A stretch of DNA of 64,000 nucleotides, taken from contig NZ_CP094929.1 of assembly GCF_022869165.1 (NCBI RefSeq), positions 2,294,001 to 2,358,000 on the forward strand. The letters run 5' to 3'. The notes below the pieces were generated by a model. It did no database searches. It had not been told where the DNA came from and saw nothing but the letters and a program-made list of their open reading frames with translations. The position numbers and the translations under genes were made by a program. Positions 1-64,000 of this stretch are shown here, piece after piece (the stretch's first letter is position 1; the number at the start of each line of letters is the position of its first letter). This DNA is from Sphaerochaeta associata. GTDB lineage: Bacteria > Spirochaetota > Spirochaetia > Sphaerochaetales > Sphaerochaetaceae.

Positions 1-32
1 ATGGCCGGCATTGTACTCAGAAATCACTCATC

Positions 33-1181
33 CTAGCAAGGAGTCGGCTCCGCCTTTGATGCAAGCAAAAACAGGGCTGCAACGCCTAAGCTCAAGGCCA
101 GGAGAAGGAACGAGGCCGAAAGTGAAGCAATGTTGATGACAAGACCCATCAGAAGAGGCATTCCAATCCTCCCGATGGTGGACCCCATGGACCGGATATT
201 GGCCAGTTGCAACAGGTCGGAAGGCCAACAGGTAATCTCGAGCACCTGGCTTACCGGGTTCACTCCCCCCATGCCCAGACCCATCAGGGCCAGGCTCAGG
301 TAGGCCCAGCCCAGGTTCGGGGCGAGAAAAAATCCCGACAAACCGAGCATGCCCACCAAACAAAGAGCCAGGAGAATACGATGAGGAGAGAACCCCTTCT
401 TCAGCAGGGGGATGGCAGCCAAACGTGAAAGCGTACTGCCCGAGTGGAGGGTGATGATGGCCAGGCCGACCTCCTTCGCACCTGCACCATGCAACTGCGT
501 TACTGCCAGCAAGGGGTAGACTACATTGCAATACTCCACTGCGTTGGCAAGGATGAGAAAGAGCAGGTACTTCACAAAGGCTCTGTGTTTCAACAGGGAG
601 AACGAATCGGAAAGCTTTTGGTTCTTCCTTTGCTCCCACCCCTCGATCCCATCAGGCTTCACCAGGATGAACAATGCACCCATGACCAGATACACCAGGG
701 ACATCTGCAGATATCCGTGGTACCACGTATGCTGTTTGAGAAATGCGATGTAATACCCGCTGAAGATGCTTGCAATGCTGAAGGTCAGATGCATCAGGGG
801 TATATTGGTTTTCATGTGCACACGGTCCACATTGATCAGGACCATGATATTGCTGGTTCCGTACAAGTAGCCGCCCAATGCATTGAGCAGGAAAAACAGG
901 CCGAATATGAGGGCGCTGCGACTGAGGCCCATTCCCAGCAAGGTAGCCGAGGAGGCAAGAATTCCAATAATCAAGAGAGAGTATGCATTCAGCTTTCTTG
1001 CGAGCAAGGGAAGGGTCAGGAAAGAGACGAAGGAACCGACCTGACTGAGGCTCATCAACAGCCCCATTTGGGCCAGCGAAATTGAACATGCAATCTGGAT
1101 CTCCTCACCCAAGCCGCCGAACAAGCTGCCGGTAAAAGCCAAGGCGACAACCATGACAAAGAGGAGAATACGGGTACCCAT
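33..1181 (-). CDS. MFS transporter
   Basis: A 382-residue integral membrane protein with about twelve hydrophobic segments, the size and periodicity of a major facilitator superfamily porter. The start chosen is the ATG giving MGTRILLF. The open frame extends 30 codons further, but those residues are not membrane-like, and a -10 hexamer lies 6 nt upstream of this ATG. There is no Shine-Dalgarno sequence, consistent with a leaderless message. It is divergent from the phosphate acetyltransferase gene. The substrate cannot be read from the sequence; it could export a sugar, drug or metabolite. Confidence 0.8.
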   Translation of the reverse strand: MGTRILLFVMVVALAFTGSLFGGLGEEIQIACSISLAQMGLLMSLSQVGSFVSFLTLPLLARKLNAYSLLIIGILASSATLLGMGLSRSALIFGLFFLLNALGGYLYGTSNIMVLINVDRVHMKTNIPLMHLTFSIASIFSGYYIAFLKQHTWYHGYLQMSLVYLVMGALFILVKPDGIEGWEQRKNQKLSDSFSLLKHRAFVKYLLFLILANAVEYCNVVYPLLAVTQLHGAGAKEVGLAIITLHSGSTLSRLAAIPLLKKGFSPHRILLALCLVGMLGLSGFFLAPNLGWAYLSLALMGLGMGGVNPVSQVLEITCWPSDLLQLANIRSMGSTIGRIGMPLLMGLVINIASLSASFLLLALSLGVAALFLLASKAEPTPC

Positions 1182-1187
1182 GAGCGG

Positions 1188-1196
1188 ACAATAGCA
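1188..1196 (-). promoter_or_regulatory. Extended -10 promoter of the MFS gene
   Basis: On the minus strand the sequence reads TGC-TATTGT, an extended -10 element, then 6 nt, then the ATG. No good -35 is visible. The spacing puts the predicted transcript start at or next to the start codon. Confidence 0.5.
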
Positions 1197-1230
1197 CAAG
1201 CAGGCAAGGAAATACAGAGCCTTTGCGTAC

Positions 1231-1259
1231 TTTTCTAAGCCATCTGAACGTGGTAGACT
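1231..1259 (+). promoter_or_regulatory. Possible promoter of pta
   Basis: TTTTCT, a 17-nt spacer and TAGACT lie about 40 nt upstream of the pta start. The -35 is poor, so this is only the best fit in the divergent region. Confidence 0.35.
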
Positions 1260-1300
1260 ACAACAAAGCAACTAAAATTTTCCTGTCAAGGAGCAGAACC

Positions 1301-2302
1301 ATGACGTTTGCAGAAAAAATGAAGGCCCAGGCAGCAAGGGCCAACAAGCATCTTGTCCTCGCAGAAGGAACCGAGCTGAGAACCATTCAGGCGGCACGCA
1401 AGATAGTCGATGAAAAACTAGCCAAAGAAGTAATTCTTGTAGGAAATGTCGAGGCTGTCGCCAAAGCGGCTGCTTCCGTCTCCACCTGCCTTGAGGGCAT
1501 CACCATTATCGATCCGGTAACCAGTGAAGACCGTAAGGCCTTCGCCTTGGAGTATTACGAGCTGCGCAAGCACAAGGGAATGACCGAAGAGGAAGCCTTC
1601 GAGGGAATCGTCGATCCGCTTCGCTGGGGGGCTATGATGGTCCGCCTGGGCAAGGCCGATGCAATGGTTGCAGGGGCTGAGAATACCACCGGCAACGTCC
1701 TTCTTGCCGCCTTCAACATCATCAAGACCAAGCCCGGCATCAAATATGCCTCCTCCTGCTTCGTCATGGCCACCGACAAGACCCAGTATGGTGTAAACGG
1801 CTCCTTCATTTTCGCCGACTGCGCCACCATCCCCAATCCAACGGCCGAACAGCTTGCCGAGATTGCTGAAGCATCGGCACTCTCCTGCAGGACGTTCCTC
1901 AATGCCGAACCAAAGGTGGCCATGCTCTCCTACTCTACCAAGGGATCGGCCAAGGGGGAGCTCGTGGACAAGGTCGTCACCGCAACCCGCCTCTTGAAAG
2001 AGAAGCTTCCCACCCTGGCCGTCGACGGGGAGCTGCAGCTTGATGCAGCAATCGTCGGCAGCGTTGCCAAGAGCAAGGCCCCGGGCTCGGAAGTTGCAGG
2101 CAGTGCCAACACCCTTGTCTTCCCCGACCTGCAGGCCGGAAACATTGGATACAAGCTGGTGCAGAGACTCGCCGGAGCAGAAGCCTACGGCCCTATTCTC
2201 CAAGGCTTCGCTAAACCGATCAGCGACCTCAGCCGCGGCTGCTCGGTCGAGGATATCGTGGTAACCAGCGCCATCACCCTCGCCCAGGCTGCAGCCAATT
2301 AA
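1301..2302 (+). CDS. pta: Phosphate acetyltransferase
   Basis: Converts acetyl-CoA and phosphate to acetyl phosphate, the step before acetate kinase in fermentative ATP formation. The 333-residue product has the length of the short Pta family without the regulatory N-terminal domain. It carries the family features: HLVLAEGTE near the N-terminus, the region around [17 protein letters not shown], and a C-terminal part with [17 protein letters not shown]. The start at MTFAEKMK is preceded by AAGGAG 5-10 nt upstream; the longer open frame has no such site. No ackA gene is adjacent. Confidence 0.95.
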
Positions 2303-2317
2303 CCTTTCCTGTGAAGG

Positions 2318-2339
2318 GCGGGAAGACAAAACTTCCCGC
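2318..2339 (+). terminator. Terminator-like hairpin after pta
   Basis: An 8-bp stem (GCGGGAAG / CTTCCCGC) with a 6-nt loop, followed by TCTTG. The T-tract is short, so termination may be partial. Confidence 0.6.
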
Positions 2340-2341
2340 TC

Positions 2342-2370
2342 TTGCTCCAATTTCTGCTTTCAGCTACGAT
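2342..2370 (+). promoter_or_regulatory. Promoter of the MATE gene
   Basis: TTGCTC, a 17-nt spacer and TACGAT, 28 nt before the start codon and just after the pta hairpin. It leaves room for the AAGGAG ribosome site. Confidence 0.6.
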
Positions 2371-2398
2371 AGACGCGCCTCACAAGGAGAGGCTTTGT

Positions 2399-3796
2399 AT
2401 GAGGCGTGCATCCAATCCACTCAATCTTCTTGACCGCTCAAGACCCCCCGGCATCATCATCTGGTCCCTCGCCTGGCCTACCATCCTCGAGCAGGTGCTC
2501 CAGGTAACCGTCACCTACGTCGATTCAGCCATGGTCGGCTCCTTGGGAGCACATGCAACAGCAGCCATCGCCGTCCCCACCTCCACCATTTGGCTGGTCA
2601 ACGGCTGGATGAATGCATTCGCCATCGGCTTTTCCGTGTTGATGGCCCGTAATTTGGGAGCCGGCAACCTCCAGCGTGCCAGGCAGGTCACCAAACAGGC
2701 TCTCTTCACCTCAGTTTTCTTCGGGCTGACACTCACCCTGCTGTTCGTACTCGTCGCCCGCCATCTTCCCGCCTGGATCGGAGCCGAGGACGATGTCCAA
2801 CTGCTTGCCGCTCAGTACTACCATTATATCGCCTTGGGCTACCTCCCCAATTTGGTGATGATTCTCATAAGTACGCTGCTGAGGTGCAGCGGAGACTCGA
2901 AGAAAGCGCTCTACCTGAATGGCTTGAACAATATCCTGAACATCTGCTTCAATCTTTTCTTCATCTTCAAGACAATTCCCATCGGGCCGTTCCAAGTGCA
3001 AGGCCTCGGCTTGGGTGTCAAGGGAGCGGCCATGGCGACATCCATTTCGGTCACCATAACCGCAATCCTTCTGCTCATGATTCTTCTGGCTACAGACAAC
3101 CCGATACGCATCCGCCTCAGGGGCCCCTTCTCCTATGAGAAATCCATCCAGAAGAGCGCCCTCAGGTTGGGAATTCCTGTTGCCCTGGAACGATCTACAC
3201 TCTCGTTCGGCCAGATTGTGTTTACCAAAATGGTAGGGACCCTGGGAACAACCGCACTGGCCGCCCACTTCCTGGCCAATACCGCCGAGTCCATCACCTA
3301 CCTGCCCCCATCGGGCTTTGCCACCGCGGCCACCACGCTGGTGGCCCAATCGCTGGGCGGCAACGATAAGACGCTGGCAAAGAAGTTTGCCAACCTGTGC
3401 ACCTTGTGGGGGACGCTGTTGATGAGTTTCATGGGCCTGATGCTCTATCTGTTCGCCCCGAATTTGATGCGCTTTTTCACTTCCGATATGGCGGTGATTG
3501 CACTGGGTACCACCGTGTTGCGCATTGAAGCCTTTGCAGAGCCTGCATTCGGGCTTTCCATGCTAGCGTTCGGTGTTTTCAGAGGAGCCGGCGATACGAG
3601 ACGACCTTTCTTCATTTCGATTGCAGGGATGTGGCTGCTCAGGCTGCCTTTGGCGTATGTATTGCTGAAAACAACATCTCTTGGATTGCTGGGTGTCTGG
3701 ATTGCAATGGCAAGCGACCTTACCCTGAGAGGGATCATCTGCTTGGTCCAGTACCGCCGGTTTACCTGGCTTGACAGCTGGAAAGAGACTCACTGA
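2399..3796 (+). CDS. MATE family efflux transporter
   Basis: A 465-residue membrane protein of the multidrug and toxic compound extrusion family, which exports cations or drugs in exchange for sodium or protons. The two-fold repeat of six membrane helices is visible. Typical family stretches are SLAWPTILEQVLQVTVTYVD at the start of helix 1 and GAAMATSIS near the middle. The start MRRASNPL is preceded by AAGGAG. The last 35 nt overlap the convergent rsmA gene tail to tail. Confidence 0.9.
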   Translation: MRRASNPLNLLDRSRPPGIIIWSLAWPTILEQVLQVTVTYVDSAMVGSLGAHATAAIAVPTSTIWLVNGWMNAFAIGFSVLMARNLGAGNLQRARQVTKQALFTSVFFGLTLTLLFVLVARHLPAWIGAEDDVQLLAAQYYHYIALGYLPNLVMILISTLLRCSGDSKKALYLNGLNNILNICFNLFFIFKTIPIGPFQVQGLGLGVKGAAMATSISVTITAILLLMILLATDNPIRIRLRGPFSYEKSIQKSALRLGIPVALERSTLSFGQIVFTKMVGTLGTTALAAHFLANTAESITYLPPSGFATAATTLVAQSLGGNDKTLAKKFANLCTLWGTLLMSFMGLMLYLFAPNLMRFFTSDMAVIALGTTVLRIEAFAEPAFGLSMLAFGVFRGAGDTRRPFFISIAGMWLLRLPLAYVLLKTTSLGLLGVWIAMASDLTLRGIICLVQYRRFTWLDSWKETH

Positions 3797-4640
3797 GAGC
3801 AATAAAATCATCCCATACAAGCGCTTCAGCCCTTGCAGACGGATCAACATGGGAAGCGTCGAGCAACGACTCAACCCCGCCCTTGCCCACCATCGCCCCG
3901 ATTTTTCCTGAGAGCAGATTGTTCTTTACCGTCTTGCGTCGTTGGGCGAACAGCTCGCGGATGACCAGCAGGAAAGTCTTTCGAAGATGATCGGGCACCA
4001 GACTCTGTTCACGGAGGGTGAACAGGACCGTGCTGCTGGTCACCTTCGGGGGTGGATAGAAAGCCCCGCTGTTGATGCTGAAGGCCGGTTTCACCTCATA
4101 ATCCATTTGGGCGAGCATGGAGAAGGACGACCAATCCTTGGACTGTGGATGTGCACACAACCGATCCACCACCTCTTTTTGGAGGGTGAACACCATCACA
4201 GGCGGGCGGTAATCGCTTTCCAATACTTTTGCGATGACCACCGAGCCCACATTGTAGGGAAGGTTGCCGCAGAGCCGGTCGGGACTCCCCTCCTTGGCCA
4301 GCTGGGCGGGAAGCGTCTTGAGCGCGTCGCCGGCGATGAGGCGAAAGGTTGGTTCATCGGCAAATGCCTGCTCGCCGAGTATGCGGCAAAATCCATGATC
4401 GATCTCAAAAGCAGTAACATTCGCCCCTTGTTCAAGAAGCAGGCTGGTGATCGCTCCGATGCCCGGGCCTATCTCCCACACCGTTTGGGACTGCTGTACA
4501 TCCAGAAGGGCCACAATCTTCTCCCTCACCGAGCGGGAGATCAGGAAGTTCTGACCAAATTTCTTGGTCATCGACAGCTCCTCCTGCTTCAGCAGAGCAG
4601 TAATTGCAATCGGGGAGTCGTATGCGAATGTCCAGCTCAT
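3762..4640 (-). CDS. rsmA: 16S rRNA dimethyladenosine transferase
   Basis: Dimethylates two adjacent adenosines in the 3' hairpin of 16S rRNA using SAM; also called KsgA. The 292-residue product has the SAM-binding motif EIGPGIG at about residues 56-62, an acidic residue closing the next strand (FEIDHGF) and the target-base motif NLPY at about 126-129, followed by a helical C-terminal domain. The start MSWTFAYD is chosen for its AAGGAG site. Its ATG would overlap a TGA in one reading frame of the upstream comEC-like gene, so the two may be translationally coupled. Confidence 0.95.
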   Translation of the reverse strand: MSWTFAYDSPIAITALLKQEELSMTKKFGQNFLISRSVREKIVALLDVQQSQTVWEIGPGIGAITSLLLEQGANVTAFEIDHGFCRILGEQAFADEPTFRLIAGDALKTLPAQLAKEGSPDRLCGNLPYNVGSVVIAKVLESDYRPPVMVFTLQKEVVDRLCAHPQSKDWSSFSMLAQMDYEVKPAFSINSGAFYPPPKVTSSTVLFTLREQSLVPDHLRKTFLLVIRELFAQRRKTVKNNLLSGKIGAMVGKGGVESLLDASHVDPSARAEALVWDDFIALSESLSSCQAR

Positions 4641-5979
4641 AGTGTGATCTCCTTCGTCTTTGTACAGCCATCGTAGCATAGCCAATAGAGACAAGACAGG
4701 TCAACAACACCGATATGTACACCGTATATCCTTTGGGTCCCACTTGAAAAGCATACCCTTGGTTCTTGGCGAGAATGGTGTATAGGATGGTTTGAACCCA
4801 ATAGAGGCCGATGCTGAAAAAGGAACCGAAAACCAGGCTTAAAAAACTGAAAGCCATGGCTATGTGTATCAAAGGAGTCAGCACCGGGGAGAAGAGCAGA
4901 CCACTGAGGTTGCAGGTGCCCTCTAGCAGCAGGGAGACCGGAGCCGTACCCGCTACAATCACAGCAGTATTCTGCAGGATGAAGGCAGGAAGCATCGAAC
5001 AGAGCAACAGCATTGCGTAGGCGGCCCAGCTGTACAGGCAGGCTTGGCTGGAAAGCGAATACGGAAAGAACAGCAGCTGAAGCAGAAAGGTCATCTGAAA
5101 GGCGAAGCTTCGTGAGACGGGCAGGAGTGAACAGAGGTGCATGCCCAGAGCCCTGACCAAGGACGGCTTGGGTCCGACAAGCAGAACATAGAGAATGGAG
5201 GGAACGGAGCCAAGCCACCTCCCCCATATGCGCCCAAGCAGATGAGAACAGAGTCTTATGCTGAGAGAAAGAAAGAAGTGCAGGTGCATGCCCGATAATG
5301 CCAAGAGATGAGCGCATCCGCATGCAAGGCTCAGATCCTTGAGGGGGAAACCCGAGCTCCCTGTCTGACCGAGCAGGAGCATTGCAGCGAGACTACGGGT
5401 TGTCTCATCTGCAATGACTTGCTGCAGTCTGAGTTGCAGCACCCTAAGGCAGTTCAGGCGCAAGCGTGCAAGCAAAGGAAGGTGAAGCACCTGCACGGTG
5501 TCTGCAAGAAACAAGCCGGACTGTTCGTCCAGGCGACCTACAAGGAGCAAGGTGGTGGCAGAGGCCATCACCTCGTCCACTTCGATCAAGGCCGTTACTG
5601 TTCCTTTGCATGTTGTACGATACCCGTCCTTTGATCGGCAGGCGGTGAGGGCAATACGCGCAAGCTGTTTGCTTGAACGGGTCAAAAGAGAGTCTTCCAC
5701 CAACCTTCCTTCTATCTGCATGATGTGCTGGAAGGGCATTCCATAGCTTGCCTGGTTGACTCCCGACGCCCAACCCAGTAGAGCATACAAACAGAAAAGC
5801 CAGGCGGCGAGTAAAGCCAGGCTCCACCTTGCATGCCTGCTACGCTGCATGAGTACAAGAGTCACCGAGCCACCCAGGATGCCTGCAAGCAGTGGGTAGG
5901 CAAGAAGAATCGGGGCAAAACTTGCCATATAGAGGCCAATGGTACAGAACAGCAAAAGTACGGCATGAAAGGCTTGCAT
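4432..5979 (-). CDS. ComEC/Rec2-like membrane protein, no nuclease domain
   Basis: The 515-residue frame has the competence domain of ComEC, the inner-membrane channel for DNA uptake, with the hallmark CGCAHLLALSGMHLHF at about residues 225-240 and several further membrane helices. The C-terminal metallo-beta-lactamase domain of full ComEC is absent. After the last membrane helix (about residue 445) the frame runs about 70 codons into rsmA in another frame, giving a low-complexity tail. A shift to the neighbouring frame would end in TGA overlapping the rsmA ATG. So either this is a long overlap or a frameshift has removed the proper end. Confidence 0.7.
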   Translation of the reverse strand: MQAFHAVLLLFCTIGLYMASFAPILLAYPLLAGILGGSVTLVLMQRSRHARWSLALLAAWLFCLYALLGWASGVNQASYGMPFQHIMQIEGRLVEDSLLTRSSKQLARIALTACRSKDGYRTTCKGTVTALIEVDEVMASATTLLLVGRLDEQSGLFLADTVQVLHLPLLARLRLNCLRVLQLRLQQVIADETTRSLAAMLLLGQTGSSGFPLKDLSLACGCAHLLALSGMHLHFFLSLSIRLCSHLLGRIWGRWLGSVPSILYVLLVGPKPSLVRALGMHLCSLLPVSRSFAFQMTFLLQLLFFPYSLSSQACLYSWAAYAMLLLCSMLPAFILQNTAVIVAGTAPVSLLLEGTCNLSGLLFSPVLTPLIHIAMAFSFLSLVFGSFFSIGLYWVQTILYTILAKNQGYAFQVGPKGYTVYISVLLTCLVSIGYATMAVQRRRRSHYELDIRIRLPDCNYCSAEAGGAVDDQEIWSELPDLPLGEGEDCGPSGCTAVPNGVGDRPGHRSDHQPAS

Positions 5980-5998
5980 GCCTGTACAGGCCGGTTAC

Positions 5999-6703
5999 TT
6001 ACCCGGTTGCTTCATCCAAGGCGACCAGCAGGGAGAGCAAAGGCAGATCGATTCGTTTTTGCATATGCTGGTGATACAGTCTAGCAGCAAGACGGCTGTC
6101 CGCCCTCTTCTGCTTTCTCAAGCGTACGAGAGTATGAGCTGTCTGCAACAAGGCCTTGTCACTCATGCGCACTTGCAGAAACAACAATGCGGCTATGTCG
6201 GAAAGTTCATCAAGTGTTCCTTCGAACACGAAGGGAAGCGGACTCTCTTCCGAGACCAAGCACAGCGAGTTGCACAGCGCCAAGGCGTCCACTTTGGAAG
6301 CTTCATCAAGATATTCTTCCAAGACAAAGAGTTGCTGTTCGATAACTTCCTTCCGTTCGGATGCACGGACCTTCAACTCATAGCGTCTGCGCTGGGCCAC
6401 CGAGGATCGAGTGTCGCGCTTTGCCAGGGCACTCCAGCCCAACAAGGTCAGGCCAACGCTGATGGCTATCTCATCGATGAGAGGCAGTGGATCGCGAATG
6501 GCAAGAGAGAGTACAAAATAAGAAGCGGTGAATATGAGGGCGCAGATGAGAAGACGAGGCACATACTGCTTATTCTGGATCCAGCGATCGACACAGAAGT
6601 CAATCGCCGAATACAGGGCGTACGTCGCCTCATCCTTCTGAGACTTTGTCAACATTCCGCTGCTTTTCAGCACCACCTCCTCATCTTCCTTCCAATCATC
6701 CAT
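5999..6703 (-). CDS. Hypothetical membrane protein
   Basis: About 234 residues from the ATG at MDDWKEDEE. A TTG 25 codons earlier, overlapping the end of the phosphohexomutase gene, is the alternative start. Two hydrophobic helices (around YVPRLLICALIFTASYFVL and the segment after it) are followed by a charged, helical, mostly cytoplasmic domain. I do not recognise the family. It sits between the phosphohexomutase and comEC-like genes on the same strand with short gaps, so it is probably cotranscribed with them. Confidence 0.6.
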   Translation of the reverse strand: MDDWKEDEEVVLKSSGMLTKSQKDEATYALYSAIDFCVDRWIQNKQYVPRLLICALIFTASYFVLSLAIRDPLPLIDEIAISVGLTLLGWSALAKRDTRSSVAQRRRYELKVRASERKEVIEQQLFVLEEYLDEASKVDALALCNSLCLVSEESPLPFVFEGTLDELSDIAALLFLQVRMSDKALLQTAHTLVRLRKQKRADSRLAARLYHQHMQKRIDLPLLSLLVALDEATG

Positions 6704-6774
6704 CCGATCAACATCCAGATACGGAGAGAGACAAAGACTGTTCTTCTGATGCCGGGAAAGTACATAACAGGTAA

Positions 6775-8487
6775 TCAACTGAGGGCCGCCTTATAGGTTT
6801 GGATGCGCGAGGCGAGCTTGCGCTCATTGGCCTCACACTTCCCCCCTTCCATCGTGAAAAAGAGGTAGTATTTAATTTTGGGCTCCGTCCCGCTGGGGCG
6901 GACGACCAATTTGTCACCGCAAGAGAACCGGATTATCAGGACATCCGAAGGCGGGAAGGCCGTTTGCTTCCCATCAAGTAAATCCTGGATGCCCTCGATG
7001 GTGGAACCGGCAAGCTCATCACCGGGAGAAAGCTTGCGAAGATTGGCCATGATGGCTGCCATTTTTTCCTTTCCGCTGGCGCCTTCATAGTCCTTGGAGA
7101 AAACAGCTTCGGTGCTATAGCCCCACTTTGCATAAATCTGAGTGAGGCGCTGCTCCAACGTCAAACCTTGTGTGGCCCAATAGCACATCAATTCAACACT
7201 GGCAAGGGCGCTGCTTACAGCATCCTTGTCCCTGACTTGGGGAAGTGTCAGAAAGCCATAACTCTCTTCGCAACCGAAGAGAAAATACTCAGCTTCTCCT
7301 TTCGGTCCTTCCAAATCGGCGATCTGCTCGGCAATGTACTTGAATCCGGTAAGTACATCCTTGCATCGTCCGCCTTGACTCTCCACAATACGGGCTACCA
7401 GATCGGTGGTGACCAGGCTCTTGACCACCAAGGGTTTCTTGGTCAAGTGCTTATGACTGTCAGCCTCGACCAGATAGTCGACCAGCAGGGTTGCGATTTG
7501 GTTGCCGGTCAACAGTTGGTACTCCGTCTTCTTTGCGTCAAGTGGTATGGCGATGCCCAGTCGATCCGCGTCTGGATCGGTACCCAACACGATATCAGCC
7601 TTCTCTTTTTTTGCGAGTGCAATCGCCATCTCCATCGCTTTTGGGTGCTCCGGGTTGGGAAGCGGTACCGTGGGGAAATTCCCATCCGGTTCCTGTTGCT
7701 CGGGAACTACAATGCAGTGGATCCCCACCTTCTTCAGCAAGTGCTGGACCGGCACGTTGCCGGAACCGTGCAACGGGGTGTAGACCACTCTTACCGGGCT
7801 GTCCTGTACCAAGGAAGGTCGTCTCAGGCTCAACAGCGCTGTGTGGTAGTAGGCTTCATCAACTTTCTCGGGAACAGGGACCAAAAGACCCTTCGAACGG
7901 GCGACCTGTTCGCTCACTTCCTTGATGTCCTCGGCCTTGACGGCATTCGCCCTCTCGGCAATGCTGTAATCGTGTGGAGGCGTGACCTGCCCCCCATCGC
8001 GCCAATAGACCTTGTAACCGTTGTATTGGGAGGGATTGTGACTGGCAGTGATGACAATGCCGGCAGTCGTCTGCAGGTATCGCACCGCAAAACTGAGCAT
8101 CGGAACCGGGTGCAGATCGGGATAGAGATAGACGGAAATCCCGTTGGCGGCGAGTACCAAGGCCGCCTCATTGGCAAAAAGATCGCTGTAGCGGCGGCTG
8201 TCATAGGCGATGACCACCGAAGGGTTCTTGGAGGCGTGGTTCAAATAGTCGCTCAAACCTTGGGTGACCTTGCGGACCATGAAGCTGTTCATCCGATTGG
8301 TTCCACCGCCGATGATGCCACGCATACCAGCTGTGCCGAAAGCGAGACTGGTATAGAAGCGATCATAGAGGGACTCCCATTTTCCTTGGGACAGTTCAGC
8401 CTCGACTTCGCTGGAGAACGCCTGCTGCCGTTCAGCTTTCAGATATGCCTCAGCTTTGTTTCTCAGATCCTTCTCGTTGTATGCCAT
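6775..8487 (-). CDS. Phosphoglucomutase/phosphomannomutase
   Basis: Interconverts hexose 1- and 6-phosphates through a phosphoserine enzyme. The 570-residue product has the order expected for this family: N-terminal GTAGMRG, the phosphoserine loop TASHNPSQYNGYK, a metal-binding GTDPDADRLG, a sugar-specificity loop with GCEESYGF, and the phosphate-binding RPSGTEPKIK near the end. The start MAYNEKDL has GGAGG upstream and lies inside the end of the upstream HAD gene, a 38-nt overlap suggesting one operon. GCEESYG fits a glucomutase better than a mannomutase. Confidence 0.93.
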   Translation of the reverse strand: MAYNEKDLRNKAEAYLKAERQQAFSSEVEAELSQGKWESLYDRFYTSLAFGTAGMRGIIGGGTNRMNSFMVRKVTQGLSDYLNHASKNPSVVIAYDSRRYSDLFANEAALVLAANGISVYLYPDLHPVPMLSFAVRYLQTTAGIVITASHNPSQYNGYKVYWRDGGQVTPPHDYSIAERANAVKAEDIKEVSEQVARSKGLLVPVPEKVDEAYYHTALLSLRRPSLVQDSPVRVVYTPLHGSGNVPVQHLLKKVGIHCIVVPEQQEPDGNFPTVPLPNPEHPKAMEMAIALAKKEKADIVLGTDPDADRLGIAIPLDAKKTEYQLLTGNQIATLLVDYLVEADSHKHLTKKPLVVKSLVTTDLVARIVESQGGRCKDVLTGFKYIAEQIADLEGPKGEAEYFLFGCEESYGFLTLPQVRDKDAVSSALASVELMCYWATQGLTLEQRLTQIYAKWGYSTEAVFSKDYEGASGKEKMAAIMANLRKLSPGDELAGSTIEGIQDLLDGKQTAFPPSDVLIIRFSCGDKLVVRPSGTEPKIKYYLFFTMEGGKCEANERKLASRIQTYKAALS

Positions 8488-9151
8488 AGATTGCATCCTC
8501 CAATTCGTGTATCGTATCGACAACCACAGCGTCTTGTAGAGCCAGCAGTTCTTCCTTGGGCCGAAACCCCCACGAAACAAGCACATGAGGACAGTCGGCA
8601 TTGCGGGCAGTCTGCCAATCAACTTCACTGTCTCCGACATACAGCACCTCATGGGGGTGAAGACCAACTTTCCTGCAAAAGTAATCTATTCCCGAGCGAT
8701 CGGGTTTCCTGGGAAATCCATCCTGCATTCCCCGCACCCACGAAAACGGGAAATCGGGAAACAAGGTGGATACTATGCGTTTGGTAAGCCCGTCTTCCTT
8801 ATTGGAAAAAATGCCGATGAGAAAGCCCTGCCTATGCAAGTGCCCGAGCAACTCGACAACACCCTCATAGGGATGACTATACACTGCAAAGTGCTCTCGA
8901 TAATAGTGAAGCATATCTTGATACAGCTGGTCGAACCGCTGCTCATCCACCCGGTGATCGTACCAAGCCAGGACTCCCTTCAATGCATTGGAAAGCCCCC
9001 TGCCCACCACGTGTTGGGTAAGGGTGGCTGAAGGAGGACTGAGATCTTCACCAGCTAGGGCATGAGCCAGCGAGCGGCGAATGTCCTCAATGGTATCGAC
9101 CAGCGTCCCGTCCAAATCGAAGAGAATAGCCTTGACAACCGGTTCCTGCAT
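8450..9151 (-). CDS. HAD family phosphatase
   Basis: A 233-residue haloacid dehalogenase superfamily hydrolase resembling phosphoglycolate phosphatase. The catalytic motif I, LFDLDGTLVDT, starts at about residue 10. Motif II is GIFSNKE and motif IV is VGDSEVDWQTA. The start MQEPVVK lies 6 nt after a -10 hexamer and has no ribosome site, so the message is predicted to be leaderless. The substrate is unknown; coupling to a phosphohexomutase suggests a sugar phosphate or phosphoglycolate. Confidence 0.88.
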   Translation of the reverse strand: MQEPVVKAILFDLDGTLVDTIEDIRRSLAHALAGEDLSPPSATLTQHVVGRGLSNALKGVLAWYDHRVDEQRFDQLYQDMLHYYREHFAVYSHPYEGVVELLGHLHRQGFLIGIFSNKEDGLTKRIVSTLFPDFPFSWVRGMQDGFPRKPDRSGIDYFCRKVGLHPHEVLYVGDSEVDWQTARNADCPHVLVSWGFRPKEELLALQDAVVVDTIHELEDAIYGIQREGSEKQS

Positions 9152-9157
9152 AGGGTC

Positions 9158-9187
9158 ATTATCCGGTATGCAGAGGGAGCAAGTCAA
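9158..9187 (-). promoter_or_regulatory. Promoter of the HAD-pgm operon
   Basis: On the minus strand TTGACT, an 18-nt spacer and GATAAT, then 6 nt to the ATG. It is back to back with the promoter of the methyltransferase gene at 9196. Confidence 0.65.
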
Positions 9188-9195
9188 CAAACGTT

Positions 9196-9224
9196 TTGAC
9201 AAAACAAGGTGCTTCGGCTACTGT
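9196..9224 (+). promoter_or_regulatory. Promoter of the methyltransferase gene
   Basis: Consensus TTGACA, a 17-nt spacer and TACTGT, then 6 nt to the ATG at 9231. Transcription should start at the A of ATG, giving a leaderless mRNA. Confidence 0.7.
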
Positions 9225-9230
9225 GTAGCC

Positions 9231-10457
9231 ATGCAAATCATTACAATCAAGGATGGTAAGGAGAAACAGCTCCTTCGCCATCATCCCTGGGTTTTTTCTG
9301 GAGCTCTCCATACTCCAACCTCAGCACTGGAAACCGGTCTGGGCAGGGTTCAAACCCAAGACGGAGCGTTTATCGCCTACGGCTGGTACGATCAGGACAG
9401 CCATATCCCCCTTCGACTCCTCAGTTGGAATGAATCAAGGATTCCCGACGACTCGTGGTGGGCGCAGGCCATCACCGAAAGCGTACGCAGGAGAAGTTCC
9501 TTTTTTCAGGACAAAGGCGGCGGCACCACCACCTTCCGCATCATATTCTCGGAAGCCGACATGCTTCCGGGCGTAGTGGTTGATGTGTATGGAACCATGC
9601 TGAGAATCATCATCAGCGCCCGTGTCGCCTGGGACCATAAGGAGATAATCGTTTCCACCCTGGACAGCCTTCTCAAACCCTCTTTAATGCTGCTGACCAC
9701 CGACAGTGCCTTCTGTGGTGCGGAAAAGCTCAGTGAAATCACGCTCTATTATCAGGACGGGCAATACTTCAATCCTGCTAAACGAATCGATCCCATCCGC
9801 TTCCGTGAAGACGGTTTGTATTATGAGGTGATACCCGGCAAGGGTCAGAAGAGCGGATTCTACTGCGACCAGCGGGAGAACCGCAAGGCGATTGAAGCCT
9901 ATGCCAAGGATGCCGTGGTGCTCGATGGGTGTTCCTATACGGGAGCCTTCAGCCTTCATGCACTGCGCGCCGGGGCGAAGAGCGTCGATTTGTTCGACTC
10001 CAGCGACCCCGCACTTCGTCAAGCCTTGGTCCATGTACACATCAATCAGGATCTGAAGACCATACCCGAGGGCAGCCGCGCAAGGGTCACTACAACCGTT
10101 TGCGACATCTTCGAGCAGATGCGTGTCATTGAGAGCAACCACTATGACCTGATGATTCTCGACCCCCCGAAGCTTGCTCAGACGAAGGCACAGGCCGAGG
10201 GAGCACAAAAGGCCTACAAGGATTTGAACCGGCTTGCCATGCAGAAGATCAAGAACGGAGGCATCATCGCCACCTTCAGCTGCAGCGCATCCATCAGCGC
10301 CGAGCAACTTCGCATGATCCTTGCCTGGAGTGCAAAAGATGCCAACGTTGAAATTCAGATACTGAAGAGCCTGGGCCAGGCGGAGGATCATCCGATCCGT
10401 CTCTCGTTTCCGGAATCGGAATACTTGTGCGGATATATTTTGAGGGTGCTGCGCTAA
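9231..10457 (+). CDS. Class I SAM-dependent rRNA methyltransferase, RlmI type
   Basis: The 408-residue product has the layout of the RlmI/YccW family, which methylates cytosine-5 in 23S rRNA: an N-terminal PUA-like RNA-binding domain (HHPWVFSGAL at about residues 17-26), then a Rossmann methyltransferase with KSGFYCDQRENR, VLDGCSYTGAFSLHA as the SAM loop, DLMILDPPKL as motif IV and a cysteine in ATFSCSAS. The start MQIITIKDG is preceded by a promoter rather than a ribosome site. The exact target base is inferred from the family. Confidence 0.9.
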   Translation: MQIITIKDGKEKQLLRHHPWVFSGALHTPTSALETGLGRVQTQDGAFIAYGWYDQDSHIPLRLLSWNESRIPDDSWWAQAITESVRRRSSFFQDKGGGTTTFRIIFSEADMLPGVVVDVYGTMLRIIISARVAWDHKEIIVSTLDSLLKPSLMLLTTDSAFCGAEKLSEITLYYQDGQYFNPAKRIDPIRFREDGLYYEVIPGKGQKSGFYCDQRENRKAIEAYAKDAVVLDGCSYTGAFSLHALRAGAKSVDLFDSSDPALRQALVHVHINQDLKTIPEGSRARVTTTVCDIFEQMRVIESNHYDLMILDPPKLAQTKAQAEGAQKAYKDLNRLAMQKIKNGGIIATFSCSASISAEQLRMILAWSAKDANVEIQILKSLGQAEDHPIRLSFPESEYLCGYILRVLR

Positions 10458-11092
10458 CTGGCCAACGGATTGGGAGTATCGTCGGGATTGGAATCATCCA
10501 AATCAAGCATGCCTGCCAGGAATTGCAGCTGGTCGAGCATGCTTGCCACCTTCTCTGGAAGGAATCCCACCTCCCCTTTCTGATCATCCAGGGACCGCAA
10601 GGCGTAGGAGTAATCCTGCATGACCGGCACATCGCTTTCAAAAACGATATGCTCGGGCATGGTTTTCTCTTCGTTGTACTTGCAGCGCCTGAATACGGCA
10701 GAACCATTCTTGTCCTGATAGGCACAGGCACCGAAGAGCCGGCAGATCAAAGGCCGTGCAGCATAGACCGAACAGTGGAACGGGGAGTCGAACCGATACA
10801 ACGGGCAAGGACCCTTCTGATTGCCGATGCTCTGCTGCACTTTCTCAATCAAAGCTTCATCCTTCTTGATGAAAAGCAGGTATGCAGCAACCAGCCGGGC
10901 TTCGCTGGCGGTGATGTCCGGCATGAAGTGCTCACAGCAGGTGCCGCACCCTTGGGCGCAGGCAATAGCATGCTCACGGCAAAAAGAGGCTGTCTTTTGC
11001 TCTATTTCTGTATATAAGGAAAACAAGTCGGTCATGGATTGACCGGCATACGTTCCGCCAAATGCGGAACAGAGTTGTGCAATGCTGTCCAT
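10454..11092 (-). CDS. YkgJ-type cysteine-cluster protein
   Basis: A 212-residue cytosolic protein with CAQGCGTCCEHF at about residues 48-59 and the later CPLYRF, HCSVYAARPLICRLFGAC cluster. Together these are the cysteines that define the YkgJ/Fliw-like metal-cluster family, thought to bind zinc or an iron-sulfur cluster. Its biochemical role is unknown. The start MDSIAQLC was chosen because a promoter lies at 11122-11151 and a GGGAG site about 10 nt before this ATG; the open frame continues upstream without support. It is convergent with the methyltransferase gene (4-nt overlap). Confidence 0.75.
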   Translation of the reverse strand: MDSIAQLCSAFGGTYAGQSMTDLFSLYTEIEQKTASFCREHAIACAQGCGTCCEHFMPDITASEARLVAAYLLFIKKDEALIEKVQQSIGNQKGPCPLYRFDSPFHCSVYAARPLICRLFGACAYQDKNGSAVFRRCKYNEEKTMPEHIVFESDVPVMQDYSYALRSLDDQKGEVGFLPEKVASMLDQLQFLAGMLDLDDSNPDDTPNPLAS

Positions 11093-11121
11093 CTTTGAAG
11101 AACTCTCCCGAGAACTGAGAG

Positions 11122-11151
11122 ATAGTAGCATTACAAAATTAAGCGAATCAA
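11122..11151 (-). promoter_or_regulatory. Promoter of the cysteine-cluster gene
   Basis: On the minus strand TTGATT, an 18-nt spacer and TACTAT, located over the last codons of corA. Confidence 0.5.
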
Positions 11152-12173
11152 TCGGGCAAAGACCGCTTTTTTCGTTTTTTTCTCCTAATTTCCTTGCCTG
11201 TCTCCCTCGCACCAAGCAAGGAGCGCTGGACCAATCGTGCATTACGTCGGTCGGAAAGCATCCAGCCGCCTATCAAGGCGCTCACTCCACAAAAGGAGAG
11301 GATGCCGATCCAGGCAAATGGATTGGTCATAAAAGGCAAATCAACATTCATTCCGTAGAATCCGGTTACGAACGTCGGGAACATCAAGCTGATGGAGATA
11401 ATGGTCAGCCGTTTCATGATTACGTTCATGTTATTGCTGATGACCGAAGCAAATGCATCCATCGTTCCTGTGAGGATTGATGAGTAGATGTTCGCCATCT
11501 CGATGGCCTGCTTGTTATCGGTGATTACGTCGTCCAGGAAGTCACGCTCCTCTTCGCCGGCAAGCTTGAAGTAGGGGGTTCGCTGCAGGCGTTCGAGCAG
11601 GGCCTCGTTGGTGGTAAGGCTGGTTGAGAAGTAGACCAAGGACTTCTGGATCTGCAGCAGCTGAATCAGTTCATAATTCATGATGCTCTTCTGAAGCTGC
11701 TCCTCCACCTGGCTCTTCTGGCGGTTGATATACTTGAGCAGGCGGATGTAGACCATCACCGCCCGGCCAAGGATGCTGATCACAAATCCTTCCATTGTCT
11801 GTACAGGATACTGGCGGTAACGGTTCTTCGCAAAATCCTCAAGTACGATGCTATCGCTTTGGCAGATGGTGATAACGGTATCGCGGACCAGGACAATTCC
11901 CAAAGGAACGGCATACTGGTTGATTCCCTTGCAATCATCGGCCATGGCGGGCAGACGCACGATGAGAGCAACGTAATCGTCCTCTTTCTCAATGCGCGCC
12001 TGTTCGTCCTGGTCCATGATATCTGCAAGCAATTCACTGGAAATCGAATACTGCTCCTCAAGCTGGGAGATATCGTCACGGTTGATGTCGCGTGCATCAA
12101 CCCAAGTGTAGGGAGCCTCCTGGATGGGATCTCCTGGATTCAGGCTCATCAGATTCTTTCTGATTGTGATCAT
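11148..12173 (-). CDS. corA: CorA family magnesium transporter
   Basis: A 341-residue magnesium or cobalt channel. A large acidic and helical cytoplasmic domain is followed by two C-terminal membrane helices. The signature GFYGMNVDLPF lies in the loop after the first helix (about residue 283), and YGMN is the selectivity motif. The start is ATG with a very good GGAGGAAGT ribosome site. Upstream is an unusual leader with a small ORF and structures able to hide that site, so expression may be controlled at translation. Confidence 0.95.
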   Translation of the reverse strand: MITIRKNLMSLNPGDPIQEAPYTWVDARDINRDDISQLEEQYSISSELLADIMDQDEQARIEKEDDYVALIVRLPAMADDCKGINQYAVPLGIVLVRDTVITICQSDSIVLEDFAKNRYRQYPVQTMEGFVISILGRAVMVYIRLLKYINRQKSQVEEQLQKSIMNYELIQLLQIQKSLVYFSTSLTTNEALLERLQRTPYFKLAGEEERDFLDDVITDNKQAIEMANIYSSILTGTMDAFASVISNNMNVIMKRLTIISISLMFPTFVTGFYGMNVDLPFMTNPFAWIGILSFCGVSALIGGWMLSDRRNARLVQRSLLGARETGKEIRRKKRKKRSLPD

Positions 12174-12258
12174 ACTTCCTCCGTGGATGGTTGGGGCGTT
12201 CTCCCGATTCCACAGGGGATGGACCTGGTAGGTTTAGCAGCAGTACCAGGAGGACGCC
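12174..12258 (-). promoter_or_regulatory. Structured leader of corA
   Basis: In the minus-strand RNA, a 7-bp stem CCUGGUA/UACCAGG (12244-12250 with 12224-12230) has the stop codon of the leader ORF in its loop. An outer stem pairs GGCGU and CUCC (12249-12258) with GGAG and ACGCC (12195-12204), one mismatch. UCCUCC at 12249-12254 could instead pair with the corA Shine-Dalgarno GGAGGA at 12177-12182. These exclusive pairings suggest that translation of the leader ORF decides access to corA. Confidence 0.5.
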
Positions 12259-12314
12259 ATAAGCGGGTTTCTAGGCAGGGGTGTTATACTACCACCGTCG
12301 TCTAACGTAGACAT
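12234..12314 (-). CDS. Leader peptide upstream of corA (26 aa)
   Basis: ATG preceded by AAGGAGGAGCCA, a strong ribosome site, then 26 codons and TAA, 60 nt before corA. The peptide begins MSTLDDGGS, contains TPLPRNPL in the middle and ends SSWYCC. It has three prolines in eight residues. From memory, the Salmonella MgtL leader peptide, which senses magnesium upstream of mgtA, also contains TPLPR; the match is short and I could not check it. A 13-bp palindrome (GTCTA-ACG-TAGAC, 12300-12312) lies within codons 2-6. The role as a regulatory leader is inferred. Confidence 0.55.
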   Translation of the reverse strand: MSTLDDGGSITPLPRNPLMASSWYCC

Positions 12315-12466
12315 TGGCTCCTCCTTGCATGTGATGGCTTGCCTGTCTGGCGAGCACCGCACTCAGTCTACCATAGACCTAGAAGAAGAATAAAGGGGGC
12401 TTGGAAGAAAAAACGCCCTTTTCCAAATCATTCAAACCTCCTATACTCGGCGATAGGAGGAAGATA

Positions 12467-13018
12467 ATGGTTAGTAGAGATGAAGCTGAAAAACTGTTGC
12501 GTAAGTATAATCCCAACGAGGCGTTGGTTTACCACGCATTCTGTGTTGAACAGACCATGGCTCGTTTCGCAACCGAGTACGGCCACGATGCCGAGTATTG
12601 GGCCCTCGTTGGCTTGTTGCACGACATCGACTGGGGGATGTTTCCCGAAGAGCACTGCAAGAAAGCCCCCGAGCTGTTAAAGGAAATCGACGTGGACGAT
12701 GCATTCATCCATGCTGTCTGCAGTCATGGATGGGGACTGTGCAGTGACATTGAGCCCCGGCTATTCATGGAGAAGGTCCTCTACACCATTGATGAACTGA
12801 CCGGCCTCGTATACGCAACAGCGCTCATGAGGCCTGAGCGGATGCAGGGCATGAGCGTAAAGTCGGTCAAGAAGAAATGGTCTTCCAAAGGCTTTGCAGC
12901 CGGGGTGAATCGTGATGTAATCGCCCAAGGCGCCCAAATGCTCGATATACCGTTGGAACACATCATCACCCTCACCATCGAGGCCATGGAGAAAGCAAGC
13001 GACAAAATCGGTCTTTAG
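12467..13018 (+). CDS. HD domain protein
   Basis: A 183-residue protein of the HD metal-dependent phosphohydrolase superfamily. The paired HD is in LLHDIDWG at about residues 47-54, with an upstream histidine in YHAFCVEQ and later HAVCSHGW. The start is ATG with GGAGGAAGATA upstream and TATACT about 20 nt further. The substrate (nucleotide or other phosphoester) is unknown. It ends convergently with a 4-nt overlap on the next gene. Confidence 0.8.
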   Translation: MVSRDEAEKLLRKYNPNEALVYHAFCVEQTMARFATEYGHDAEYWALVGLLHDIDWGMFPEEHCKKAPELLKEIDVDDAFIHAVCSHGWGLCSDIEPRLFMEKVLYTIDELTGLVYATALMRPERMQGMSVKSVKKKWSSKGFAAGVNRDVIAQGAQMLDIPLEHIITLTIEAMEKASDKIGL

Positions 13019-14499
13019 GCAAGTGGCATCTGTTCGATTCGAACGATGCCGCTCTTATTAAGCACCACGGTGTAATGGCTGTAGTTGTCCAGATCCTCTT
13101 TCTTGGAGTACTCACGGATGATGAGATGCAAATGATAGACCCGTTCGCTGCTGAGTTGGTCGAGTTCATCTGCATTGGGATCCATCCGGAATACTACATC
13201 ATTGGGATCATCCATCTCCTTGAGAAAGTCATCGAGCCTGATACGGGTAACGAGGGTGAAGTTGTTCTCCCTTGGAAAGCTGTCCCGTTGCAATGTGTGC
13301 TTGGTCAGCGGATGCATGGTCAAGTCACGGATGTAGTGAATCACATCCTCTTTGGGGAGCATATCCCTGAAGGGATTGTTTTTGTCTTTGCGGATTTCCT
13401 TGACGTAGGCGCTCAGGTCGTCGACATCCTCGAATGTAAGGCGTATGCGGCTCGAGCAGATTTTCTTGTTCGTCTTCGGTGAAAGGAAGGATGAAATTTC
13501 ATCGGCCATCATTCGCGGAAGCACCGCCTTAAAGAAGAGGCGAAGCCACTCCTTGATTCTATCCTTGAAAACATAGCCGATGATTACGATGAACGCCCAC
13601 TGAAAACTGTTTCGTATGAAGGTGGTCTCGGCAAAGATCGTCGTCAAGGTGGCAAACGCCATAGCAACACCTGCTGCGGTGCCGGCCAGTATCTCAGAAA
13701 CACGCTTGGGCCAACGGGAGACTTCAGGAACCAGATAGAGCGAGGACTGCGTCCACTTCTTTAAAATGGCCTTTCGATACTGCACGGTCTCGGAATTCGT
13801 GCTTCCGCTGGGATAGTCATGCTCGCTGCGATACTCCATCTCCTCGCGGGAGAAACTCAGAAGGTTTGTCAGCGTCTTCTGCATCTGCTGCTGGAAGGTG
13901 CTTGATGCCATATACAAGTCGATGGCGTGCTTCTCACACAACAGGCTGATAGCTTCATCAGCCCAGAGGAAGGCCAACAACAATCGGTTGTCCGGACTGA
14001 ATTTTGCCTGAATGGCTTCCAATAAGTCACGAATGGTCGAACAGAGCATTGTCGCATTGGTGTGCCAGGCATCCAAGGTCGCCTCAAGATCGTTGACCAT
14101 TCCCAGTTTCACCATGTCCTTGCAATCCTGCAGGCAGGCTTTATTCTCATGACGTGCGGAATTGACCACAGTCTGCAACTCATGAATCACGTTTCGTTCG
14201 GGAACGCTGGTAACATCCTTAACCAAGTCGTCGGTGTACCGCTTGAGAATGGTCAGGGGGCTGAGATTGTTGCGTGCATCAAGAAGCTCTTCCAAAGTGA
14301 TCTCGGGAGAGGAATATCTGCCGTGGCTCTGAAACTTATGCAAGAGCCGTTCCTCGGAATATGTGTTTTTATTCACATAGAGCTGTGGCGGCGAGAACAG
14401 GTAGTAATGTATTTCCCGTTCATACCGTTTAGTCTCAGGAATCGGCAGAATGAGTTTGGTTTCCAGATGCCTGCTCGAGTGTTTACGAAGATCTATCAA
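13015..14499 (-). CDS. Hypothetical protein with two membrane helices
   Basis: A 494-residue protein that I do not recognise. The N-terminal half (to about residue 260) is charged and helical. Two hydrophobic helices follow near residues 270-315 (TAAGVAMAFATLTTIF and FQWAFIVIIGYVF), then a C-terminal domain with mixed strands ending in LNKSGIVRIEQMPLA. The start is TTG, supported by a strong promoter 21 nt upstream and GGGAGGG just before it. It appears to be a single transcription unit, antiparallel to the HD gene. Confidence 0.7.
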   Translation of the reverse strand: MIDLRKHSSRHLETKLILPIPETKRYEREIHYYLFSPPQLYVNKNTYSEERLLHKFQSHGRYSSPEITLEELLDARNNLSPLTILKRYTDDLVKDVTSVPERNVIHELQTVVNSARHENKACLQDCKDMVKLGMVNDLEATLDAWHTNATMLCSTIRDLLEAIQAKFSPDNRLLLAFLWADEAISLLCEKHAIDLYMASSTFQQQMQKTLTNLLSFSREEMEYRSEHDYPSGSTNSETVQYRKAILKKWTQSSLYLVPEVSRWPKRVSEILAGTAAGVAMAFATLTTIFAETTFIRNSFQWAFIVIIGYVFKDRIKEWLRLFFKAVLPRMMADEISSFLSPKTNKKICSSRIRLTFEDVDDLSAYVKEIRKDKNNPFRDMLPKEDVIHYIRDLTMHPLTKHTLQRDSFPRENNFTLVTRIRLDDFLKEMDDPNDVVFRMDPNADELDQLSSERVYHLHLIIREYSKKEDLDNYSHYTVVLNKSGIVRIEQMPLA

Positions 14500-14519
14500 G
14501 TCGCCCTCCCGACTGCACT

Positions 14520-14548
14520 AGTATACAGGAGGGTCGGAGCTAACGCAA
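14520..14548 (-). promoter_or_regulatory. Promoter of the 494-aa membrane protein gene
   Basis: On the minus strand TTGCGT, a 17-nt spacer and TATACT. It overlaps the last codons of pyrC and supports the TTG start at 14499. Confidence 0.65.
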
Positions 14549-15586
14549 TCGGAACTTGGCAAAGCTATCGTACGGATAGGCCCCCGCAGCAGCAAGGGAA
14601 AGAGCAGAAAGCTGATCATAGGAAGGAATGCATATTTCCCGCTCAGGCAGCCCTGCAACCTGTAAAACCCGCTCACCCAGCAGCCGGGCCAGCAGCTTGG
14701 CTGAAGCGCCCTGCTCGATCAACTGCTTGACCAGCAGAAGCAGGCCGCTGAACCCCGGGATGCCGCTTGCCCCCAGTTCCTTATCTTGAAGTGTGTGTGG
14801 GGCATGATCGGTCTCTACCCAATCAAACCTCCCCGCCAACAAGGCAGCGAAGAGCGAGCTTCGTTCAGTCTCACTTCGAAGCGGCGGGTTCATTTTCGCA
14901 TATAGGTCATGATCGCAGGCATCCTTGCTGGACAGTAGTGCATGATGCGGAGTGACGGCACAACTGATGCGCCGACCCAAGCGTTTCGCCTCCTCGACAA
15001 TACCCAAGGCTTCGACACTGCTGAGGTGGCAGATGTGCAGATGGCCTTTGAATCCAACCTCGCCCGAGAGCCTGATCTGGTCTCGCACAGAAGCCGTTTC
15101 AGCCTCAACTGGCCTGGCCATGCTATGGCTGGAGAAATCCCGACCATCCTCCAAGGAGGGTCTGAGAAGGGACTCCTTCTCACAGTGCAAGGCAACCATC
15201 CCCTCATATCCTGCAGAGGCCAGGGTTTGGTAGACAGATCGTTGCGTCTGCTCCTCGACAAGCCCCATATGACCTGTCGAGTGCCCGGCGAATAATTTCA
15301 GTCCGATGACGGAGGGAAAAAGCGATGTTGCCAGCTTGGCAATCGATTCAACCTGCCTTGGATCGGAGGTTACGCCGGCCCAGAGATGATAGCGAACTCC
15401 CACATTGCAGCGCCAGGCATCCTCAAGTCGTGTAAGAACAGCTTCCTCGGTAGTGAGCGGAGGACTCGTATTGGGCATGTCGAACAGCTCGTCGATGCCG
15501 CATTGAAGGGCAACCTGCATTCCATGCTGCAAGGTTTCCTTCTCTGCCTGACCCCAATCCCTGAGATGTACATGCGGATCAATCAT
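14540..15586 (-). CDS. pyrC: Dihydroorotase
   Basis: Cyclises carbamoyl aspartate to dihydroorotate, the third step of UMP synthesis. The 348-residue product has the amidohydrolase metal sites MIDPHVHLRDW at the N-terminus, GHLHICHLSS in the middle, CAVTPHHALL, and VETDHAPHT, the metal-binding Asp with its flanking histidines. The start ATG lies 8 nt inside the end of pyrDK, so it is translated as part of the operon. It is shorter at the N-terminus than class I PyrC and begins directly at the first metal-binding strand. Confidence 0.92.
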   Translation of the reverse strand: MIDPHVHLRDWGQAEKETLQHGMQVALQCGIDELFDMPNTSPPLTTEEAVLTRLEDAWRCNVGVRYHLWAGVTSDPRQVESIAKLATSLFPSVIGLKLFAGHSTGHMGLVEEQTQRSVYQTLASAGYEGMVALHCEKESLLRPSLEDGRDFSSHSMARPVEAETASVRDQIRLSGEVGFKGHLHICHLSSVEALGIVEEAKRLGRRISCAVTPHHALLSSKDACDHDLYAKMNPPLRSETERSSLFAALLAGRFDWVETDHAPHTLQDKELGASGIPGFSGLLLLVKQLIEQGASAKLLARLLGERVLQVAGLPEREICIPSYDQLSALSLAAAGAYPYDSFAKFRLR

Positions 15587-17312
15587 AGGCCAACAACTCA
15601 CTTGCTTCCCGTTTGAGGAAATCATACCGCATGAAGGTGCCCCAGCGGCAGGTAAGCCGGTCGCCGCAGGCACACTCCCCGCACATCCCGATCCCACACA
15701 AGGTCATCCTTTCCATAGAAAGATAGAGGTTCTCCTCCGTGATTCCTCGTCCCAGCAGTTTTCGGCTGGCGATGGCCATGAAGATTTCCGGACCTACAAG
15801 GTAGCAGGCCATCCCAGGGTCCAATGCAATGGTATCGAGCAGATCGAGCACCCTGCCCGGCCGTCCTCTATCGGCGATGCAGGTAAACGAGCCGAATGCA
15901 CCCAGTTCGTCCTCAAGCAGGGCCTTTCCACTCACCTCTTCACTGGTTCCGATGAGGATGGTCATCTGCGTTCCCTGTTCTTTCAGTTGGGAAGCAAGGG
16001 ATGGCAGCACTGCTACTCCGGTGCCTCCTGCTATCAAAAGGGCTTGCTTGGTCGGTTTGTTCTCCAGCTGCGCCCCATACAAGCCTCTCACAAACAGTTC
16101 AGAACCAACTGAAAGGTTGCACAGAGCTTCAGAGAAGGGGCCGCGTTTTTTAATGATGAATGTCAAGGGATCATTGTGAGCCACCGAGAACGGTTTCTCT
16201 CCTATCATGGGCAGCCACAGGAAGGCAAACTGACCGGCTTTGCAGTCAAGCTTTCCATCGAGGGTGATGAGCACCGTATCCTTGCCGTACTGCTTGAAGG
16301 CAGTCACTACATGTTTCTCGTAGGCCATCTGCCGCTCTGCGCTGAGAAAAGAGGAAGATGACGGGACGACGATCTTTCCAGTGGACAGCAACAGTGCTTG
16401 TGCCTCAGCCTTCACCGATGCAAGGTAGGCAGGCCAGGTGCGCTGGTCCACTGTTCCTAAAGCCGAACCGATGCCAACGGCGTCGGCTCCGGCTTCAATG
16501 AGAAGGGCTGCTTCCCAACCCTCGCTTACCCCACCCATCCCGATCAGAGGGATATCATCGCCACAGGCCAAGCGAATGGCCTTGACGGCCTCCAGAGCGT
16601 TCGGGAAGACCTGCCTGCCGCTGCAACCGCCTTTTCCTCCCAGCTTGTTCTGAAGAATAGGAGTCCCGCTGACAGGATCGATGTGCACGATGGGCCCGAC
16701 TGTATTGATGGCGACCAATCCGTCGGCTCCGCTTTCGACCACCGCTTTGGCAATCAATCCGATGTCCTGGACGTTGGGAGTGAGTTTGACGAACAATGGA
16801 GCCTTGCAGGAGGTTGTTGCCTCCTTGATCGAGCGTACGTACTGGGCGGCAATCGACTGGTCGCATCCGATGGAAGAGCCATACCCGACTGAGGCGTGCG
16901 GACAGGAGAAGTTCAACTCAACCATATCAGCAACCTCATCAAAAGCCTTCACCAAGGTGATGAAATCCTCGATGCTGTTCGCAGAAAGCGAGACATTCAA
17001 CAATGCGTTGAAGTCATGCTCGCTTCTGAGCTTTCTCAGTTCATACAACGCTTGCTCCAACCCAGGGTTGCGCAGCCCGACCGAGTTACCAAAGTTGCCT
17101 CGTTCGGTCTCACAGATGACCGGTTCTCGGTTGCCGGGATTAACCTCGACTTGGAAACTCTTGGTCGTTATGATGCCGATGCTCGGCACCTTGGTGTCGA
17201 AATACGTTAGCAAAGCGGGTTTTGTGGAGGCTACACCGCTGACGGTAGTCAGCAGGACATCCTTACGGCGATCAAGGTGACGGCGGCTCAGAACCTTCAG
17301 AACATCCTTCAT
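15579..17312 (-). CDS. pyrDK: Fused dihydroorotate dehydrogenase PyrD-PyrK
   Basis: A single 577-residue frame joins two proteins that are normally separate. Residues about 1-300 are class 1B dihydroorotate dehydrogenase, with NPGNREP, NFSCPHASVGYG carrying the active-site cysteine, and GMGGVSEG for FMN phosphate. Residues about 335-577 are the PyrK electron-transfer subunit: GEKPFSVA for FAD, LIAGGTGVAVLPSL for NAD, and the cluster CGIGMCGECACGDRLTC for a 2Fe-2S centre. Together they oxidise dihydroorotate with NAD. No stop or frameshift separates them. ATGA overlap with pyrF upstream and 8-nt overlap with pyrC downstream. Confidence 0.93.
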   Translation of the reverse strand: MKDVLKVLSRRHLDRRKDVLLTTVSGVASTKPALLTYFDTKVPSIGIITTKSFQVEVNPGNREPVICETERGNFGNSVGLRNPGLEQALYELRKLRSEHDFNALLNVSLSANSIEDFITLVKAFDEVADMVELNFSCPHASVGYGSSIGCDQSIAAQYVRSIKEATTSCKAPLFVKLTPNVQDIGLIAKAVVESGADGLVAINTVGPIVHIDPVSGTPILQNKLGGKGGCSGRQVFPNALEAVKAIRLACGDDIPLIGMGGVSEGWEAALLIEAGADAVGIGSALGTVDQRTWPAYLASVKAEAQALLLSTGKIVVPSSSSFLSAERQMAYEKHVVTAFKQYGKDTVLITLDGKLDCKAGQFAFLWLPMIGEKPFSVAHNDPLTFIIKKRGPFSEALCNLSVGSELFVRGLYGAQLENKPTKQALLIAGGTGVAVLPSLASQLKEQGTQMTILIGTSEEVSGKALLEDELGAFGSFTCIADRGRPGRVLDLLDTIALDPGMACYLVGPEIFMAIASRKLLGRGITEENLYLSMERMTLCGIGMCGECACGDRLTCRWGTFMRYDFLKREASELLAYD

Positions 17313-18175
17313 AAGGCGGTCTCCATGATAAGTTGACGCAGGTTGGCCTCACAGATTTCCAGCCAATCCTCAGGCACGGGTCCCTGCTTCCAGGGATGTG
17401 TCAGTGCACTTGAACTGTTGATTCTTGCCAAGACCAAGGGATAACCGGTTGTTCGAAGAATCTCCATCACCTCAGTGGCAGAACCACCCTGACTTCCAAC
17501 ACCGGGGATCAGCATGGGTACTCGCTGGGCCTGATAGAAGGCTGCAATCGACCTTAACTCATCAAGATTGGTAGCTCCCACAACGGCTCCGACGCATCCA
17601 CGCCTGTCATTGTAGGCGGCAATTTGGGAAGCAACCTCGAGATACAGCGGTCTTTGGTCAGAAAGCAGCAGGTTCTGCAAGTCCCTTCCCCCCGGATTGC
17701 TGGTACGGTTGAGGATGTACACACCCTTGTCCTCAAAGTCAGTGAAAGGCTTGACCGAGTCACTTCCCATGTACGGGGCAACAGTCACAGCATCGCAGGC
17801 CCAGGCATCGAACGCTTCCTGTGCATAATTGAGACTGCTTCGGGCGATATCACCGCGCTTGCTGTCCAGGATCACCGGGATGCCGGGGAAAAAGTTTTCC
17901 ACCAAGTCTAGGACATCGACAAGAGCGAGACTTCCCGAGAAGTCCTCCTCTCGGGGCTTATCCAGACTCTGGTAGTATCCGATGTTGGGCTTGAACGCTG
18001 CAGGGATCAGTCCCGAGAGAACCATTCTTCGAAACAATTGCTGGAAAAATGCATTCACATCCGTTCGAAGATCTCCACTGCCCAGCGGCAACGACTCCCT
18101 CTGAGGGTCCAGCCCCATGCAGGCGATATTGCCTACCTGTTTCGCGCTTGCTTCAAGTAATGCTCCGTACTGCAT
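17309..18175 (-). CDS. pyrF: Orotidine 5'-phosphate decarboxylase, long type
   Basis: Decarboxylates OMP to UMP, the last step of the pathway. At 288 residues it belongs to the longer subfamily found in mycobacteria and Myxococcus-like genomes. The catalytic motif LDSKRGDIARSS lies at about residues 93-104, and CMGLDPQRESLP and PGVGSQGG are the phosphate-binding ends. It follows pyrE by 9 nt and overlaps pyrDK by ATGA. Confidence 0.93.
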   Translation of the reverse strand: MQYGALLEASAKQVGNIACMGLDPQRESLPLGSGDLRTDVNAFFQQLFRRMVLSGLIPAAFKPNIGYYQSLDKPREEDFSGSLALVDVLDLVENFFPGIPVILDSKRGDIARSSLNYAQEAFDAWACDAVTVAPYMGSDSVKPFTDFEDKGVYILNRTSNPGGRDLQNLLLSDQRPLYLEVASQIAAYNDRRGCVGAVVGATNLDELRSIAAFYQAQRVPMLIPGVGSQGGSATEVMEILRTTGYPLVLARINSSSALTHPWKQGPVPEDWLEICEANLRQLIMETAL

Positions 18176-18184
18176 GCTGTCTCC

Positions 18185-18883
18185 TTATTTCACTACCGGC
18201 TTGAATCCGTGCTTCTCCCCCCATCCGAAGGGATCCTCTCTCCACTGCGACAGAAGCCTGGCTTCCCCGTCGTTCACATACCCTGTTTTCAAAGCGCTGT
18301 CCACCATCACGTCATAGTCAAGGATGGTATGGAATGCGGCTGCAGGGTCCAACGCCTCAAAAGCCTTGACTGCGGCGTCGAAGCCGTAGGTGAAGATGGC
18401 CAGAGTATAAGGACAGACTCCCCCCGCCTTGACAATGGCCTCGACGGCTTTGATCGAAGAGCCTCCGGTGGAAATCAAGTCTTCAATCAGAAGAACCTTC
18501 GCTCCTTCGTAGCTGCCGCTCTGGCCCAAGCCTTCAATCTGCTGCCCCAACCCGTGATCCTTGCCTGAACTGCGCACATAGCTCAAGGGCTTGCCCAGCC
18601 GATCGGCAAGTGTTGTTGCATGGGGGATGCCGGCTGTAGCCGTTCCTGCAATATTGTCTGCGTCGAACGCAAGGCAATCCAGCATTTCAGCGAAGGCATC
18701 GCAGACCAGGCTTCTAGCCTTCGCTGACGCGAGCAGCCTTCGGTTGTCGTTGTAAATCGGCATGCGGTATCCGCTCGCCCAGGTGAACGGCTGTTGAACC
18801 TGGAGCTTGATGGCGCCCAAGTCCAAAGCCATGCTTGCCAAGAGTGGCCCGTAGTGATTGGTTACTTCAGTAATGATTTTCAT
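18185..18883 (-). CDS. pyrE: Orotate phosphoribosyltransferase
   Basis: Joins orotate to PRPP to give OMP. The 232-residue product has the PRPP-binding loop VLLIEDLISTGGSS at about residues 129-142, and SYVRSSGKDHGLGQQIEG as the flexible loop region. It is second in the operon, 17 nt after pyrBI. Confidence 0.93.
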   Translation of the reverse strand: MKIITEVTNHYGPLLASMALDLGAIKLQVQQPFTWASGYRMPIYNDNRRLLASAKARSLVCDAFAEMLDCLAFDADNIAGTATAGIPHATTLADRLGKPLSYVRSSGKDHGLGQQIEGLGQSGSYEGAKVLLIEDLISTGGSSIKAVEAIVKAGGVCPYTLAIFTYGFDAAVKAFEALDPAAAFHTILDYDVMVDSALKTGYVNDGEARLLSQWREDPFGWGEKHGFKPVVK

Positions 18884-18900
18884 GGTGTCTCCAGTCTACC

Positions 18901-20505
18901 CTATTTGTTCCGGCTCTTCCAGATTTCCTTGAACGTGTGGTTTTTACCGCAGTAGGCGCAGGCAAACCGATTGTCACGGGTCCTATAGAAGCGGGCAGGA
19001 ACCCCTTCGCTCTGGTCGGGATGAGATATGCAGGCCTCATTTGTACATCCGAGGTCCTCGAAATTGTAGATGCGCGGGGGAAGGTGAAGACGGAATTTAT
19101 TCACGACTTTTCCGCCCTGTATGAGGTTGAGCGTACTCCCCGGGGCAACCGCGCTCAGGCGCTTCAGATGTTTTCGGCTCAGCTCGTAGGAACCTGGGCG
19201 GAAGATGATTCCCTTGTAGGCAGTGCCATCCTTGTGTCCGGTACTCACCCACTCCCCGCCCTTGGCCTCATCCAGACCCAGAACACTGCTGATCAGACGC
19301 ATATGGTCACGAATTTCACTCGGACTATCCCCTTTGCAGATATGATCAATGACCAGTCCGTCGTGAATCGGTTGTACCCCTTCGCTGATTACCTTCTCCC
19401 TGATCGGCAGCGCCGCCAGATTCACTTCCTGGATGTAATCCTCCTCTTCGGGCTCCTGTACAAGCCCGGCGGGTCGGAAGTCGCTCCCGATTCTCCCTGC
19501 TATCAGGGACAGCAGGACTATACGGACATACATGCCGTTGATCGACTGGCGCTCCCAACCATTGAATGGGGTCTCATCCAGAAAGGTCGGGATGGTCGGG
19601 GTGACTTTGTGTCGGGGAAGCGGGTGGTAGAATTTTGTTCCCGCCTTGATATGTTCCAAGAACTCCTTGCGGAAGGTGATGGAGCGCCTGAGCTCGGCCT
19701 GACGTTGGAGGATGCGATCTCCCATTCGTTCCAGCTGGGGTCTGGTGAAGTACCACTTGTCAGCAACTTCGTCCTGCTGAAGATAGGATTCGATGGATTC
19801 GAACATTCTCACTTCATACCCGTTCTCCCGCATCCTCTGTATGTAGGTTTCAGGCATGGCCAGCTCGACAGGGGCTATCAGATCCACCTTCACCTGCTTG
19901 AAGATCTTCAGGCCGTCGGCCTTGGAGTGCACAGTCCTGCCATGAAAGAGGTCCCCGACCAAAGCCAGGTGCAAAGAGTCGTTGCTCCAATTGTTGTCCT
20001 CGAGAAAGGTGAACTCATCCAGCAGCTCCTGCGTCGGGTGCTCGTGCTTGCCGTCTCCTGCATTGATGAAGGCGGGTTTGCGGTAGAGCTTGTTGCGCTT
20101 GGCGTAGGAGGCACATGTGTCCTCAAGCCAGCGGCAGACCCCTTCTAGCTTGCTTCGCACGATGAAGATGGTATTTGCATAGCCGCTGAGCGTATAGAAC
20201 GTATCAGCATAGCTCTCACCCTTGTTGAACGAGGAGGAGTCGCTGTTCAGCTCGCTGACTTTTGCATGATGGAAATTGGCAGCGTTGCGGAAGGATTCCT
20301 TTGTCCTGGTGCTGTCCTCCAGGAAAACCTCATAGATACCGAAATCCTTGTCATCGATCCGATACTTCTCAAGTGTGGCTGCATCCTGGTTTTCCATCGC
20401 TTTCTTGAGGCTTCTCACTTGCTCAAAGAGATACTGCCTCTCCTCGATGGAGAAGTCCTCTATGACACACAACGACCGTGAGGTAAACACATTTTGTTGT
20501 TCCAT
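18901..20505 (-). CDS. pyrBI: Fused aspartate carbamoyltransferase PyrB-PyrI
   Basis: A single 534-residue protein. Residues about 1-345 are the catalytic chain, with EDSTRTKESF for carbamoyl phosphate, NAGDGKHEHPTQELLD and HPLPR. Residues about 365-534 are the regulatory chain, with the nucleotide-binding part and a zinc domain whose four cysteines are in GCTNEACISH and FACAYCGKNH. Such fusions are known from Thermotoga and Treponema (from memory). Allosteric control by nucleotides is therefore expected. The start MEQQNVF has GAAGGAGCAAAG upstream, immediately after the attenuator terminator. Confidence 0.95.
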   Translation of the reverse strand: MEQQNVFTSRSLCVIEDFSIEERQYLFEQVRSLKKAMENQDAATLEKYRIDDKDFGIYEVFLEDSTRTKESFRNAANFHHAKVSELNSDSSSFNKGESYADTFYTLSGYANTIFIVRSKLEGVCRWLEDTCASYAKRNKLYRKPAFINAGDGKHEHPTQELLDEFTFLEDNNWSNDSLHLALVGDLFHGRTVHSKADGLKIFKQVKVDLIAPVELAMPETYIQRMRENGYEVRMFESIESYLQQDEVADKWYFTRPQLERMGDRILQRQAELRRSITFRKEFLEHIKAGTKFYHPLPRHKVTPTIPTFLDETPFNGWERQSINGMYVRIVLLSLIAGRIGSDFRPAGLVQEPEEEDYIQEVNLAALPIREKVISEGVQPIHDGLVIDHICKGDSPSEIRDHMRLISSVLGLDEAKGGEWVSTGHKDGTAYKGIIFRPGSYELSRKHLKRLSAVAPGSTLNLIQGGKVVNKFRLHLPPRIYNFEDLGCTNEACISHPDQSEGVPARFYRTRDNRFACAYCGKNHTFKEIWKSRNK

Positions 20506-20517
20506 CTTTGCTCCTTC

Positions 20518-20547
20518 AAAAAAAAAGCCGGCCCTACGACCGACTTT
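20518..20547 (-). terminator. Attenuator terminator before pyrBI
   Basis: In the minus-strand RNA, AAAGUCGGUC (20538-20547) pairs with GGCCGGCUUU (20524-20533), loop GUAG, followed by a run of nine U (20518-20526), and then directly the pyrBI ribosome site. The stem starts one nucleotide after the stop codon of the leader ORF, so a ribosome finishing that ORF would cover and melt it. Confidence 0.85.
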
Positions 20548-20548
20548 C

Positions 20549-20617
20549 TCATGCAATATACTGTGGGATATACCCTGTGCAGGACTGGCACACTGTTCTG
20601 TATCGTTTCCTACTCAT
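20549..20617 (-). CDS. pyr operon leader peptide (22 aa)
   Basis: ATG with GGGGGGAGCCA upstream, 22 codons starting MSRKRYRTV and ending YIPQYIA, then TGA abutting the terminator stem. This is the arrangement of the enterobacterial pyrL-pyrBI attenuator, where low UTP makes polymerase pause so that the ribosome catches up and prevents termination. A short hairpin (GGG-TATAT-CCC) and U-rich stretches within the ORF could provide the pause. Its translation is inferred from the ribosome site and position. Confidence 0.7.
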   Translation of the reverse strand: MSRKRYRTVCQSCTGYIPQYIA

Positions 20618-20644
20618 TGGCTCCCCCCGAATTTTCTTCTCAGA

Positions 20645-20673
20645 ACCTTAGCAGAGAGAAGCGATTCTGTCTA
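20645..20673 (-). promoter_or_regulatory. Promoter of the pyr operon
   Basis: On the minus strand TAGACA, a 17-nt spacer ending TGC, and TAAGGT: a good -35 with an extended, weak -10. It lies between the end of the tyrosine kinase gene and the leader ORF. Confidence 0.5.
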
Positions 20674-20676
20674 GTA

Positions 20677-23247
20677 TCACTCCTCTTGTTTCTTCCCGAC
20701 GGCATCAGGATCCTTTTCAATGGCTCCAAGTCCATCCAGTTCCACAACAGGTAAATCAGCCTTCGGCTTCTGCTGTGGCGATGCCGGCTTAGATTCCACC
20801 TTGGAGGGGGGAAGATCAGCAAACACACTGGTTCGGGCTTCGGTGAAGGCCGTACTGTGCGTTGTGGCATGCTCCTGGGCCCACGCCTCCAGCGTCCTGT
20901 ACTCTGCATGCTCGCCAAAGGCTAGGATCGGATCAAACTGTTCACTGGAAATCTTACCACGGTTCCTGAGGTCTTGTTTATACCGCTTGCGGTACCATGA
21001 GGTGGAACGTCTGCGGCTATGGCTCTTGCTCTTCTTCCTGCTCCCGCTCTGGCCTTGGGCATACCCGTAACGGTAGGCTGAATAGCCATAGCCTCTGCCA
21101 TACCCATACCCATAGCTTGAAGTAGTGCCGGGAATGACACCGTTGAATACAAACCCGATCAACGGGGCATTGGCGGTTCTCAGGTTGGAGACCAAATCGT
21201 AAAGAGAACCCTTGCTGGTAATACCTGCACGGACTGTAATAATGAGACCATCGACATGCTTACTGATGGAGAGCAACTCACTCGCTGACTCCAGCGGCGG
21301 AGCATCGATGATGATGAAATCATACAGATTCTCAAGATAGGACAATCCCTGGATGTACCGTGGATTTGAAAAGATGGCGGCAGGAACCAACGGGGCATTG
21401 CCCGGCGGCAGGAGATGCAGCGTGGGTGTATTCTCAAACGGCTGGATCAGACAATCCTCCAGTCTGGTCTTTTTGGTGACGAAGTCGACCAGACCGATCT
21501 CCCGATGCTTGAGACGGAAGTACCTCTCCATGCTGGGAAGGCGCAAGTCGCCGTCGATGACCAGGACCTTACTGCCCATCTGGGCGAGGGCGAGGGCCAC
21601 ATTGCCGATGATGGTGCTCTTGCCTTCAGCCATTGCACAAGAAGTAATGGAGAATACTTTCTTATCGGTTTTGTTGTACAGCATGTTCGCGACCAGCTTG
21701 AATCGTTCAGACTCGAAGGAGAGCGGATCGTTGTACACTGAAAGTGTAGGGTACTTGTCATTGTCAGAGACCTTCATCATCGGAATCCAACCAAGAATGG
21801 GAACATCCTTGCCGACAATTTTCTGGATTTGCTGTTCGCTTTGGATCGAAACATCAAGCGTTTCAATGCCCAAGGTAAGCAGGAGTCCTATCGCAGCACC
21901 GAGTAACATTGCTACGGCAATAATGAGAAGCTTGTTGGGACTGACCGGGTTGAGCGGGAGGTTGGCGGCATCGACCACCGTCACATTGCCGGTCACCGCG
22001 GCTTCGGTAAGCTTCACCTCCTCAAGCATCTCCCTGAGCTTGAGTCCGATGGCTTCATAAATCTGGACATCCCGCTGCAGCTCACTGAGTCTGCGCTCAA
22101 GTACGGGAAGCTGGGAGAGCTCCTCGACAAAAACGGCTCCACGCTTCTGCAGTACCTGGATGCCCACCTCGGTAGTGAGCGCCTGGACTATGGCCTGGGT
22201 GTTCGCCTCGTTCGCATACTTTTTGGTCAGGGAGGCCACACGGTTGAGCAGCTCCTTGGTGACCTGACTGATGGCGCTGCTAATCACATAAGTGCGAGAA
22301 GAGGAGTCCAATGTGGTGGAGGGTGCCAATGTAGCGGTATTGCGTGCCGGATTGGAAAGGGATTCATACATCGTAAGTTCCGTCTTCCAAGCGCTCAAAT
22401 CGGCAAGCTTGGAGATGATCACACTGTCGTTCTTGATCTGTTCAAGAGTCAGCACCCCGTCGATGCCGGCCTGCTTGAGGGAAGCGTTATAAGAGTCGAT
22501 GAAAACCTCTGACTCCTTGAGCTGTAGCTTAAGTGGCTCCAGACGCAGGGTGTAGTAAGAGATCTGCTCGACGAGCAAGGAGCTCTTGTCCGTGAGTTGG
22601 ATGATGTCACTGTTCTCCCTGAAATCGCCCAGGGCATCACCGGCTTTGGAAAGTTCACGGTCATTGATGGGAATCTGCGACTCGATGAATTCTCGCTGGG
22701 CGGTCTTCGAGTTCTTCGCAATACCGGTGAGCAACGAGTCGTAGCTTGCAGCCAAGGCATTGGCAAAATCACGGGCAAAGGCGGGATTGGCATCCGTTAC
22801 CGCAATACGGACGATGTTGGTATCCTTCACCGTCGAAACAACGATGCGTTCCTTCACATTACCCAGGACTTCCTTGCTTCTATAGTCAATCCCATCACTG
22901 CTGTGGTAGGAGGACAAGTCCAGGGTCCCAAGCGCATACTCAATGTTTTTACGGCTGGTGATCAATTCGACTTCAGTAGCAATCTTTGTAGTCGAGGCGG
23001 AAACATCCAGCAATGATTCAAAAGAAGACGAACGTTGAATCGGCTCTACCAGAACCGAAACCTGACTCTCATACTGAGGTACTGCTATCTGCAGATATCC
23101 CACTGCAAGGCCGACAACCAGCACCAGGCCGATGACGAACCAGCGAAAACGCTTACGGAATATATGCAGCAACTCAGCTATCGAGATGCCTTCCTCCCCC
23201 GAATCATAGGGTGCTAGAGTATTCTGCAACTCTTCTTGTTGACTCAT
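20677..23247 (-). CDS. Polysaccharide co-polymerase / tyrosine autokinase (Wzc-like)
   Basis: An 856-residue inner-membrane protein for assembly of a capsular or exopolysaccharide. The N-terminal Wzz domain has one membrane helix near residues 35-55 and a second near 440, with long helices between. The BY-kinase domain follows: Walker A as CAMAEGKSTI, Walker A' VLVIDGDLR, Walker B FIIIDAPP. The tyrosine-rich patch SSYGYGYGRGYGYSAYRYGY after it (about residues 735-755) is the expected autophosphorylation cluster. It is followed by a 100-residue charged tail, longer than usual. It is 11 nt after the export gene, ribosome site GGAGGAG. Confidence 0.9.
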   Translation of the reverse strand: MSQQEELQNTLAPYDSGEEGISIAELLHIFRKRFRWFVIGLVLVVGLAVGYLQIAVPQYESQVSVLVEPIQRSSSFESLLDVSASTTKIATEVELITSRKNIEYALGTLDLSSYHSSDGIDYRSKEVLGNVKERIVVSTVKDTNIVRIAVTDANPAFARDFANALAASYDSLLTGIAKNSKTAQREFIESQIPINDRELSKAGDALGDFRENSDIIQLTDKSSLLVEQISYYTLRLEPLKLQLKESEVFIDSYNASLKQAGIDGVLTLEQIKNDSVIISKLADLSAWKTELTMYESLSNPARNTATLAPSTTLDSSSRTYVISSAISQVTKELLNRVASLTKKYANEANTQAIVQALTTEVGIQVLQKRGAVFVEELSQLPVLERRLSELQRDVQIYEAIGLKLREMLEEVKLTEAAVTGNVTVVDAANLPLNPVSPNKLLIIAVAMLLGAAIGLLLTLGIETLDVSIQSEQQIQKIVGKDVPILGWIPMMKVSDNDKYPTLSVYNDPLSFESERFKLVANMLYNKTDKKVFSITSCAMAEGKSTIIGNVALALAQMGSKVLVIDGDLRLPSMERYFRLKHREIGLVDFVTKKTRLEDCLIQPFENTPTLHLLPPGNAPLVPAAIFSNPRYIQGLSYLENLYDFIIIDAPPLESASELLSISKHVDGLIITVRAGITSKGSLYDLVSNLRTANAPLIGFVFNGVIPGTTSSYGYGYGRGYGYSAYRYGYAQGQSGSRKKSKSHSRRRSTSWYRKRYKQDLRNRGKISSEQFDPILAFGEHAEYRTLEAWAQEHATTHSTAFTEARTSVFADLPPSKVESKPASPQQKPKADLPVVELDGLGAIEKDPDAVGKKQEE

Positions 23248-23258
23248 CTACGCTCCTC

Positions 23259-24848
23259 CTACAGGGTCCTGGCATCGAGAATGATGTTGACGACTGTGGC
23301 AACGATGCCAAGAATGGAACTGACCAAGCCGATTACGGCTACAGTCGGGGCAATATCCCGTACAAATGAATTTTTTGCAACCGTGATGGTCGACTCGGGC
23401 TGGATCGGCAATCCAGAATCCACCTTCCTGCCGTCGGGACCATATACACTGATTGAAGTAGGATAGGTTGCGTCGTCACTCAGGCCGCCGGCAAGCGCAA
23501 TATAGTAATTGATACCCTTGTCGGGAACATAGGCAAACACTCCCGAGCGCACAACCGCGCCGCTGACTGTCACAAGCCGCTGGTTGAAGGGAATGAGGAA
23601 GGTATCTCCGCTTTGCAGGCGCATCGAAGCCTGGTCGTTCGTTCCATAGAGTATCTGTTGGGCCTTGATCGGAATTTTCTCTCCGCTTCTGAGCAGGTAG
23701 GCGCCATCGAGATCACTTACGGTCATCAGTCGCGGGGATATGGTTGACAGCATATGCCTGAGGGTTTCCCCTGGATAGAACTGGTAGAAAATCCTGCCTG
23801 ACGTGTACCCGACTAACGCAGTGGAACTGAGTGTGTCGAACGCTTCAGTGGTGGCAACCGCACCCTCGATCGTCACACTCTGCATACTGGGTACCAGCGT
23901 ATCGACGATCACTTGGTCCAAGTGCTGCAGTGCAAACGACGGCTCCTTCACCAGATCGACGTAGTGAACATCCCAAATCCCCGTTGTGCTGTTGTATCGT
24001 TGCAAGCGGATGTTTTGAACATCAGAGCCACCGAGAACCCCTCCGCCATAGGAGGATACAAGAGAGGAGAGTGTATCTTGTTCGAGCAGCTGATAGGTCC
24101 CTCTTTGGTAGACGTTTCCACCAAGGCTTATCATCTTACGGGCACGCGTAAGCCTCACGATATCACCGCTCTTAAGCAGCGGGTCTTCAGACAGTTCACC
24201 TTTTTTCAACGCTCTGTACAAATCATATTTCTTGGTCGTTCCATCAACCGAGGTTATTTCCACTTCACGCGTGGAGGCATAGGAGCTGGCGCTCTGAACC
24301 ACTTCGGAAAGTCTGGAAAGGCCCCAGGCAGGAACAACCCTCGTTCCTACAACCTCCCCCACTACGGAAACGGTGAACGATCCGGTACCGGTGAACACCA
24401 CCTGGGGGTTGGAGAAACTGTGGTAGGTCTGCACCATCGAGAGAATGTTTTTTCTGAGCTCCTGGAAGGTAAGCCCCTTGCCGTCGATGATACCCAACCC
24501 GGGGATTGCAACCGAGGCCTGATCGTCTGCCTGCAAATCCAGGGTGACCGTCTTCATCCCATCCAAATAGACAAGTCGGAAGGTGTCACCGGGTGTTACC
24601 GGATAATTGGAGTTGCTGATGGCACTGAGAACACGCTGGGTCGCATCCAACTGATCGCTCGTTTCAACAAGCCCAAGCTGCTGGGCATAGCTTTGTATTT
24701 GAAGCGTTTCCTGCTCGGTTGCCTCTTTCTGCACAGGACCAAAAAGAGGAGAGCGTATGACCAGCCCGGCATCTTGTGCCTGAAGACCGGCGATACACAC
24801 GAATAGCAACAGTACGAGAATCAAAACCGGCGTTCTACTTTTCTTCAT
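23259..24848 (-). CDS. Polysaccharide export protein with SLBB domains (Wza-like)
   Basis: A 529-residue exported protein with a signal peptide (MKKSRTPVLILVLLLF...GLQAQ). It has the polysaccharide export domain (VTPGDTFRLVYLDG at about residue 78), then at least three SLBB repeats such as SVVGEVVGTRVVPAW, SLGGNVYQRGTYQLL and TVSGAVVRSGVFAYVPDKG, and one C-terminal membrane helix. It probably forms the periplasmic or outer-membrane channel partner of the downstream Wzc-like kinase. The signal peptide lacks a lipobox cysteine. No glycosyltransferase gene is adjacent. Confidence 0.85.
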   Translation of the reverse strand: MKKSRTPVLILVLLLFVCIAGLQAQDAGLVIRSPLFGPVQKEATEQETLQIQSYAQQLGLVETSDQLDATQRVLSAISNSNYPVTPGDTFRLVYLDGMKTVTLDLQADDQASVAIPGLGIIDGKGLTFQELRKNILSMVQTYHSFSNPQVVFTGTGSFTVSVVGEVVGTRVVPAWGLSRLSEVVQSASSYASTREVEITSVDGTTKKYDLYRALKKGELSEDPLLKSGDIVRLTRARKMISLGGNVYQRGTYQLLEQDTLSSLVSSYGGGVLGGSDVQNIRLQRYNSTTGIWDVHYVDLVKEPSFALQHLDQVIVDTLVPSMQSVTIEGAVATTEAFDTLSSTALVGYTSGRIFYQFYPGETLRHMLSTISPRLMTVSDLDGAYLLRSGEKIPIKAQQILYGTNDQASMRLQSGDTFLIPFNQRLVTVSGAVVRSGVFAYVPDKGINYYIALAGGLSDDATYPTSISVYGPDGRKVDSGLPIQPESTITVAKNSFVRDIAPTVAVIGLVSSILGIVATVVNIILDARTL

Positions 24849-24894
24849 GCTATGAAATCCTTCACTTCTGAAGTATCTGTGGAATTTAGTACAA

Positions 24895-24913
24895 TAGGAT
24901 GCGTACCATCCTA
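24895..24913. promoter_or_regulatory. 19-bp inverted repeat upstream of the export operon
   Basis: TAGGATG-CGTAC-CATCCTA, a perfect 7-bp inverted repeat about 50 bp before the export-protein start. It overlaps the likely -35 region, so it may be an operator for capsule control. Confidence 0.45.
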
Positions 24914-25243
24914 ACATTTGTCATAAGCTGAAACAAGCATCAATGCGATATATATACAAGAAAACACACTTCAACAAAAACTATTACAGAACTGAATGAA
25001 TGTTGCAACGAACTTGCTATATGTTCCATTTTTACCCACATATTCCAATTCTTCTTGGTATATGTAACAACATAAACCCCTAATTGCAACAGTTTTCTTC
25101 CCAAACCGCACCTATCTGCACACTTTTTTTAATTTTGTTGCATTTTGAGGGAAATAGTACAATTACTAATTTCTTTTTCAATTTCCCACTTTTTTTTTAC
25201 CGAACTCTGAGTTTTACCTCTTTTAATGTTTCTAAAGATTGTT
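24914..25243. other. AT-rich intergenic region, 330 bp
   Basis: No convincing gene. It separates the divergent export and BMP operons. TGTTGCAAC (25001), TTGCAACA (25084) and TGTTGCA (25136) are three copies of one motif in alternating orientation, possibly a binding site. Otherwise runs of T and A. Confidence 0.4.
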
Positions 25244-25272
25244 TTGACAGCAGGAAAATCGTCACGTATAAT
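25244..25272 (+). promoter_or_regulatory. Perfect consensus promoter of the BMP transporter operon
   Basis: TTGACA, exactly 17 nt, TATAAT: a complete match to the sigma-70 consensus. The predicted 5' leader is about 60 nt and ends with the ribosome site AAGGAGAGAATC. Confidence 0.85.
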
Positions 25273-25337
25273 TTGAAACAGTTGAGGTTCTTCAAGTACT
25301 ATCAACGCCATCACGCAATCTTTTTAAGGAGAGAATC

Positions 25338-26432
25338 ATGAAAAAAGGTATTGTTCTTCTGTTGATCGTGCTGTTGGTTTCTTCCTTCGCCTTCGCGCAA
25401 GGAACAAAAGAAGCTGCCGGTTCGGCAGATGCCCCGCTGAAAGTGGGCGTCATCTACATCAGTCCTCCTGGAGACATGGGCTATTCCTACATGCATGACC
25501 AAGGCACCATCGCCATGGAAAAGCATTTTGGAGACAAAGTTCAGGTCATTCGCATGGAGGGAATTCCCGAGAACGAGAGTAGCGAACGGGTTATGGAGAA
25601 CCTCATCGACGAAGGCTGCAAGGTTATCTTCGCCAATTCCTACAACTATCAGCAGTACATGCTCAACGTTGCAAAGAGATACCCCAATGTCTATTTCGAG
25701 CACTGCTCGGGTTATCTCGCAAATGACAACATGTCCAACTACTTCGGCAGGATGTATCAGATGCGCTATCTCTCCGGAATGATTGCCGCCAAGATGTCCC
25801 CCTCCGGCAAGCTCGGCTATGTCGGTGCCTACAACACTCCCGAAGTTGTTCGCGGCATCAACGCATTCGCCCTGGGCGCCCGCGCCATCAACCCCAAGGC
25901 TACCGTTACTGTTGTTTGGACAAACACTTGGTTCGATCCTTCCCTGGAGAGACAAGGTGCCATCGCCCTGCTCGATCAGGGTTGCGACGTCATCGCACAG
26001 CATCAGGATACCACCGAGCCTGCCAAGGCCGCCATCGAGAGAGGCAAGTACGCCATCGGTTACAATGCCGACTTCCGCGGCATGATCGGCGACGACCGCA
26101 TTCTCGTATCCCCGATGTGGAACTGGGGCAACTACATGATTCCTGCTGTCCAGAGCGTGTTGGATGGAACCTGGAAGAGCCAGAGCTATTGGGGTGGACT
26201 TGAGGACGAGATGATTCATCTCTCCCCGATTTCCCCGCTCGTACCCGCTGACTTCGTCAAGCAGGTTGAAGCCAAGCAGACTGAAATTCACGACGGCAAG
26301 TGGGATGTATTCTGGGGAGCCTTGAAGGACAACACCGGTGCTGTCCGCCAGAATGCCGGCCAGAAGATGAGCGATGAAGCCATGCTGACCATGGATTGGT
26401 TCGTAGAAGGCGTCGTCGGAAGAGTCAACTAA
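25338..26432 (+). CDS. BMP family ABC transporter substrate-binding protein
   Basis: A 364-residue exported protein of the basic membrane protein family (PnrA/TmpC/Med), which binds purine nucleosides in other bacteria. The signal peptide is MKKGIVLLLIVLLVSSFAFA and ends in a signal-peptidase-I-like AFA-Q site; no lipobox cysteine is present, unlike the spirochaete lipoproteins of the family. The periplasmic fold shows VGVIYISPPGDMGYSYMHDQ and GYNADFRGM. It is followed by its ATPase and two permeases. Nucleoside specificity is inferred from the family and gene order. Confidence 0.9.
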   Translation: MKKGIVLLLIVLLVSSFAFAQGTKEAAGSADAPLKVGVIYISPPGDMGYSYMHDQGTIAMEKHFGDKVQVIRMEGIPENESSERVMENLIDEGCKVIFANSYNYQQYMLNVAKRYPNVYFEHCSGYLANDNMSNYFGRMYQMRYLSGMIAAKMSPSGKLGYVGAYNTPEVVRGINAFALGARAINPKATVTVVWTNTWFDPSLERQGAIALLDQGCDVIAQHQDTTEPAKAAIERGKYAIGYNADFRGMIGDDRILVSPMWNWGNYMIPAVQSVLDGTWKSQSYWGGLEDEMIHLSPISPLVPADFVKQVEAKQTEIHDGKWDVFWGALKDNTGAVRQNAGQKMSDEAMLTMDWFVEGVVGRVN

Positions 26433-26448
26433 TCATTGATCCTCAATT

Positions 26449-26476
26449 GAGAGGGGCGGGCAAACGCCCGCCTCTC
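26449..26476 (+). terminator. Intercistronic hairpin after the binding-protein gene
   Basis: A GC-rich stem (GGCGGGC / GCCCGCC core, extended by GAGAG/CTCTC with a bulge) without a T-tract, 17 nt after the stop. Such hairpins commonly protect the binding-protein mRNA or reduce read-through into the transporter genes. Confidence 0.6.
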
Positions 26477-26526
26477 CTTGATTAACCCTATACCGCCCAT
26501 TTTCGGGCACTTCAAACGGACAGAAC

Positions 26527-28068
26527 ATGAGTGAATTCAACACCGACGAAACGCCCGTCGTGCGTATGGTCAACATTACCAAACACTTTCCCGGGGTCCT
26601 TGCGAACGACCAGGTGAGTCTGACCTTGCACAAGGGAGAAGTTCTTGCCTTGCTTGGTGAGAACGGAGCCGGCAAAAGCACCCTGATGAACATGCTGGTC
26701 GGCTTGTATCGGCCGGACAGTGGAGAAATCTACGTCAAGGAAAACCTGGTCGAGATCAACTCCCCCCAAGACTCCATGGCTTTGGGTATCGGCATGATCC
26801 ACCAGGAGTTCATGCTGGTGGGCAACATGAGTGTTGCCGAGAACATCATCCTGGGAATGAAGGATCTTCCATTCATTCCTCCAATGGCAGAGATAAAAGC
26901 GAAAATAACCGAATTGAGCAAACGTTACGGTTTGCAGGTTTATCCCGATAAAATCATCCAGGATCTCTCGGTGGGAGAACAGCAGCGCGTTGAAATTCTC
27001 AAGCTGTTGTATCGCGGAGCCGATATTCTCATTCTCGACGAACCGACGGCTGTCCTCACCCCCGGCGAATCCCGGGATTTGAACGAGATTCTGAAGAAGA
27101 TGTTGGCTGAAGGCAAGAGTGCCATTTTCATCACCCACAAGATGGATGAGGTCATGGAGTTCAGCCACACTGTACAAGTCCTGAGAAGGGGTAAATGTGT
27201 TTCAACCTGCCCCACCAAATCGATCAAGCGGGTACAAGACCTTGCCAACATGATGGTAGGCCGCGATATCCTTTTCTCTTTGGATCGCGGTCCCTATAAG
27301 CCCGGCGATGTCATGGTGGAAGCCAAGAACGTGGTTGTACTACCGGTCGGCGGAGGGAAACCCGTGCTCGACCATGTCAGTTTCTCCATCCGGGGTGGAG
27401 AGATTTTCGGCATTGCCGGTGTTGCAGGCAACGGCCAGCAGCAGCTGACCGAAGCCATCACAGGGCTGTTGAGGGTAAATGAGGGTTCCATTTACCTCAA
27501 TGGGAAGGATATGACCAACAAGACCCCGCTGCAGGTCATTAAAAGCGGTGTCAGTCACATTCCAGCCGACCGCGGACGTATGGGTGTGGTCGGTGATATG
27601 AGTGTCGGTGACAACCTCTCCATGAAGAAATACCGCACCGACGAGCTGTCCAGCCATAGTGTGATAAAGCGGAATTGGGTCCGCAAGTTTGCAGACCACC
27701 TCATCGAGGTATTCACCATCAAGACACCGAACCAGGATACCTCGGTCAAGTTCCTCAGCGGAGGCAACATCCAAAAGACCATCCTCGCCCGTGAGATTGA
27801 TTCCTGCGGTGGAATTTTAATCGCAGTGTATCCATCGCGGGGGCTCGATGTCGGGGCCACCGAGGCGGTTAGGCAGAATATCATCAAGCAGAGAGACAAG
27901 GGAAACGCTGTGCTGCTGGTCAGCGAGGAGCTCGAGGAACTCTTGATGGTGGCAGACAGAATTGCAGTCATGTTTGAAGGAAGAATTATGGACATTGTGA
28001 ATGCAGCGGATGCAACAACTGAGGAGCTTGGCATGTTGATGGCTGGCGTTGACAGGAGGGATATATGA
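26527..28068 (+). CDS. Nucleoside-type ABC transporter ATP-binding protein
   Basis: A 513-residue protein with two fused ABC domains, the arrangement of sugar and BMP-type nucleoside importers. Domain 1 has Walker A GENGAGKST at about residues 43-51, signature LSVGEQQRVEIL and Walker B ILILDEPTAVL. Domain 2 has a degenerate Walker A (GVAGNGQQQ, lacking the lysine) and the signature LSGGNIQKTILARE, so probably only one site hydrolyses ATP efficiently. It overlaps the next permease gene by ATGA. Confidence 0.93.
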   Translation: MSEFNTDETPVVRMVNITKHFPGVLANDQVSLTLHKGEVLALLGENGAGKSTLMNMLVGLYRPDSGEIYVKENLVEINSPQDSMALGIGMIHQEFMLVGNMSVAENIILGMKDLPFIPPMAEIKAKITELSKRYGLQVYPDKIIQDLSVGEQQRVEILKLLYRGADILILDEPTAVLTPGESRDLNEILKKMLAEGKSAIFITHKMDEVMEFSHTVQVLRRGKCVSTCPTKSIKRVQDLANMMVGRDILFSLDRGPYKPGDVMVEAKNVVVLPVGGGKPVLDHVSFSIRGGEIFGIAGVAGNGQQQLTEAITGLLRVNEGSIYLNGKDMTNKTPLQVIKSGVSHIPADRGRMGVVGDMSVGDNLSMKKYRTDELSSHSVIKRNWVRKFADHLIEVFTIKTPNQDTSVKFLSGGNIQKTILAREIDSCGGILIAVYPSRGLDVGATEAVRQNIIKQRDKGNAVLLVSEELEELLMVADRIAVMFEGRIMDIVNAADATTEELGMLMAGVDRRDI

Positions 28069-29129
28069 GATTCAGCCTTGAAAAGCGGGATAACCGCTCC
28101 AAGAAAATGACCATCCTCGTGCCTATTGTCAGCCTGCTCGTCTCCTTTATACTCGGGGCGATCGTCCTGTCCATCTCCAATGCAAATCCGGCGAGAACCT
28201 ACGTAGCCATGCTCAAGGGAGCTTTCGGCAGCCAGACAAAAATACAGTACACGATCGCAAAATCGATTCCGTTGCTGCTGTGCGGCCTTGCAGTGGGTAT
28301 TGCATTCCGTCTCAAATTCTGGAACATCGGAGCTGAAGGCCAATACATCAGCGGTGTAATCGGCATCACGTGGGTCATGCAATTCTGGACCTTCCTTCCC
28401 ACCTATCTCCTGTTGCCCGTAGGCATGGTTGTAGGTATTCTCTTTGGCGCTATGTGGGGAGGCATTCCAGGGGTCTTGAAAGCACAGTGGAGCGTCGACG
28501 AGACACTTACTACGCTGATGATGAACTACATCATCATCGGATATGCCGAGTACCTGTATATCAATGCTTGGAAAGCACCCCGTGGAAACATGGGAACGGT
28601 CCTGTATCCCGAAGCGGCTTGGTTGCCGAGAATCTGGGGAAGAGTGCACGCCGGGGTCTACTTCGCCTTGATTCTTGTCGTCATTCTCTGGTTCGTGCTG
28701 TATAAGACACGATGGGGTTTTGAACTCAATATGATCGGCAAGAACCAACGGGCCGCCCGTTGTCAGGGTGTTTCCATCAAACGGAACATCATCCTGGCCA
28801 TGCTGGTCAGCGGAGGCATTGCAGGCCTTGCCGGGGTCATCGACAGCGCTGCGGTGACACACCAGCTTACCAAGGGTGTCAACAGCGGGTATGGCTTCAC
28901 CGGCATCATCATTGCATGGATGAGCGGACTCAATCCCTTTGTCTCCATCCTCGTAGCCGTCATCATGGCGGCCCTTGAAACGGGATCGGATGCACTTCAG
29001 ATTATGAAGCTGCCCTCTGCGATGGGTGAAGTGATGCAGGGTTTGATTCTCATTCCATTGCTCGCCGGCAGTATTTTTGCAGAATATCGACTGGTGATCC
29101 ATGCAAAGCACAAGGAGGCTGTCGTATGA
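28065..29129 (+). CDS. ABC transporter permease (BMP-linked, first)
   Basis: A 354-residue inner-membrane permease of the branched-chain/ribose-type group with about nine helices and the conserved cytoplasmic loop FWNIGAEGQYISG followed by GMWGGIPG-like and EWLIN-type segments (RWGFELNMIGKNQRAARCQG). It forms the channel with the second permease. Overlaps both neighbours by ATGA, so all three are translationally coupled. Confidence 0.92.
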   Translation: MRFSLEKRDNRSKKMTILVPIVSLLVSFILGAIVLSISNANPARTYVAMLKGAFGSQTKIQYTIAKSIPLLLCGLAVGIAFRLKFWNIGAEGQYISGVIGITWVMQFWTFLPTYLLLPVGMVVGILFGAMWGGIPGVLKAQWSVDETLTTLMMNYIIIGYAEYLYINAWKAPRGNMGTVLYPEAAWLPRIWGRVHAGVYFALILVVILWFVLYKTRWGFELNMIGKNQRAARCQGVSIKRNIILAMLVSGGIAGLAGVIDSAAVTHQLTKGVNSGYGFTGIIIAWMSGLNPFVSILVAVIMAALETGSDALQIMKLPSAMGEVMQGLILIPLLAGSIFAEYRLVIHAKHKEAVV

Positions 29130-30097
29130 ACTTCCTGGACTTTTTTACCCGACTGCTGGCAGCAACGCTCGCTATGGGTACTTCGCTCACCTATGCAACC
29201 TTGGGTGAGGTATACACCGAAAAAACCGGTATTCTCAACCTGGGTATGGAAGGTACCATGCTCATGGGAGCTTTGGCCGGTTTTGCTACAGCTTACAATA
29301 CAGGCAACCTCTACATTGCGTTGGTGGTCGCCATGGTCGTAGGAGCCATGCTCTCCCTGATTCACGCATTTTTGTGCATCACCATGCGTGCAAACCAGGT
29401 AGTAGCAGGCTTGGCCATCACCATGTTCGGTACCGGTCTGGCAAACTTCCTTGGGCAAAGACTGGGACCGGCAACGAACAATTTCAACCTCACCGGTATG
29501 AATCTTGCCTCCAAATTCGACAATATTGCCATTCCGGGCCTCAGCCAGATTCCGATCATCGGGGCTCTCTTCGATGTTTCCATCCTTACCTATGCTCTGT
29601 ACTTCCTCTTGCCGTTCGCCTGGTTCTTCCTCTATAAGACCAAGCACGGCATGGTTGTTCGTGCAGTAGGAGAGAATCCGAGAACAGCTGCCGCCATGGG
29701 TATTTCGGTATCGAAGATCCGTTACCTCTATACTACCATCGGCGGTATGTTCGCCGGCTTGGGCGGGGCATGCCTGTCGCTCAGTTTCATCCCCAGCTGG
29801 AATGAGGGCATGACAGGCGGAAAGGGCTGGATCGTCATCGCACTAGTGATTTTCTCGGCATGGAATCCCGGTCGTGTGGTAATCGGAACCTTGGTGTTCG
29901 GTGGTATCACCAGCTTGCAGTTCAGCCTCCAGGCGGCTGGATTCAAGATGGTTATTCCCGCCCAATTCCTTGGTTTCTCACCCTATCTGATCACCCTTTT
30001 GGTACTCACCGCCATGACCATCATCAACCAAAAGAAACGAGGCTCCTTCGCATCCCCTACTGCGTTGGGCACTTCTTTTGCAATCGATGACAAATAA
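29126..30097 (+). CDS. ABC transporter permease (BMP-linked, second)
   Basis: A 323-residue partner permease with LNLGMEGTMLMGA near residue 38, matching the NIGAEGQ loop in the first permease, and VRAVGENPRTAAAMGISV near residue 180. About eight helices. It is the last gene of the operon, closed by a strong terminator 40 nt later. Confidence 0.92.
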   Translation: MNFLDFFTRLLAATLAMGTSLTYATLGEVYTEKTGILNLGMEGTMLMGALAGFATAYNTGNLYIALVVAMVVGAMLSLIHAFLCITMRANQVVAGLAITMFGTGLANFLGQRLGPATNNFNLTGMNLASKFDNIAIPGLSQIPIIGALFDVSILTYALYFLLPFAWFFLYKTKHGMVVRAVGENPRTAAAMGISVSKIRYLYTTIGGMFAGLGGACLSLSFIPSWNEGMTGGKGWIVIALVIFSAWNPGRVVIGTLVFGGITSLQFSLQAAGFKMVIPAQFLGFSPYLITLLVLTAMTIINQKKRGSFASPTALGTSFAIDDK

Positions 30098-30136
30098 GGG
30101 ATAGAAGCTTCCCTATTCAACAATCACGTCTTTACA

Positions 30137-30175
30137 CCACCTTGCCTTCAATTTACGGCAAGGTGGTTTTCTTTT
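30137..30175 (+). terminator. Terminator of the BMP transporter operon
   Basis: A perfect 10-bp stem CCACCTTGCC / GGCAAGGTGG with a 10-nt loop, followed by TTTTCTTTT. Confidence 0.93.
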
Positions 30176-30313
30176 GGTGTACCATTGCAATACAACCATT
30201 GCATTCTATATGATTATTACTGTTGGATTTTATCCATTATGTACTTATTTCGATAGTTTACACTAACTATTAATTTTTATTGACAATAATTGTTTATAAT
30301 TGTTATATTTTAA

Positions 30314-30342
30314 TTGACAATACACCTATTTTCTGATATTCT
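30314..30342 (+). promoter_or_regulatory. Promoter of the ice-binding-like lipoprotein gene
   Basis: TTGACA, a 17-nt spacer and TATTCT. A second, less well spaced TTGACA lies about 35 nt upstream. The predicted start near 30349 leaves a leader of about 325 nt. Confidence 0.65.
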
Positions 30343-30348
30343 TAGAAT

Positions 30349-30674
30349 CGAGAAGAAGTCTTACCGTAGGTATTCTCCTATGCAGAAGACGCAAGATCTG
30401 ATCACAAGCAGGCAATTATTGCCAACCTAAGAACAGCTTCCTTACATTCTTTAGCGAAAGGACCTTGAGAGCGTAAGAAAAACCGTTTTTGTGAGGGGTT
30501 TGGAAGCTTGTAAACACACAAGCCAGTTTGCGGTGCGATAAGACGTTTTACGTCATTCAAGATTTTCAGCTTCAACGAGTATCCCCTCAAGGTGAGAAAG
30601 GCAGCAACACGCCTTCAACAAATCCAGCAGGGTACTTTTTGATTGATCCTTGAGGACAACAAAAAGGAAAAGCT
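30349..30674 (+). promoter_or_regulatory. Long structured 5' leader, unknown class
   Basis: Several local hairpins: GTCTT/AAGAC (30358-30390) enclosing CGTAGG/CCTATG; GGCAA-TTA-TTGCC (30411-30423); GCTTGT/ACAAGC (30506-30523); GACGT/ACGTC (30542-30554). CCTCAAGG at 30585-30592 can pair either with CCTTGAG at 30473-30479 or CCTTGAGG at 30648-30655, an alternative-pairing design. A 16-codon ORF (30380-30430, MQKTQDLI...) lies inside with a weak ribosome site. I could not match it to cyclic-di-GMP, TPP, cobalamin or other known riboswitch consensus. Confidence 0.5.
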
Positions 30675-32357
30675 ATGAAAAAAAAAGTAACCGGTACTGT
30701 AGTAAGTTTACTACTCGTACTCCTGGTTGCACTGGTCTTCACCAATTGCAACATGAACAACGCCCCAATTCCAAATTCGAGTCTGACAATCAAGTTCACA
30801 CCGGATGCACAAGCCCGAACAATAACACCCGACACCCTGAATCTTACTGTCAATACATATGATATCAGCGGAACAGGGCCAAATGGTGCGGTTTTCTCAA
30901 AACTAGGAATCACTACAAGTTCCTATGAAGTGTTGGATCTCGTCCCAGGGGAATGGTCTGTCACGGCAAAGGGAAAAAATGCTGACGGAATTGTGATTGT
31001 CCAATCCAGCGCAACTTCAGTTACATTGAACAGCGAGACAAGCACCCTTTCGCTCACCCTGTTGCCCCTGCTTGGAACAGGAACCTTCAATCTCGACCTT
31101 TCATGGCCGGCGGATTTGATAGATACACCTGTAATCAGTGCAACGCTAACTCCAGATGTCGGAGAGGCCATTCCTCTTACGTTTGTCATCTCGGGAACTA
31201 CAGCCTCGCTTGCTCCCTTGACCCTCGAACGCGGGTATTATGAACTCAGTGTAAAACTCATCGATTCCTCGTTCGATCAGTATCTTGTATGGTCAAAGGT
31301 TGAAGAAGTTCTCATATTTGCGGATGCAACAAGCAGTAAAAACTGGACTCTCGTTGAAGCGGATATGAATACTCCTACTCCAATTGATTTGGGATTAGTT
31401 CTTATAGTAGATACCAAGTCTCCCATCCAAATGGCGCTCTCTGGGGTACTCGCTCTCCTAGCCTACGACACATCGATGACGGTAACCGCATCAGGAACTC
31501 CTGTTCCAACCTCGTGGAAATGGTTTCTGGATGGAGATGTGCTAGTTGGAGAAACAGCTTCTTCGGTGACAATAGGCATCGGTCTGGCTGAGAATACACT
31601 CCACACCTTGACGGTCATCGGAAGGAATGGTGATATCGCCGGTTCAACTGATGCGACATTTCGCATAGGGGAAGCGCCTGTCATGATCGATCCTATCGAT
31701 TTGTTGTCGGCAGGCTCGTATGTCATTCTGGCACAGTCAGCTATCTCAGGTAATGCGGGAACCAATGTTGTCGGTGATATCGGCGTAAGCCCGGTGACTT
31801 CGGCAGCAATAACCGGATTCGACCTCGTACTCGATTCGTTGGGAACTTTCTCGACCTCGGGTCTCGTAACGGGTTCAGTCTATGCTTCCGATTATGCTGA
31901 GCCGACTACAGCGAACCTTTCCCAGGCGGTTCTGGATGCAAATGCAGCCTACGAGGCAGCCAATTCCAGAGTCGATGCCAATGTGGTTGCTGATCTGCCT
32001 ATAGAAATTGGTGGTATGACCTTGGTCCCCGGCCTCTATGCATGGACTTCGGCAGTATCCATCAGTACCACACTGACGCTTGATGGCTCAGCTTCTGCGG
32101 TTTGGATATTCCAGATTGATGGATCGCTGACACAAGCTGCAAGCATTGAGGTGCTTCTATCCGGTGGTGCATTGCCACAGAACATTTTCTGGCAGGTTGG
32201 TGGTGGCGTCGGCTTGGGAGCCAATGCCCACATGGAAGGTGTAATCCTATCGGGAACCGGTATTGCCCTTGGTGCAGGAGCCTCTGTTGATGGCCGCCTG
32301 TTCGCCAAGACAGCGGTAACCTTGGATGGCTCAACGGTGACACAGCCTTTGTTGTAG
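30675..32357 (+). CDS. Lipoprotein with ice-binding-like (DUF3494) domain
   Basis: A 560-residue exported protein. The signal peptide ends in LVFTNC, a loose lipobox typical of spirochaetes, so it should be lipid-anchored. Residues about 30-330 are beta-rich, Ig-like segments rich in Thr and Ser. The C-terminal part from about residue 345 (SAGSYVILAQSAISG, then VGDIGVSP and LPQNIFWQVGGGVGLG) has the DUF3494 beta-solenoid pattern found in ice-binding proteins and many bacterial adhesins. In a non-polar anaerobe an adhesion or surface role is as likely as ice binding. Confidence 0.8.
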   Translation: MKKKVTGTVVSLLLVLLVALVFTNCNMNNAPIPNSSLTIKFTPDAQARTITPDTLNLTVNTYDISGTGPNGAVFSKLGITTSSYEVLDLVPGEWSVTAKGKNADGIVIVQSSATSVTLNSETSTLSLTLLPLLGTGTFNLDLSWPADLIDTPVISATLTPDVGEAIPLTFVISGTTASLAPLTLERGYYELSVKLIDSSFDQYLVWSKVEEVLIFADATSSKNWTLVEADMNTPTPIDLGLVLIVDTKSPIQMALSGVLALLAYDTSMTVTASGTPVPTSWKWFLDGDVLVGETASSVTIGIGLAENTLHTLTVIGRNGDIAGSTDATFRIGEAPVMIDPIDLLSAGSYVILAQSAISGNAGTNVVGDIGVSPVTSAAITGFDLVLDSLGTFSTSGLVTGSVYASDYAEPTTANLSQAVLDANAAYEAANSRVDANVVADLPIEIGGMTLVPGLYAWTSAVSISTTLTLDGSASAVWIFQIDGSLTQAASIEVLLSGGALPQNIFWQVGGGVGLGANAHMEGVILSGTGIALGAGASVDGRLFAKTAVTLDGSTVTQPLL

Positions 32358-32432
32358 ACTGAATTGCGTACCTAATCCATACGGTGCGCAGTTTTTCCTC
32401 TCACAGAATTTTACTCTCACTTTTTATGCAGA

Positions 32433-32454
32433 AGGGACCGCAAGGTCCCTTTTT
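32433..32454 (+). terminator. Intrinsic terminator after the lipoprotein gene
   Basis: Seven-bp stem AGGGACC / GGTCCCT with a GCAA tetraloop and five T. Confidence 0.9.
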
Positions 32455-32460
32455 CAACAC

Positions 32461-32489
32461 TTGTCCTCCATCCTGCATTTAGTTAGGAT
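32461..32489 (+). promoter_or_regulatory. Promoter of the YbaK gene
   Basis: TTGTCC, a 17-nt spacer and TAGGAT, then 6 nt to the ATG. Predicts a leaderless mRNA. Confidence 0.55.
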
Positions 32490-32495
32490 ACAGGC

Positions 32496-32963
32496 ATGAA
32501 GAAGACCAATGCCATGAGAATCCTGGAAAGCCTGGGAATTGAGTATGAGGTGCTCTCCTATGAGTGGGATGAGGAGCACTTGGATGCTGTACATGCCAGC
32601 CAGACGGCCGGATTGCTCCCCCAGCAGGTTTTCAAGACCATTGTCATGCAGGATACGGACAAGGCTGTCTTTGTATTTTGCCTGCCCGCCGACTTCAGTG
32701 TCAGCTTGAAAAAAGCTCGCGCCCTTACCGGCAGCAGGGACCTGGACTTGATCAAACTCAGTCAGCTGCAGGATCTCACCGGTTATATCAGGGGTGGCTG
32801 TTCACCGCTTGGGATGAAGAAGCACTACCCTACCTACATTGAGGAGCTCGCACAGCTGGAAGAGCATATATATGTCAGTGCAGGCCAACGAGGCCTGCAA
32901 CTGAAGATCAAACCTGCAGATTTAGTGCATGCGGCGAACGCTGCATTTGCCGACTTCACCTGA
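32496..32963 (+). CDS. ybaK: Cys-tRNA(Pro)/Cys-tRNA(Cys) deacylase YbaK
   Basis: A 155-residue editing protein of the YbaK/EbsC/ProX family that hydrolyses mischarged Cys-tRNA(Pro). It has the expected KKTNAMRILESLGI start, the conserved lysine in QVFKTIVMQ, GGCSPLGMKKHYPTYI and a C-terminal SAGQRGLQLKIKPADL. There is no ribosome site; the ATG is 6 nt after the -10. It is convergent with the next gene with a 1-nt gap. Confidence 0.92.
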   Translation: MKKTNAMRILESLGIEYEVLSYEWDEEHLDAVHASQTAGLLPQQVFKTIVMQDTDKAVFVFCLPADFSVSLKKARALTGSRDLDLIKLSQLQDLTGYIRGGCSPLGMKKHYPTYIEELAQLEEHIYVSAGQRGLQLKIKPADLVHAANAAFADFT

Positions 32964-32964
32964 C

Positions 32965-33852
32965 TCAGTCATGACGATTATGACTGGTAAAGAAGCGCCT
33001 TAGCCGCCTCGAGACTGATACACTGATCAAGAAAAGCAATACCACAACAGCCGTACCCAACAAGCCTGTCGACCACCTGAGGGTAAACACTCCCAATTGA
33101 TAACCGGACAGGAAGAAGTCGAGCGATGTCATTGTCCCGAACAGTACTACCAAGGTAGCCAGAACAACATCGGCAAGAGGGACCCGCTTATTTTTTCGAT
33201 TGGTGAACCAGAGGGAGAAGAGGGCTAGCAAAAGCAACAAGGTTGCGATTACGGGAAGCGTAACGGGGACAAACCAAGTCAAGCCCTGCTCCAGCACCAA
33301 ATTGATAAACGCCAGATAGGCAAGCGATCCCAGCAGACATATTCCTGCCACCTTTTTTGGTTTTTGTACAGCCCTGCGGGTGAACGGATAGACAAAGTAG
33401 AGCCATCCAACACCAAGTGCGGGGCTTGCAATAAGTGACCAGAAAAGCCTGAGGTCGGAAGCATCCAGACCAACGAGATAAACTGCGACCAGAACGCATT
33501 GGATGGAGGCCTGCATCGTATAGGTAGGTTTTGCACTGAAAGCAAGGATGAGGGAAAGGGCCGCCATCGCGATACTGAACAGCGGGATGAAGCTCTGGTT
33601 TCCGTTGCCGCTGAGCCACATGGAGAGGAATACCGTCAATTCACTGATAACAAAAAGAGAAATAATGAGCTCAATAATACCTTTGCGTGTCTTATTGACT
33701 CCACCCAAGCCTCTGGAAGGTAGTTTTTGAGCAAACAGCGGTTGCTGCTTGCTTTCTTCCATTCCGGGTGGAAGCTGTACCGGTGTTTTACATAAGGGAC
33801 AGGCTTTGCTTCCCTCTTCAAGTTTTACGCCACATCGAATGCAATAGGCCAT
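32965..33852 (-). CDS. Zinc-ribbon membrane protein (DUF6320-like)
   Basis: A 295-residue protein with an N-terminal zinc ribbon (CIRCG...CPLCKTPVQLP, residues 4-28) followed after a linker by about eight membrane helices. It lies 8 nt downstream of the acyltransferase-like gene. The same pair, zinc-ribbon membrane protein with condensation-like protein, occurs together in Firmicutes to my memory. The function is unknown; a role in lipid or cell-envelope acylation would fit. Confidence 0.7.
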   Translation of the reverse strand: MAYCIRCGVKLEEGSKACPLCKTPVQLPPGMEESKQQPLFAQKLPSRGLGGVNKTRKGIIELIISLFVISELTVFLSMWLSGNGNQSFIPLFSIAMAALSLILAFSAKPTYTMQASIQCVLVAVYLVGLDASDLRLFWSLIASPALGVGWLYFVYPFTRRAVQKPKKVAGICLLGSLAYLAFINLVLEQGLTWFVPVTLPVIATLLLLLALFSLWFTNRKNKRVPLADVVLATLVVLFGTMTSLDFFLSGYQLGVFTLRWSTGLLGTAVVVLLFLISVSVSRRLRRFFTSHNRHD

Positions 33853-33860
33853 AGTTGCTC

Positions 33861-35168
33861 CTACCTGTCAGTTTCTCTATTGGTCGACAGGGTAACTTCA
33901 ATGCCATCCTCAACCATAAAGGTGCAAAACAACCGTTCCAATTCTGTGTCGGTGTTGAGGAAGCTGGTGAAGTTAACCACAATGGTATCGAGATATCCTA
34001 TCACAGCCAGGGCCACCCTATTCAGCAGTCCTGGGCTCAGATGAAAATCAGCTCTACGAATCGCGCCTTCCAAGGCCGGAGGCAGCTCAAGCTGGCCGAG
34101 GTTGGAGATGACTCCTGAGTACTGGTCATCCCCCAAAAAGTCGGAAAGCAGTTTGAACAAAGGATTCTTCAGTATATTGGGAGCAAAACGAATCAACGGC
34201 GTCCGCTCTCCACCGACATTCCTTCGTATCTGGCTCAGCAGGCGTTTGCGGTCCTGGCTGACAGCCATCTGCAAATGCACCTCCTTTGCAATCTCCTCAA
34301 ACGTATAGTATCCGAGGGCCGGCTCAATTCCGATAACGGCAAACAACGTGAAGTTGCGCATCGTCTCATACCCGAAAATCTTGCGCAGATTCATGGGCAC
34401 TGAAAGCCGTATGGGTTTGCGCTGCTTTTGCAACGGTACTTCCTGCTGCTGCAGCTGCTGCAGTGCATACAAGTATGTTGATGACAAGTACTCACCGATG
34501 GTAATACCGCGGGCTTTCGCCCGTTCCTTGATCTGTTTGGTCGGAATGCTCGCACTGATGACTTTGACTCTATCATCAATGCTTCCCGTTCCTTTTCGGT
34601 GATACGCTTTGCTGATTTTCGGATACGAGGGAAGGTTTTTATCATACAGATGCTGGAAGGGATCGCTGAACTCCTGGATGGAAGGCCTAGCCTTGTAATT
34701 CAGAGCCCCGGGAAATTGAAAATCAGCAATATTGGCATAGTGGCAATACCGTTCCACCAGCAGCTTCAAGTACGCCATGGCTCCCGATCCATCGGTAAGG
34801 GCATGGAAGCACTCCAAGGCGATACGATGTTCGCTATACAAGACCTTGAACAGGTATCCATTGTTCTCCTTGAAGGAAAAGCGGCCGCTTGGGTACGATT
34901 CTTCCGGATGCACAAGGGGCTGTTTCGTATTGGGACTGAGATAATACCAAAAAAAACCCGCATGAAGACTGACCTTCGCATAGGAACAGCGTTCCAGCAC
35001 ATCGTGTAGAGCCTGCTCAAGAATCTCTTGCTTGATCGTGTAACACAAATCCAAGGAGACCCTGAACGTATTTGCGTTGTACACAGCCTCGGTGGGAGGG
35101 TATATCAATGCTGAATTATCTAGTGCAATAAACCCCTCAGGGGTGTAGTTTTGTACTCGTATCTTCAA
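33861..35168 (-). CDS. Condensation-fold acyltransferase-like protein
   Basis: A 435-residue protein of the chloramphenicol-acetyltransferase/condensation fold, similar to alcohol acetyltransferases. The catalytic-type motif is ECFHALTDGSGA at about residues 113-124 (H-x3-D-G). The start is TTG overlapping the gcvT stop as TTGA; no ATG occurs in frame for over 100 codons and GAGGGATGAAG lies upstream. The natural acyl donor and acceptor cannot be told. Probably cotranscribed with gcvT and the zinc-ribbon protein. Confidence 0.75.
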   Translation of the reverse strand: MKIRVQNYTPEGFIALDNSALIYPPTEAVYNANTFRVSLDLCYTIKQEILEQALHDVLERCSYAKVSLHAGFFWYYLSPNTKQPLVHPEESYPSGRFSFKENNGYLFKVLYSEHRIALECFHALTDGSGAMAYLKLLVERYCHYANIADFQFPGALNYKARPSIQEFSDPFQHLYDKNLPSYPKISKAYHRKGTGSIDDRVKVISASIPTKQIKERAKARGITIGEYLSSTYLYALQQLQQQEVPLQKQRKPIRLSVPMNLRKIFGYETMRNFTLFAVIGIEPALGYYTFEEIAKEVHLQMAVSQDRKRLLSQIRRNVGGERTPLIRFAPNILKNPLFKLLSDFLGDDQYSGVISNLGQLELPPALEGAIRRADFHLSPGLLNRVALAVIGYLDTIVVNFTSFLNTDTELERLFCTFMVEDGIEVTLSTNRETDR

Positions 35169-36283
35169 GGTTGTTCGTTCTTCATCCCTCGTTTATAAAA
35201 CGGGGTCCGTACCAACTTCGCCCGTTTGCGCTGTCCATGAATCTCAACTTCCACGACATCGCCAAACTTCAGGCTGGTTGCCCGGTCGATGAGCACATAG
35301 GCACAAAAAATGCCCAAGCTGGGGCTCTTGTTTCCGCTGGTGACATATCCGATATCATGCCCTTCGAGAAGTACCCGATACCCGCTGCGGGGGACTGCCT
35401 TGTCGAGCATCTCAATACCACGAAGCGTTCGGGGTATACCCTCTTCCTGCTGTTTGGCCAAAGCCTCTTTCCCGCAGAAATCCATCTTATCAAGCTTAAC
35501 AAAGACACCGAGGTTCGCTTCAAGGGGTGTGATGGTATCACTGATCTCATGCCCATACAGGGGAAGCTTTGCTTCCATGCGCAACGTGTCCCGGCTGCCC
35601 AGTCCGCAAGGAATAAGTCCGAAGTCTCTTCCAGCTTCAAGCAGGATGTCCCAAAGCAGCGGTCCATCATCGGCTGCACAATAGAGCTCAAAACCATCCT
35701 CACCGGTATATCCGGTTCGACTGATGAGAGCCATCACCTCACCGACTTCACACTGACTTCTGAAGGTAAAGCTCTTGATCGTGGTGCAATCAGGCACCAA
35801 GGTGCTGAGAATCCGCTCAGCCGATGGCCCCTGCAGCGCCAGCTGAACCGTGGATGCAGAGAGGTCGACCACCTGAGGGCAGAAATGGGCATGGGGGTTG
35901 TCATGGGTAATCCACGACAAGTCCTTTTCCGTATTGGAGGCATTCATCACTACCAGAAAGGAGGTATCGGTACGGCGATAGATGAGCAGGTCGTCAACCA
36001 CCGTCCCGTTGGGATAGCACATCAACGTATAGCGGCACTGTCCTACGGTCATGTCACTGATCGAATTGGTGCACAAGTAGTCGAGGTAAGAGTCGGCGTC
36101 ATCGCCACTGACCAGACACTCTCCCATGTGCGAGACATCAAAGAGACCTGCTTTGGTACGAACAGCTTCGTGTTCTGCAAGAATGCCGGTTGCAAATTGT
36201 ACCGGCAGTTCCCATCCTCCGAAGTCAATCAGCTTGACATCCGAATAGGTACTGTATCGCTCATACAAGGGTGTGCGTTTCAT
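35165..36283 (-). CDS. gcvT: Aminomethyltransferase (glycine cleavage T protein)
   Basis: The 372-residue product transfers the methylene group from the H protein to tetrahydrofolate. It has [16 protein letters not shown] at the start, [10 protein letters not shown] at about residues 47-56, [14 protein letters not shown] near 188-201 and [13 protein letters not shown] near 226. No gcvH, gcvP or lpd gene is adjacent, so the rest of the complex is elsewhere, or this is a folate-dependent relative. It follows the RidA gene by 17 nt; the ribosome site is AGAGGAA. Confidence 0.88.
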
Positions 36284-36300
36284 GATAATTCCTCTTTATT

Positions 36301-36696
36301 TCAGGCTAGGGCTATCATCTCAATCTCAACTGCAACATCCTTGGGCAGCTTTGCTACCTGAACGGCAGATCGAGCTGGGAGTATTCCTTCACCAAAATAA
36401 GAAGCATAGACTTGGTTGACGGCGGCAAAATCATCCATGTTTTTCAGGAACACGGTAGCTTTAACCACCTTGGACAGGTCGGTTCCCGCCGCAGCAAGTA
36501 CTGCCTTGAGGTTCTCGAATACCTGCCTGGCCTGATTGGCCGCATCCCCGCCGACAAGCTCGTTGGTCGTGGGATCGACAGGCAGCTGACCGCTGGTGAA
36601 AACAAACGGGCCGGCTATGACCGCCTGACTGTACGGGCCGATTGCTGCAGGTGCCTTATCAGTATTGACTTGCGTCTTTTTCAGTTGAAACATCAT
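36301..36696 (-). CDS. RidA family enamine/imine deaminase
   Basis: A 131-residue RidA/YjgF/YER057c family protein that hydrolyses reactive 2-aminoacrylate and other enamines. It has APAAIGPYSQAV near residue 16, the conserved Arg in ARSAVQVAKLP and ends DVAVEIEMIALA. Of three near in-frame ATG codons, the second is chosen because it lies 9 nt after AAAGGAG. It precedes gcvT, and both act around glycine and serine metabolism. Confidence 0.92.
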   Translation of the reverse strand: MMFQLKKTQVNTDKAPAAIGPYSQAVIAGPFVFTSGQLPVDPTTNELVGGDAANQARQVFENLKAVLAAAGTDLSKVVKATVFLKNMDDFAAVNQVYASYFGEGILPARSAVQVAKLPKDVAVEIEMIALA

Positions 36697-36747
36697 ATCA
36701 TACATCTCCTTTTCTTACCTTTGTAGAATACCCTTTGCAAGTTAGTC

Positions 36748-36776
36748 TTGCAAGGTGCAATTGAGCATTGTATGGT
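36748..36776 (+). promoter_or_regulatory. Promoter of the flavin reductase gene
   Basis: TTGCAA, a 17-nt spacer and TATGGT, then 6 nt to the ATG at 36783. Predicts a leaderless mRNA. Confidence 0.6.
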
Positions 36777-36782
36777 TATGGC

Positions 36783-37313
36783 ATGCAGATGATGATGGTC
36801 TATTCCAGCCCTAGAACCCAGGGAAACAGTACTACATTGGCGAAGGCCTTCGCCCAAGCAGGCCAAAGTACATACACCATCAATGAGGTGTACCTTCAGA
36901 ATGAAGAGCTCCAATCCTGTCGGGCGTGCAAATGGTGCAAGACCCATTTTCGATGCTTGCTCGAGGATGGTATGAATGCATTGTGCGCTTCTTTCAAGGA
37001 GAGTGAAGCAATATGCTTTGCAACACCGGTATATTGGTGGGGGGTCTCAGCACAGCTGAAACTATTCATCGATAGGCTGTACCAACTGAGAATGGAGGAT
37101 TTCAAGGGTAAAGAACTCTATGTCATAGCCTGTGGTGAAGACACCCTCGACGGAGTACAATATCGACTGATCAGGGAGCAATTTGAACAAATCTGCGAAT
37201 ATACGGGCATGAAATTTGCCGGATATCTGCCGGTTTGCGCCGGCGACGACAATCCAGTAAGTGAGAATGAAAATGCTTTACACCAAGCACGAACTCTCAT
37301 TACAAAAGCGTAA
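36783..37313 (+). CDS. NADPH-dependent FMN reductase / iron-sulfur flavoprotein-like
   Basis: A 176-residue flavodoxin-fold protein with the phosphate-binding loop YSSPRTQGNSTTLAKAF at the N-terminus, ATPVYWWGVSAQLKLFIDR for the flavin, and a cysteine pair in CRACKWCKTHFRC, as in iron-sulfur flavoproteins of anaerobes. The start MQMMMVYSSP was chosen over an ATG five codons upstream because the latter lies within the -10 region. The last 14 nt overlap a convergent HAD gene. Confidence 0.8.
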   Translation: MQMMMVYSSPRTQGNSTTLAKAFAQAGQSTYTINEVYLQNEELQSCRACKWCKTHFRCLLEDGMNALCASFKESEAICFATPVYWWGVSAQLKLFIDRLYQLRMEDFKGKELYVIACGEDTLDGVQYRLIREQFEQICEYTGMKFAGYLPVCAGDDNPVSENENALHQARTLITKA

Positions 37314-37944
37314 CCAGGTCCTCCACCTCACGAGCCATCGCATACATGGAAGGTTCTCTCTCCATTCCCTTGGGAAATCCGAAGCCCCAGTCTACTGCAA
37401 TGAAGGCAATGCCTGCCTCGATTGCTCCTTTTTGGTCGTGCGTTGTATCTCCGATTAGCACAGCATCGGATTGTGCAACACCCAGGTCATCCAGAACCTT
37501 GCGGACGATATCGGCTTTGGATAATGTGGAGGAAGCATCAGCTCCCCGTATGGAATCAAAGTACGGAGCAAGACCAAAGTGTTCCATCATTTGCTGTGCA
37601 AGCTTTTCATACTTCAGTGTTCCCACAGCAAGCAAATACCCGCGCTTCTTCAGCTCTTCCAAGGTTTCCACAATGTGTTCGTACGGCTCTGCATTGAATC
37701 TCCCATGCTCGTCGTACTCCTTGCGATAGAGAATCACAGCCTGCTCGATCAATGCAGGATCGAGGTCGTATACTTTCACAAAACACTGTGTAATGGGTGG
37801 ACCGATGAACTTGCTCAGTTGCCTGGGATCATGCTCCGGCTCCAATCCAAGTTGCACAACAGTAGCATTAGCAGATGCGAATATTCCTGGTGATGTGTTC
37901 ATCAGGGTTCCGTCCAAATCGAATATGGCAAGTTTGAAATTCAT
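37300..37944 (-). CDS. HAD family phosphatase, phosphoglycolate phosphatase-like
   Basis: A 214-residue haloacid dehalogenase hydrolase: motif I AIFDLDGTLMNT at residues 6-17, motif II AVGTLKYEK, motif IV LIGDTTHDQKGA. Cap-domain helix IGPPITQCF is like that of Gph and pyrophosphatase PpaX relatives. It overlaps the inositol-monophosphatase gene by ATGA. Confidence 0.88.
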   Translation of the reverse strand: MNFKLAIFDLDGTLMNTSPGIFASANATVVQLGLEPEHDPRQLSKFIGPPITQCFVKVYDLDPALIEQAVILYRKEYDEHGRFNAEPYEHIVETLEELKKRGYLLAVGTLKYEKLAQQMMEHFGLAPYFDSIRGADASSTLSKADIVRKVLDDLGVAQSDAVLIGDTTHDQKGAIEAGIAFIAVDWGFGFPKGMEREPSMYAMAREVEDLVTLL

Positions 37945-38738
37945 GCATGCACCTTATGTAAAATCTGAGAGTGAATCAAGCCGTTTGAGGCAATCAGATC
38001 ACATCGGGCATCCGTAAACGGCTGCCCGGGGTCGGCACTCTCAACCAATCCTCCTGCTTCGCGGACCAGCAGCATGCCTGCTGCCATGTCATAGTACCCG
38101 AGGCAAAGCTCATAGTACCCATCCAATCTGCCTGCTGCGATGTAGGCAAGTTCCAGTGCACACGAACCAAAGGAGCGGAAATCACTGGTTGCAAGAAACA
38201 ACTTCTTTGCAGTTTCAAAATAGCCGTCGACCAGCTGATGTTGCCGATGAGGAGGGACACAGACCATCAATGCTTTTGAAAAATCCGTTACAGAAGACAC
38301 GGTAATCCGCTGCCCATTCAGATACACTCCCTCGCCTTCGCTTCCCCAAAAGAGTTCCTGCTGCCTTGGATTGTAAACCACTCCCACCAAGGGGTGATAG
38401 GGCTCGAGCTCCCATGCGATGCTGATCGTGTAGTTGGGCAGCGAGCGAAAGAAATTAGTGGTGCCGTCAATTGGGTCCAATATCCAACGCCCATGACCTC
38501 CACAACCACTTGTTCCCGTCTCTTCTCCAAAAATTCTATCATCGGGAAATGTCTGTCTGATAGTCGAAATAATGAGTTGCTCACAGGCACGATCTGCGTC
38601 GGTGACAAAATCGTTTTGATGTTTATCGTGTACTTGGATATTGGGATTCTTCCCTGCCTCCAAGACATAAGAACCTGCAAGCCTAGCTGCCTGCAAGGCT
38701 ACCTCCAAATGGCGGGCAATGAGATCTTTGTTGTTCAT
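37941..38738 (-). CDS. Inositol monophosphatase family protein
   Basis: A 265-residue magnesium-dependent, lithium-sensitive-type phosphatase. Metal ligands are visible in FVTDADRACE, FGEET near residue 70, and WILDPIDGTTNF near residue 86, with YDMAAGMLLVREAGG at the third site. The substrate may be inositol phosphate, fructose bisphosphate or PAP. It is flanked by ATGA overlaps on both sides, so it is in one operon with the repeat protein and the HAD phosphatase. Confidence 0.9.
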   Translation of the reverse strand: MNNKDLIARHLEVALQAARLAGSYVLEAGKNPNIQVHDKHQNDFVTDADRACEQLIISTIRQTFPDDRIFGEETGTSGCGGHGRWILDPIDGTTNFFRSLPNYTISIAWELEPYHPLVGVVYNPRQQELFWGSEGEGVYLNGQRITVSSVTDFSKALMVCVPPHRQHQLVDGYFETAKKLFLATSDFRSFGSCALELAYIAAGRLDGYYELCLGYYDMAAGMLLVREAGGLVESADPGQPFTDARCDLIASNGLIHSQILHKVHA

Positions 38739-41700
38739 CGTATTCTTTTCTTCTCCAGGATGCGTTCACCCAAGTTAACTACATATTTCCAGTCGGATTG
38801 CGAGAAATCTTCCTGCTTGATGATTTTCTCTTCAGCGTGATAGAGCGTCCCAGTATGACTGTATCCAAGATACAGGACATTCCAAGAAAGCTTGCCTTGG
38901 GCATACATGATAGCGGCAACGTTGTTTCTTCGATCCCAAGCACGCAGCATATCACCCTTTCCAGCCATCAAAACTACGGTCAGGTTGATACCGGGAATTG
39001 TGAACATCTTGTCCTTGGAGTCGGCATTTTGGGCTTGTCGTGCCTGCTCGATCAATGAAGAGGTTCCCATCAAGAGCTGAGGTTCGGCACTCTTGCAGAA
39101 TTCAAAGAACGTATTCTGCGAATTCTCTTTCAACTTACCCAATATTTCTCTGATTGTGAAAGGCAGATTTCCATCGAATGAGCTCTCTACTTCCTCAAGC
39201 TGTACCATTGCAGTCGGTACATTTTTCTCCACATCAGTGGCGACAACACTCTCTTTACTCCCTGATTTTGCTATGGTATCGGCAAGTATGAATCGAGGGA
39301 TTGAAGGTACCGAAGTATCAGTCTTTTCCTTTTCTATGGTTTCCTCAGCCTTTTCCTGCTTCTTCTGCTCCCTGAACTCGGGTGGCATCGCAAGTCGATT
39401 ATCAGGATGGAAAGGCTCCACCACAGCAGGCTCCTCCACCACAGCGGGTTCTTCCACCACAGCAGGCTCCTCCACCACAGCGGGTTCTTCCACCACAGCA
39501 GGCTCCTCCACCACAGCAGGCTCCTCCACCACAGCGGGTTCTTCCACCACAGCGGGTTCCTCCACCACAGCGGGTTCTTCCTCTACAGCGGGTTCCTCCA
39601 CCACAGCGGGTTCCTCCACCACAGCGGGTTCTTCCTCTACAGCGGGTTCTTCCTCTACAGCGGGTTCTTCCTCTACAGCGGGTTCTTCCTCTACAGCGGG
39701 TTCTTCGTCTTGAAGAAGCAAATCTCCAATTGGAGTATCTTCATCAAAAACCATCTCCTCTCTTCTATCACCTGCAGTTTTCGCAGGTTCAAGCGGCATT
39801 GGTTCCTTCTTCTCGACTGCAGCTTCAGGAACGCCTTTGGCTATATTGGAAAGATGGGAGAAGAAGGAAAACGGCGAGGATGGCTTGCTCACAGGAGGTG
39901 CATCTTCTTTCTTATCCGGTTGCAACATGGATAAGAAATCATCTTCATCATCGGCATCTGAGTCTCCGGTATGGAACATTTCTGAAAACTCCTCAGTTCC
40001 ATCTTCCATATCCTCATCAGCAGAATTCAAATAATCCTCTACTTCATCGTCATCATCATGAACTACAGTAGGTTCGAGTATGCAATATGCTTCCAACTCA
40101 TACTCATCCCCTTCTCCATCGTGGTCCTCATATTGTTCAAGGTCATCATCGTCAAAATCGAATAAGCTCGGCTGCACATCAAGACCGACTAATTCGTCAG
40201 CTGTCTCTATCTCATCCTGCTCGTCGTCATCATGAAATTCATTATCGTCAGCTTCATCTGAAGCAGTAAAATATGAGGATCCTGCAAAAGGTACTTGAAC
40301 GGCAAGCTCCTCATCAACGGCAAGCTCCTCATCAACGGCAAGCTCCTCATCAACGGCAAGCTCCTCATCAACGGCAAGCTCCTCATCAACGGCAAGCTCC
40401 TCATCAACGGCAAGCTCCTCATCAACGGCAAGCTCCTCATCAACGGCAAGCTCCTCATCAACGGCAAGCTCCTCATCAACGGCAAGCTCTTCATCAACGG
40501 CAAGCTCTTCATCAACGGCAAGCTCTTCATCAACAGCAAGCTCTTCCTCTGCAGCAAGCTCTTCCTCTGCAGCAAGCTCTTCCTCTGCAGCAAGATCCTC
40601 CTCTGCAGCAAGCTCTTCCTCTGCAGCAAGCTCTTCCTCTGCAGCAAGCTCTTCCTCTGCAGCAAGCTCTTCCTCTGCAGCAAGCTCTTCCTCTGCAGCA
40701 AGCTCTTCCTCTGCAGCAAGCTCTTCCTCTGCAGCAAGCTCTTCCTCTGCAGCAAGCTCTTCCTCTGCAGCAAGATCCTCCTCTGCAGCAAGATCCTCCT
40801 CTGCAGCAAGATCCTCCTCTACAGCCAGTTCATTCTCAACAGGGAGTTCCAGCTCATCAGTAGGCTCTTTCGTGGGTGAAGAATCATCGTGATGTACATC
40901 AGAGAAAGGAGAAAGCCCAAGAAGATCCTTCAAGGCAGCAACACCCTCCCAATTGGAGGCAAGATTGGCTAGCTGTATGAATGAGATGTTTAGAACGTCT
41001 TGATTCATCGCAAGCGGATAAAGAATTGGATGCTTGGTATCGACAAACACCGTCCGCTTCTTTTGCTTCAATGCAACCTCTCGTCTTTCTTGTTCGGTCT
41101 TGAGGAAAGCGCAATAAGCTTGTGCATCCTTGAATGGATTGATGGATGCATATGCATGCTCCGTGTACGGAATCTGGACTATGAGCTCTTTCTTTCCATC
41201 GTCAAAGAGAGCATTTAAAGAGCCTCCAGGAACCTCAACATTGCGAGTGTAGTTCATAGTCCCCAGCATTGCAGTGAAGAATGTCACAGGAACAAGGGAA
41301 TGCTTCTCTTTTTCAATACCATCCCACTGCTGTGCAAGGTTTGTATCCTCATCGCATACAGCACGCTTTATACTTTCGTACGCTTTATCTAGCAACGATT
41401 CTGCATCATAACAGTAATACAAGGCTCCGAAACGAAGAAATGGACGAGTATTTTGCAGTGAGTCATCAGTCAAGAGAAAAGGAGCCTCCTCTGTCGGTTT
41501 GCTGGCAAACGTGCGTGAGAGCAGGTAGGCATCCCGCTCGGAAAGCTTGGTATCTTGAAGGACATTGAACAGAGCATACCCATCACGTCGTTCAACGATG
41601 CTCTCTATCCAAGACTCCCACCCCTGCTCCTTGATGATACGGTCCATTACAGCATCAAGATCATCAACATTCTCTCCCCGGCTCTTGAGCATCTCCAACT

Positions 41701-42367
41701 GAAGCATACTTGCCTGCTTGAAGGTGGCGCTGTCCTCACGCAGTTGGTCGATTCCTTCGACCGCACGCTTTGCAAGCGTAAGAAATGAGGAGAGCAGACC
41801 ATCGAGCTTGGCAGGGAATACTTCACCGACGAGAGCATTGAAAGGCTGCAAGCGATAGCGCAACGCGGTATAGGTTTGCTCGAGCAAGGCAGCATCTACT
41901 GGTTGGGGAAGACAAAAGTCGGTTGCTTCCTCTTGGTAAGTCAAGAGAAGTTCATCCGAATCGATAATCTGCTGGGATCGTAAAAGTAATGCAGTATTAT
42001 CTACATATCTGATTGTCTTTCTGCACAGATCCTCGAAGACTTGCGTAAGTCGCTTCCAATCCTTGCTTGCAATTTCTCGATTCTGGGATGGGGAAGCCTT
42101 CCAGTATGGCAGGAGAGCTGCAAGGTAGGAGACCAGGCGCTGAGAAACCTGTTGGGCAAATGCGTCCTGCTTCCTTACCGTTGCGATGCGCCGGCGCTCC
42201 CAACATGCATATTTCAGCAGCTCAAAGGGATGGTATGAGAAAACAATGCTCTGTATAATTCTCACATCATTTGCAAGAAACACAGAGGCTTCCTTCAGAT
42301 TCTTCTGGATTTTATCCGGAGAAATCTCTCCAATGGAAAGTAAATCCCAACCCTCACTACTTTTCAC
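38735..42367 (-). CDS. Large acidic repeat protein, unknown function
   Basis: A 1210-residue protein starting at GTG with AAGGAG 8 nt upstream. Residues 1 to about 510 are helical and charged, with no signal peptide. About residues 513-690 hold tandem six-residue repeats, roughly 16 EELAAE-type then 13 EELAVD-type. An acidic Asp/Glu region follows, then a second array of about 17 EEPAVV/EEPAVE units at about 885-986. A non-repetitive C-terminal domain (FTIREILGKLKEN to KYVVNLGERILEKK) closes it. I do not recognise either folded domain. The repeats probably form a long, highly negative, extended linker. Confidence 0.75.
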   Translation of the reverse strand: MKSSEGWDLLSIGEISPDKIQKNLKEASVFLANDVRIIQSIVFSYHPFELLKYACWERRRIATVRKQDAFAQQVSQRLVSYLAALLPYWKASPSQNREIASKDWKRLTQVFEDLCRKTIRYVDNTALLLRSQQIIDSDELLLTYQEEATDFCLPQPVDAALLEQTYTALRYRLQPFNALVGEVFPAKLDGLLSSFLTLAKRAVEGIDQLREDSATFKQASMLQLEMLKSRGENVDDLDAVMDRIIKEQGWESWIESIVERRDGYALFNVLQDTKLSERDAYLLSRTFASKPTEEAPFLLTDDSLQNTRPFLRFGALYYCYDAESLLDKAYESIKRAVCDEDTNLAQQWDGIEKEKHSLVPVTFFTAMLGTMNYTRNVEVPGGSLNALFDDGKKELIVQIPYTEHAYASINPFKDAQAYCAFLKTEQERREVALKQKKRTVFVDTKHPILYPLAMNQDVLNISFIQLANLASNWEGVAALKDLLGLSPFSDVHHDDSSPTKEPTDELELPVENELAVEEDLAAEEDLAAEEDLAAEEELAAEEELAAEEELAAEEELAAEEELAAEEELAAEEELAAEEELAAEEELAAEEDLAAEEELAAEEELAAEEELAVDEELAVDEELAVDEELAVDEELAVDEELAVDEELAVDEELAVDEELAVDEELAVDEELAVDEELAVDEELAVDEELAVQVPFAGSSYFTASDEADDNEFHDDDEQDEIETADELVGLDVQPSLFDFDDDDLEQYEDHDGEGDEYELEAYCILEPTVVHDDDDEVEDYLNSADEDMEDGTEEFSEMFHTGDSDADDEDDFLSMLQPDKKEDAPPVSKPSSPFSFFSHLSNIAKGVPEAAVEKKEPMPLEPAKTAGDRREEMVFDEDTPIGDLLLQDEEPAVEEEPAVEEEPAVEEEPAVEEEPAVVEEPAVVEEPAVEEEPAVVEEPAVVEEPAVVEEPAVVEEPAVVEEPAVVEEPAVVEEPAVVEEPAVVEPFHPDNRLAMPPEFREQKKQEKAEETIEKEKTDTSVPSIPRFILADTIAKSGSKESVVATDVEKNVPTAMVQLEEVESSFDGNLPFTIREILGKLKENSQNTFFEFCKSAEPQLLMGTSSLIEQARQAQNADSKDKMFTIPGINLTVVLMAGKGDMLRAWDRRNNVAAIMYAQGKLSWNVLYLGYSHTGTLYHAEEKIIKQEDFSQSDWKYVVNLGERILEKKRIR
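39412..39714 (-). repeat. 18-bp tandem array, EEPAVV type
   Basis: About 17 copies of an 18-bp unit, plus-strand form CTCCACCACAGCGGGTTC, with variants CTTCCTCTACAGCGGGTT. Translated as EEPAVV or EEPAVE. In-frame unit length keeps the gene open when copy number changes. Confidence 0.9.
40300..40832 (-). repeat. 18-bp tandem array, EELAVD and EELAAE types
   Basis: About 13 copies of GGCAAGCTCCTCATCAAC followed by about 16 copies of GCAAGCTCTTCCTCTGCA (plus-strand forms). Neighbouring copies are almost identical at DNA level, including third codon positions, indicating recent expansion. All frames across the array are open, so the long ORFs on the other strand here are artefacts. Confidence 0.92.
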
Positions 42368-42438
42368 TGCAACTTCTCCTTAGCACAGAGCATACCACAC
42401 CTTGCAAAGGCAATCAAACTCGCCCTTCACTACTTCTT

Positions 42439-43599
42439 TTAAACCTCTTCCAAAGGAGATGTCGTCATCGTTCGATAGAAGACAAAACACAACAAGGCCG
42501 AGGCAAGAGCGAAGAATGAATACGACAAGAAAAGGGTTCTATACCCAAAAGATTCAACGATCAAGCCGCCTAAACTCGACCCCAGGACAGCAGGAAGCCC
42601 GGTACCCAACGAGATGTAAATGGACATCCCCAAGGTACGATGAGAGCGCCTGACCCTTCGGGCAACAAAGAAAATGGCAGCTGGGTGAAAGAATCCATAC
42701 CCGATGCTGTGAAGCAGCTGACCAGCCAACACCCCTGTAATGGAGGGCACCATGGCATACAGTATCAAACGAAGCATCATCGCCACGCCACTGGCTATGA
42801 ACATATGCACTGGAAGGACTTTCTTCCGTTGGATGAGAATTCCCGCAATGATCATTGCGCCAAACTCGCTGCCTGCAGCGAGGGCATTCAGTAAACTGAT
42901 TGCGTTGATCTTCAGCTCCTCAACCAGGTACAACGAGAAGAAACTTGAGACCGACGACATGCTTATTCTATTCAGGGCAATAATGAAAATTCCAACCACA
43001 AACGCCCGGTCGAACCAATGGCCTGCTTGGGGTGTCTCAATCTGAATGGAGGCACCTCGTTGTTTCGGTTCGCGCTTCCACCCGAGTACCACCAGGATAA
43101 AAATTCCGCTGATCGCCAAGGCAAAGGTACCGATGCTCAAATTACTGGAAAGATCAGGTTGCTTGGTCGCTGCGAAAAGCAACGAAAAGAAAACAAAGCC
43201 AACTGTACCGAAGGAGCGAATCAAGGTGTACTTCTGGGAATCACCGTTGAACAAGTTATTTGCATAGCTATCGAGAAGCGGCATCAATGAGCGCAAAAAG
43301 AACGCAAGCAGCGAAAGCCCGACGATGGTGATCAGAAGCGATGTGGACAGCATCAAGACAGTCATACCCATGCAGGCAATCACGGTACAGAAAAGCACGA
43401 CAGCCTTCATGTTCCCTCGTTTATCAACATGCCTGGCTACAAGCAGAGGACCTGCGATACCAGCTATCTCGAACAAGGAAAGGAGAACGCCGACAATTTC
43501 ATAGGAGTACCCTTTGTTTCGCAGCATCACTTGCAGAAAAGGGTTTACGATTGCATAAATGGAATACATGAAAAAGAAGGAGGAATATAGGATGACCAT
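42439..43599 (-). CDS. MFS transporter, MFS_1-like
   Basis: A 386-residue, twelve-helix major facilitator protein similar in layout to the nucleoside/phenylpropionate-type group (NPFLQVMLRNKGYSYEIVGVLLS near the N-terminus, VDKRGNMK in the loop after helix 2, RSFGTVGFV in helix 5). The start MVILYSSFFF lies 7 nt after a good promoter; upstream codons of the frame overlap that promoter. The substrate is unknown. Confidence 0.82.
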   Translation of the reverse strand: MVILYSSFFFMYSIYAIVNPFLQVMLRNKGYSYEIVGVLLSLFEIAGIAGPLLVARHVDKRGNMKAVVLFCTVIACMGMTVLMLSTSLLITIVGLSLLAFFLRSLMPLLDSYANNLFNGDSQKYTLIRSFGTVGFVFFSLLFAATKQPDLSSNLSIGTFALAISGIFILVVLGWKREPKQRGASIQIETPQAGHWFDRAFVVGIFIIALNRISMSSVSSFFSLYLVEELKINAISLLNALAAGSEFGAMIIAGILIQRKKVLPVHMFIASGVAMMLRLILYAMVPSITGVLAGQLLHSIGYGFFHPAAIFFVARRVRRSHRTLGMSIYISLGTGLPAVLGSSLGGLIVESFGYRTLFLSYSFFALASALLCFVFYRTMTTSPLEEV

Positions 43600-43606
43600 A
43601 ACCCGC

Positions 43607-43635
43607 ATTGTAGGCAATTGCAGGCACAGCAACAA
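43607..43635 (-). promoter_or_regulatory. Promoter of the MFS gene
   Basis: On the minus strand TTGTTG, a 17-nt spacer and TACAAT, 7 nt before the ATG. Predicts a leaderless mRNA. Confidence 0.6.
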
Positions 43636-43645
43636 GAGGAAATGA

Positions 43646-44812
43646 CTAGATTGTCAGGAAAGGGCGAGCCTTTTCGAGCACGGAAAACGGCAACTTCAAA
43701 TCCTCAAGACAAGACAAGGGAGCCATCCTTCTATGACTTACAATCCTGCCGACATAGGTGGGGCCGAGGCCGGGCACTCTCAGCAGTGCCTCCTTGGGAG
43801 ATCGTTTGACCGAAAGCGGGAAGTATTGAGGATTGGCCTGCGCCCAAACAAGCTTTGGGTCCTTCGTAAGGCTGAGATTTCCTTCTTCGGTAAATATCAT
43901 CTCCTCATACGAGAAGCCATATTTTCGAAGCAGCCAGTCGGCTTGGTACAGACGATGCTCTCGGGTAAGGGAAGCATGGTCTGTCTCATCGACCTGACCG
44001 AGATCGAACAACTCGAGCTGTGAATGCTGATATTGTTTCTGCTCTCCGGGAAGACTCTGGTCTCCCAATCCCTTCTGATAGGCACTGAAATACAGCCTGC
44101 CCATGTGAAGCTCCTGATACAATCGGCTGGTATAGAGCAGAATTTCCTTATCCAGCTCATCGCTGGCCCCGACGATGAATTGGCTGGAAGTATGCACCCT
44201 CTCATAGCGTGAACCTTTCGCAGTTTGACTGGCGATATACGTCAACGGCTGGAGGATATCCTGAACATAATTCTTAGATTCCGAAAGCTTGGAAAAATGC
44301 TGCTCGCCAGGAGCCTCGATGTTCAGTGAGAGCGCTGAAGCGTACTTGAGCGCCTCGTCTATGCTCTCCTTGCTGGAGCCTGGAATGACCTTCAGGTGGA
44401 TGTACCCCCTGTATCGGTACGAATTTCTCAGGATTCTTGCTGTGTCGGTGAGCATTTCCATGGTTTTTTCAGCACAACCGAGTACAGCGCTGGAAAGAAA
44501 GAGACCGATGAGTGGACGCTTGCTCTGAAACTCATGGAAAAATGAGGCCATCTCCTTCGGGGCAAGGGCTACAGGCCTGAAATCCTGGTCATTTCTCAGG
44601 GGACAATACTTGCAGTCATTGGCACAGCGGTTGCCCATGAGCGTTTTCAGCATTATGCCCGGCCCGCCGCTGACTGTCGTTGTAGGATACAGCCACCCCG
44701 ATCCGGCAGTATTACGCTTTCGGTGCTCCTGGGGGTTCTTGGTGCCACAGGCACAACTGAGGTCGTATTGTGCATCACGACTTAAGATATCAAGCTTGCT
44801 TTGTGTATCCAT
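43646..44812 (-). CDS. Radical SAM protein of the DNA-repair-linked family
   Basis: A 388-residue radical SAM enzyme. The 4Fe-4S site is CANDCKYC (C-x3-C-x2-C) at about residues 63-70. The family often annotated as putative DNA modification/repair radical SAM protein has this layout, including the GSGWLYPTT...GGPGIMLKTLMGN start and a C-terminal helix-hairpin-helix (LRVPGLGPTYVGRIV). In other genomes it is usually next to a uracil-DNA glycosylase-like gene; none is adjacent here. The ribosome site is GAGG 7 nt upstream. Confidence 0.85.
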   Translation of the reverse strand: MDTQSKLDILSRDAQYDLSCACGTKNPQEHRKRNTAGSGWLYPTTTVSGGPGIMLKTLMGNRCANDCKYCPLRNDQDFRPVALAPKEMASFFHEFQSKRPLIGLFLSSAVLGCAEKTMEMLTDTARILRNSYRYRGYIHLKVIPGSSKESIDEALKYASALSLNIEAPGEQHFSKLSESKNYVQDILQPLTYIASQTAKGSRYERVHTSSQFIVGASDELDKEILLYTSRLYQELHMGRLYFSAYQKGLGDQSLPGEQKQYQHSQLELFDLGQVDETDHASLTREHRLYQADWLLRKYGFSYEEMIFTEEGNLSLTKDPKLVWAQANPQYFPLSVKRSPKEALLRVPGLGPTYVGRIVSHRRMAPLSCLEDLKLPFSVLEKARPFLTI

Positions 44813-44864
44813 ATCCTACCTCATCGTAGGAACAGGGTAACATCAGTAAAGTAGTTTTGACAAG

Positions 44865-45773
44865 CTAGATACCCCGTCTTCTGTACTCGCTTATCAATAA
44901 ACCTGCAAGGGTGAAGGCCGTACCTATCGCATCGAGCTGTCCGAACGGTTCAGAAAGGAAGGCAACCGCCACCACAATGGTGATGATGGGACTAAGATAA
45001 AGGTAGAAGGAGCTCTTGATAGGGCCGATGGTTCTCAACCCAAAATTCCAAGAAAGGAAGCAGAAGGCTGAGGCAACAAGACCCAGGAAGAGAAAATGAT
45101 ACAGGTACGGGGTCTGAATCACCTGATGGACCGGAAGACCATCACCGTTGATGAGCAACACAAGGGTATGGCCGAGCAAGCCATAGAAAAACATGGTTCT
45201 GGTCACCAAAAGATTCGGATACCCCTTCTTTCCGATCACCCTGGTGAGTACGGTATAGATTGCCCAAACCATGATTGCAAGGAGTGCAAGCACATCACCC
45301 TTTGGATTGAAGGCGACCTCTTCAGTGCTGGAGAAAGTCAAGAGAACAATGCCGGCCATCGAAAGAGCCAAACCAATGAAGTAGTTTTTCTTCAGGGGTT
45401 CTTCCTTTAAGAAGATGTGGGAAGCGAGCAAAGTGAAGAAAGGAGCAGCAGCCACAATGACTCCTACGTTGCTTGCACTGGTGAACAACAAAGCAGTATT
45501 TTCCAAAAAGTAATACAGAAAAATACCGCAAAACCCCGCAAGAGCAACAAAAAGTCGGTCGATGGGCTGTTTGTACACCAACGGTTTATGGTTTATCACA
45601 CTCAAAACCAATAGTCCGAGCAAAGAACGCACCACAAGAATCTGAGAGGGGGAAAAGGCTGTAAGCAATAGTTTTGAAGAGACATAGGTGGTCGCCCACA
45701 CAGTCATGGTCAACAGCACCGCCAGATGTCCGAGCAAGCGGGTTTTCTTCAGCACAACAACTTCTTCCTGCAT
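44865..45773 (-). CDS. EamA/DMT family transporter
   Basis: A 302-residue protein with ten predicted helices in two EamA repeats (LLTMTVWATTYVSSKLL in the first, LLAIMVWAIYTVLTRVIGKK in the second), the drug/metabolite exporter family. The start MQEEVVVLKK lies 10 nt after a -10 hexamer. The open frame extends 13 codons upstream through that promoter. The substrate is unknown; amino acids or other metabolites are typical. Confidence 0.88.
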   Translation of the reverse strand: MQEEVVVLKKTRLLGHLAVLLTMTVWATTYVSSKLLLTAFSPSQILVVRSLLGLLVLSVINHKPLVYKQPIDRLFVALAGFCGIFLYYFLENTALLFTSASNVGVIVAAAPFFTLLASHIFLKEEPLKKNYFIGLALSMAGIVLLTFSSTEEVAFNPKGDVLALLAIMVWAIYTVLTRVIGKKGYPNLLVTRTMFFYGLLGHTLVLLINGDGLPVHQVIQTPYLYHFLFLGLVASAFCFLSWNFGLRTIGPIKSSFYLYLSPIITIVVAVAFLSEPFGQLDAIGTAFTLAGLLISEYRRRGI

Positions 45774-45783
45774 AATGGCCGGC

Positions 45784-45812
45784 AGTGTACTCCGATTTCT
45801 TCTGTGATGCAA
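45784..45812 (-). promoter_or_regulatory. Promoter of the EamA gene
   Basis: On the minus strand TTGCAT, a 17-nt spacer and TACACT. Leaves a leader of only about 3 nt. The divergent YjbQ gene has an extended -10 (TGCTATACT) starting at about 45820. Confidence 0.5.
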
Positions 45813-45850
45813 GAAGCCGTGCTATACTATGAATATCCGAGGAGGCGCCT

Positions 45851-46270
45851 ATGATGACTTATCGCAAGGAACTATGGTTTCACCTCAACAAACGACGCGG
45901 TCTGATCAACATTACCGACGCCGTGCAGGAAGCAGTCAACGAGTGCGGAATCAAGGAAGGGTTGGTTCTCGTCAACGCAATGAACATCACCAGCAGTGTT
46001 TTCATCAACGCAGTGGAGAAAGGCCTTCATGAGGACTTCGAGCTCTGGCTTGAGAAACTTGCTCCCGAGCTTCCGTATGAACAGTACAATCACAATACGG
46101 AAAAGGAGCATAATGCAGACGGCCACCTCAAACGGTCCATCATGGGCCGTGAGGCGGTCATTGCAATCACAGGAGGAAAGCTCGATTTCGGCTCTTGGGA
46201 GCAGATTTTCTACTATGAGTTTGACGGCATGCGCGACAAGCACGTGCTCATCAAAGTCATCGGGGAGTGA
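45851..46270 (+). CDS. YjbQ family protein (UPF0047)
   Basis: A 139-residue protein of the YjbQ family, described as a secondary thiamine-phosphate synthase. It has [28 protein letters not shown] and the conserved [21 protein letters not shown] with the putative metal-binding histidines. The first of two consecutive ATG codons is taken; GAGGAGGCGCCT is the ribosome site. A gain of thiamine synthase activity is a known weak activity of the family, so the real role is open. Confidence 0.88.
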
Positions 46271-47479
46271 TCAGAGCTCCTGGCCCATCACCTCTGTCCT
46301 GTACGCTTTCAAGCCTGCATCAATGCAGGCTACAGCCCGCTCGAGATCGTGGGTGTTCAGTACGTAGGCAATTCTAACCTGCCTGCGTCCGACACCCTTG
46401 GTCACGTAGAAGTCCTCGCACGGGGCGACCATGACCGTCTCCCCGTTCAGATTGAAATCCTCCAGCATGAACCTGGCAAAATTCTCTGCATTATCGACAG
46501 GAAGCTCGGCCACCATATAGAAAGCTCCCTTGGGCATGCTGCACTTCACACCATCGATCTTCTTCAGACCATCGACGATGAAGTTCCTTCTTCTCTCATA
46601 CTCCTCGCGCACCTCGAACAGATAGGTATCATCGGTCTTCAAGGCAGCACAGGCAGCCACCTGCTCGATGTCAGGAGGACACAGGCGAGCCTGGGCCAGC
46701 TTGAGAGCGTTGTCCAGGACATCCTTGTTGCGGCTGATCAAAGCCCCGATGCGCGAACCGCACATGCTGTAGCGCTTGGAGAAACTGTCAACACAAATGA
46801 CCCGGTCGGAAAACTCAGGAAAAGCAAGTACACTGGTAAACTGCTTGCCGTCATAACAGAACTCACGATACACCTCGTCGACGATCAAAAAGATGTCATG
46901 CTTCTTGCATAGGTTCAAAAGTTGCAGCATCTCCTCCTGCGTATACACATGCCCGGTTGGATTGTTCGGACTGCAAATAAGGATTGCCCCAGTCTTTCGG
47001 GTGATCTTCTTCTCAAACTCTGAGATATCGGGAAGGGCGAAGCCATCCTCCATATTGCTGGTGATCGGCACCAAGTCTACCATGGCAGAATGAGCGAAGG
47101 AGGAAACATTCGTGTAATACGGTTCAGGGATAATCACCTCATCGTACGGGTCGCAGAGCGTCATGAATGCAAATTGCAACGCTTCGCTGCCACCGGTGGT
47201 GATGAGAATATCCTCAGCCTTCACATCCAGACCGTACTTTGCATAATAGGCGGGAAGTGCTTCACGCAGTTCCTGCCTTCCTTCACTGTTTCCATAGGCG
47301 ATGATGGTCTCGTCATATTGACGAACCGCTTCGATGACCTGCACCGGCGTCTTGATATCCGGCTGCCCGATATTGAGGTGGTAGACCTTGATTCCGCGTT
47401 TGACAGCATCGCGGGCATAGGGTGAAAGACGTCTGATGGGACTGCATTGGAAAGCGGAAATTCTGTGTGACATTTGCAT
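46271..47479 (-). CDS. Pyridoxal-phosphate aminotransferase, class I
   Basis: A 402-residue fold-type I aminotransferase like AspC/PatA. It has HLNIGQPDIKTP near residue 30, ICSPNNPTGHVY near 170, DEVYREFCYDG near 200, and the PLP lysine in SFSKRYSMCGSRIG near 235. The substrate may be aspartate, aromatic or other amino acids. The start ATG is chosen because GGAG lies 8 nt upstream; a GTG three codons earlier is possible. It is downstream of prs, separated by a hairpin and a palindrome. Confidence 0.9.
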   Translation of the reverse strand: MQMSHRISAFQCSPIRRLSPYARDAVKRGIKVYHLNIGQPDIKTPVQVIEAVRQYDETIIAYGNSEGRQELREALPAYYAKYGLDVKAEDILITTGGSEALQFAFMTLCDPYDEVIIPEPYYTNVSSFAHSAMVDLVPITSNMEDGFALPDISEFEKKITRKTGAILICSPNNPTGHVYTQEEMLQLLNLCKKHDIFLIVDEVYREFCYDGKQFTSVLAFPEFSDRVICVDSFSKRYSMCGSRIGALISRNKDVLDNALKLAQARLCPPDIEQVAACAALKTDDTYLFEVREEYERRRNFIVDGLKKIDGVKCSMPKGAFYMVAELPVDNAENFARFMLEDFNLNGETVMVAPCEDFYVTKGVGRRQVRIAYVLNTHDLERAVACIDAGLKAYRTEVMGQEL

Positions 47480-47520
47480 AAGGGACACTCCAAGAACTCA
47501 GTTTGGATTTGTCGACACCA

Positions 47521-47543
47521 TCCCTGCTACGACGTAGGAGGGA
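47521..47543. promoter_or_regulatory. 23-bp near-perfect palindrome upstream of the aminotransferase
   Basis: TCCCT-CTACG-CGTAG-AGGGA arms with single unpaired bases between them and at the centre (20 of 22 symmetric positions). Located 42-64 bp before the aminotransferase start. Operator-like. Confidence 0.45.
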
Positions 47544-47560
47544 CAATGAAGTGGAAAGAG

Positions 47561-47595
47561 CCCGGAGCCGCAACAGGAATCAGTCGCGGTCCGGG
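47561..47595 (-). terminator. Hairpin over the prs stop codon
   Basis: CCCGGA and CCGC pair with GCGG and TCCGGG around a 14-nt loop containing the prs stop. There is no T-tract; it may only attenuate read-through into the aminotransferase gene. Confidence 0.4.
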
Positions 47596-48872
47596 TCACT
47601 AGCACTGGCCCCTGGGAGAGGCGCTTGTGGATTTGCCTGACTATTATCTATCAGGATTTGGATGAACTTTCGGTTATCAAGCAACGGGCTGATCGAGCGC
47701 CCGTGATGGAGACGGCTGATGACTCGAGCGAACAGCTCGGTGATGTCAGCCTGGATATACCACTCCTTATCCAACAGGTCATGCCCGTGGAACACGGCAT
47801 TCGTGCCGATGATCCGATAGAAAATGCCTTCCTTGTATGCAGCATCGAAATCCTCGACCGCATTTGCGTTGAAGAGAGGAAGACTGACCATGCAGATGAT
47901 CTTCTTTGCACCGAGATTGGTCAATTCGCGCATGGCGATGATCATGGTACCGCCGGTGGCGAGCATGTCGTCGGCAATCAGAACCGTCTTGCCGTTGACA
48001 TCACCCAGAAGGTTGATGCTCTTGATATTTGAATGCTTGGCATCCTTGCTGACGATCGAGTAGTCACGTTCCTTATAGAGCATGGCCAACGGCCTGTGCA
48101 GGGCCTGGGCATAGAACTTGTTTCTGCTGATAGCCCCGGTATCGGGGGCGACGACCACCAGCTCGGGGTCGCTGAAGTCGATGAGCTTGTGAAGAGCGAT
48201 TAAAGTTTGGTAGGAAGCATGCAGGTTCTCCAAATGCAGGTTGGAGAAGCTGTTCTCTATTTCGCGGCTGTGAATATCGAGGGTGATGATCCGCTCGACA
48301 CCAAGCATCTCGCAGATACGGCCGAACATGGCTGCGGTGAGGGCCTCGCGTCCGCCTTTCTTGTGCTGCCGTGAGTACGGATAGGTGGGCAAAACCAGTG
48401 TCACACTCTCTGCACCGGCAAGCTGGAGGGCGTTGATCGTAGTGAAGAGGAACATCAGGTGGTCGTTCACTGACAGCCTGACCGGCTCGTCCGACCCTGC
48501 AACCTTTACCGGCTCGCTGTTGGACAAGTCATAGACAATAAAAATCCTCAAACCCCTGACTGCATCGAGTATTTCTGCTTTCTCTTCCCCATTGGCAAAC
48601 CTGGTATACTTCACCTTGATGGTAAAATCAGGGCACTGGAACGTTGTGGGGCACTTGGTCCTGGGAATACGCTTGTTGTTCAAGTCATCCATCAGGGTAA
48701 CGGTTCTCAGGATCTCATCCTCGCTCATACCGTGGCGCTTTGCCAAGGCGGTGGAGAGTTTTTCGTAGCGCTCCAAATAAAGACGGCGCAGGTGTTTTAC
48801 GACTTTGCCGGTGAAATATTCTGAACCAGGACCTGAGATAATCCCAAGCTTATGGGGTTTGATGATGCTCAT
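47580..48872 (-). CDS. prs: Ribose-phosphate pyrophosphokinase, long form
   Basis: Makes PRPP from ribose 5-phosphate and ATP, the precursor used by PyrE. The 430-residue product is about 110 longer than usual Prs, with an insertion before FANGEEKAEI (about residue 94) and a C-terminal tail. Core motifs are present: LPTYPYSRQHKKGGREALT, ITLDIHS, and the PRPP loop VLIADDMLATGGTM. The start MSIIKPHKL lies 6 nt after a -10, so a leaderless message is predicted. It is divergent from the Na/Pi symporter gene. Confidence 0.92.
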   Translation of the reverse strand: MSIIKPHKLGIISGPGSEYFTGKVVKHLRRLYLERYEKLSTALAKRHGMSEDEILRTVTLMDDLNNKRIPRTKCPTTFQCPDFTIKVKYTRFANGEEKAEILDAVRGLRIFIVYDLSNSEPVKVAGSDEPVRLSVNDHLMFLFTTINALQLAGAESVTLVLPTYPYSRQHKKGGREALTAAMFGRICEMLGVERIITLDIHSREIENSFSNLHLENLHASYQTLIALHKLIDFSDPELVVVAPDTGAISRNKFYAQALHRPLAMLYKERDYSIVSKDAKHSNIKSINLLGDVNGKTVLIADDMLATGGTMIIAMRELTNLGAKKIICMVSLPLFNANAVEDFDAAYKEGIFYRIIGTNAVFHGHDLLDKEWYIQADITELFARVISRLHHGRSISPLLDNRKFIQILIDNSQANPQAPLPGASASDPDRD

Positions 48873-48878
48873 GGCTGA

Positions 48879-48907
48879 ACCATACAACAACAAAGCCTAA
48901 AGTTCAA
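48879..48907 (-). promoter_or_regulatory. Promoter of prs
   Basis: On the minus strand TTGAAC, a 17-nt spacer and TATGGT, then 6 nt to the ATG. Confidence 0.65.
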
Positions 48908-49012
48908 TCCGTTTCATCCGACAGAATACAGTTGCTCTGCTTAAGTTTGGTGAAAAACTATTCGCCCAACTACTTTACCAACTAACCTCAAACTTGGTAC
49001 GTTTGTATTGAT

Positions 49013-50752
49013 ATGAAAACCATTGTGATCTTTTTCCAGATTGTAGGCAGCCTGGGCCTCTTTCTCTTCGGAATAAAACTCCTCAGCGAGGGCTTGCAGA
49101 AGTCTGCCGGCGACAAGATGAAGGCCATCCTCAAGCTTATGACGAAGAACCGGTTCATATCCATTATGACCGGTCTTCTTATAACCATCATCATACAAAG
49201 CTCATCGGCAACCACCGTCATGGTGGTCAGTTTTGTCAACGCAGGTTTGATGGGCCTCACCCAGGCGATCGGGGTCATCCTGGGAGCCAACATAGGTACC
49301 ACCTTCACCGGATGGTTGGTTGCCCTCCTGGGCTTTAAGGTCGACATCACCTCCCTTGCCTTGGTTTCCATCGCCTTCGCAGCCCCGATGATGTTCAGCA
49401 AGAAGAACAAAACCCGCGATGCCGCCGACATCCTGCTCGGCTTTGGTGTCTTGTTTCTGGGGCTCAATTTCATGTCGCACTCAATTCCGGATATTACCGG
49501 AAACATCGAAGTGCTGGAGTTTTTGGCAACCTTCAACAGCGACACACTATGGATGAACATGCTGTGCATCCTGTTGGGCACACTGGTAACCATCGTTGTG
49601 CAATCCTCTTCGGCTGCGATGGCAATGGTCCTTACCATGGCATACAACGGATGGATCGGCGTCACTGCTTCTGCTGCATTGATTCTCGGCTCCAACATCG
49701 GCACCACGATTACCGCCTATCTTGCGTCAATCGGAACCAGCACCACGGCAAAACGTGCAGCCTGGGCTCATATTTTCTTCAACGTGGTCGGTAGTGTCAT
49801 TGCCCTGATTCTCTTCCATCCCTTGTTGAGGTTGGTCAATTTCATCACTCCCGGCGACATCTATACCTTGGAGGGAGCAACACTCTCAACCCAGCTTCCT
49901 CTTTTTCTTGCCATGTTCCACTCCGCGTTCAACATTATGAATACCATCATTTTCTTTCCCTTCGTCCGCCAATACGCCCATTTCATCGAGCGCCTGGTTC
50001 CTGCCAAAGCTGAATACGATGAGGGAACCTACCACTTCAAGTACATCGGCGGTGTATTCATCGACAGCCCGGAAATCTACATGTTGGCTATCCGCGATGA
50101 GATCAAGAAGATGGCAAATCTTGCGTGTAATATGCTTACCCGATACCGGGGTATGTTCAACAACCGCGGTGCGGATATTGAAAGCGATGCCTTGGCCATG
50201 AAGAAGGATGAGGACTACGCCGACCAGATGCAGGAACAACTTTCGGACTTCTGCGTCCACTTGCTGCAGGACTCGCAAACACCCACAAACGCCTCCTCGC
50301 TCAACTGTCTGATCCGTGTCATGGATGAGCTTGAGTCGGTCACCGACAGCTGCTACAACCTCACCATTCTCAGCCAGAGAAGGTACAACCAAGGATGGAC
50401 GTTCGATGAAGCGACGGACAAGGACCTCAGGGAGTACCAGAGCCTTGTCCAAGAATTCCTCGATTACGTTCGGGACCGTATGGACAGGACCCTGACCAAG
50501 GCAGAGATGCAGAAGGCCAATGAGTTTGAGGAACAGATCAACAACCAACGCAACCGCCTCAGCCTGATGGTTCAAGAAAGGCTCTCAGACGGCAAGGCCG
50601 ATGTAAGAGTCGAGTTGCTCATCCTGGAGAAAATCCGTCACCTCGAGCATATCGGCGACTACTGCACCAACATCGCAGAAGCCTATCACCAGGCAGTCAA
50701 GCACACCCCGATGTTGCAAAAGCGTTCAGGCAAGAGTATGGAACTCGCTTGA
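49013..50752 (+). CDS. Na/Pi cotransporter family protein with PhoU-like domain
   Basis: A 579-residue membrane protein of the NptA/YjbB type. Two inverted repeats carry the signature pair: IIQSSSATTVMVV with GANIGTTFTG (about residues 60-100) and VVQSSSAAMAM with GSNIGTTITA (about 195-240). Residues about 340-570 form a helical PhoU-like cytoplasmic domain. It moves phosphate with sodium. No ribosome site is visible before the ATG; TACGTT 9 nt upstream may be the -10 of a nearly leaderless message. Confidence 0.92.
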   Translation: MKTIVIFFQIVGSLGLFLFGIKLLSEGLQKSAGDKMKAILKLMTKNRFISIMTGLLITIIIQSSSATTVMVVSFVNAGLMGLTQAIGVILGANIGTTFTGWLVALLGFKVDITSLALVSIAFAAPMMFSKKNKTRDAADILLGFGVLFLGLNFMSHSIPDITGNIEVLEFLATFNSDTLWMNMLCILLGTLVTIVVQSSSAAMAMVLTMAYNGWIGVTASAALILGSNIGTTITAYLASIGTSTTAKRAAWAHIFFNVVGSVIALILFHPLLRLVNFITPGDIYTLEGATLSTQLPLFLAMFHSAFNIMNTIIFFPFVRQYAHFIERLVPAKAEYDEGTYHFKYIGGVFIDSPEIYMLAIRDEIKKMANLACNMLTRYRGMFNNRGADIESDALAMKKDEDYADQMQEQLSDFCVHLLQDSQTPTNASSLNCLIRVMDELESVTDSCYNLTILSQRRYNQGWTFDEATDKDLREYQSLVQEFLDYVRDRMDRTLTKAEMQKANEFEEQINNQRNRLSLMVQERLSDGKADVRVELLILEKIRHLEHIGDYCTNIAEAYHQAVKHTPMLQKRSGKSMELA

Positions 50753-50757
50753 GATGT

Positions 50758-50785
50758 ATTCAGCCTCCCGAACGGGAGGCTGAAT
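50758..50785. terminator. Bidirectional terminator hairpin
   Basis: Thirteen-bp perfect stem ATTCAGCCTCCCG / CGGGAGGCTGAAT with a two-base loop, between convergent genes (Na/Pi symporter and argH). It can serve both strands. Confidence 0.8.
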
Positions 50786-50807
50786 TGTCTGTACTCATCA
50801 ACACTTC

Positions 50808-52181
50808 TCAGTAGAGAACCGTCTGGACATCCTCAATGCCGCACAGATGGTAATACGCATCAGAGAAGCTCTTCAGAATGTCTTCACAGCCGTTCTGCAT
50901 CAAGGAGATGAACAGCTGGTCCTCATCCAGCCCAAGGTTGCCCGTGGTGCCGATACTCGTCCGCTCCTCAAGCGCCTTGTCAGGGTCGAGTGTTGTCAGC
51001 TCATCCAAATGCAAGCCTACTTCCTTGTAGGTGTCACGGAAGTTCCTGCCCTCCAACACCTGCTTGAGCACTACATCGGTTGCATAGAGCTCGGCCGTAC
51101 ATGCCTTCCTCAATGCTTGAGGATGCACTTCAAGCCCATCGAGCATTGTAAGGAAAATGTGTACCAGCTGCCAGGTCGCCTTGGTGCCTGCAAGCAATGG
51201 CTCCTTGGTATCCTGGAAATCGCGGTTGTAGCCTGAGGGGAGACTGCGAATGATTGACTTGACCCTCATGGCACAGCTGCTGACCAAAGCCGAGCGGCTT
51301 CGCGCAAGTTCCAAACCGTCTGGATTCTTCTTCTGCGGCATAATGGAACTGCCTGTACAAAGGTGCTTGGGCAGGGAGAAATAGCCGAATTCAGGAAGGG
51401 TGAAGAGAATCAAATCCTGGGCGAGCTTGCTCAATGTCAGGGCGATGTAATCGCAACTGTCCAAGAGCATGGCTTCGAACTTGCCGCGGCTGTTGTTCGC
51501 ATACAATACATTGTTTTGTACTCTGGTAAAGCCCATCTGCTCGGCTGTGAACTGCCTGTCCAGCGGAAGAGGAACTCCATAGCTTGCAGCCGAACCAAGA
51601 GGACTCTGATCAAGTGTCCAGGAGAGTTGCATCAGATGCTGCGCCTCGTCGTACAACTCCTCTGCAAAGCTTGCCGCCCAAAGACCGACCGAAGACGGCA
51701 TGGCAAGCTGCATATGAGTTCTTCCCGGCATGGGGATTGAAGCGTGAAGTTGGGCAAAGTCTACCAACCGCTGGGCGAGCCGGCCGGTCTGGTTGCACAG
51801 CTTGACCGAGTACTCCCGCATCCAAAGGCGCAGCGCCGTCTGGACCTGGTCGTTTCGGCTCCTTCCTGTATGGATTTTCTTGCCTGCCTCGCCCACCTGT
51901 TCGGTCAAATAGGCTTCGATGGCGGTGTGACAATCCTCGTTCTCCTTGGTAATCGGGAAAGCATCCTCACCGCGGAGTTTGATGACCTGGGCCAAGGCCT
52001 GTTCCAGGCCGGCGAGTTCTTCATCGTTGAGTAAGCCGATTTGATGGAGCCCTCGTGCGTGAGCGATGGAAGCCAAGGCGTCGGCGATCACCAACTGCTG
52101 ATCGAGTATGTAGTCATTGCTGACGGTAAAATCTTCCATCAAGGAATCGAGAGTGTAGTCTTTCTGCCAAAGTTTGCCCAT
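50808..52181 (-). CDS. argH: Argininosuccinate lyase
   Basis: Cleaves argininosuccinate to arginine and fumarate. The 457-residue product has HTGRSRNDQVQTALRLW near residue 108, the catalytic region PMPGRTHMQ near 156, and the signature GSSIMPQKKNPDGLELAR near 278. No argG or other arginine gene is adjacent. The ribosome site is GGAGGACAATA. Confidence 0.95.
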   Translation of the reverse strand: MGKLWQKDYTLDSLMEDFTVSNDYILDQQLVIADALASIAHARGLHQIGLLNDEELAGLEQALAQVIKLRGEDAFPITKENEDCHTAIEAYLTEQVGEAGKKIHTGRSRNDQVQTALRLWMREYSVKLCNQTGRLAQRLVDFAQLHASIPMPGRTHMQLAMPSSVGLWAASFAEELYDEAQHLMQLSWTLDQSPLGSAASYGVPLPLDRQFTAEQMGFTRVQNNVLYANNSRGKFEAMLLDSCDYIALTLSKLAQDLILFTLPEFGYFSLPKHLCTGSSIMPQKKNPDGLELARSRSALVSSCAMRVKSIIRSLPSGYNRDFQDTKEPLLAGTKATWQLVHIFLTMLDGLEVHPQALRKACTAELYATDVVLKQVLEGRNFRDTYKEVGLHLDELTTLDPDKALEERTSIGTTGNLGLDEDQLFISLMQNGCEDILKSFSDAYYHLCGIEDVQTVLY

Positions 52182-52273
52182 TATTGTCCTCCGGGATGTG
52201 CAAAACCAGTCTATTGGCTCCGCCCATGCCTGTCAATTGAAGCAAAGAACGCTACTTCGAATCTCTATCCGGT

Positions 52274-53227
52274 ATGATGAAACAGATACTTCTTCCCCTC
52301 TTGGTTTTCCTGCTTCTCTCTAGCGGCTGTGGTTGCAGCCAACCCGAGCTCTCGCTGCACAATCTTTTTGAGCAAGCAGACAGCTCTCCTCCGGTTTTCT
52401 TGTCGGCGAGCATGCAGAGCCAACATACGGCAACCCTTAGTTTCAATGAAAGCATTGCTGAAAATTCGGTTGCCCTCTGGTGTGAGCAGAACTCGGTGGC
52501 GTCCTTCACGGTCATAGACAAGACGCTCACCTTGAACCTGGCAAAGCCCATGCAGATGGGCACATCGCTTCCCTTGGAGGGAAGAGTCGAAGACATACGG
52601 GGAAACAGCCTGCAATTTTCCATCGAGCTGTGGGCGAAGAACACCCATCCTGCAACGGTGTTGATCAATGAGTTTACAACCAAGGGCAGCGAAACCAACC
52701 CGGACCGGGTTGAATTGGTGGTTACCAGCAGAGGTAATCTGGCAGGGCTCACCCTCTATGCTGGAGTTGCTGACGATTGGTCGGACCGCTTCGTCTTCCC
52801 TGATCGATGGGTTGAACGGGGGACGTATGTGGTTGTCGCATTCAGCAAAGGAGAGCATGAAGCTGCGTGGTACACATCGGCTTTGCAGGCGGGGCTCGGT
52901 TCCAATAATGGCTGTTTGTCTGTAGCAATGAGCCCTGAATGGGCAAGTCCTTTGCTCGATGCTGTCATGTGGGGTAACATGAGCACATCCACTTTTGAAG
53001 GATTCGGCTCTGCCTCCCTGCTGTCCCAAGCACAAATTCTGTTTCAAAATGGACAATGGAACAGTGCTTCAAGCGAGAAATCAATCGACTCGAATACGGG
53101 CACCGCCACCCGGTCCTTTTGCAGGGATCGGCTTATTGACACCAACAGCAGCGATGATTGGTATGTGTGTGCAACCAGACAGGCGACATTCGGATCGAAA
53201 AATTCAGAGCTACGATACACCCCGTAA
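52274..53227 (+). CDS. Lipoprotein with lamin-tail-like domain
   Basis: A 317-residue exported protein. The signal peptide ends LLSSGCGCS, a good lipobox. Residues about 35-125 look like an Ig-like SbsA-type fold (PPVFLSASMQSQHTATLSF). Residues about 130-300 begin VLINEFTTKGSETNPDRVEL, the pattern of the lamin-tail domain found in bacterial surface and nuclease proteins. No catalytic motif. Two ATG codons are adjacent at the start and no ribosome site is evident. The role is unknown; a surface anchor is likely. Confidence 0.7.
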   Translation: MMKQILLPLLVFLLLSSGCGCSQPELSLHNLFEQADSSPPVFLSASMQSQHTATLSFNESIAENSVALWCEQNSVASFTVIDKTLTLNLAKPMQMGTSLPLEGRVEDIRGNSLQFSIELWAKNTHPATVLINEFTTKGSETNPDRVELVVTSRGNLAGLTLYAGVADDWSDRFVFPDRWVERGTYVVVAFSKGEHEAAWYTSALQAGLGSNNGCLSVAMSPEWASPLLDAVMWGNMSTSTFEGFGSASLLSQAQILFQNGQWNSASSEKSIDSNTGTATRSFCRDRLIDTNSSDDWYVCATRQATFGSKNSELRYTP

Positions 53228-53264
53228 ATGAGAAAGGAGGGAAAATCCCCCCTCTCTGGAAGTA

Positions 53265-53585
53265 TTACAGGTACGCTGCGATAAAGCCTTCAATGACAGA
53301 CAGTGAGGCCGCTCCCATACGCTGGTCAACCACCTCCCCGCCCTTGAATACCATCAAGGTAGGAATGGAGTTCACGCTATACATTGTTGCAAGCGAACCT
53401 GCTTCATCGACATTGATTTTTGCAACTTTGAGCTTGTCGGCAAACTTTTCTGCCACCTGGGCGATCGCCGGGGCGATCATTTTACAGGGACCGCACCAGG
53501 GAGCCCAAAAATCCACCAGCACCGGTTTGTCAGCCTTCAAGACTTCCTGTTCGAAATTTGCTTCAGTAACTATGATTTCACTCAT
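53265..53585 (-). CDS. trxA: Thioredoxin
   Basis: A 106-residue thioredoxin with the redox motif WAPWCGPCKM at about residues 27-36, the buried aspartate region and the cis-proline in VNSIPTLMVF. The start MSEIIVTE has GAGGAG 8 nt upstream. It follows ssb by 62 bp on the same strand. Confidence 0.96.
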   Translation of the reverse strand: MSEIIVTEANFEQEVLKADKPVLVDFWAPWCGPCKMIAPAIAQVAEKFADKLKVAKINVDEAGSLATMYSVNSIPTLMVFKGGEVVDQRMGAASLSVIEGFIAAYL

Positions 53586-53647
53586 GAATTCTGCTCCTCG
53601 TCTAGAAAGCATGGTAGCGGCAAACCGGCGAAAAGGGAAGAGTAAAC

Positions 53648-54043
53648 CTACATGGCGATCTCTTGATCAAAAGGGATTTCTTCCGGCAGGGCCTCCTGTT
53701 TGTTCCTGCCGTTGCCGTCACTCTTGAACTCCACATGCTCGGCTACCACGACAATGCGTTCCCGGCTGCCCCCATCCTTGTCAGTCCATCGTTCCTGCCT
53801 CAGGCGGCCGACAACCCTTACCCCCCTTCCCTTCTGCAGATACTGCAAGCAACTTTTTGCAAGCGATCCCCAAGCCGTGATGGTAATGAACATCACCTCC
53901 TCGGCCGGCTCGGCCTGGGCGTTCTTGAAATAGCGGTTGACCGCAATGCTGAACTTCGCCATCTGAGCTGCATTATCACCGATGACCACTTCCTCGGGAT
54001 CCCGAACCAAATTTCCTTCAATGACAACTTGCCCATGATACAA
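53648..54043 (-). CDS. ssb: Single-stranded DNA-binding protein, 5' end altered by cassette insertion
   Basis: OB-fold protein of about 131 residues with VVIEGNLVRDPEEVV at the N-terminus, FSIAVNRYFKN, ITAWGSLAKSCLQYL and the acidic C-terminal tip (EEIPFDQEIAM). No ATG is available in frame; the start is TTG at 54043 (a second TTG is at 54058). The first ~9 codons lie inside the 97-bp direct repeat, so the N-terminal codons and promoter are supplied by the inserted element. The C-terminal DDDIPF-type tip is slightly atypical. Confidence 0.8.
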   Translation of the reverse strand: MYHGQVVIEGNLVRDPEEVVIGDNAAQMAKFSIAVNRYFKNAQAEPAEEVMFITITAWGSLAKSCLQYLQKGRGVRVVGRLRQERWTDKDGGSRERIVVVAEHVEFKSDGNGRNKQEALPEEIPFDQEIAM

Positions 54044-54114
54044 GATTACCCTATGCAAGTATTTGTTTTGTAAACACTTATTTTTTCGTTATTTTACCAG
54101 TTTTTCAGGATTTT
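54018..54114. repeat. 97-bp direct repeat, copy 1 (ssb junction)
   Basis: Identical over 97 bp to 60916-61012. It covers the first ~9-14 codons of ssb and its upstream DNA. The neighbouring homologous stretch (to the recombinase) is diverged, so this block is unusually well kept and probably contains the crossover site. Confidence 0.9.
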
Positions 54115-54202
54115 CTATTTATTTAGACTACTCAATTTCGTAAATTGTTATCCCACCTACGCACACTCGTATCTTCACCAATACCGTTGATTCTTATGCC
54201 TA

Positions 54203-55213
54203 TTAGTTTTGGGGTTCAGGGGTTTTCTTTGCCCTGGCCACAACCTTCTTGGAGCTGTAATGGGTGCTCTTTCGGACTTTGTTCCCGTGCTCATCGATCT
54301 CGATGTTGGAGCGCTTTGCCTTCAGTTTCTGTACGCGCTTGAACCGTCGCTCATGGATGATTGGGAGGTGATGGTTGCGTGACCGATGGACCTCGAAGGG
54401 GTCACGAACGGTTCTCTTGGTTGAAGGAAAATCTGCCGACTCGGTTTCTCCATAGACTGAGGTCCCGGTATATTTCTCATTGGTGAGGATGTTCTCGATC
54501 GTCTTTACCGGCCATTTCTTCTTTCCGGTGGGAGTAGGAACTTTAAGAGTTTCCAGTTCCTTCTTGATCCTCACGATACTCCAGCCTTGCTCGTACCAAT
54601 CAAAGATCTTCAGGACTATTCTGGCTTCAGCAATGTTGAGGATGAGGCCTTCCTCCTCATTACGATCATAACCATAGCACCTTCGTGAGAATGCAGGAGA
54701 ATCAGGATCCATGGTACTTCTTCGAAGACCCCACTTGATGTTCTCACTCTTGTTCTCACTCTCAGCCTGGGCTATGCCCGCATGGAGTGTGAGCAGCAAC
54801 TCCCCTGCCTGGCTGAGGAGGTGGATCTGCTCATTGTAGAAAAAGACATCAACCTTCAGTTCCTTGAGACGTCTGAGAGTTACCAGGAAATCCACACAGT
54901 TGCGTCCGAACCGGCTGATGGACTTGGTGTAGATCATGTCGATCTTGCCCGCCTCACAGTCGGCCAGCAGGCTCTGGAAGCCCGGTCTGGAGCTTATGGT
55001 CCGTCCCGACTTGATATCGGTATAGGTACCGACATATTCCCAAGCGGGATTCTCCAGGATGTCCTCCTTCTCGAAGTCCATCTGGGCTGAAAGGCTGTGC
55101 AGCTGTCGCTCCATTTGTGTGCTCACACGACAGTACAGGGCGACACGGAGACGCTTGAAATGCCGCCTGGCTGGTATGACATGTATGATGGGCTTTCTCT
55201 TCTCGTCGGGCAT
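54203..55213 (-). CDS. Serine recombinase, cassette A
   Basis: A 336-residue site-specific recombinase. The resolvase-type catalytic domain comes first: VALYCRVSTQ with the nucleophilic serine near residue 31, then IYTKSISRFGRN with the catalytic arginines. The recombinase domain follows (RRCYGYDRNEEEGLILN, then ILTNEKYTGTSVYG near residue 268). It is much shorter than large phage integrases and lacks their zinc ribbon and coiled coil. The start MPDEKRKP is 9 nt after an extended -10 (TGTTATACA). It ends about 90 bp from the 97-bp repeat that it probably recombines. Confidence 0.88.
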   Translation of the reverse strand: MPDEKRKPIIHVIPARRHFKRLRVALYCRVSTQMERQLHSLSAQMDFEKEDILENPAWEYVGTYTDIKSGRTISSRPGFQSLLADCEAGKIDMIYTKSISRFGRNCVDFLVTLRRLKELKVDVFFYNEQIHLLSQAGELLLTLHAGIAQAESENKSENIKWGLRRSTMDPDSPAFSRRCYGYDRNEEEGLILNIAEARIVLKIFDWYEQGWSIVRIKKELETLKVPTPTGKKKWPVKTIENILTNEKYTGTSVYGETESADFPSTKRTVRDPFEVHRSRNHHLPIIHERRFKRVQKLKAKRSNIEIDEHGNKVRKSTHYSSKKVVARAKKTPEPQN

Positions 55214-55480
55214 AACCTGTTCTGTATAACACGGATTGAGGGATATGGATAGATTTGAGAAAACAATCTTGAGAGGACCTCGAATTGATACTTTTATTGC
55301 CCAAACATTTACAGCTGGGATTTCTTGGCTTATAGTTATTCTGATCATAATGGCCAAATCCACTGCACACCTTAGCACCTTCTAGATATTGATTCGGACA
55401 TAAAATCTTCAATCACCCGTTCTACTGACTTGCTGATCATCGAGTTGAGTAGCTGCTATATAATTGGAGGGCAAAAAGAA

Positions 55481-55963
55481 GTGGATAAAAATCAGAAGAA
55501 ACTAATCATCCTTCAAGGTAATTCAGGAGTCGGTAAAACCACTACACTGCAAAATGCGATTCGTGAACTTGTGTTCAATCACGATTTTATGATTACCGAA
55601 GAGGAAGCTGGAAGAAAAGATCGAAGAGTGGTACTAAAGCACAAAACAGACCTCCTGGTTTCAATTTGTACTAGTGGAGATACTCTTGAGATTATCGAGG
55701 GAAATTACCGATTCTTCATTTCCCACTGTTGTGATGTCATGATATCTGCTTGTAGGATTAACACCGAAACTCACCTCAACAATTCTAGAACCAACTTGAT
55801 GAAGACTGCATTAATCAGCTTTGCTTCCGGATATTGGGAATCGGATGAAGTTCATTTCAATGCAGATAGTGCTAATGTCAAACAACTCACACTTCTCTCA
55901 CACGAGGAAGAAGACATTATGATGGGTAAAATCATTCAAGAAATATCCATTATCAAGAATTAA
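55481..55963 (+). CDS. Small P-loop NTPase, cassette A
   Basis: A 160-residue protein with Walker A LQGNSGVGKTTTLQNAI at about residues 10-26. No clear Walker B or switch motifs follow; the rest is alternating strands and helices. The start GTG (VDKNQKK) is chosen for GGAGG 10 nt upstream; a TTG 17 codons earlier is the alternative. It is first in the cargo operon, 24 nt before the Ntn-hydrolase-like gene, so the two may work together. Not a AAA unfoldase by size. Confidence 0.6.
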   Translation: MDKNQKKLIILQGNSGVGKTTTLQNAIRELVFNHDFMITEEEAGRKDRRVVLKHKTDLLVSICTSGDTLEIIEGNYRFFISHCCDVMISACRINTETHLNNSRTNLMKTALISFASGYWESDEVHFNADSANVKQLTLLSHEEEDIMMGKIIQEISIIKN

Positions 55964-55987
55964 ATTTAATTTCACGGAGATGAAGAT

Positions 55988-56653
55988 ATGTCAGCATTAG
56001 TTTATATTCTACAAGAAACCCAAGTTGTATTAGCGATGGACACCTTGAGTTCGAAATACACAGAAGCTGGACTAAAACCGTTTAAATTTTTATCGAAGAT
56101 TTTCCCTCTCATGCATATGAATTCTATACTATGCGGAACTGGAAACTTCCAACCCATACTCAAGTGGTTTGAATACATTGAATCAAGCATTGTTGCATAC
56201 GGAATTGTTCAACTAAACCGGCTTACCGAGTTGTCAATAAAAGCCTTTATGGAAATTGAGAATGCAACCGATGAGCCTACTACACTTTATCAATTTGGGT
56301 TAAGCGAGATTGATGGCAAATTCTATGGATATGCCTATAGGTCTACCAACAATTTCGCTAGTGAAGAGCTGCAATATTCCATTGGGGTAAAACCTCAAGA
56401 CGCTTTTAATTCGATTAAGGAACTTTCCAAATTTATTGAAGGAAATATTGATCAGGACGTCCTTGCTTCTCTCCTGTTAAAGCTAAAAGAGTATGATGAC
56501 AATCTTGGCGATATGCATCCGGATAAAGTTGGCATTGGAGGACAAATGGAAATCTGCATTTTGCAAAAAAATTCATTACAAATCGTGAGGCAAGATATTT
56601 TCCCCGATTGTGAATCTGTCTATCAGGAAATTCTCGCTGGTTGTTCTTCTTGA
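55988..56653 (+). CDS. Proteasome-beta-like Ntn hydrolase, cassette A
   Basis: A 221-residue protein. After removal of Met1 it begins SALVYILQETQVVLAMD, which lines up with HslV and proteasome beta starts: nucleophile (here Ser) at position 1 and Asp at position 17. A lysine follows in LSKIFPL, near the position of catalytic Lys33, and LCGTGNFQPILKWFEYIES matches the strand and first helix after the glycine loop. So it looks like an N-terminal-nucleophile hydrolase with serine as nucleophile. Autoprocessing and protease activity are not shown. The ribosome site is GGAGATGAAGAT. Confidence 0.65.
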   Translation: MSALVYILQETQVVLAMDTLSSKYTEAGLKPFKFLSKIFPLMHMNSILCGTGNFQPILKWFEYIESSIVAYGIVQLNRLTELSIKAFMEIENATDEPTTLYQFGLSEIDGKFYGYAYRSTNNFASEELQYSIGVKPQDAFNSIKELSKFIEGNIDQDVLASLLLKLKEYDDNLGDMHPDKVGIGGQMEICILQKNSLQIVRQDIFPDCESVYQEILAGCSS

Positions 56654-56722
56654 CATGAGTAGGCTGTAAAATCAGGTGAATCGAATTTTCACGAGATGAT
56701 CCAAGATCAGAAGAGGATAAAA

Positions 56723-57355
56723 ATGCTTTCAAACTTTCCAAAATCAAATATTTCAATAACCAATAGAGACGGTGAAGTACTGTACCAAAATATTAAGGCT
56801 GTTTTTGCTGACAATATGTTCTTGATTGAGGACATAAAACTGATTTTTGAGGAAGGGGATATCATCGAGAAAATGCTTCCTAATGGCAGATCTGAGCGAT
56901 ACGAGATTCTTAAAACTGGATTTACTGAAGGCTTGAGCACAATCCCCGCCCACTTCCAAACCAAAGTCAGGAAAATCATCAAACACAAGGCTGAAAATAT
57001 TCAAGGCTACACTCCGAGCATCATCAACAACACTTATTCTGGGGTTGCAAATTTACAGGTTCAACAAAACACTCATAATTCATCACAAGTTATGAACATC
57101 AAGAACGGCTTGGACTATGAGCAGATTGAACTTATCCTCGAACTTCTTAAGTGCGATAAGTTAAAAAATGAGATTCCAGCTGAACGATTGAGCGAGTTTG
57201 AAAAGGCCAAGGATGACCTTGAATCTGCTATACAAAGAAAAGATCCTAAAGAAAAAATCAAACCTGTCCTTTCCTTCATTAAAAATCTTATTTTTACATG
57301 CGGAACTTCTGCATTGTCTGCAATGGTAGTAGATCAGATTTCAAAGATAATTTAG
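56723..57355 (+). CDS. Unknown protein with QQN motif, partner of AbiTii
   Basis: About 210 residues. The start ATG (MLSNFPKS) has AGAGGA 5 nt upstream; an ATG nine codons earlier is possible. An N-terminal beta-rich part (SNISITNRDGEVLYQN...) is followed by NLQVQQNTHNSSQVM at about residues 113-127 and a helical part ending in a hydrophobic segment (LIFTCGTSALSAMVV). The AbiTii gene product 9 nt downstream ends in NFQIQQNSTEAKQVL, so both share one motif. I do not recognise the family. Confidence 0.6.
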   Translation: MLSNFPKSNISITNRDGEVLYQNIKAVFADNMFLIEDIKLIFEEGDIIEKMLPNGRSERYEILKTGFTEGLSTIPAHFQTKVRKIIKHKAENIQGYTPSIINNTYSGVANLQVQQNTHNSSQVMNIKNGLDYEQIELILELLKCDKLKNEIPAERLSEFEKAKDDLESAIQRKDPKEKIKPVLSFIKNLIFTCGTSALSAMVVDQISKII

Positions 57356-57364
57356 GAGAAACAA

Positions 57365-58057
57365 ATGGATAACAAAGGAATAGTGCTGGAGCTTCAGAGG
57401 GAAGCATTGGACAATTCCTCTGACATCGTAGGCCTATTGAGAAAGGCAAAAATTATTGCTTATAAATTAGGCCTTGAAGATCTCACTGAATGGGCGACAA
57501 AGGAGGTAGGAGGATACACTTCAACTGACCTAGCAGAAACCATTCCGAGATATCGACACATATCTGGTGGAACTATCGAGTTTTTTAATCCATATCGTGG
57601 TTATTGTCCGACATATATAGATGATGCAGAACTATTAAAAAGACTTGATAGTTGTATCATCTATTTAGGAATTCCCAAGATAACCTCCTATCTTAAAACT
57701 GAGAAATCCAGCATATTCCGCTACACATTTACGCCAGATGCACAGAAGATACTTAACAGTATTAGCACCACTCCATGTGATTTTAGCTATTCAGTCAAAT
57801 ATCCGGTGAATTGTCTATTTCAGATTCTCGAAGACGCCCGGAACGTAATCATCGATTGGACATTGTTGCTGGAATCTAACGGGATTCTCGGTATCGACTT
57901 TTCATTTTCGGATAAGGAAATTGGAATTGCAGCATCTAAAAAGAGTATTGTAAACTATTACACGACTAACGTTTTCCTCAATTCTTCAAATTTTCAAATC
58001 CAACAGAATTCTACAGAAGCCAAACAAGTATTATCCATCTCGGATTTATCTAAATAG
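57365..58057 (+). CDS. AbiTii-domain protein
   Basis: A 230-residue protein. Its first 190 residues fit the AbiTii domain of lactococcal abortive infection and related defence genes: LELQREALDNSSDIVGLLRKAKIIAYKLGLEDLTEWATKEVGGY is the typical helical opening (residues 8-51). The C-terminus carries the QQN motif shared with the upstream protein. The role in phage defence is inferred from the domain and context. The ribosome site is AGGAGAAACAA. Confidence 0.72.
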   Translation: MDNKGIVLELQREALDNSSDIVGLLRKAKIIAYKLGLEDLTEWATKEVGGYTSTDLAETIPRYRHISGGTIEFFNPYRGYCPTYIDDAELLKRLDSCIIYLGIPKITSYLKTEKSSIFRYTFTPDAQKILNSISTTPCDFSYSVKYPVNCLFQILEDARNVIIDWTLLLESNGILGIDFSFSDKEIGIAASKKSIVNYYTTNVFLNSSNFQIQQNSTEAKQVLSISDLSK

Positions 58058-58164
58058 ACTATTACATTCTAATAGATAGTTTAAATTAGATTATTCATCA
58101 CTAAAATAAATTAGCAAAAACACACATGATATCATCTTATAGATCTCATAATCAAAAACATCTC

Positions 58165-58230
58165 ATTTGAAATATTAGATAAAGTTTATTTGAAATTTTC
58201 AAAATTAAATGTTATTCATAAAATTTGAAT
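58165..58230. promoter_or_regulatory. ATTTGAA(A)T triplet upstream of the XRE gene
   Basis: ATTTGAAAT at 58165 and 58188 and ATTTGAAT at 58223; the middle copy is part of a TTTGAAA..TTTCAAA palindrome. Possible autoregulatory operators of the XRE protein. Confidence 0.4.
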
Positions 58231-58258
58231 TGAAACTTACTACAAGTATAAATATTCT
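58230..58258 (+). promoter_or_regulatory. Promoter of the XRE gene
   Basis: TTGAAA, a 17-nt spacer and TATTCT, followed by a leader with AAGGAG before the ATG at 58277. Confidence 0.55.
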
Positions 58259-58276
58259 TCAAATAAGGAGTTTGAG

Positions 58277-59191
58277 ATGGATATCAAGGATTTCAAGAAA
58301 AGAATTTCAAGCAATATTAGAATTTTAACTAAATGGTATGACTATAAGATTGGTGCTCTGGAAAATGATGCAGGAGTCTCTCCTGGATATGTTTCTCGCC
58401 TGTCCAAAGAAGATTCTTTATCCTCCATGCCATTAATTGACTTGCTCGTCGAGACTTCAACAAAGTTCAAAGTATCTATTGATTCATTAATCTATTCGGA
58501 TTTTACCAAGTTCGCTAATGAAGATAAGAAGAGACTGTATTTATTTAGTGAAACACTATTGTATTTAACCGATACTAGCCAACTTTTATGGAAGAGGAAT
58601 GATGAGAAGCTGGTCTCGGAAGATGAGGTCGTTGGCAGCTACCTTGTTCAGTATAACAACGAAATTTCCTTCTATATTTTTGAATTGGAGTCAGTTAATG
58701 AGGAATGTCCTGGTTATTCATTATGGGTGGAAAACAGAGAGAAGAAAACAAATGTTGTTATAGTCAATTCCCCTGGTCCTGCGCTCTACGAAATCCTTGC
58801 CAGACTATATGAATCCGCCGGAGCAAGTGCAGATACAGTCTTTATTGATGAATCCGCAGACAGTGCAATCAGGTGTTTTATGGCTGAAAATGGAAATGTA
58901 TTAAAGAATTCATCCGAACTTAAAAAGTACAAGCCTTTATTTGATAGATTGAACGGTAGAAAAGAAGAAGAGATAACATTAACCTTCTTTGATATTGAGC
59001 AATGCTTAGGGTTTTCTCTTCCTGCAAGTGCTTATAAATATACATCATTTTGGGCAAACAACACCAATGGACAACATCAGCATTGTAAATCTTGGCAGGA
59101 TGCTGGGTACAAAACAATAGATGTTCCGAAAAGCATTATCAATCAATACATTACATTCAAAAGTATTAAGGAGCCGAATCATGAGATTTAA
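58277..59191 (+). CDS. XRE regulator fused to a C-terminal DNA-related domain
   Basis: A 304-residue protein. Residues about 5-70 are a Cro/CI-type helix-turn-helix (ALENDAGVSPGYVSRLSK is the second and third helix). Residues about 240-285 have LTFFDIEQCLGFSLP then ASAYKYTSFWANNTNG and CKSWQDAGYKT. This LP-x-SA...W-x-N...W-x-x-AG pattern occurs as a small domain in restriction- and defence-linked proteins; I think it is the domain called DUF7662 but cannot check. The middle is unassigned. The last 11 nt overlap the next gene, so the two are coupled. Confidence 0.65.
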   Translation: MDIKDFKKRISSNIRILTKWYDYKIGALENDAGVSPGYVSRLSKEDSLSSMPLIDLLVETSTKFKVSIDSLIYSDFTKFANEDKKRLYLFSETLLYLTDTSQLLWKRNDEKLVSEDEVVGSYLVQYNNEISFYIFELESVNEECPGYSLWVENREKKTNVVIVNSPGPALYEILARLYESAGASADTVFIDESADSAIRCFMAENGNVLKNSSELKKYKPLFDRLNGRKEEEITLTFFDIEQCLGFSLPASAYKYTSFWANNTNGQHQHCKSWQDAGYKTIDVPKSIINQYITFKSIKEPNHEI

Positions 59192-59729
59192 GAAAGCGGT
59201 TACAGTCATTATTGCTCTCTTGTTGGCGAATTTTGTGTTTGCCCAGGAATATACTACCTATGCAGCCTCGTCAAATATCAATTCACAAGGATATAGAAAA
59301 ACAGACCCTGTTTGGATTTTGAGTAATGCGAATAACTTTCTATGGAATAGGATTGTTGAAGAATCCGTGAAGAATGAATTTGAGAAACGGAATATCAATG
59401 TATTTTTAACCACAGATCAATTCGATTTGGTTGATGCTGCAGAGAATGAGTATGAGGCCTTTTATAATGCCGTTTTACAGTCCCAAGCAACATTTATTCT
59501 AGAAATCGGTATAGAAAATTTTAACACATATGAATATGGTGGAGGAGTTGCTAAGTTCGATGCGGTTGGAAATTTGGTGCGACTTGATGCCAACATAACC
59601 ACATTGAAGATTGGACTCTCCACAGAGGCTGATAAGAATGACATGTTGTCGTTCAATGCCACTCGTAAACCAAGTATAGAAAGTATGGCAAAGGCATTGG
59701 TAGACGAATATATGCGTTATGCCAGATAA
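59181..59729 (+). CDS. Exported hypothetical protein, cassette A
   Basis: A 182-residue protein with a clear signal peptide (MRFKKAVTVIIALLLANFVFAQ). The mature part has mixed helices and strands and ends LVDEYMRYAR. No lipobox, no known motif. The start ATG is within the end of the XRE gene, after AAGGAGCCGAATC. An exported protein in a defence-type cargo operon is unexpected; it might act in the envelope or be a passenger. Confidence 0.65.
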   Translation: MRFKKAVTVIIALLLANFVFAQEYTTYAASSNINSQGYRKTDPVWILSNANNFLWNRIVEESVKNEFEKRNINVFLTTDQFDLVDAAENEYEAFYNAVLQSQATFILEIGIENFNTYEYGGGVAKFDAVGNLVRLDANITTLKIGLSTEADKNDMLSFNATRKPSIESMAKALVDEYMRYAR

Positions 59730-59781
59730 CTAAACAACGACATCACAGATAAAAAATTCCTAAACGATTGGAGGTAATTAA

Positions 59782-60726
59782 ATGATTACTGTGGATACCT
59801 ATGTCAACGAACGTGAATGTGAATTTAAAGGTGAGAAGTATATTGTCCGAGACAATGGCGCTGTTATGCGTCTTTCGAAGAAAAACTATCGGAAAAGAAA
59901 GTTAGACAATAAGTGGACATTTGGAGTTGGAGATAAAACAACTGGTTATCTCAAATTTAGCAGCATCCCAATTCATAGAATTATTGCTACTGCTTTTCTT
60001 GGAAGTCCCAAAGATAGTAATTACGTTGTGGATCACATCAATACAAATCGGCAAGATAATACTCCGGGAAATCTGCGATGGGTTACGAGATTTGAGAATG
60101 TCTTTCTAAACCCAATAACTTGTAGAAATCTGGAGATGCTAACAGGACTTACCATTGACGAGATAATTCAAAATCCCAAAATACTGGAAAACTATAAGGT
60201 GTCGAAAAATATAGCTTGGATGAGAAAGGTGAACTCTGAGGAAAGCCGGAACTGCTATCAAAATCTTATGAATTGGGCTTTGAATTCAAAGATTGGGCCT
60301 TCAAAAAAACGAGGCATAATTGGAGAATGGGTTTATCAAACAAGATATCTTCCTCCTAAAGAAGATACCATGGAACATAGAAAGGTGGATAAAGTCTATC
60401 CATGCTGTCCTTCCGACAACGAAGAGAGATCCTTGGAAAACTATCAAAAAAAGCTCCAGTACGGAACTGTCTTTTTAGAAACATCAATCACGAAGTATAT
60501 TACTGTTGAATCTACCATTTTTAATAGAAAACTTATTATTAGAACAAGAGATGTGAATGATCAGGCTCTTAAACCGTGGTTTGTGTCCTGTGTGACTCTA
60601 GAAAATGGCAGATTTCAACATGAGTTGGTTAAATCTTGCTTTGTAGAAGAAGGGTCAAAGGAGTTCTTTGACATCATGCAAGATAAACCCTGGGAGTCTA
60701 ATCACTCTTTTGACTATATGTGCTGA
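59782..60726 (+). CDS. HNH endonuclease domain protein
   Basis: A 314-residue protein. The N-terminal 120 residues match homing-type HNH nucleases: IVRDNGAVMRLSKKNYRKRK as the opening strand, IHRIIATAFLGSP, and VVDHINTNRQDNTPGNLRWV with the paired His-Asn of the active site (about residues 78-97). The C-terminal 200 residues are unrecognised and may be DNA-binding or substrate-recognition. It could be a defence effector or a selfish nuclease. The ribosome site is GGAGG. Confidence 0.8.
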   Translation: MITVDTYVNERECEFKGEKYIVRDNGAVMRLSKKNYRKRKLDNKWTFGVGDKTTGYLKFSSIPIHRIIATAFLGSPKDSNYVVDHINTNRQDNTPGNLRWVTRFENVFLNPITCRNLEMLTGLTIDEIIQNPKILENYKVSKNIAWMRKVNSEESRNCYQNLMNWALNSKIGPSKKRGIIGEWVYQTRYLPPKEDTMEHRKVDKVYPCCPSDNEERSLENYQKKLQYGTVFLETSITKYITVESTIFNRKLIIRTRDVNDQALKPWFVSCVTLENGRFQHELVKSCFVEEGSKEFFDIMQDKPWESNHSFDYMC

Positions 60727-60915
60727 GTCAAATGAACACACGGTCTTAACATTGAAAACTATGGCATTCCCATGAACTGTTAGGTTGTCTTCTATGCCCT
60801 GTTTATGGTATTAAACTGGTTTATAATAAACACTACAATAGCACAGCCAATCCTCTATAAAACATATAACGGAATATTTCATTGCATTGGATAAAGATAT
60901 TTAACCTATAAATCA
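60727..60915. other. Right end of cassette A, non-coding
   Basis: About 190 bp of AT-rich DNA with no gene, up to the second direct repeat. Confidence 0.5.
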
Positions 60916-61012
60916 TCAATGACAACTTGCCCATGATACAAGATTACCCTATGCAAGTATTTGTTTTGTAAACACTTATTTTTTCGTTATTTTACCAGTT
61001 TTTCAGGATTTT
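60916..61012. repeat. 97-bp direct repeat, copy 2 (A/B junction)
   Basis: Identical to 54018-54114. The sequence to its left (cassette A right end) is unrelated to ssb, which places the left limit of the recombination site at about 60916. Confidence 0.9.
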
Positions 61013-61100
61013 TTATTAATTTAGACTACTCAATTTCGTCAATTTTTACCAAAGATACGTACACTCGTATTTTCAACAATACCGTTGATTAATATGCCAT

Positions 61101-62111
61101 TTAGTTTTGGGGTTCAGGGGTTTTGTTTGCTTTTTTCACAGCTTTCTTCGAGCTGTAATGGGTGCTCTTTCTGACCTTGTTCCCGTGCTCATCAACCTCG
61201 ATGTTGGAGCGCTTTGCCTTCAGTTTCTGCACGCGTTTGAACTGTCGTTCATGGATGATGGGGATGTGATGGTTGCGTGACCGATGGACCTCGAAGGGGT
61301 CACGAACGCTTCTCTTGGTTGAAGGAAAATCAGCGGACTCGGTTTCCCCGTAGACTGAGGTACCGGTATATTTCTCATTGGTGAGGATATTCTCGATTGT
61401 CTTCACCGGCCATTTCTTCTTGCCCGTTGGTGTAGGAACCTTCAAGGATTCCAGTTCCTTCTTGATCCTCACGATACTCCAGCCTTGCTCGTACCAGTCA
61501 AAGATCTTCAGGACTATTCTGGCTTCAGCAATGTTGAGGATGAGTCCTTCCTCCTCATTACGATCATACCCATAACACCTGCGGGAGAATGCCGGGGAGT
61601 CAGGATCCATGGTACTTCTTCGAAGCCCCCATTTGATGTTCTCGCTCTTGTTCTCACTCTCGGCCTGGGCTATGCCTGCATGGAGTGTGAGCAGCAACTC
61701 CCCTGCCTGGCTGAGGAGGTGGATCTGCTCATTGTAGAAAAAGACATCCACCTTCAGTTCCTTGAGCCTCCGAAGCGTCACCAGAAAATCCACACAGTTG
61801 CGTCCGAACCGGCTGATGGACTTGGTGTAGATCATATCAATCTTCCCCGCCTCACAGTCGGCCAGCAGGCTCTGGAAGCCAGGACGCGTGCTGATGGTCC
61901 TACCAGACTTGATATCGATATAGGTACCGACATATTCCCAAGCGGGATTATCCAGGATGTCCTCCTTCTCGAAGTCCATCTGGGCTGAAAGACTATGAAG
62001 CTGTCGCTCCTTCTGCGTGCTAACACGACAGTACAAGGCAACCCGGAGACGCTTGAAATGTCGCTTGGCTGGTATGACATGTATGATGGGTTTTCTTTTC
62101 TCGTCGGGCAT
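61101..62111 (-). CDS. Serine recombinase, cassette B
   Basis: A 336-residue serine recombinase of the same length as the cassette A enzyme and differing at about 14 positions, several of them in the last 15 residues (AVKKANK in place of VVARAKK). Catalytic residues and the recombinase domain are intact. The start MPDEKRKP lies 9-10 nt after an extended -10 (TGATATACA). Having two active-looking copies may allow independent excision of the cassettes. Confidence 0.88.
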   Translation of the reverse strand: MPDEKRKPIIHVIPAKRHFKRLRVALYCRVSTQKERQLHSLSAQMDFEKEDILDNPAWEYVGTYIDIKSGRTISTRPGFQSLLADCEAGKIDMIYTKSISRFGRNCVDFLVTLRRLKELKVDVFFYNEQIHLLSQAGELLLTLHAGIAQAESENKSENIKWGLRRSTMDPDSPAFSRRCYGYDRNEEEGLILNIAEARIVLKIFDWYEQGWSIVRIKKELESLKVPTPTGKKKWPVKTIENILTNEKYTGTSVYGETESADFPSTKRSVRDPFEVHRSRNHHIPIIHERQFKRVQKLKAKRSNIEVDEHGNKVRKSTHYSSKKAVKKANKTPEPQN

Positions 62112-62457
62112 GATCTGTTCTGTATATCATGGATCGAGGGAGAAGGATAGTTTTTTGCTGTCTACAAGAAAAATTAAGATAGATTTGATTTCTGCATATT
62201 GTGGTGATAAACAGCCACTAACAATCTTCATCCCTCATCTTGTAGAAGTTTGTCACAATCAATCGCGAATAATCCATTGAAAAGAACTAGGGCTGTGGAT
62301 TGCCTACCTGTTACCCTATTTCGGGAAATCGCTCTGGACGTATCATTCAGCGATTTCTGTGGAAAAGTGAGAAGCCTACGGAACTCCCGGTCAGTATTTT
62401 ACATCAATATTATGCAAGCGTTTCTGAATAAAAATCACATTTTCTGAAAGTACTCAT
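62112..62457. other. Non-coding region between recombinase B and cargo
   Basis: About 345 bp. The first 45 bp resemble the same region of cassette A; the rest is unrelated. No convincing gene or RNA structure seen. Confidence 0.4.
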
Positions 62458-62486
62458 TTGCGATATTGTTCATCAGAGTCTATACT
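62458..62486 (+). promoter_or_regulatory. Promoter of the cassette B cargo gene
   Basis: TTGCGA, a 17-nt spacer and TATACT, 30 nt before the ATG. A weak CGGAGC ribosome site follows. Confidence 0.6.
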
Positions 62487-62516
62487 TTTCATTAAGACTT
62501 TAGACGGAGCCGTAAA

Positions 62517-63788
62517 ATGCCCTATGAAACCGAAGATAGGCTAAGAAGTTATCTTGATACTTATCAGCAAGGAAGAGAGCAATTGTGTCTTGCTGTATTA
62601 CAAACTGATAGGTCCTACTCAGACATAAGACCGAGACAACCAAAAGGTGGACGCGATGGCAATCGTGACATCCAAGCAATTTACAAAGGAGAACAAGTTG
62701 CATTTGGGGCTGTTGGATTTGTAAATGGAGCGAATGATTCAAGAAGTCAAAAAACAAAAATTCAAAATAAATTCAAATCGGACCTTACAGGTGCAAAAGA
62801 AGAATGCAAGGACCTGAAAATATTTGTTTTCTTCACCAATATTATATTCACCGTTGGCGAGAAAGAGAAACTTGAAAAACATGCAAAGGATGCAGGAATT
62901 ACTCATTGCGATATTTATGACAGAGAGAGAATTCGGATTGCCTTGGACAGTCCTGATGGTCTTGCTGCTCGTTATCAATATCTTGGACTTAAATTATCCG
63001 ACACAGAACAACAAGCCTTTTTTAATCGATGGGGTGATGATATTCAAACAATGATTTCCAATAGATTCAGTGAAATGGATACGAAACTCAATAGAATCCT
63101 GTTCTTAGAAGAATCCAAGACACCCCTTATTTATTTTTCAATCGGGTTTGAATTGAAACGGAAGTATGCAGCAGAGGAATTTGGGAATTATAGGGTGTTC
63201 TGCAGTTTAATGATGATTGAACCGAAGTTGAAGATTGCTGGGTTAAAATTTGGTTCATCAGATGCTTCATTGGATTCCAGCAATAGTGCTTGCTTGAAAA
63301 AAGGGAGAGGAATAAAAGATTCCATCAATACTTGGCAATGGATAGAAACCACCAATGAAGAAAATCTTAATCTTGAATTAGAGAGAAATGGTTCTGGTAT
63401 AGGTGTAGCTGAATTAGGTGGATTGTTTATAACTTACGAAACTGGAAGCTTTATCAGGTTGCGCCCTACAATCTCAATGATTGACTTGAATGATGCCACT
63501 TTTGTAATTTTTTGTAATAAAAAATTTGCAGAGAAAATAAAAACAATCAGAATCTATTCTAATGATTATTTTTTACATGAGATAGATAACTTGAAAATTG
63601 ACGAGTCCGAATTTGAACCAAATTTGCCAATTAGTTTTATTGAAGAGGATTTGTCAGACAAATGGGTACGAATAAGACGAGCAGATGGTTTGGGAGCTAC
63701 TTTTCATTTGGATTTTATTAGATTCACTCCAAAACGCTTGTATGCACCTAACGTAGTTTACGAAACCACAACAGAAAGGGAAAAATAG
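62517..63788 (+). CDS. Restriction-endonuclease-like protein
   Basis: A 423-residue protein. Residues about 1-110 have a PD-(D/E)xK-like pattern: QPKGGRDGNRDIQAIYKGEQVAFGAVGF gives a G-x-D-x-G-R-D opening and the following strand, with basic residues after (KTKIQNKFKSDL). ERIRIALDSPDGLAARYQYLGL at about 140-160 is a helical segment seen in similar defence nucleases. Residues about 200-415 are a beta-rich domain of unknown function. There is no methylase next to it. Nuclease activity is inferred. Confidence 0.55.
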   Translation: MPYETEDRLRSYLDTYQQGREQLCLAVLQTDRSYSDIRPRQPKGGRDGNRDIQAIYKGEQVAFGAVGFVNGANDSRSQKTKIQNKFKSDLTGAKEECKDLKIFVFFTNIIFTVGEKEKLEKHAKDAGITHCDIYDRERIRIALDSPDGLAARYQYLGLKLSDTEQQAFFNRWGDDIQTMISNRFSEMDTKLNRILFLEESKTPLIYFSIGFELKRKYAAEEFGNYRVFCSLMMIEPKLKIAGLKFGSSDASLDSSNSACLKKGRGIKDSINTWQWIETTNEENLNLELERNGSGIGVAELGGLFITYETGSFIRLRPTISMIDLNDATFVIFCNKKFAEKIKTIRIYSNDYFLHEIDNLKIDESEFEPNLPISFIEEDLSDKWVRIRRADGLGATFHLDFIRFTPKRLYAPNVVYETTTEREK

Positions 63789-64000
63789 TGTTTTTCAAAT
63801 CTCTGCAAGAAATTTAAAATTATATTTTTTTTGTCAGTAGTATTTCGAGTATGTGAAAGCCCCTCTTAGGTATCGAAAGACATTTGGGGTAGCATCTCAG
63901 AAAAGCCTAACTTTTCGTCCGCACCTCCAGTAGTCTCCATTCATTCCTACCATGCAGTAATGGCTTATTAGAGAAAATACAATTTCAAGAAAACTTAGTT
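63789..64000. other. Window end, no gene seen
   Basis: 212 bp of AT-rich DNA after the cassette B cargo gene. Nothing recognised. Confidence 0.4.

Follow-up and report, generated by a model that had tools for sequence, protein, structure and literature searches.

How Mg2+ can be sensed through unstable translation of a leader peptide is known from work on enteric bacteria. The corA genes are usually regarded as constitutive. In the mgtQ-mgtB system of Salmonella, Asp2 and Glu5 of the leader peptide destabilise the ribosome, and translation of MgtB is controlled by alternative stem-loops (1:2 together with 3:4, versus 2:3), of which 2:3 frees the ribosome-binding site (RBS) and 3:4 hides it (PMC8092293). 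In MgtL, an acidic-repeat motif near the start (EPDP) is reported to cause ribosomes to drop off at low Mg2+ (PMC11282234). The corA genes of E. coli and Salmonella, too, are known to be preceded by a leader ORF (corL), whose downstream mechanism is a different one (Rho), and in E. coli the translation of corL is inversely related to the expression of corA (PMC11552253).

The locus considered here lies in the genome of Sphaerochaeta associata, within a stretch of 64,000 nt to which I will refer as the window. The window encodes, on its minus strand, a short ORF followed 60 nt downstream by the start of corA. The features are listed in their order along that strand.

12318..12326, minus strand: leader Shine-Dalgarno (SD) sequence AAGGAGGAG, read from the sequence; may in addition provide the 5' side (segment 1) of a 1:2 helix formed with the 3' codons of the leader itself
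12234..12314, minus strand: 26-codon leader ORF MSTLDDGGSITPLPRNPLMASSWYCC plus stop (ATG at 12314, TAA at 12236-12234), supported by family conservation and pN/pS
12273..12302, minus strand: leader codons 5-14, DDGGSITPLP, an acidic pair and then PxP; presumed ribosome-destabilising motif, resembling EPDPTPLP of MgtL and the acidic-repeat motif (PMC11282234)
12249..12258, minus strand: 5' arm of helix H1 (segment 2) GGCGUCCUCC, inside the leader 3' codons; swap test
12254-12249, minus strand: TCCTCC stretch, read from the sequence
12224..12250, minus strand: 7-bp hairpin CCTGGTA/TACCAGG (arms 12250-12244 and 12230-12224) whose loop holds the stop codon; present in the sequence, unconserved, and not taken to be functional
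12209..12218, minus strand: 5' arm of helix H2 CCCCUGUGGA; swap test
12195..12205, minus strand: 3' arm of H1 (segment 3) GGGAGAACGCC, located in the loop of H2; swap test
12178..12187, minus strand: 3' arm of H2 (segment 4) UCCACGGAGG, including most of the corA SD; swap test
12177..12182, minus strand: corA SD GGAGGA, read from the sequence
11148..12173, minus strand: corA, 341 aa, CorA-family Mg2+ channel (PF01544, E 4.5e-56)

The strong leader ribosome site, the short ORF and the TPLPRNPL within it were described by the initial annotation, and all are present. That annotation also ascribed TPLPR to MgtL, correctly, as the E. coli MgtL sequence includes both EPDPTPLP and TPLPR. Among the 308 SD-preceded short ORFs on both strands of the window, the leader ORF alone matches the family motif. 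As a control for chance, 1.58 Mb of locus sequence containing 3382 SD-preceded short ORFs gave 75 fits to the family motif and 27 to MDxDP, nearly all of the inspected MDxDP fits being the Mg2+-transporter leaders themselves. The leader ORF is far beyond chance occurrence. An Rfam search of the window returned no match, hence none to the M-box (RF00380), and a scan of positions 12100-12480 found no terminator-like site (a hairpin with a U run, as in a trp-type attenuator); the promoter-like site that it did find lies on the opposite strand. Folded as a single sequence, the window does not stand out as especially stable (z -0.87).

The upstream regions of corA orthologues were gathered across the Sphaerochaetaceae, with relatives that include Sphaerochaeta halotolerans, and 79 distinct leader-corA regions remained for analysis after the removal of duplicates (a few more were read besides). 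The initial annotation had taken a lack of conservation upstream of corA in close relatives as an outcome that would speak against it, and this was not seen. By my tally, the leader is found in 94 of the 95 family genomes that have a corA orthologue, and in the single genome without it (L186) the corA gene is interrupted by a stop. The second corA-like gene of the S. associata genome (L002) has no leader upstream. The peptides fall into groups, MSxxDDGGSITPLPS/R (in the genus), MDEGGSINPLPR, MDDGSYPLP, VKRQSEEANPHPDSC, VRTTNDDSNPLSRR and others, and range from 14 to 31 aa in length. An acidic pair stands early in 78 of the 79 distinct leaders and PxP occurs in 66, leaving 13 without it. The conserved portion is confined to the first ~14 residues, the C-terminal half being variable in sequence. 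Of the TPLPR and WYCC for which the initial annotation suggested searching relatives, the former is not family-wide (other members have PLPS, PHPD or PLPE) and the latter is not conserved; the core of acidic pair and PLP is kept. Over codons 2-11 in the MDE clade, pN is 0.033 versus a pS of 0.385 (pN/pS 0.08). There is a family-wide leader peptide before corA, and purifying selection acts on it at the peptide level. The nucleotides CCTAG that close the PLP codons (window 12275-12271, and in relatives) are often kept even when the next residue switches between R and S.

Two helices recur across nearly every lineage, noticed by eye and then computed, with sequences that differ from lineage to lineage and with overlapping arms. 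In H1, the last codons of the leader, or the bases just past its stop, pair with the 5' arm or the loop of H2 (in the window, GGCGUcCUCC/GGGAGaACGCC, lower case marking mismatches). In H2, the ribosome site or start of corA pairs with bases that lie beyond the leader on its 3' side (in the window, CCcCUGUGGA/UCCACGGaGG, likewise). The pairings were assessed by a swap test, in which each 5' segment is set against its own partner and against GC- and length-matched partners from dissimilar sequences, a comparison that is independent of any single alignment. Native partners outperformed the swapped ones in H1 (mean z -1.79, with 92% of values below zero and p 9e-13) and in H2 (z -1.28, p 7e-10), control segments (the leader 5' codons and upstream flanks) gave z near zero, and 53 dissimilar representatives gave the same picture as the full set. 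The 1:2 helix, between the leader SD region and the leader 3' codons, is weak overall (z -0.55, p 0.004; z -0.86 in the genus), with support in four groups and none in the MDE group. Column-wise pair counts are modestly above those of shuffles in the MDE clade and show no excess over shuffles in the genus alignment (A1), in part because MAFFT shifts one subclade by a base. H1 and H2 coevolve, and since their arms overlap they are mutually exclusive alternatives.

The initial annotation had chosen other structures for the switch. The UCCUCC stretch, which it paired with the corA SD, is present, but the swap test gives that pairing a z of about 0, no better than foreign partners, and it was rejected. 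The hairpin around the stop codon is likewise present in the window; among relatives it is complete in L006, shorter in L003 and absent beyond the closest relatives, and was rejected as a switch on that account. The earlier proposal is thus partly supported: its core idea stands and its specific pairing does not.

Similar leaders occur beyond the family. Those before corA in other spirochaetes and in Clostridia often start with MDSDPGS, MDADPGS, MDADPK, MDPDPRP or MDETPGS. A gene-agnostic pattern (SD, spacer, M-D-x-D-P) applied to 291 Clostridia-class genomes gave 27 rows, versus 7 with the reversed pattern, and of the 21 short MDxDP ORFs among these rows 18 lie before CorA or MgtE (16 and 2, respectively) and three before neither, the downstream genes being identified by Pfam for a sample and by sequence for the remainder. 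In this outgroup set of other spirochaetes and Clostridia, the pairing of the intergenic segment with the RBS is again specific to native partners (z -1.34, 95% below zero, p 9.5e-6). MgtE genes with MDxDP-type leaders (MDSSDPGPGRQSFLRNAC, MESADPGPSRNAFLRKAF, MDTDPLSSLCLLAVRLSPEPVRRRA) are found in some Sphaerochaetaceae and Clostridia (L272, reverse complement 439; L277, 448; L316, from genome G033; L293; L285), and the first three of these are from the window's own family. Within that family, MgtE is found mostly in genomes without a leader-bearing corA. It was not found in the S. associata genome, whose leader-bearing corA may therefore be its main Mg2+ importer.

Some arrangements in these genomes differ from that of the window. 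In three Treponema-like loci (L218, L219 and L225) the leader crosses the corA start out of frame, a layout that would repress corA directly if the leader were translated through. At L260, an M-box (RF00380, 139.9 bits, 1089-1252) lies upstream of an MDADP leader and a clostridial corA, giving two Mg2+ devices in series. Two loci (L286 and L295) have long ORFs that start with MDADPLSIILL and MDPDPNGLEIAAQ, which from their sequence look like CNNM/CorC-type membrane proteins; here the main gene itself would carry the putative destabilising start. A raiA RNA (RF03072) adjoins clostridial corA leaders at L240 (845-1049, minus strand) and L261 (673-892, minus strand).

The segment layout 1-2-3-4 is the same as that of mgtQ-mgtB and the acidic-repeat motif is as in MgtL, and it is for these reasons that I propose a translational Mg2+ attenuator, working via translation of the leader peptide, with corA on at low Mg2+ (probability about 0.7). 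Initiation on the leader would be efficient. When Mg2+ is low, ribosomes would lose stability while reading the acidic pair and the PLP codons near its start and would leave the mRNA. The 3' codons of the leader, left free, would then pair as H1 with the stretch that follows the leader; with H1 in place, hairpin H2 could not take up the corA ribosome site, and corA would be translated. With sufficient Mg2+, the leader would be completed, the ribosome would cover the 5' arm of H1, and H2 would hide the corA ribosome site, so that corA would be repressed. I infer that the leader is translated in vivo, that ribosomes drop off it, that the response is to Mg2+ and has this sign, and that the output is translational rather than transcriptional. 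The initial annotation had Mg2+-dependent stalling on the ORF free the corA site; that the leader is a magnesium sensor is indeed most likely, but drop-off fits the known MgtL/MgtQ mechanism better than stalling.

The same leader and the same sensing of Mg2+ could be joined to a different output, Rho-dependent termination as in enteric mgtL and corL, in which translation exposes a Rho site and drop-off hides it. E. coli and Salmonella are known to control corA in this way (PMC11552253), and the S. associata genome encodes Rho. The coevolving H2, however, covers the corA RBS and so points to translation, and the distance from leader stop to corA start (20-67 nt across the leaders) leaves little space for the loading of Rho after the leader. 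I regard this output as unlikely.

A shade less likely again is translational coupling of the opposite sign, in which a ribosome finishing the leader would open the structure and aid initiation on corA, making the leader an activator. The short spacing from stop to start would suit coupling, and so would one result of equilibrium folding with the ribosome represented as a mask: in the MDE clade, a ribosome at the leader stop leaves the RBS slightly more open. Across groups, however, the change in RBS accessibility is inconsistent in direction, and the sign of the attenuator has therefore been taken from the topology, the cotranscriptional order and known precedents. Coupling would shut off a Mg2+ importer at low Mg2+. 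Moreover, the out-of-frame overlaps in Treponema-like genomes, which fit repression through complete translation of the leader, and the precedents of mgtQ and corL favour an inverse relation.

It is quite improbable that the acidic and proline codons sense some other signal, for example proline charging or the activity of EF-P or of an ABC-F protein (EttA). EttA does affect MgtL and ORFs with acidic starts (PMC11282234), and PxP is kept in most of the leaders. Against this, the best score to the EttA model in the S. associata genome is 383.5 bits, below the cut-off of 806.75, the acidic pair is better conserved than the proline, and the leaders are tied to both CorA and MgtE. That the leader is a small protein acting in trans (on the CorA protein, for example) and the hairpins ordinary RBS structure would account for the constraint on the N-terminal core at the peptide level but scarcely deserves credence, as only that core is kept while the C-terminal half and the length vary and RNA pairing there persists.

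If the attenuator reading is true, it provides a regulator for corA genes, and the same logic as in enteric bacteria operates in a distant phylum, with a different transporter family and an RBS-based output, fixed in a whole bacterial family. More broadly, leaders with acidic/proline starts (M-D-x-D-P, or DD/DE and then PLP) would seem, on balance, to be a widespread and largely unrecognised means of Mg2+ sensing, of which enteric MgtL, MgtQ and CorL are the studied cases. Spirochaetes and Clostridia would place such leaders upstream of the Mg2+ channel in use in each lineage, be it CorA or MgtE. The device would be either ancient or repeatedly evolved, the latter on the grounds that the sensor would be the ribosome. 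There would then be a simple sequence rule for spotting Mg2+-regulated genes, and the dozens of diverged destabilising peptides would form a natural series showing which residues matter. I found no report of spirochaete or clostridial corA or mgtE leaders in a literature search that covered few subscription papers or preprints.

The locus shares with mgtL/mgtQ-type systems a short ORF with a good ribosome site before a Mg2+ transporter gene, early acidic and proline codons and, as judged by the swap tests and the overlapping arms, alternative structures that span the ORF and the RBS, although mask folding showed no consistent switch. The M-box (RF00380) is like it in exerting cis-acting Mg2+ control of transporter genes but involves no leader peptide, the RNA itself binding Mg2+. 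As to corL, it too is a leader ORF directly upstream of an enteric corA and is regulated by Mg2+, but it works with Rho. In E. coli its position is that of ysgD (NC_000913.3, 4001218-4001274; L279, 1719-1775), whose peptide, (M)DTPSRYWLTILSSRINS, follows a UUG start and contains a single acidic residue and a single proline in its first part; its M-D-T-P-S-R resembles the MDETPGSRR and MDSDPGSKR of spirochaete leaders, a comparison made by eye between peptides too short for an alignment statistic. MgtL of E. coli and Salmonella, also before a Mg2+ importer, has an acidic/proline N-terminus and shares TPLPR with the leader in the window, but it precedes mgtA and acts by Rho-dependent termination, whereas the spirochaete leader precedes corA. 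With mgtQ-mgtB there is no sequence homology shown, and the two differ in that mgtQ encodes 8 aa and is intergenic, in an operon before a P-type ATPase, whereas the spirochaete leader encodes 26 aa with an acidic pair and PLP and stands in the 5' leader of corA. They are alike in having a short ORF, a strong SD, early acidic codons, an RBS hidden or freed by alternative stem-loops and a Mg2+ transporter downstream, and control at translation, known for mgtQ-mgtB, is what the sequence and the computed pairing suggest for the spirochaete leader as well.

Follow-up and report, generated by a model that had tools for sequence, protein, structure and literature searches.

A proteasome-beta-like Ntn hydrolase by predicted fold, carried by mobile elements beside variable defence-type genes

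Within a 64,000-nucleotide stretch of the Sphaerochaeta associata genome (contig NZ_CP094929.1, positions 2,294,001 to 2,358,000; hereafter the window), one gene of a small mobile island encodes a protein whose predicted fold gives good support for a genuine proteasome-beta-like Ntn hydrolase. Its active-site residues are conserved, its family is mobile, and no constant partner gene accompanies it. With moderate confidence, we regard the protein as an Ntn peptidase or amidase of the proteasome-beta fold that stands alone and needs no ATP, is borne by mobile elements and is most likely accessory in conflict among phage, plasmid and host, with an activity and a target that we infer. Here, the family was identified, its label as a terminase was corrected, its proposed pairing with a P-loop protein was refuted, and its variable defence-type neighbors were listed.

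The island (window 54203-62111) is bounded by large serine recombinase genes of the CcrB/XisF type, the left and right copies of which are 96% identical. Its genes follow the order P-loop, Ntn, AbiTi, AbiTii, HTH-DUF7662, a small secreted-type protein, and an HNH endonuclease (Table 1). The original prediction had placed a Walker A protein 24 nt ahead of the Ntn gene, and both open reading frames (ORFs), on the same strand, as well as the 24-nt gap between the stop of the first and the start of the second, were confirmed; the P-loop ORF has an alternative, longer TTG start at 55430. The same island was also seen in one congener (locus L028). As a separate observation, the N-terminal domain of the AbiTi protein (window 56696-57000) is widespread and, on many enterobacterial plasmids, matches part of proteins annotated as TIR-domain or nucleotide-binding.

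Table 1. Features of the island and of the Ntn protein in the window, and genes upstream of Ntn homologues at other loci
Feature	Position	Strand	Remarks
Serine recombinase, left copy	54203..55378	-	ORF extent; part aligned to the right copy, 54206-55213
Small P-loop protein, 160 aa	55481..55963	+	GTG start; Walker A GNSGVGKT; local neighbor rather than conserved partner
Proteasome-beta-like Ntn hydrolase, 221 aa	55988..56653	+	ATG start; central gene
Predicted nucleophile Ser2 (residue 1 once Met is removed)	codon 55991..55993	+	Ser/Thr in 27/27 homologues
Asp18 (mature Asp17)	codon 56039..56041	+	Invariant, 27/27
Lys37 (proteasome Lys33 equivalent; mature 36)	codon 56096..56098	+	Invariant, 27/27
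GTG, residues 50-52	codons 56135..56143	+	Strand end before helix 54-67; position of oxyanion glycine Gly47; 27/27
AbiTi-type protein	56696..57355	+	PADLOC AbiTi, E 4e-16; 42 nt downstream of the Ntn gene
AbiTii protein	57365..58057	+	PF18864, E 3e-28; makes the AbiT pair complete
Serine recombinase, right copy	61101..62111	-	Closes the island on the right
SIR2/ThsA-like gene, L056		same as Ntn	Directly upstream of Ntn; 22-nt gap
HEPN-like gene (motif reading), L029		same as Ntn	Upstream of Ntn; 20-nt gap
AbiTi-like gene, L011		same as Ntn	Upstream of Ntn; 25-nt gap
DUF4145/PD-T7-4 gene, L036		same as Ntn	Upstream of Ntn; 42-nt gap
HEPN/Csx1-like gene, L010		same as Ntn	Upstream of Ntn; 77-nt gap
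DzbB gene, L033		same as Ntn	Upstream of Ntn; 122-nt gap

The fold was predicted with AlphaFold2 from 19 sequences, at a pLDDT of 89.3 and a pTM of 0.86. When the model was compared with the PDB by Foldseek (E 1.5e-9), 458 matches were obtained at E <= 1e-3, and all 50 matches listed were proteasome chains. In VIA-align, the best match was a proteasome beta subunit (Z 18.2, 2.7 A over 177 residues), Anbu reached Z 17.5, and residue 2 of the model paired with mature residue 1 in many rows. Thus, structure prediction and fold comparison returned the proteasome-beta Ntn fold. The original prediction had aligned the protein with HslV and the proteasome beta subunit, and this likeness held for the predicted fold and the active-site pattern but not in sequence comparison. 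The protein had no Pfam match, no NCBIfam match above cut-off, and no PADLOC family; a PDB sequence search gave zero solved-structure matches; PF00227 matched none of the 19 family members at E <= 10; and hhalign of the family against HslV was non-significant. Since these sequence methods were negative, the link to HslV and the proteasome depends on predicted structure and the active-site pattern.

That pattern was followed through 27 homologues, all distinct and intact, with a median pairwise identity of 34% and a minimum of 22%. The hallmarks of the proteasome-like family are a Thr1/Ser1, Asp17, and Lys33 triad and a Gly47 oxyanion hole (PMC8665760). The spacing of Ser1 and Asp17 after Met removal, noticed originally in the window protein alone, recurred throughout the set, with Ser (18) or Thr (9) as the residue after the start residue. 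The aligned Lys fell at mature positions 32 to 37 and at exactly 33 in 20 of the 27. The helix that had been guessed was found in the model after the GTG strand end. Further invariant positions, in mature numbers, were Arg117, Phe122, Pro135, and IGG182-184. In the alignment, the equivalents of proteasome Asp166/Ser169 look to have been replaced, a point against the enzyme reading. For these assignments, a possible extra upstream start should be borne in mind in six homologues (L004, L011, L031, L035, L038, and L058), and TTG was taken as the start at the conserved place in L011. As judged from sequence, the S1/D17/K33-type active site is complete, with Met removal predicted. Apart from proteasome beta and HslV, the published homologues lack propeptides (PMC8665760), and the present family likewise has none.

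We infer the catalysis, substrate, oligomeric state, and conflict role of the protein along the following lines. Methionine aminopeptidase would remove Met1 and leave Ser1 with a free amine, which, together with Lys33 (Lys36 here) and Asp17, would turn the Ser1 hydroxyl into a nucleophile, while the GTG loop would supply the oxyanion hole. The enzyme could then cut or transfer a peptide or amide bond in one particular target protein, with no AAA+ unfoldase dedicated to it. Because no unfoldase is encoded with it, the enzyme probably works by itself or together with house chaperones. The published proteasome-homologue groups likewise have no co-occurring AAA+ partner (PMC8665760). A role in conflict might take the form of defense, superinfection exclusion, or a protease switch.

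Several known enzymes resemble the protein in part. Like the 20S proteasome beta subunit (PF00227), it has the predicted fold (Z about 18) and the N-terminal Ser/Thr, Asp17, Lys33, and Gly47-region pattern; unlike it, the family has no detectable sequence similarity to that subunit, no alpha subunit, no AAA+ partner, and no propeptide, and its nucleophile is more often Ser than Thr. HslV (ClpQ) is also a compact bacterial Ntn subunit, with a gapless 17-residue start ending in Asp17, but no HslU was found among the immediate Ntn neighbors in the loci read, and the profile comparison was non-significant. The host has a separate HslV elsewhere (G000:C1:1536253-1536774). Anbu shares the predicted fold, is bacterial, and lacks a dedicated unfoldase, whereas the present family is a mobile accessory gene for which no sequence similarity to Anbu was found.

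As reported previously, 22 groups of proteasome homologues, including FC1-FC5, GPH, DAH, PPH, and AAH, were described by Fuchs, Alva and Lupas in 2021 (PMC8665760). The present family resembles those groups as uncharacterized prokaryotic or phage proteasome-like proteins with an intact active site and no AAA+ partner, some of them phage-transmitted, and may itself belong to one of the 22. It differs from FC1 or GPH, compared by their Table 1 description, in spanning Bacillota, Pseudomonadota, Cyanobacteria, Chloroflexi, and phages. The proteasome-like superfamily and phage-borne members of it are thus already known, and no name for this family was found in the libraries searched. What is added is a widely transferred, partner-free proteasome homologue in a wider family of which hardly any bacterial function is known.

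By tblastn, a homologue was found in 140 plasmid records, mostly from Enterobacter, and in five Lactobacillus phage records. The plasmids opened were conjugative plasmids of the IncHI2 and IncX7 types and one Paenibacillus plasmid. With profile scans, another 13 loci were gained from IMG/VR and 11 from genomes of Bacillota, Pseudomonadota, Cyanobacteria, and Chloroflexi, followed by a few more. In the window's own phylum, 1 of 296 genomes carried the gene, as did 2 of 40 close relatives; in groups centered on other matches, the counts were 4/345, 7/392, 1/344, and 1/292, where every center genome is itself a match. The family is therefore rare: among the genomes of the groups searched, about 0.3-2% carry it. 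Its homologues are scattered over the four phyla named above, conjugative plasmids, temperate phages or prophages, and defense islands. Since it is present on plasmids, prophages, and defense islands of distant bacteria, the family is real, though uncharacterized. The IncHI2 and IncX7 homologues make its function testable in E. coli K-12.

Judged from context, a defense role of the gene is plausible. A role in conflict, taken by itself and drawn from mobility and neighbors, remains tentative, with a chance somewhat below even. If a role in phage defense proved true, it would place a proteasome-type enzyme in bacterial immunity; no published example, and no HslV-like or Ntn-like defense system, was found in the literature searched. 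At other loci, the Ntn gene was often the last in a same-strand run opened by a defense-type gene (Table 1). At L029, DUF2971 precedes the HEPN-like gene, and the Ntn gene has type I restriction genes downstream of it. DUF4145/PD-T7-4 was also found among the neighbors at L018. At L035, the gene stands beside a DRT UG36 and AbiTi-like layout, although the upstream protein resembles AbiTi in layout with non-significant similarity. When PADLOC was run on upstream, downstream, and distal genes to gauge defense enrichment, defense matches were also found among the distal genes, and its output counts families, not genes. Downstream of the SIR2-Ntn pair at L056, two ORFs (4587-5651) were seen to resemble a broken caspase-like (C14) peptidase, a match that Pfam did not return.

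Such neighborhoods would also be expected if the Ntn protein were a common control subunit by which the adjacent defense effector (SIR2, HEPN/DUF4145, AbiTi-like, DzbB, or DRT) is activated, matured, or degraded. In CBASS and retrons, a core is held in common and effectors are swapped. The presence, in several unrelated loci, of a defense-type gene immediately ahead of Ntn, on the same strand and a short distance away, is consistent with this arrangement. So are the recurrence of AbiTi beside Ntn in both the window and contig L011 (28% identity) and, in Lj928 and KC5a, which are related Lactobacillus phages, the SieB and DUF4145 genes upstream of an almost identical Ntn gene. However, many homologues have no such neighbor (IncHI2, IncX7, L031, L034, L037, and L054), and clustering of defense genes occurs anyway. 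In addition, AbiTi and AbiTii are intact in the congener G298 despite a broken Ntn gene, and AbiTi-domain proteins are common on plasmids, where the two loci opened had no Ntn beside them. On balance, a shared control subunit is unlikely. The stronger form of this idea, though attractive, is a novel type of mobile conflict system in which a constant proteasome-like Ser/Thr hydrolase would switch interchangeable effectors (SIR2, HEPN/DUF4145, AbiTi-type, DzbB, or DRT) on or off by cutting them, and it appears more doubtful still.

The AbiT system of Lactococcus (AbiTi plus AbiTii) resembles the window in that both Abi genes follow Ntn there, but the Ntn gene is no component of AbiT, and most Ntn homologues are found without it. 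An obligate Ntn-AbiT pairing was considered and rejected on the intact AbiT of G298 and the plasmid AbiTi domains that lack Ntn.

Stand-alone copies of the gene were found on IncHI2 plasmids and at L031, L034, and L037, and the surroundings at L031 and L037 were ordinary-looking chromosomal ones. Some Ntn hydrolases are metabolic amidases. A stand-alone gene in ordinary-looking surroundings, as at these three loci, would suit a housekeeping-type amidase or peptidase that has no part in conflict and is passively spread by mobile elements, but the sporadic occurrence at the frequency given above and the strong link to mobile elements make this decidedly improbable. At L054, a lone Ntn ORF lies between near-identical repeats of about 300 bp that resemble integron-cassette units. 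Single-gene units between such repeats extend over 4015-8795 of that locus, and some of their left edges read like GCCCCTTATGCGGGCGTTAG, resembling attC junctions.

The preferred reading of a stand-alone enzyme departs from the original prediction of a nucleotide-controlled pair, in which the P-loop protein would gate or feed the hydrolase as a small, two-gene protease like HslU-HslV. The two genes are indeed adjacent on one strand at the spacing given above, and their order is kept in one congener. Nevertheless, searches of 72,556 plasmid records and 50,697 phage records and the IMG/VR scan turned up no homologue of the P-loop protein, and none adjoined any Ntn homologue found outside the genus. 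Among the 39 relatives searched, only G298 had the gene, within the same island between serine recombinase genes. There, an ISL3-type transposase gene splits P-loop from Ntn, which has lost its start codon and has a broken frame, while the P-loop gene is intact, as are the Abi genes. The neighbor search thus recovered the pair once, separated and with one member a pseudogene. The 160-aa P-loop protein had no AAA+ family match above the curated cut-off, and its model, folded alone, was unusable (pLDDT 33). Given the absence from these searches and the split and broken state in G298, the two genes do not make up a conserved system. As a two-gene system it was rejected since the genes do not co-occur in independent loci, and the P-loop protein is simply a local neighbor of the Ntn gene. 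Nucleotide control through this neighbor found no support, the pair being absent outside the genus; the idea is largely refuted, and a miniature HslU-HslV appears very unlikely.

The phage copies have carried a different label. In PHROGs, the family appears as phrog_13702 under the name terminase large subunit (window protein, E 1e-30; L007 5001-5657), and in Lactobacillus phages, including Lj928 and KC5a, the protein is mostly annotated as terminase. The Ntn protein has no Walker A, its model is proteasome-like rather than of the terminase ATPase fold, and in Lj928 the small and large terminase genes lie after the Ntn gene. The terminase label is therefore wrong, because the terminase genes follow separately and the fold is not that of a terminase; its replacement turns a wrong label into a testable enzyme class. 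That the protein belongs to the phage virion or its assembly, as a terminase or tail factor, and has leaked into bacteria is scarcely credible. Beyond this annotation, such a reading draws on the phage contigs L065 (2579-6624) and L066 (2816-6624), where a tape-measure-like gene ends 2 nt before Ntn and tail-assembly-like genes follow it, but the majority of homologues are located in accessory islands and on plasmids, outside structural modules. The viral structure matches of the model include phage proteins labeled proteasome beta or HslV.
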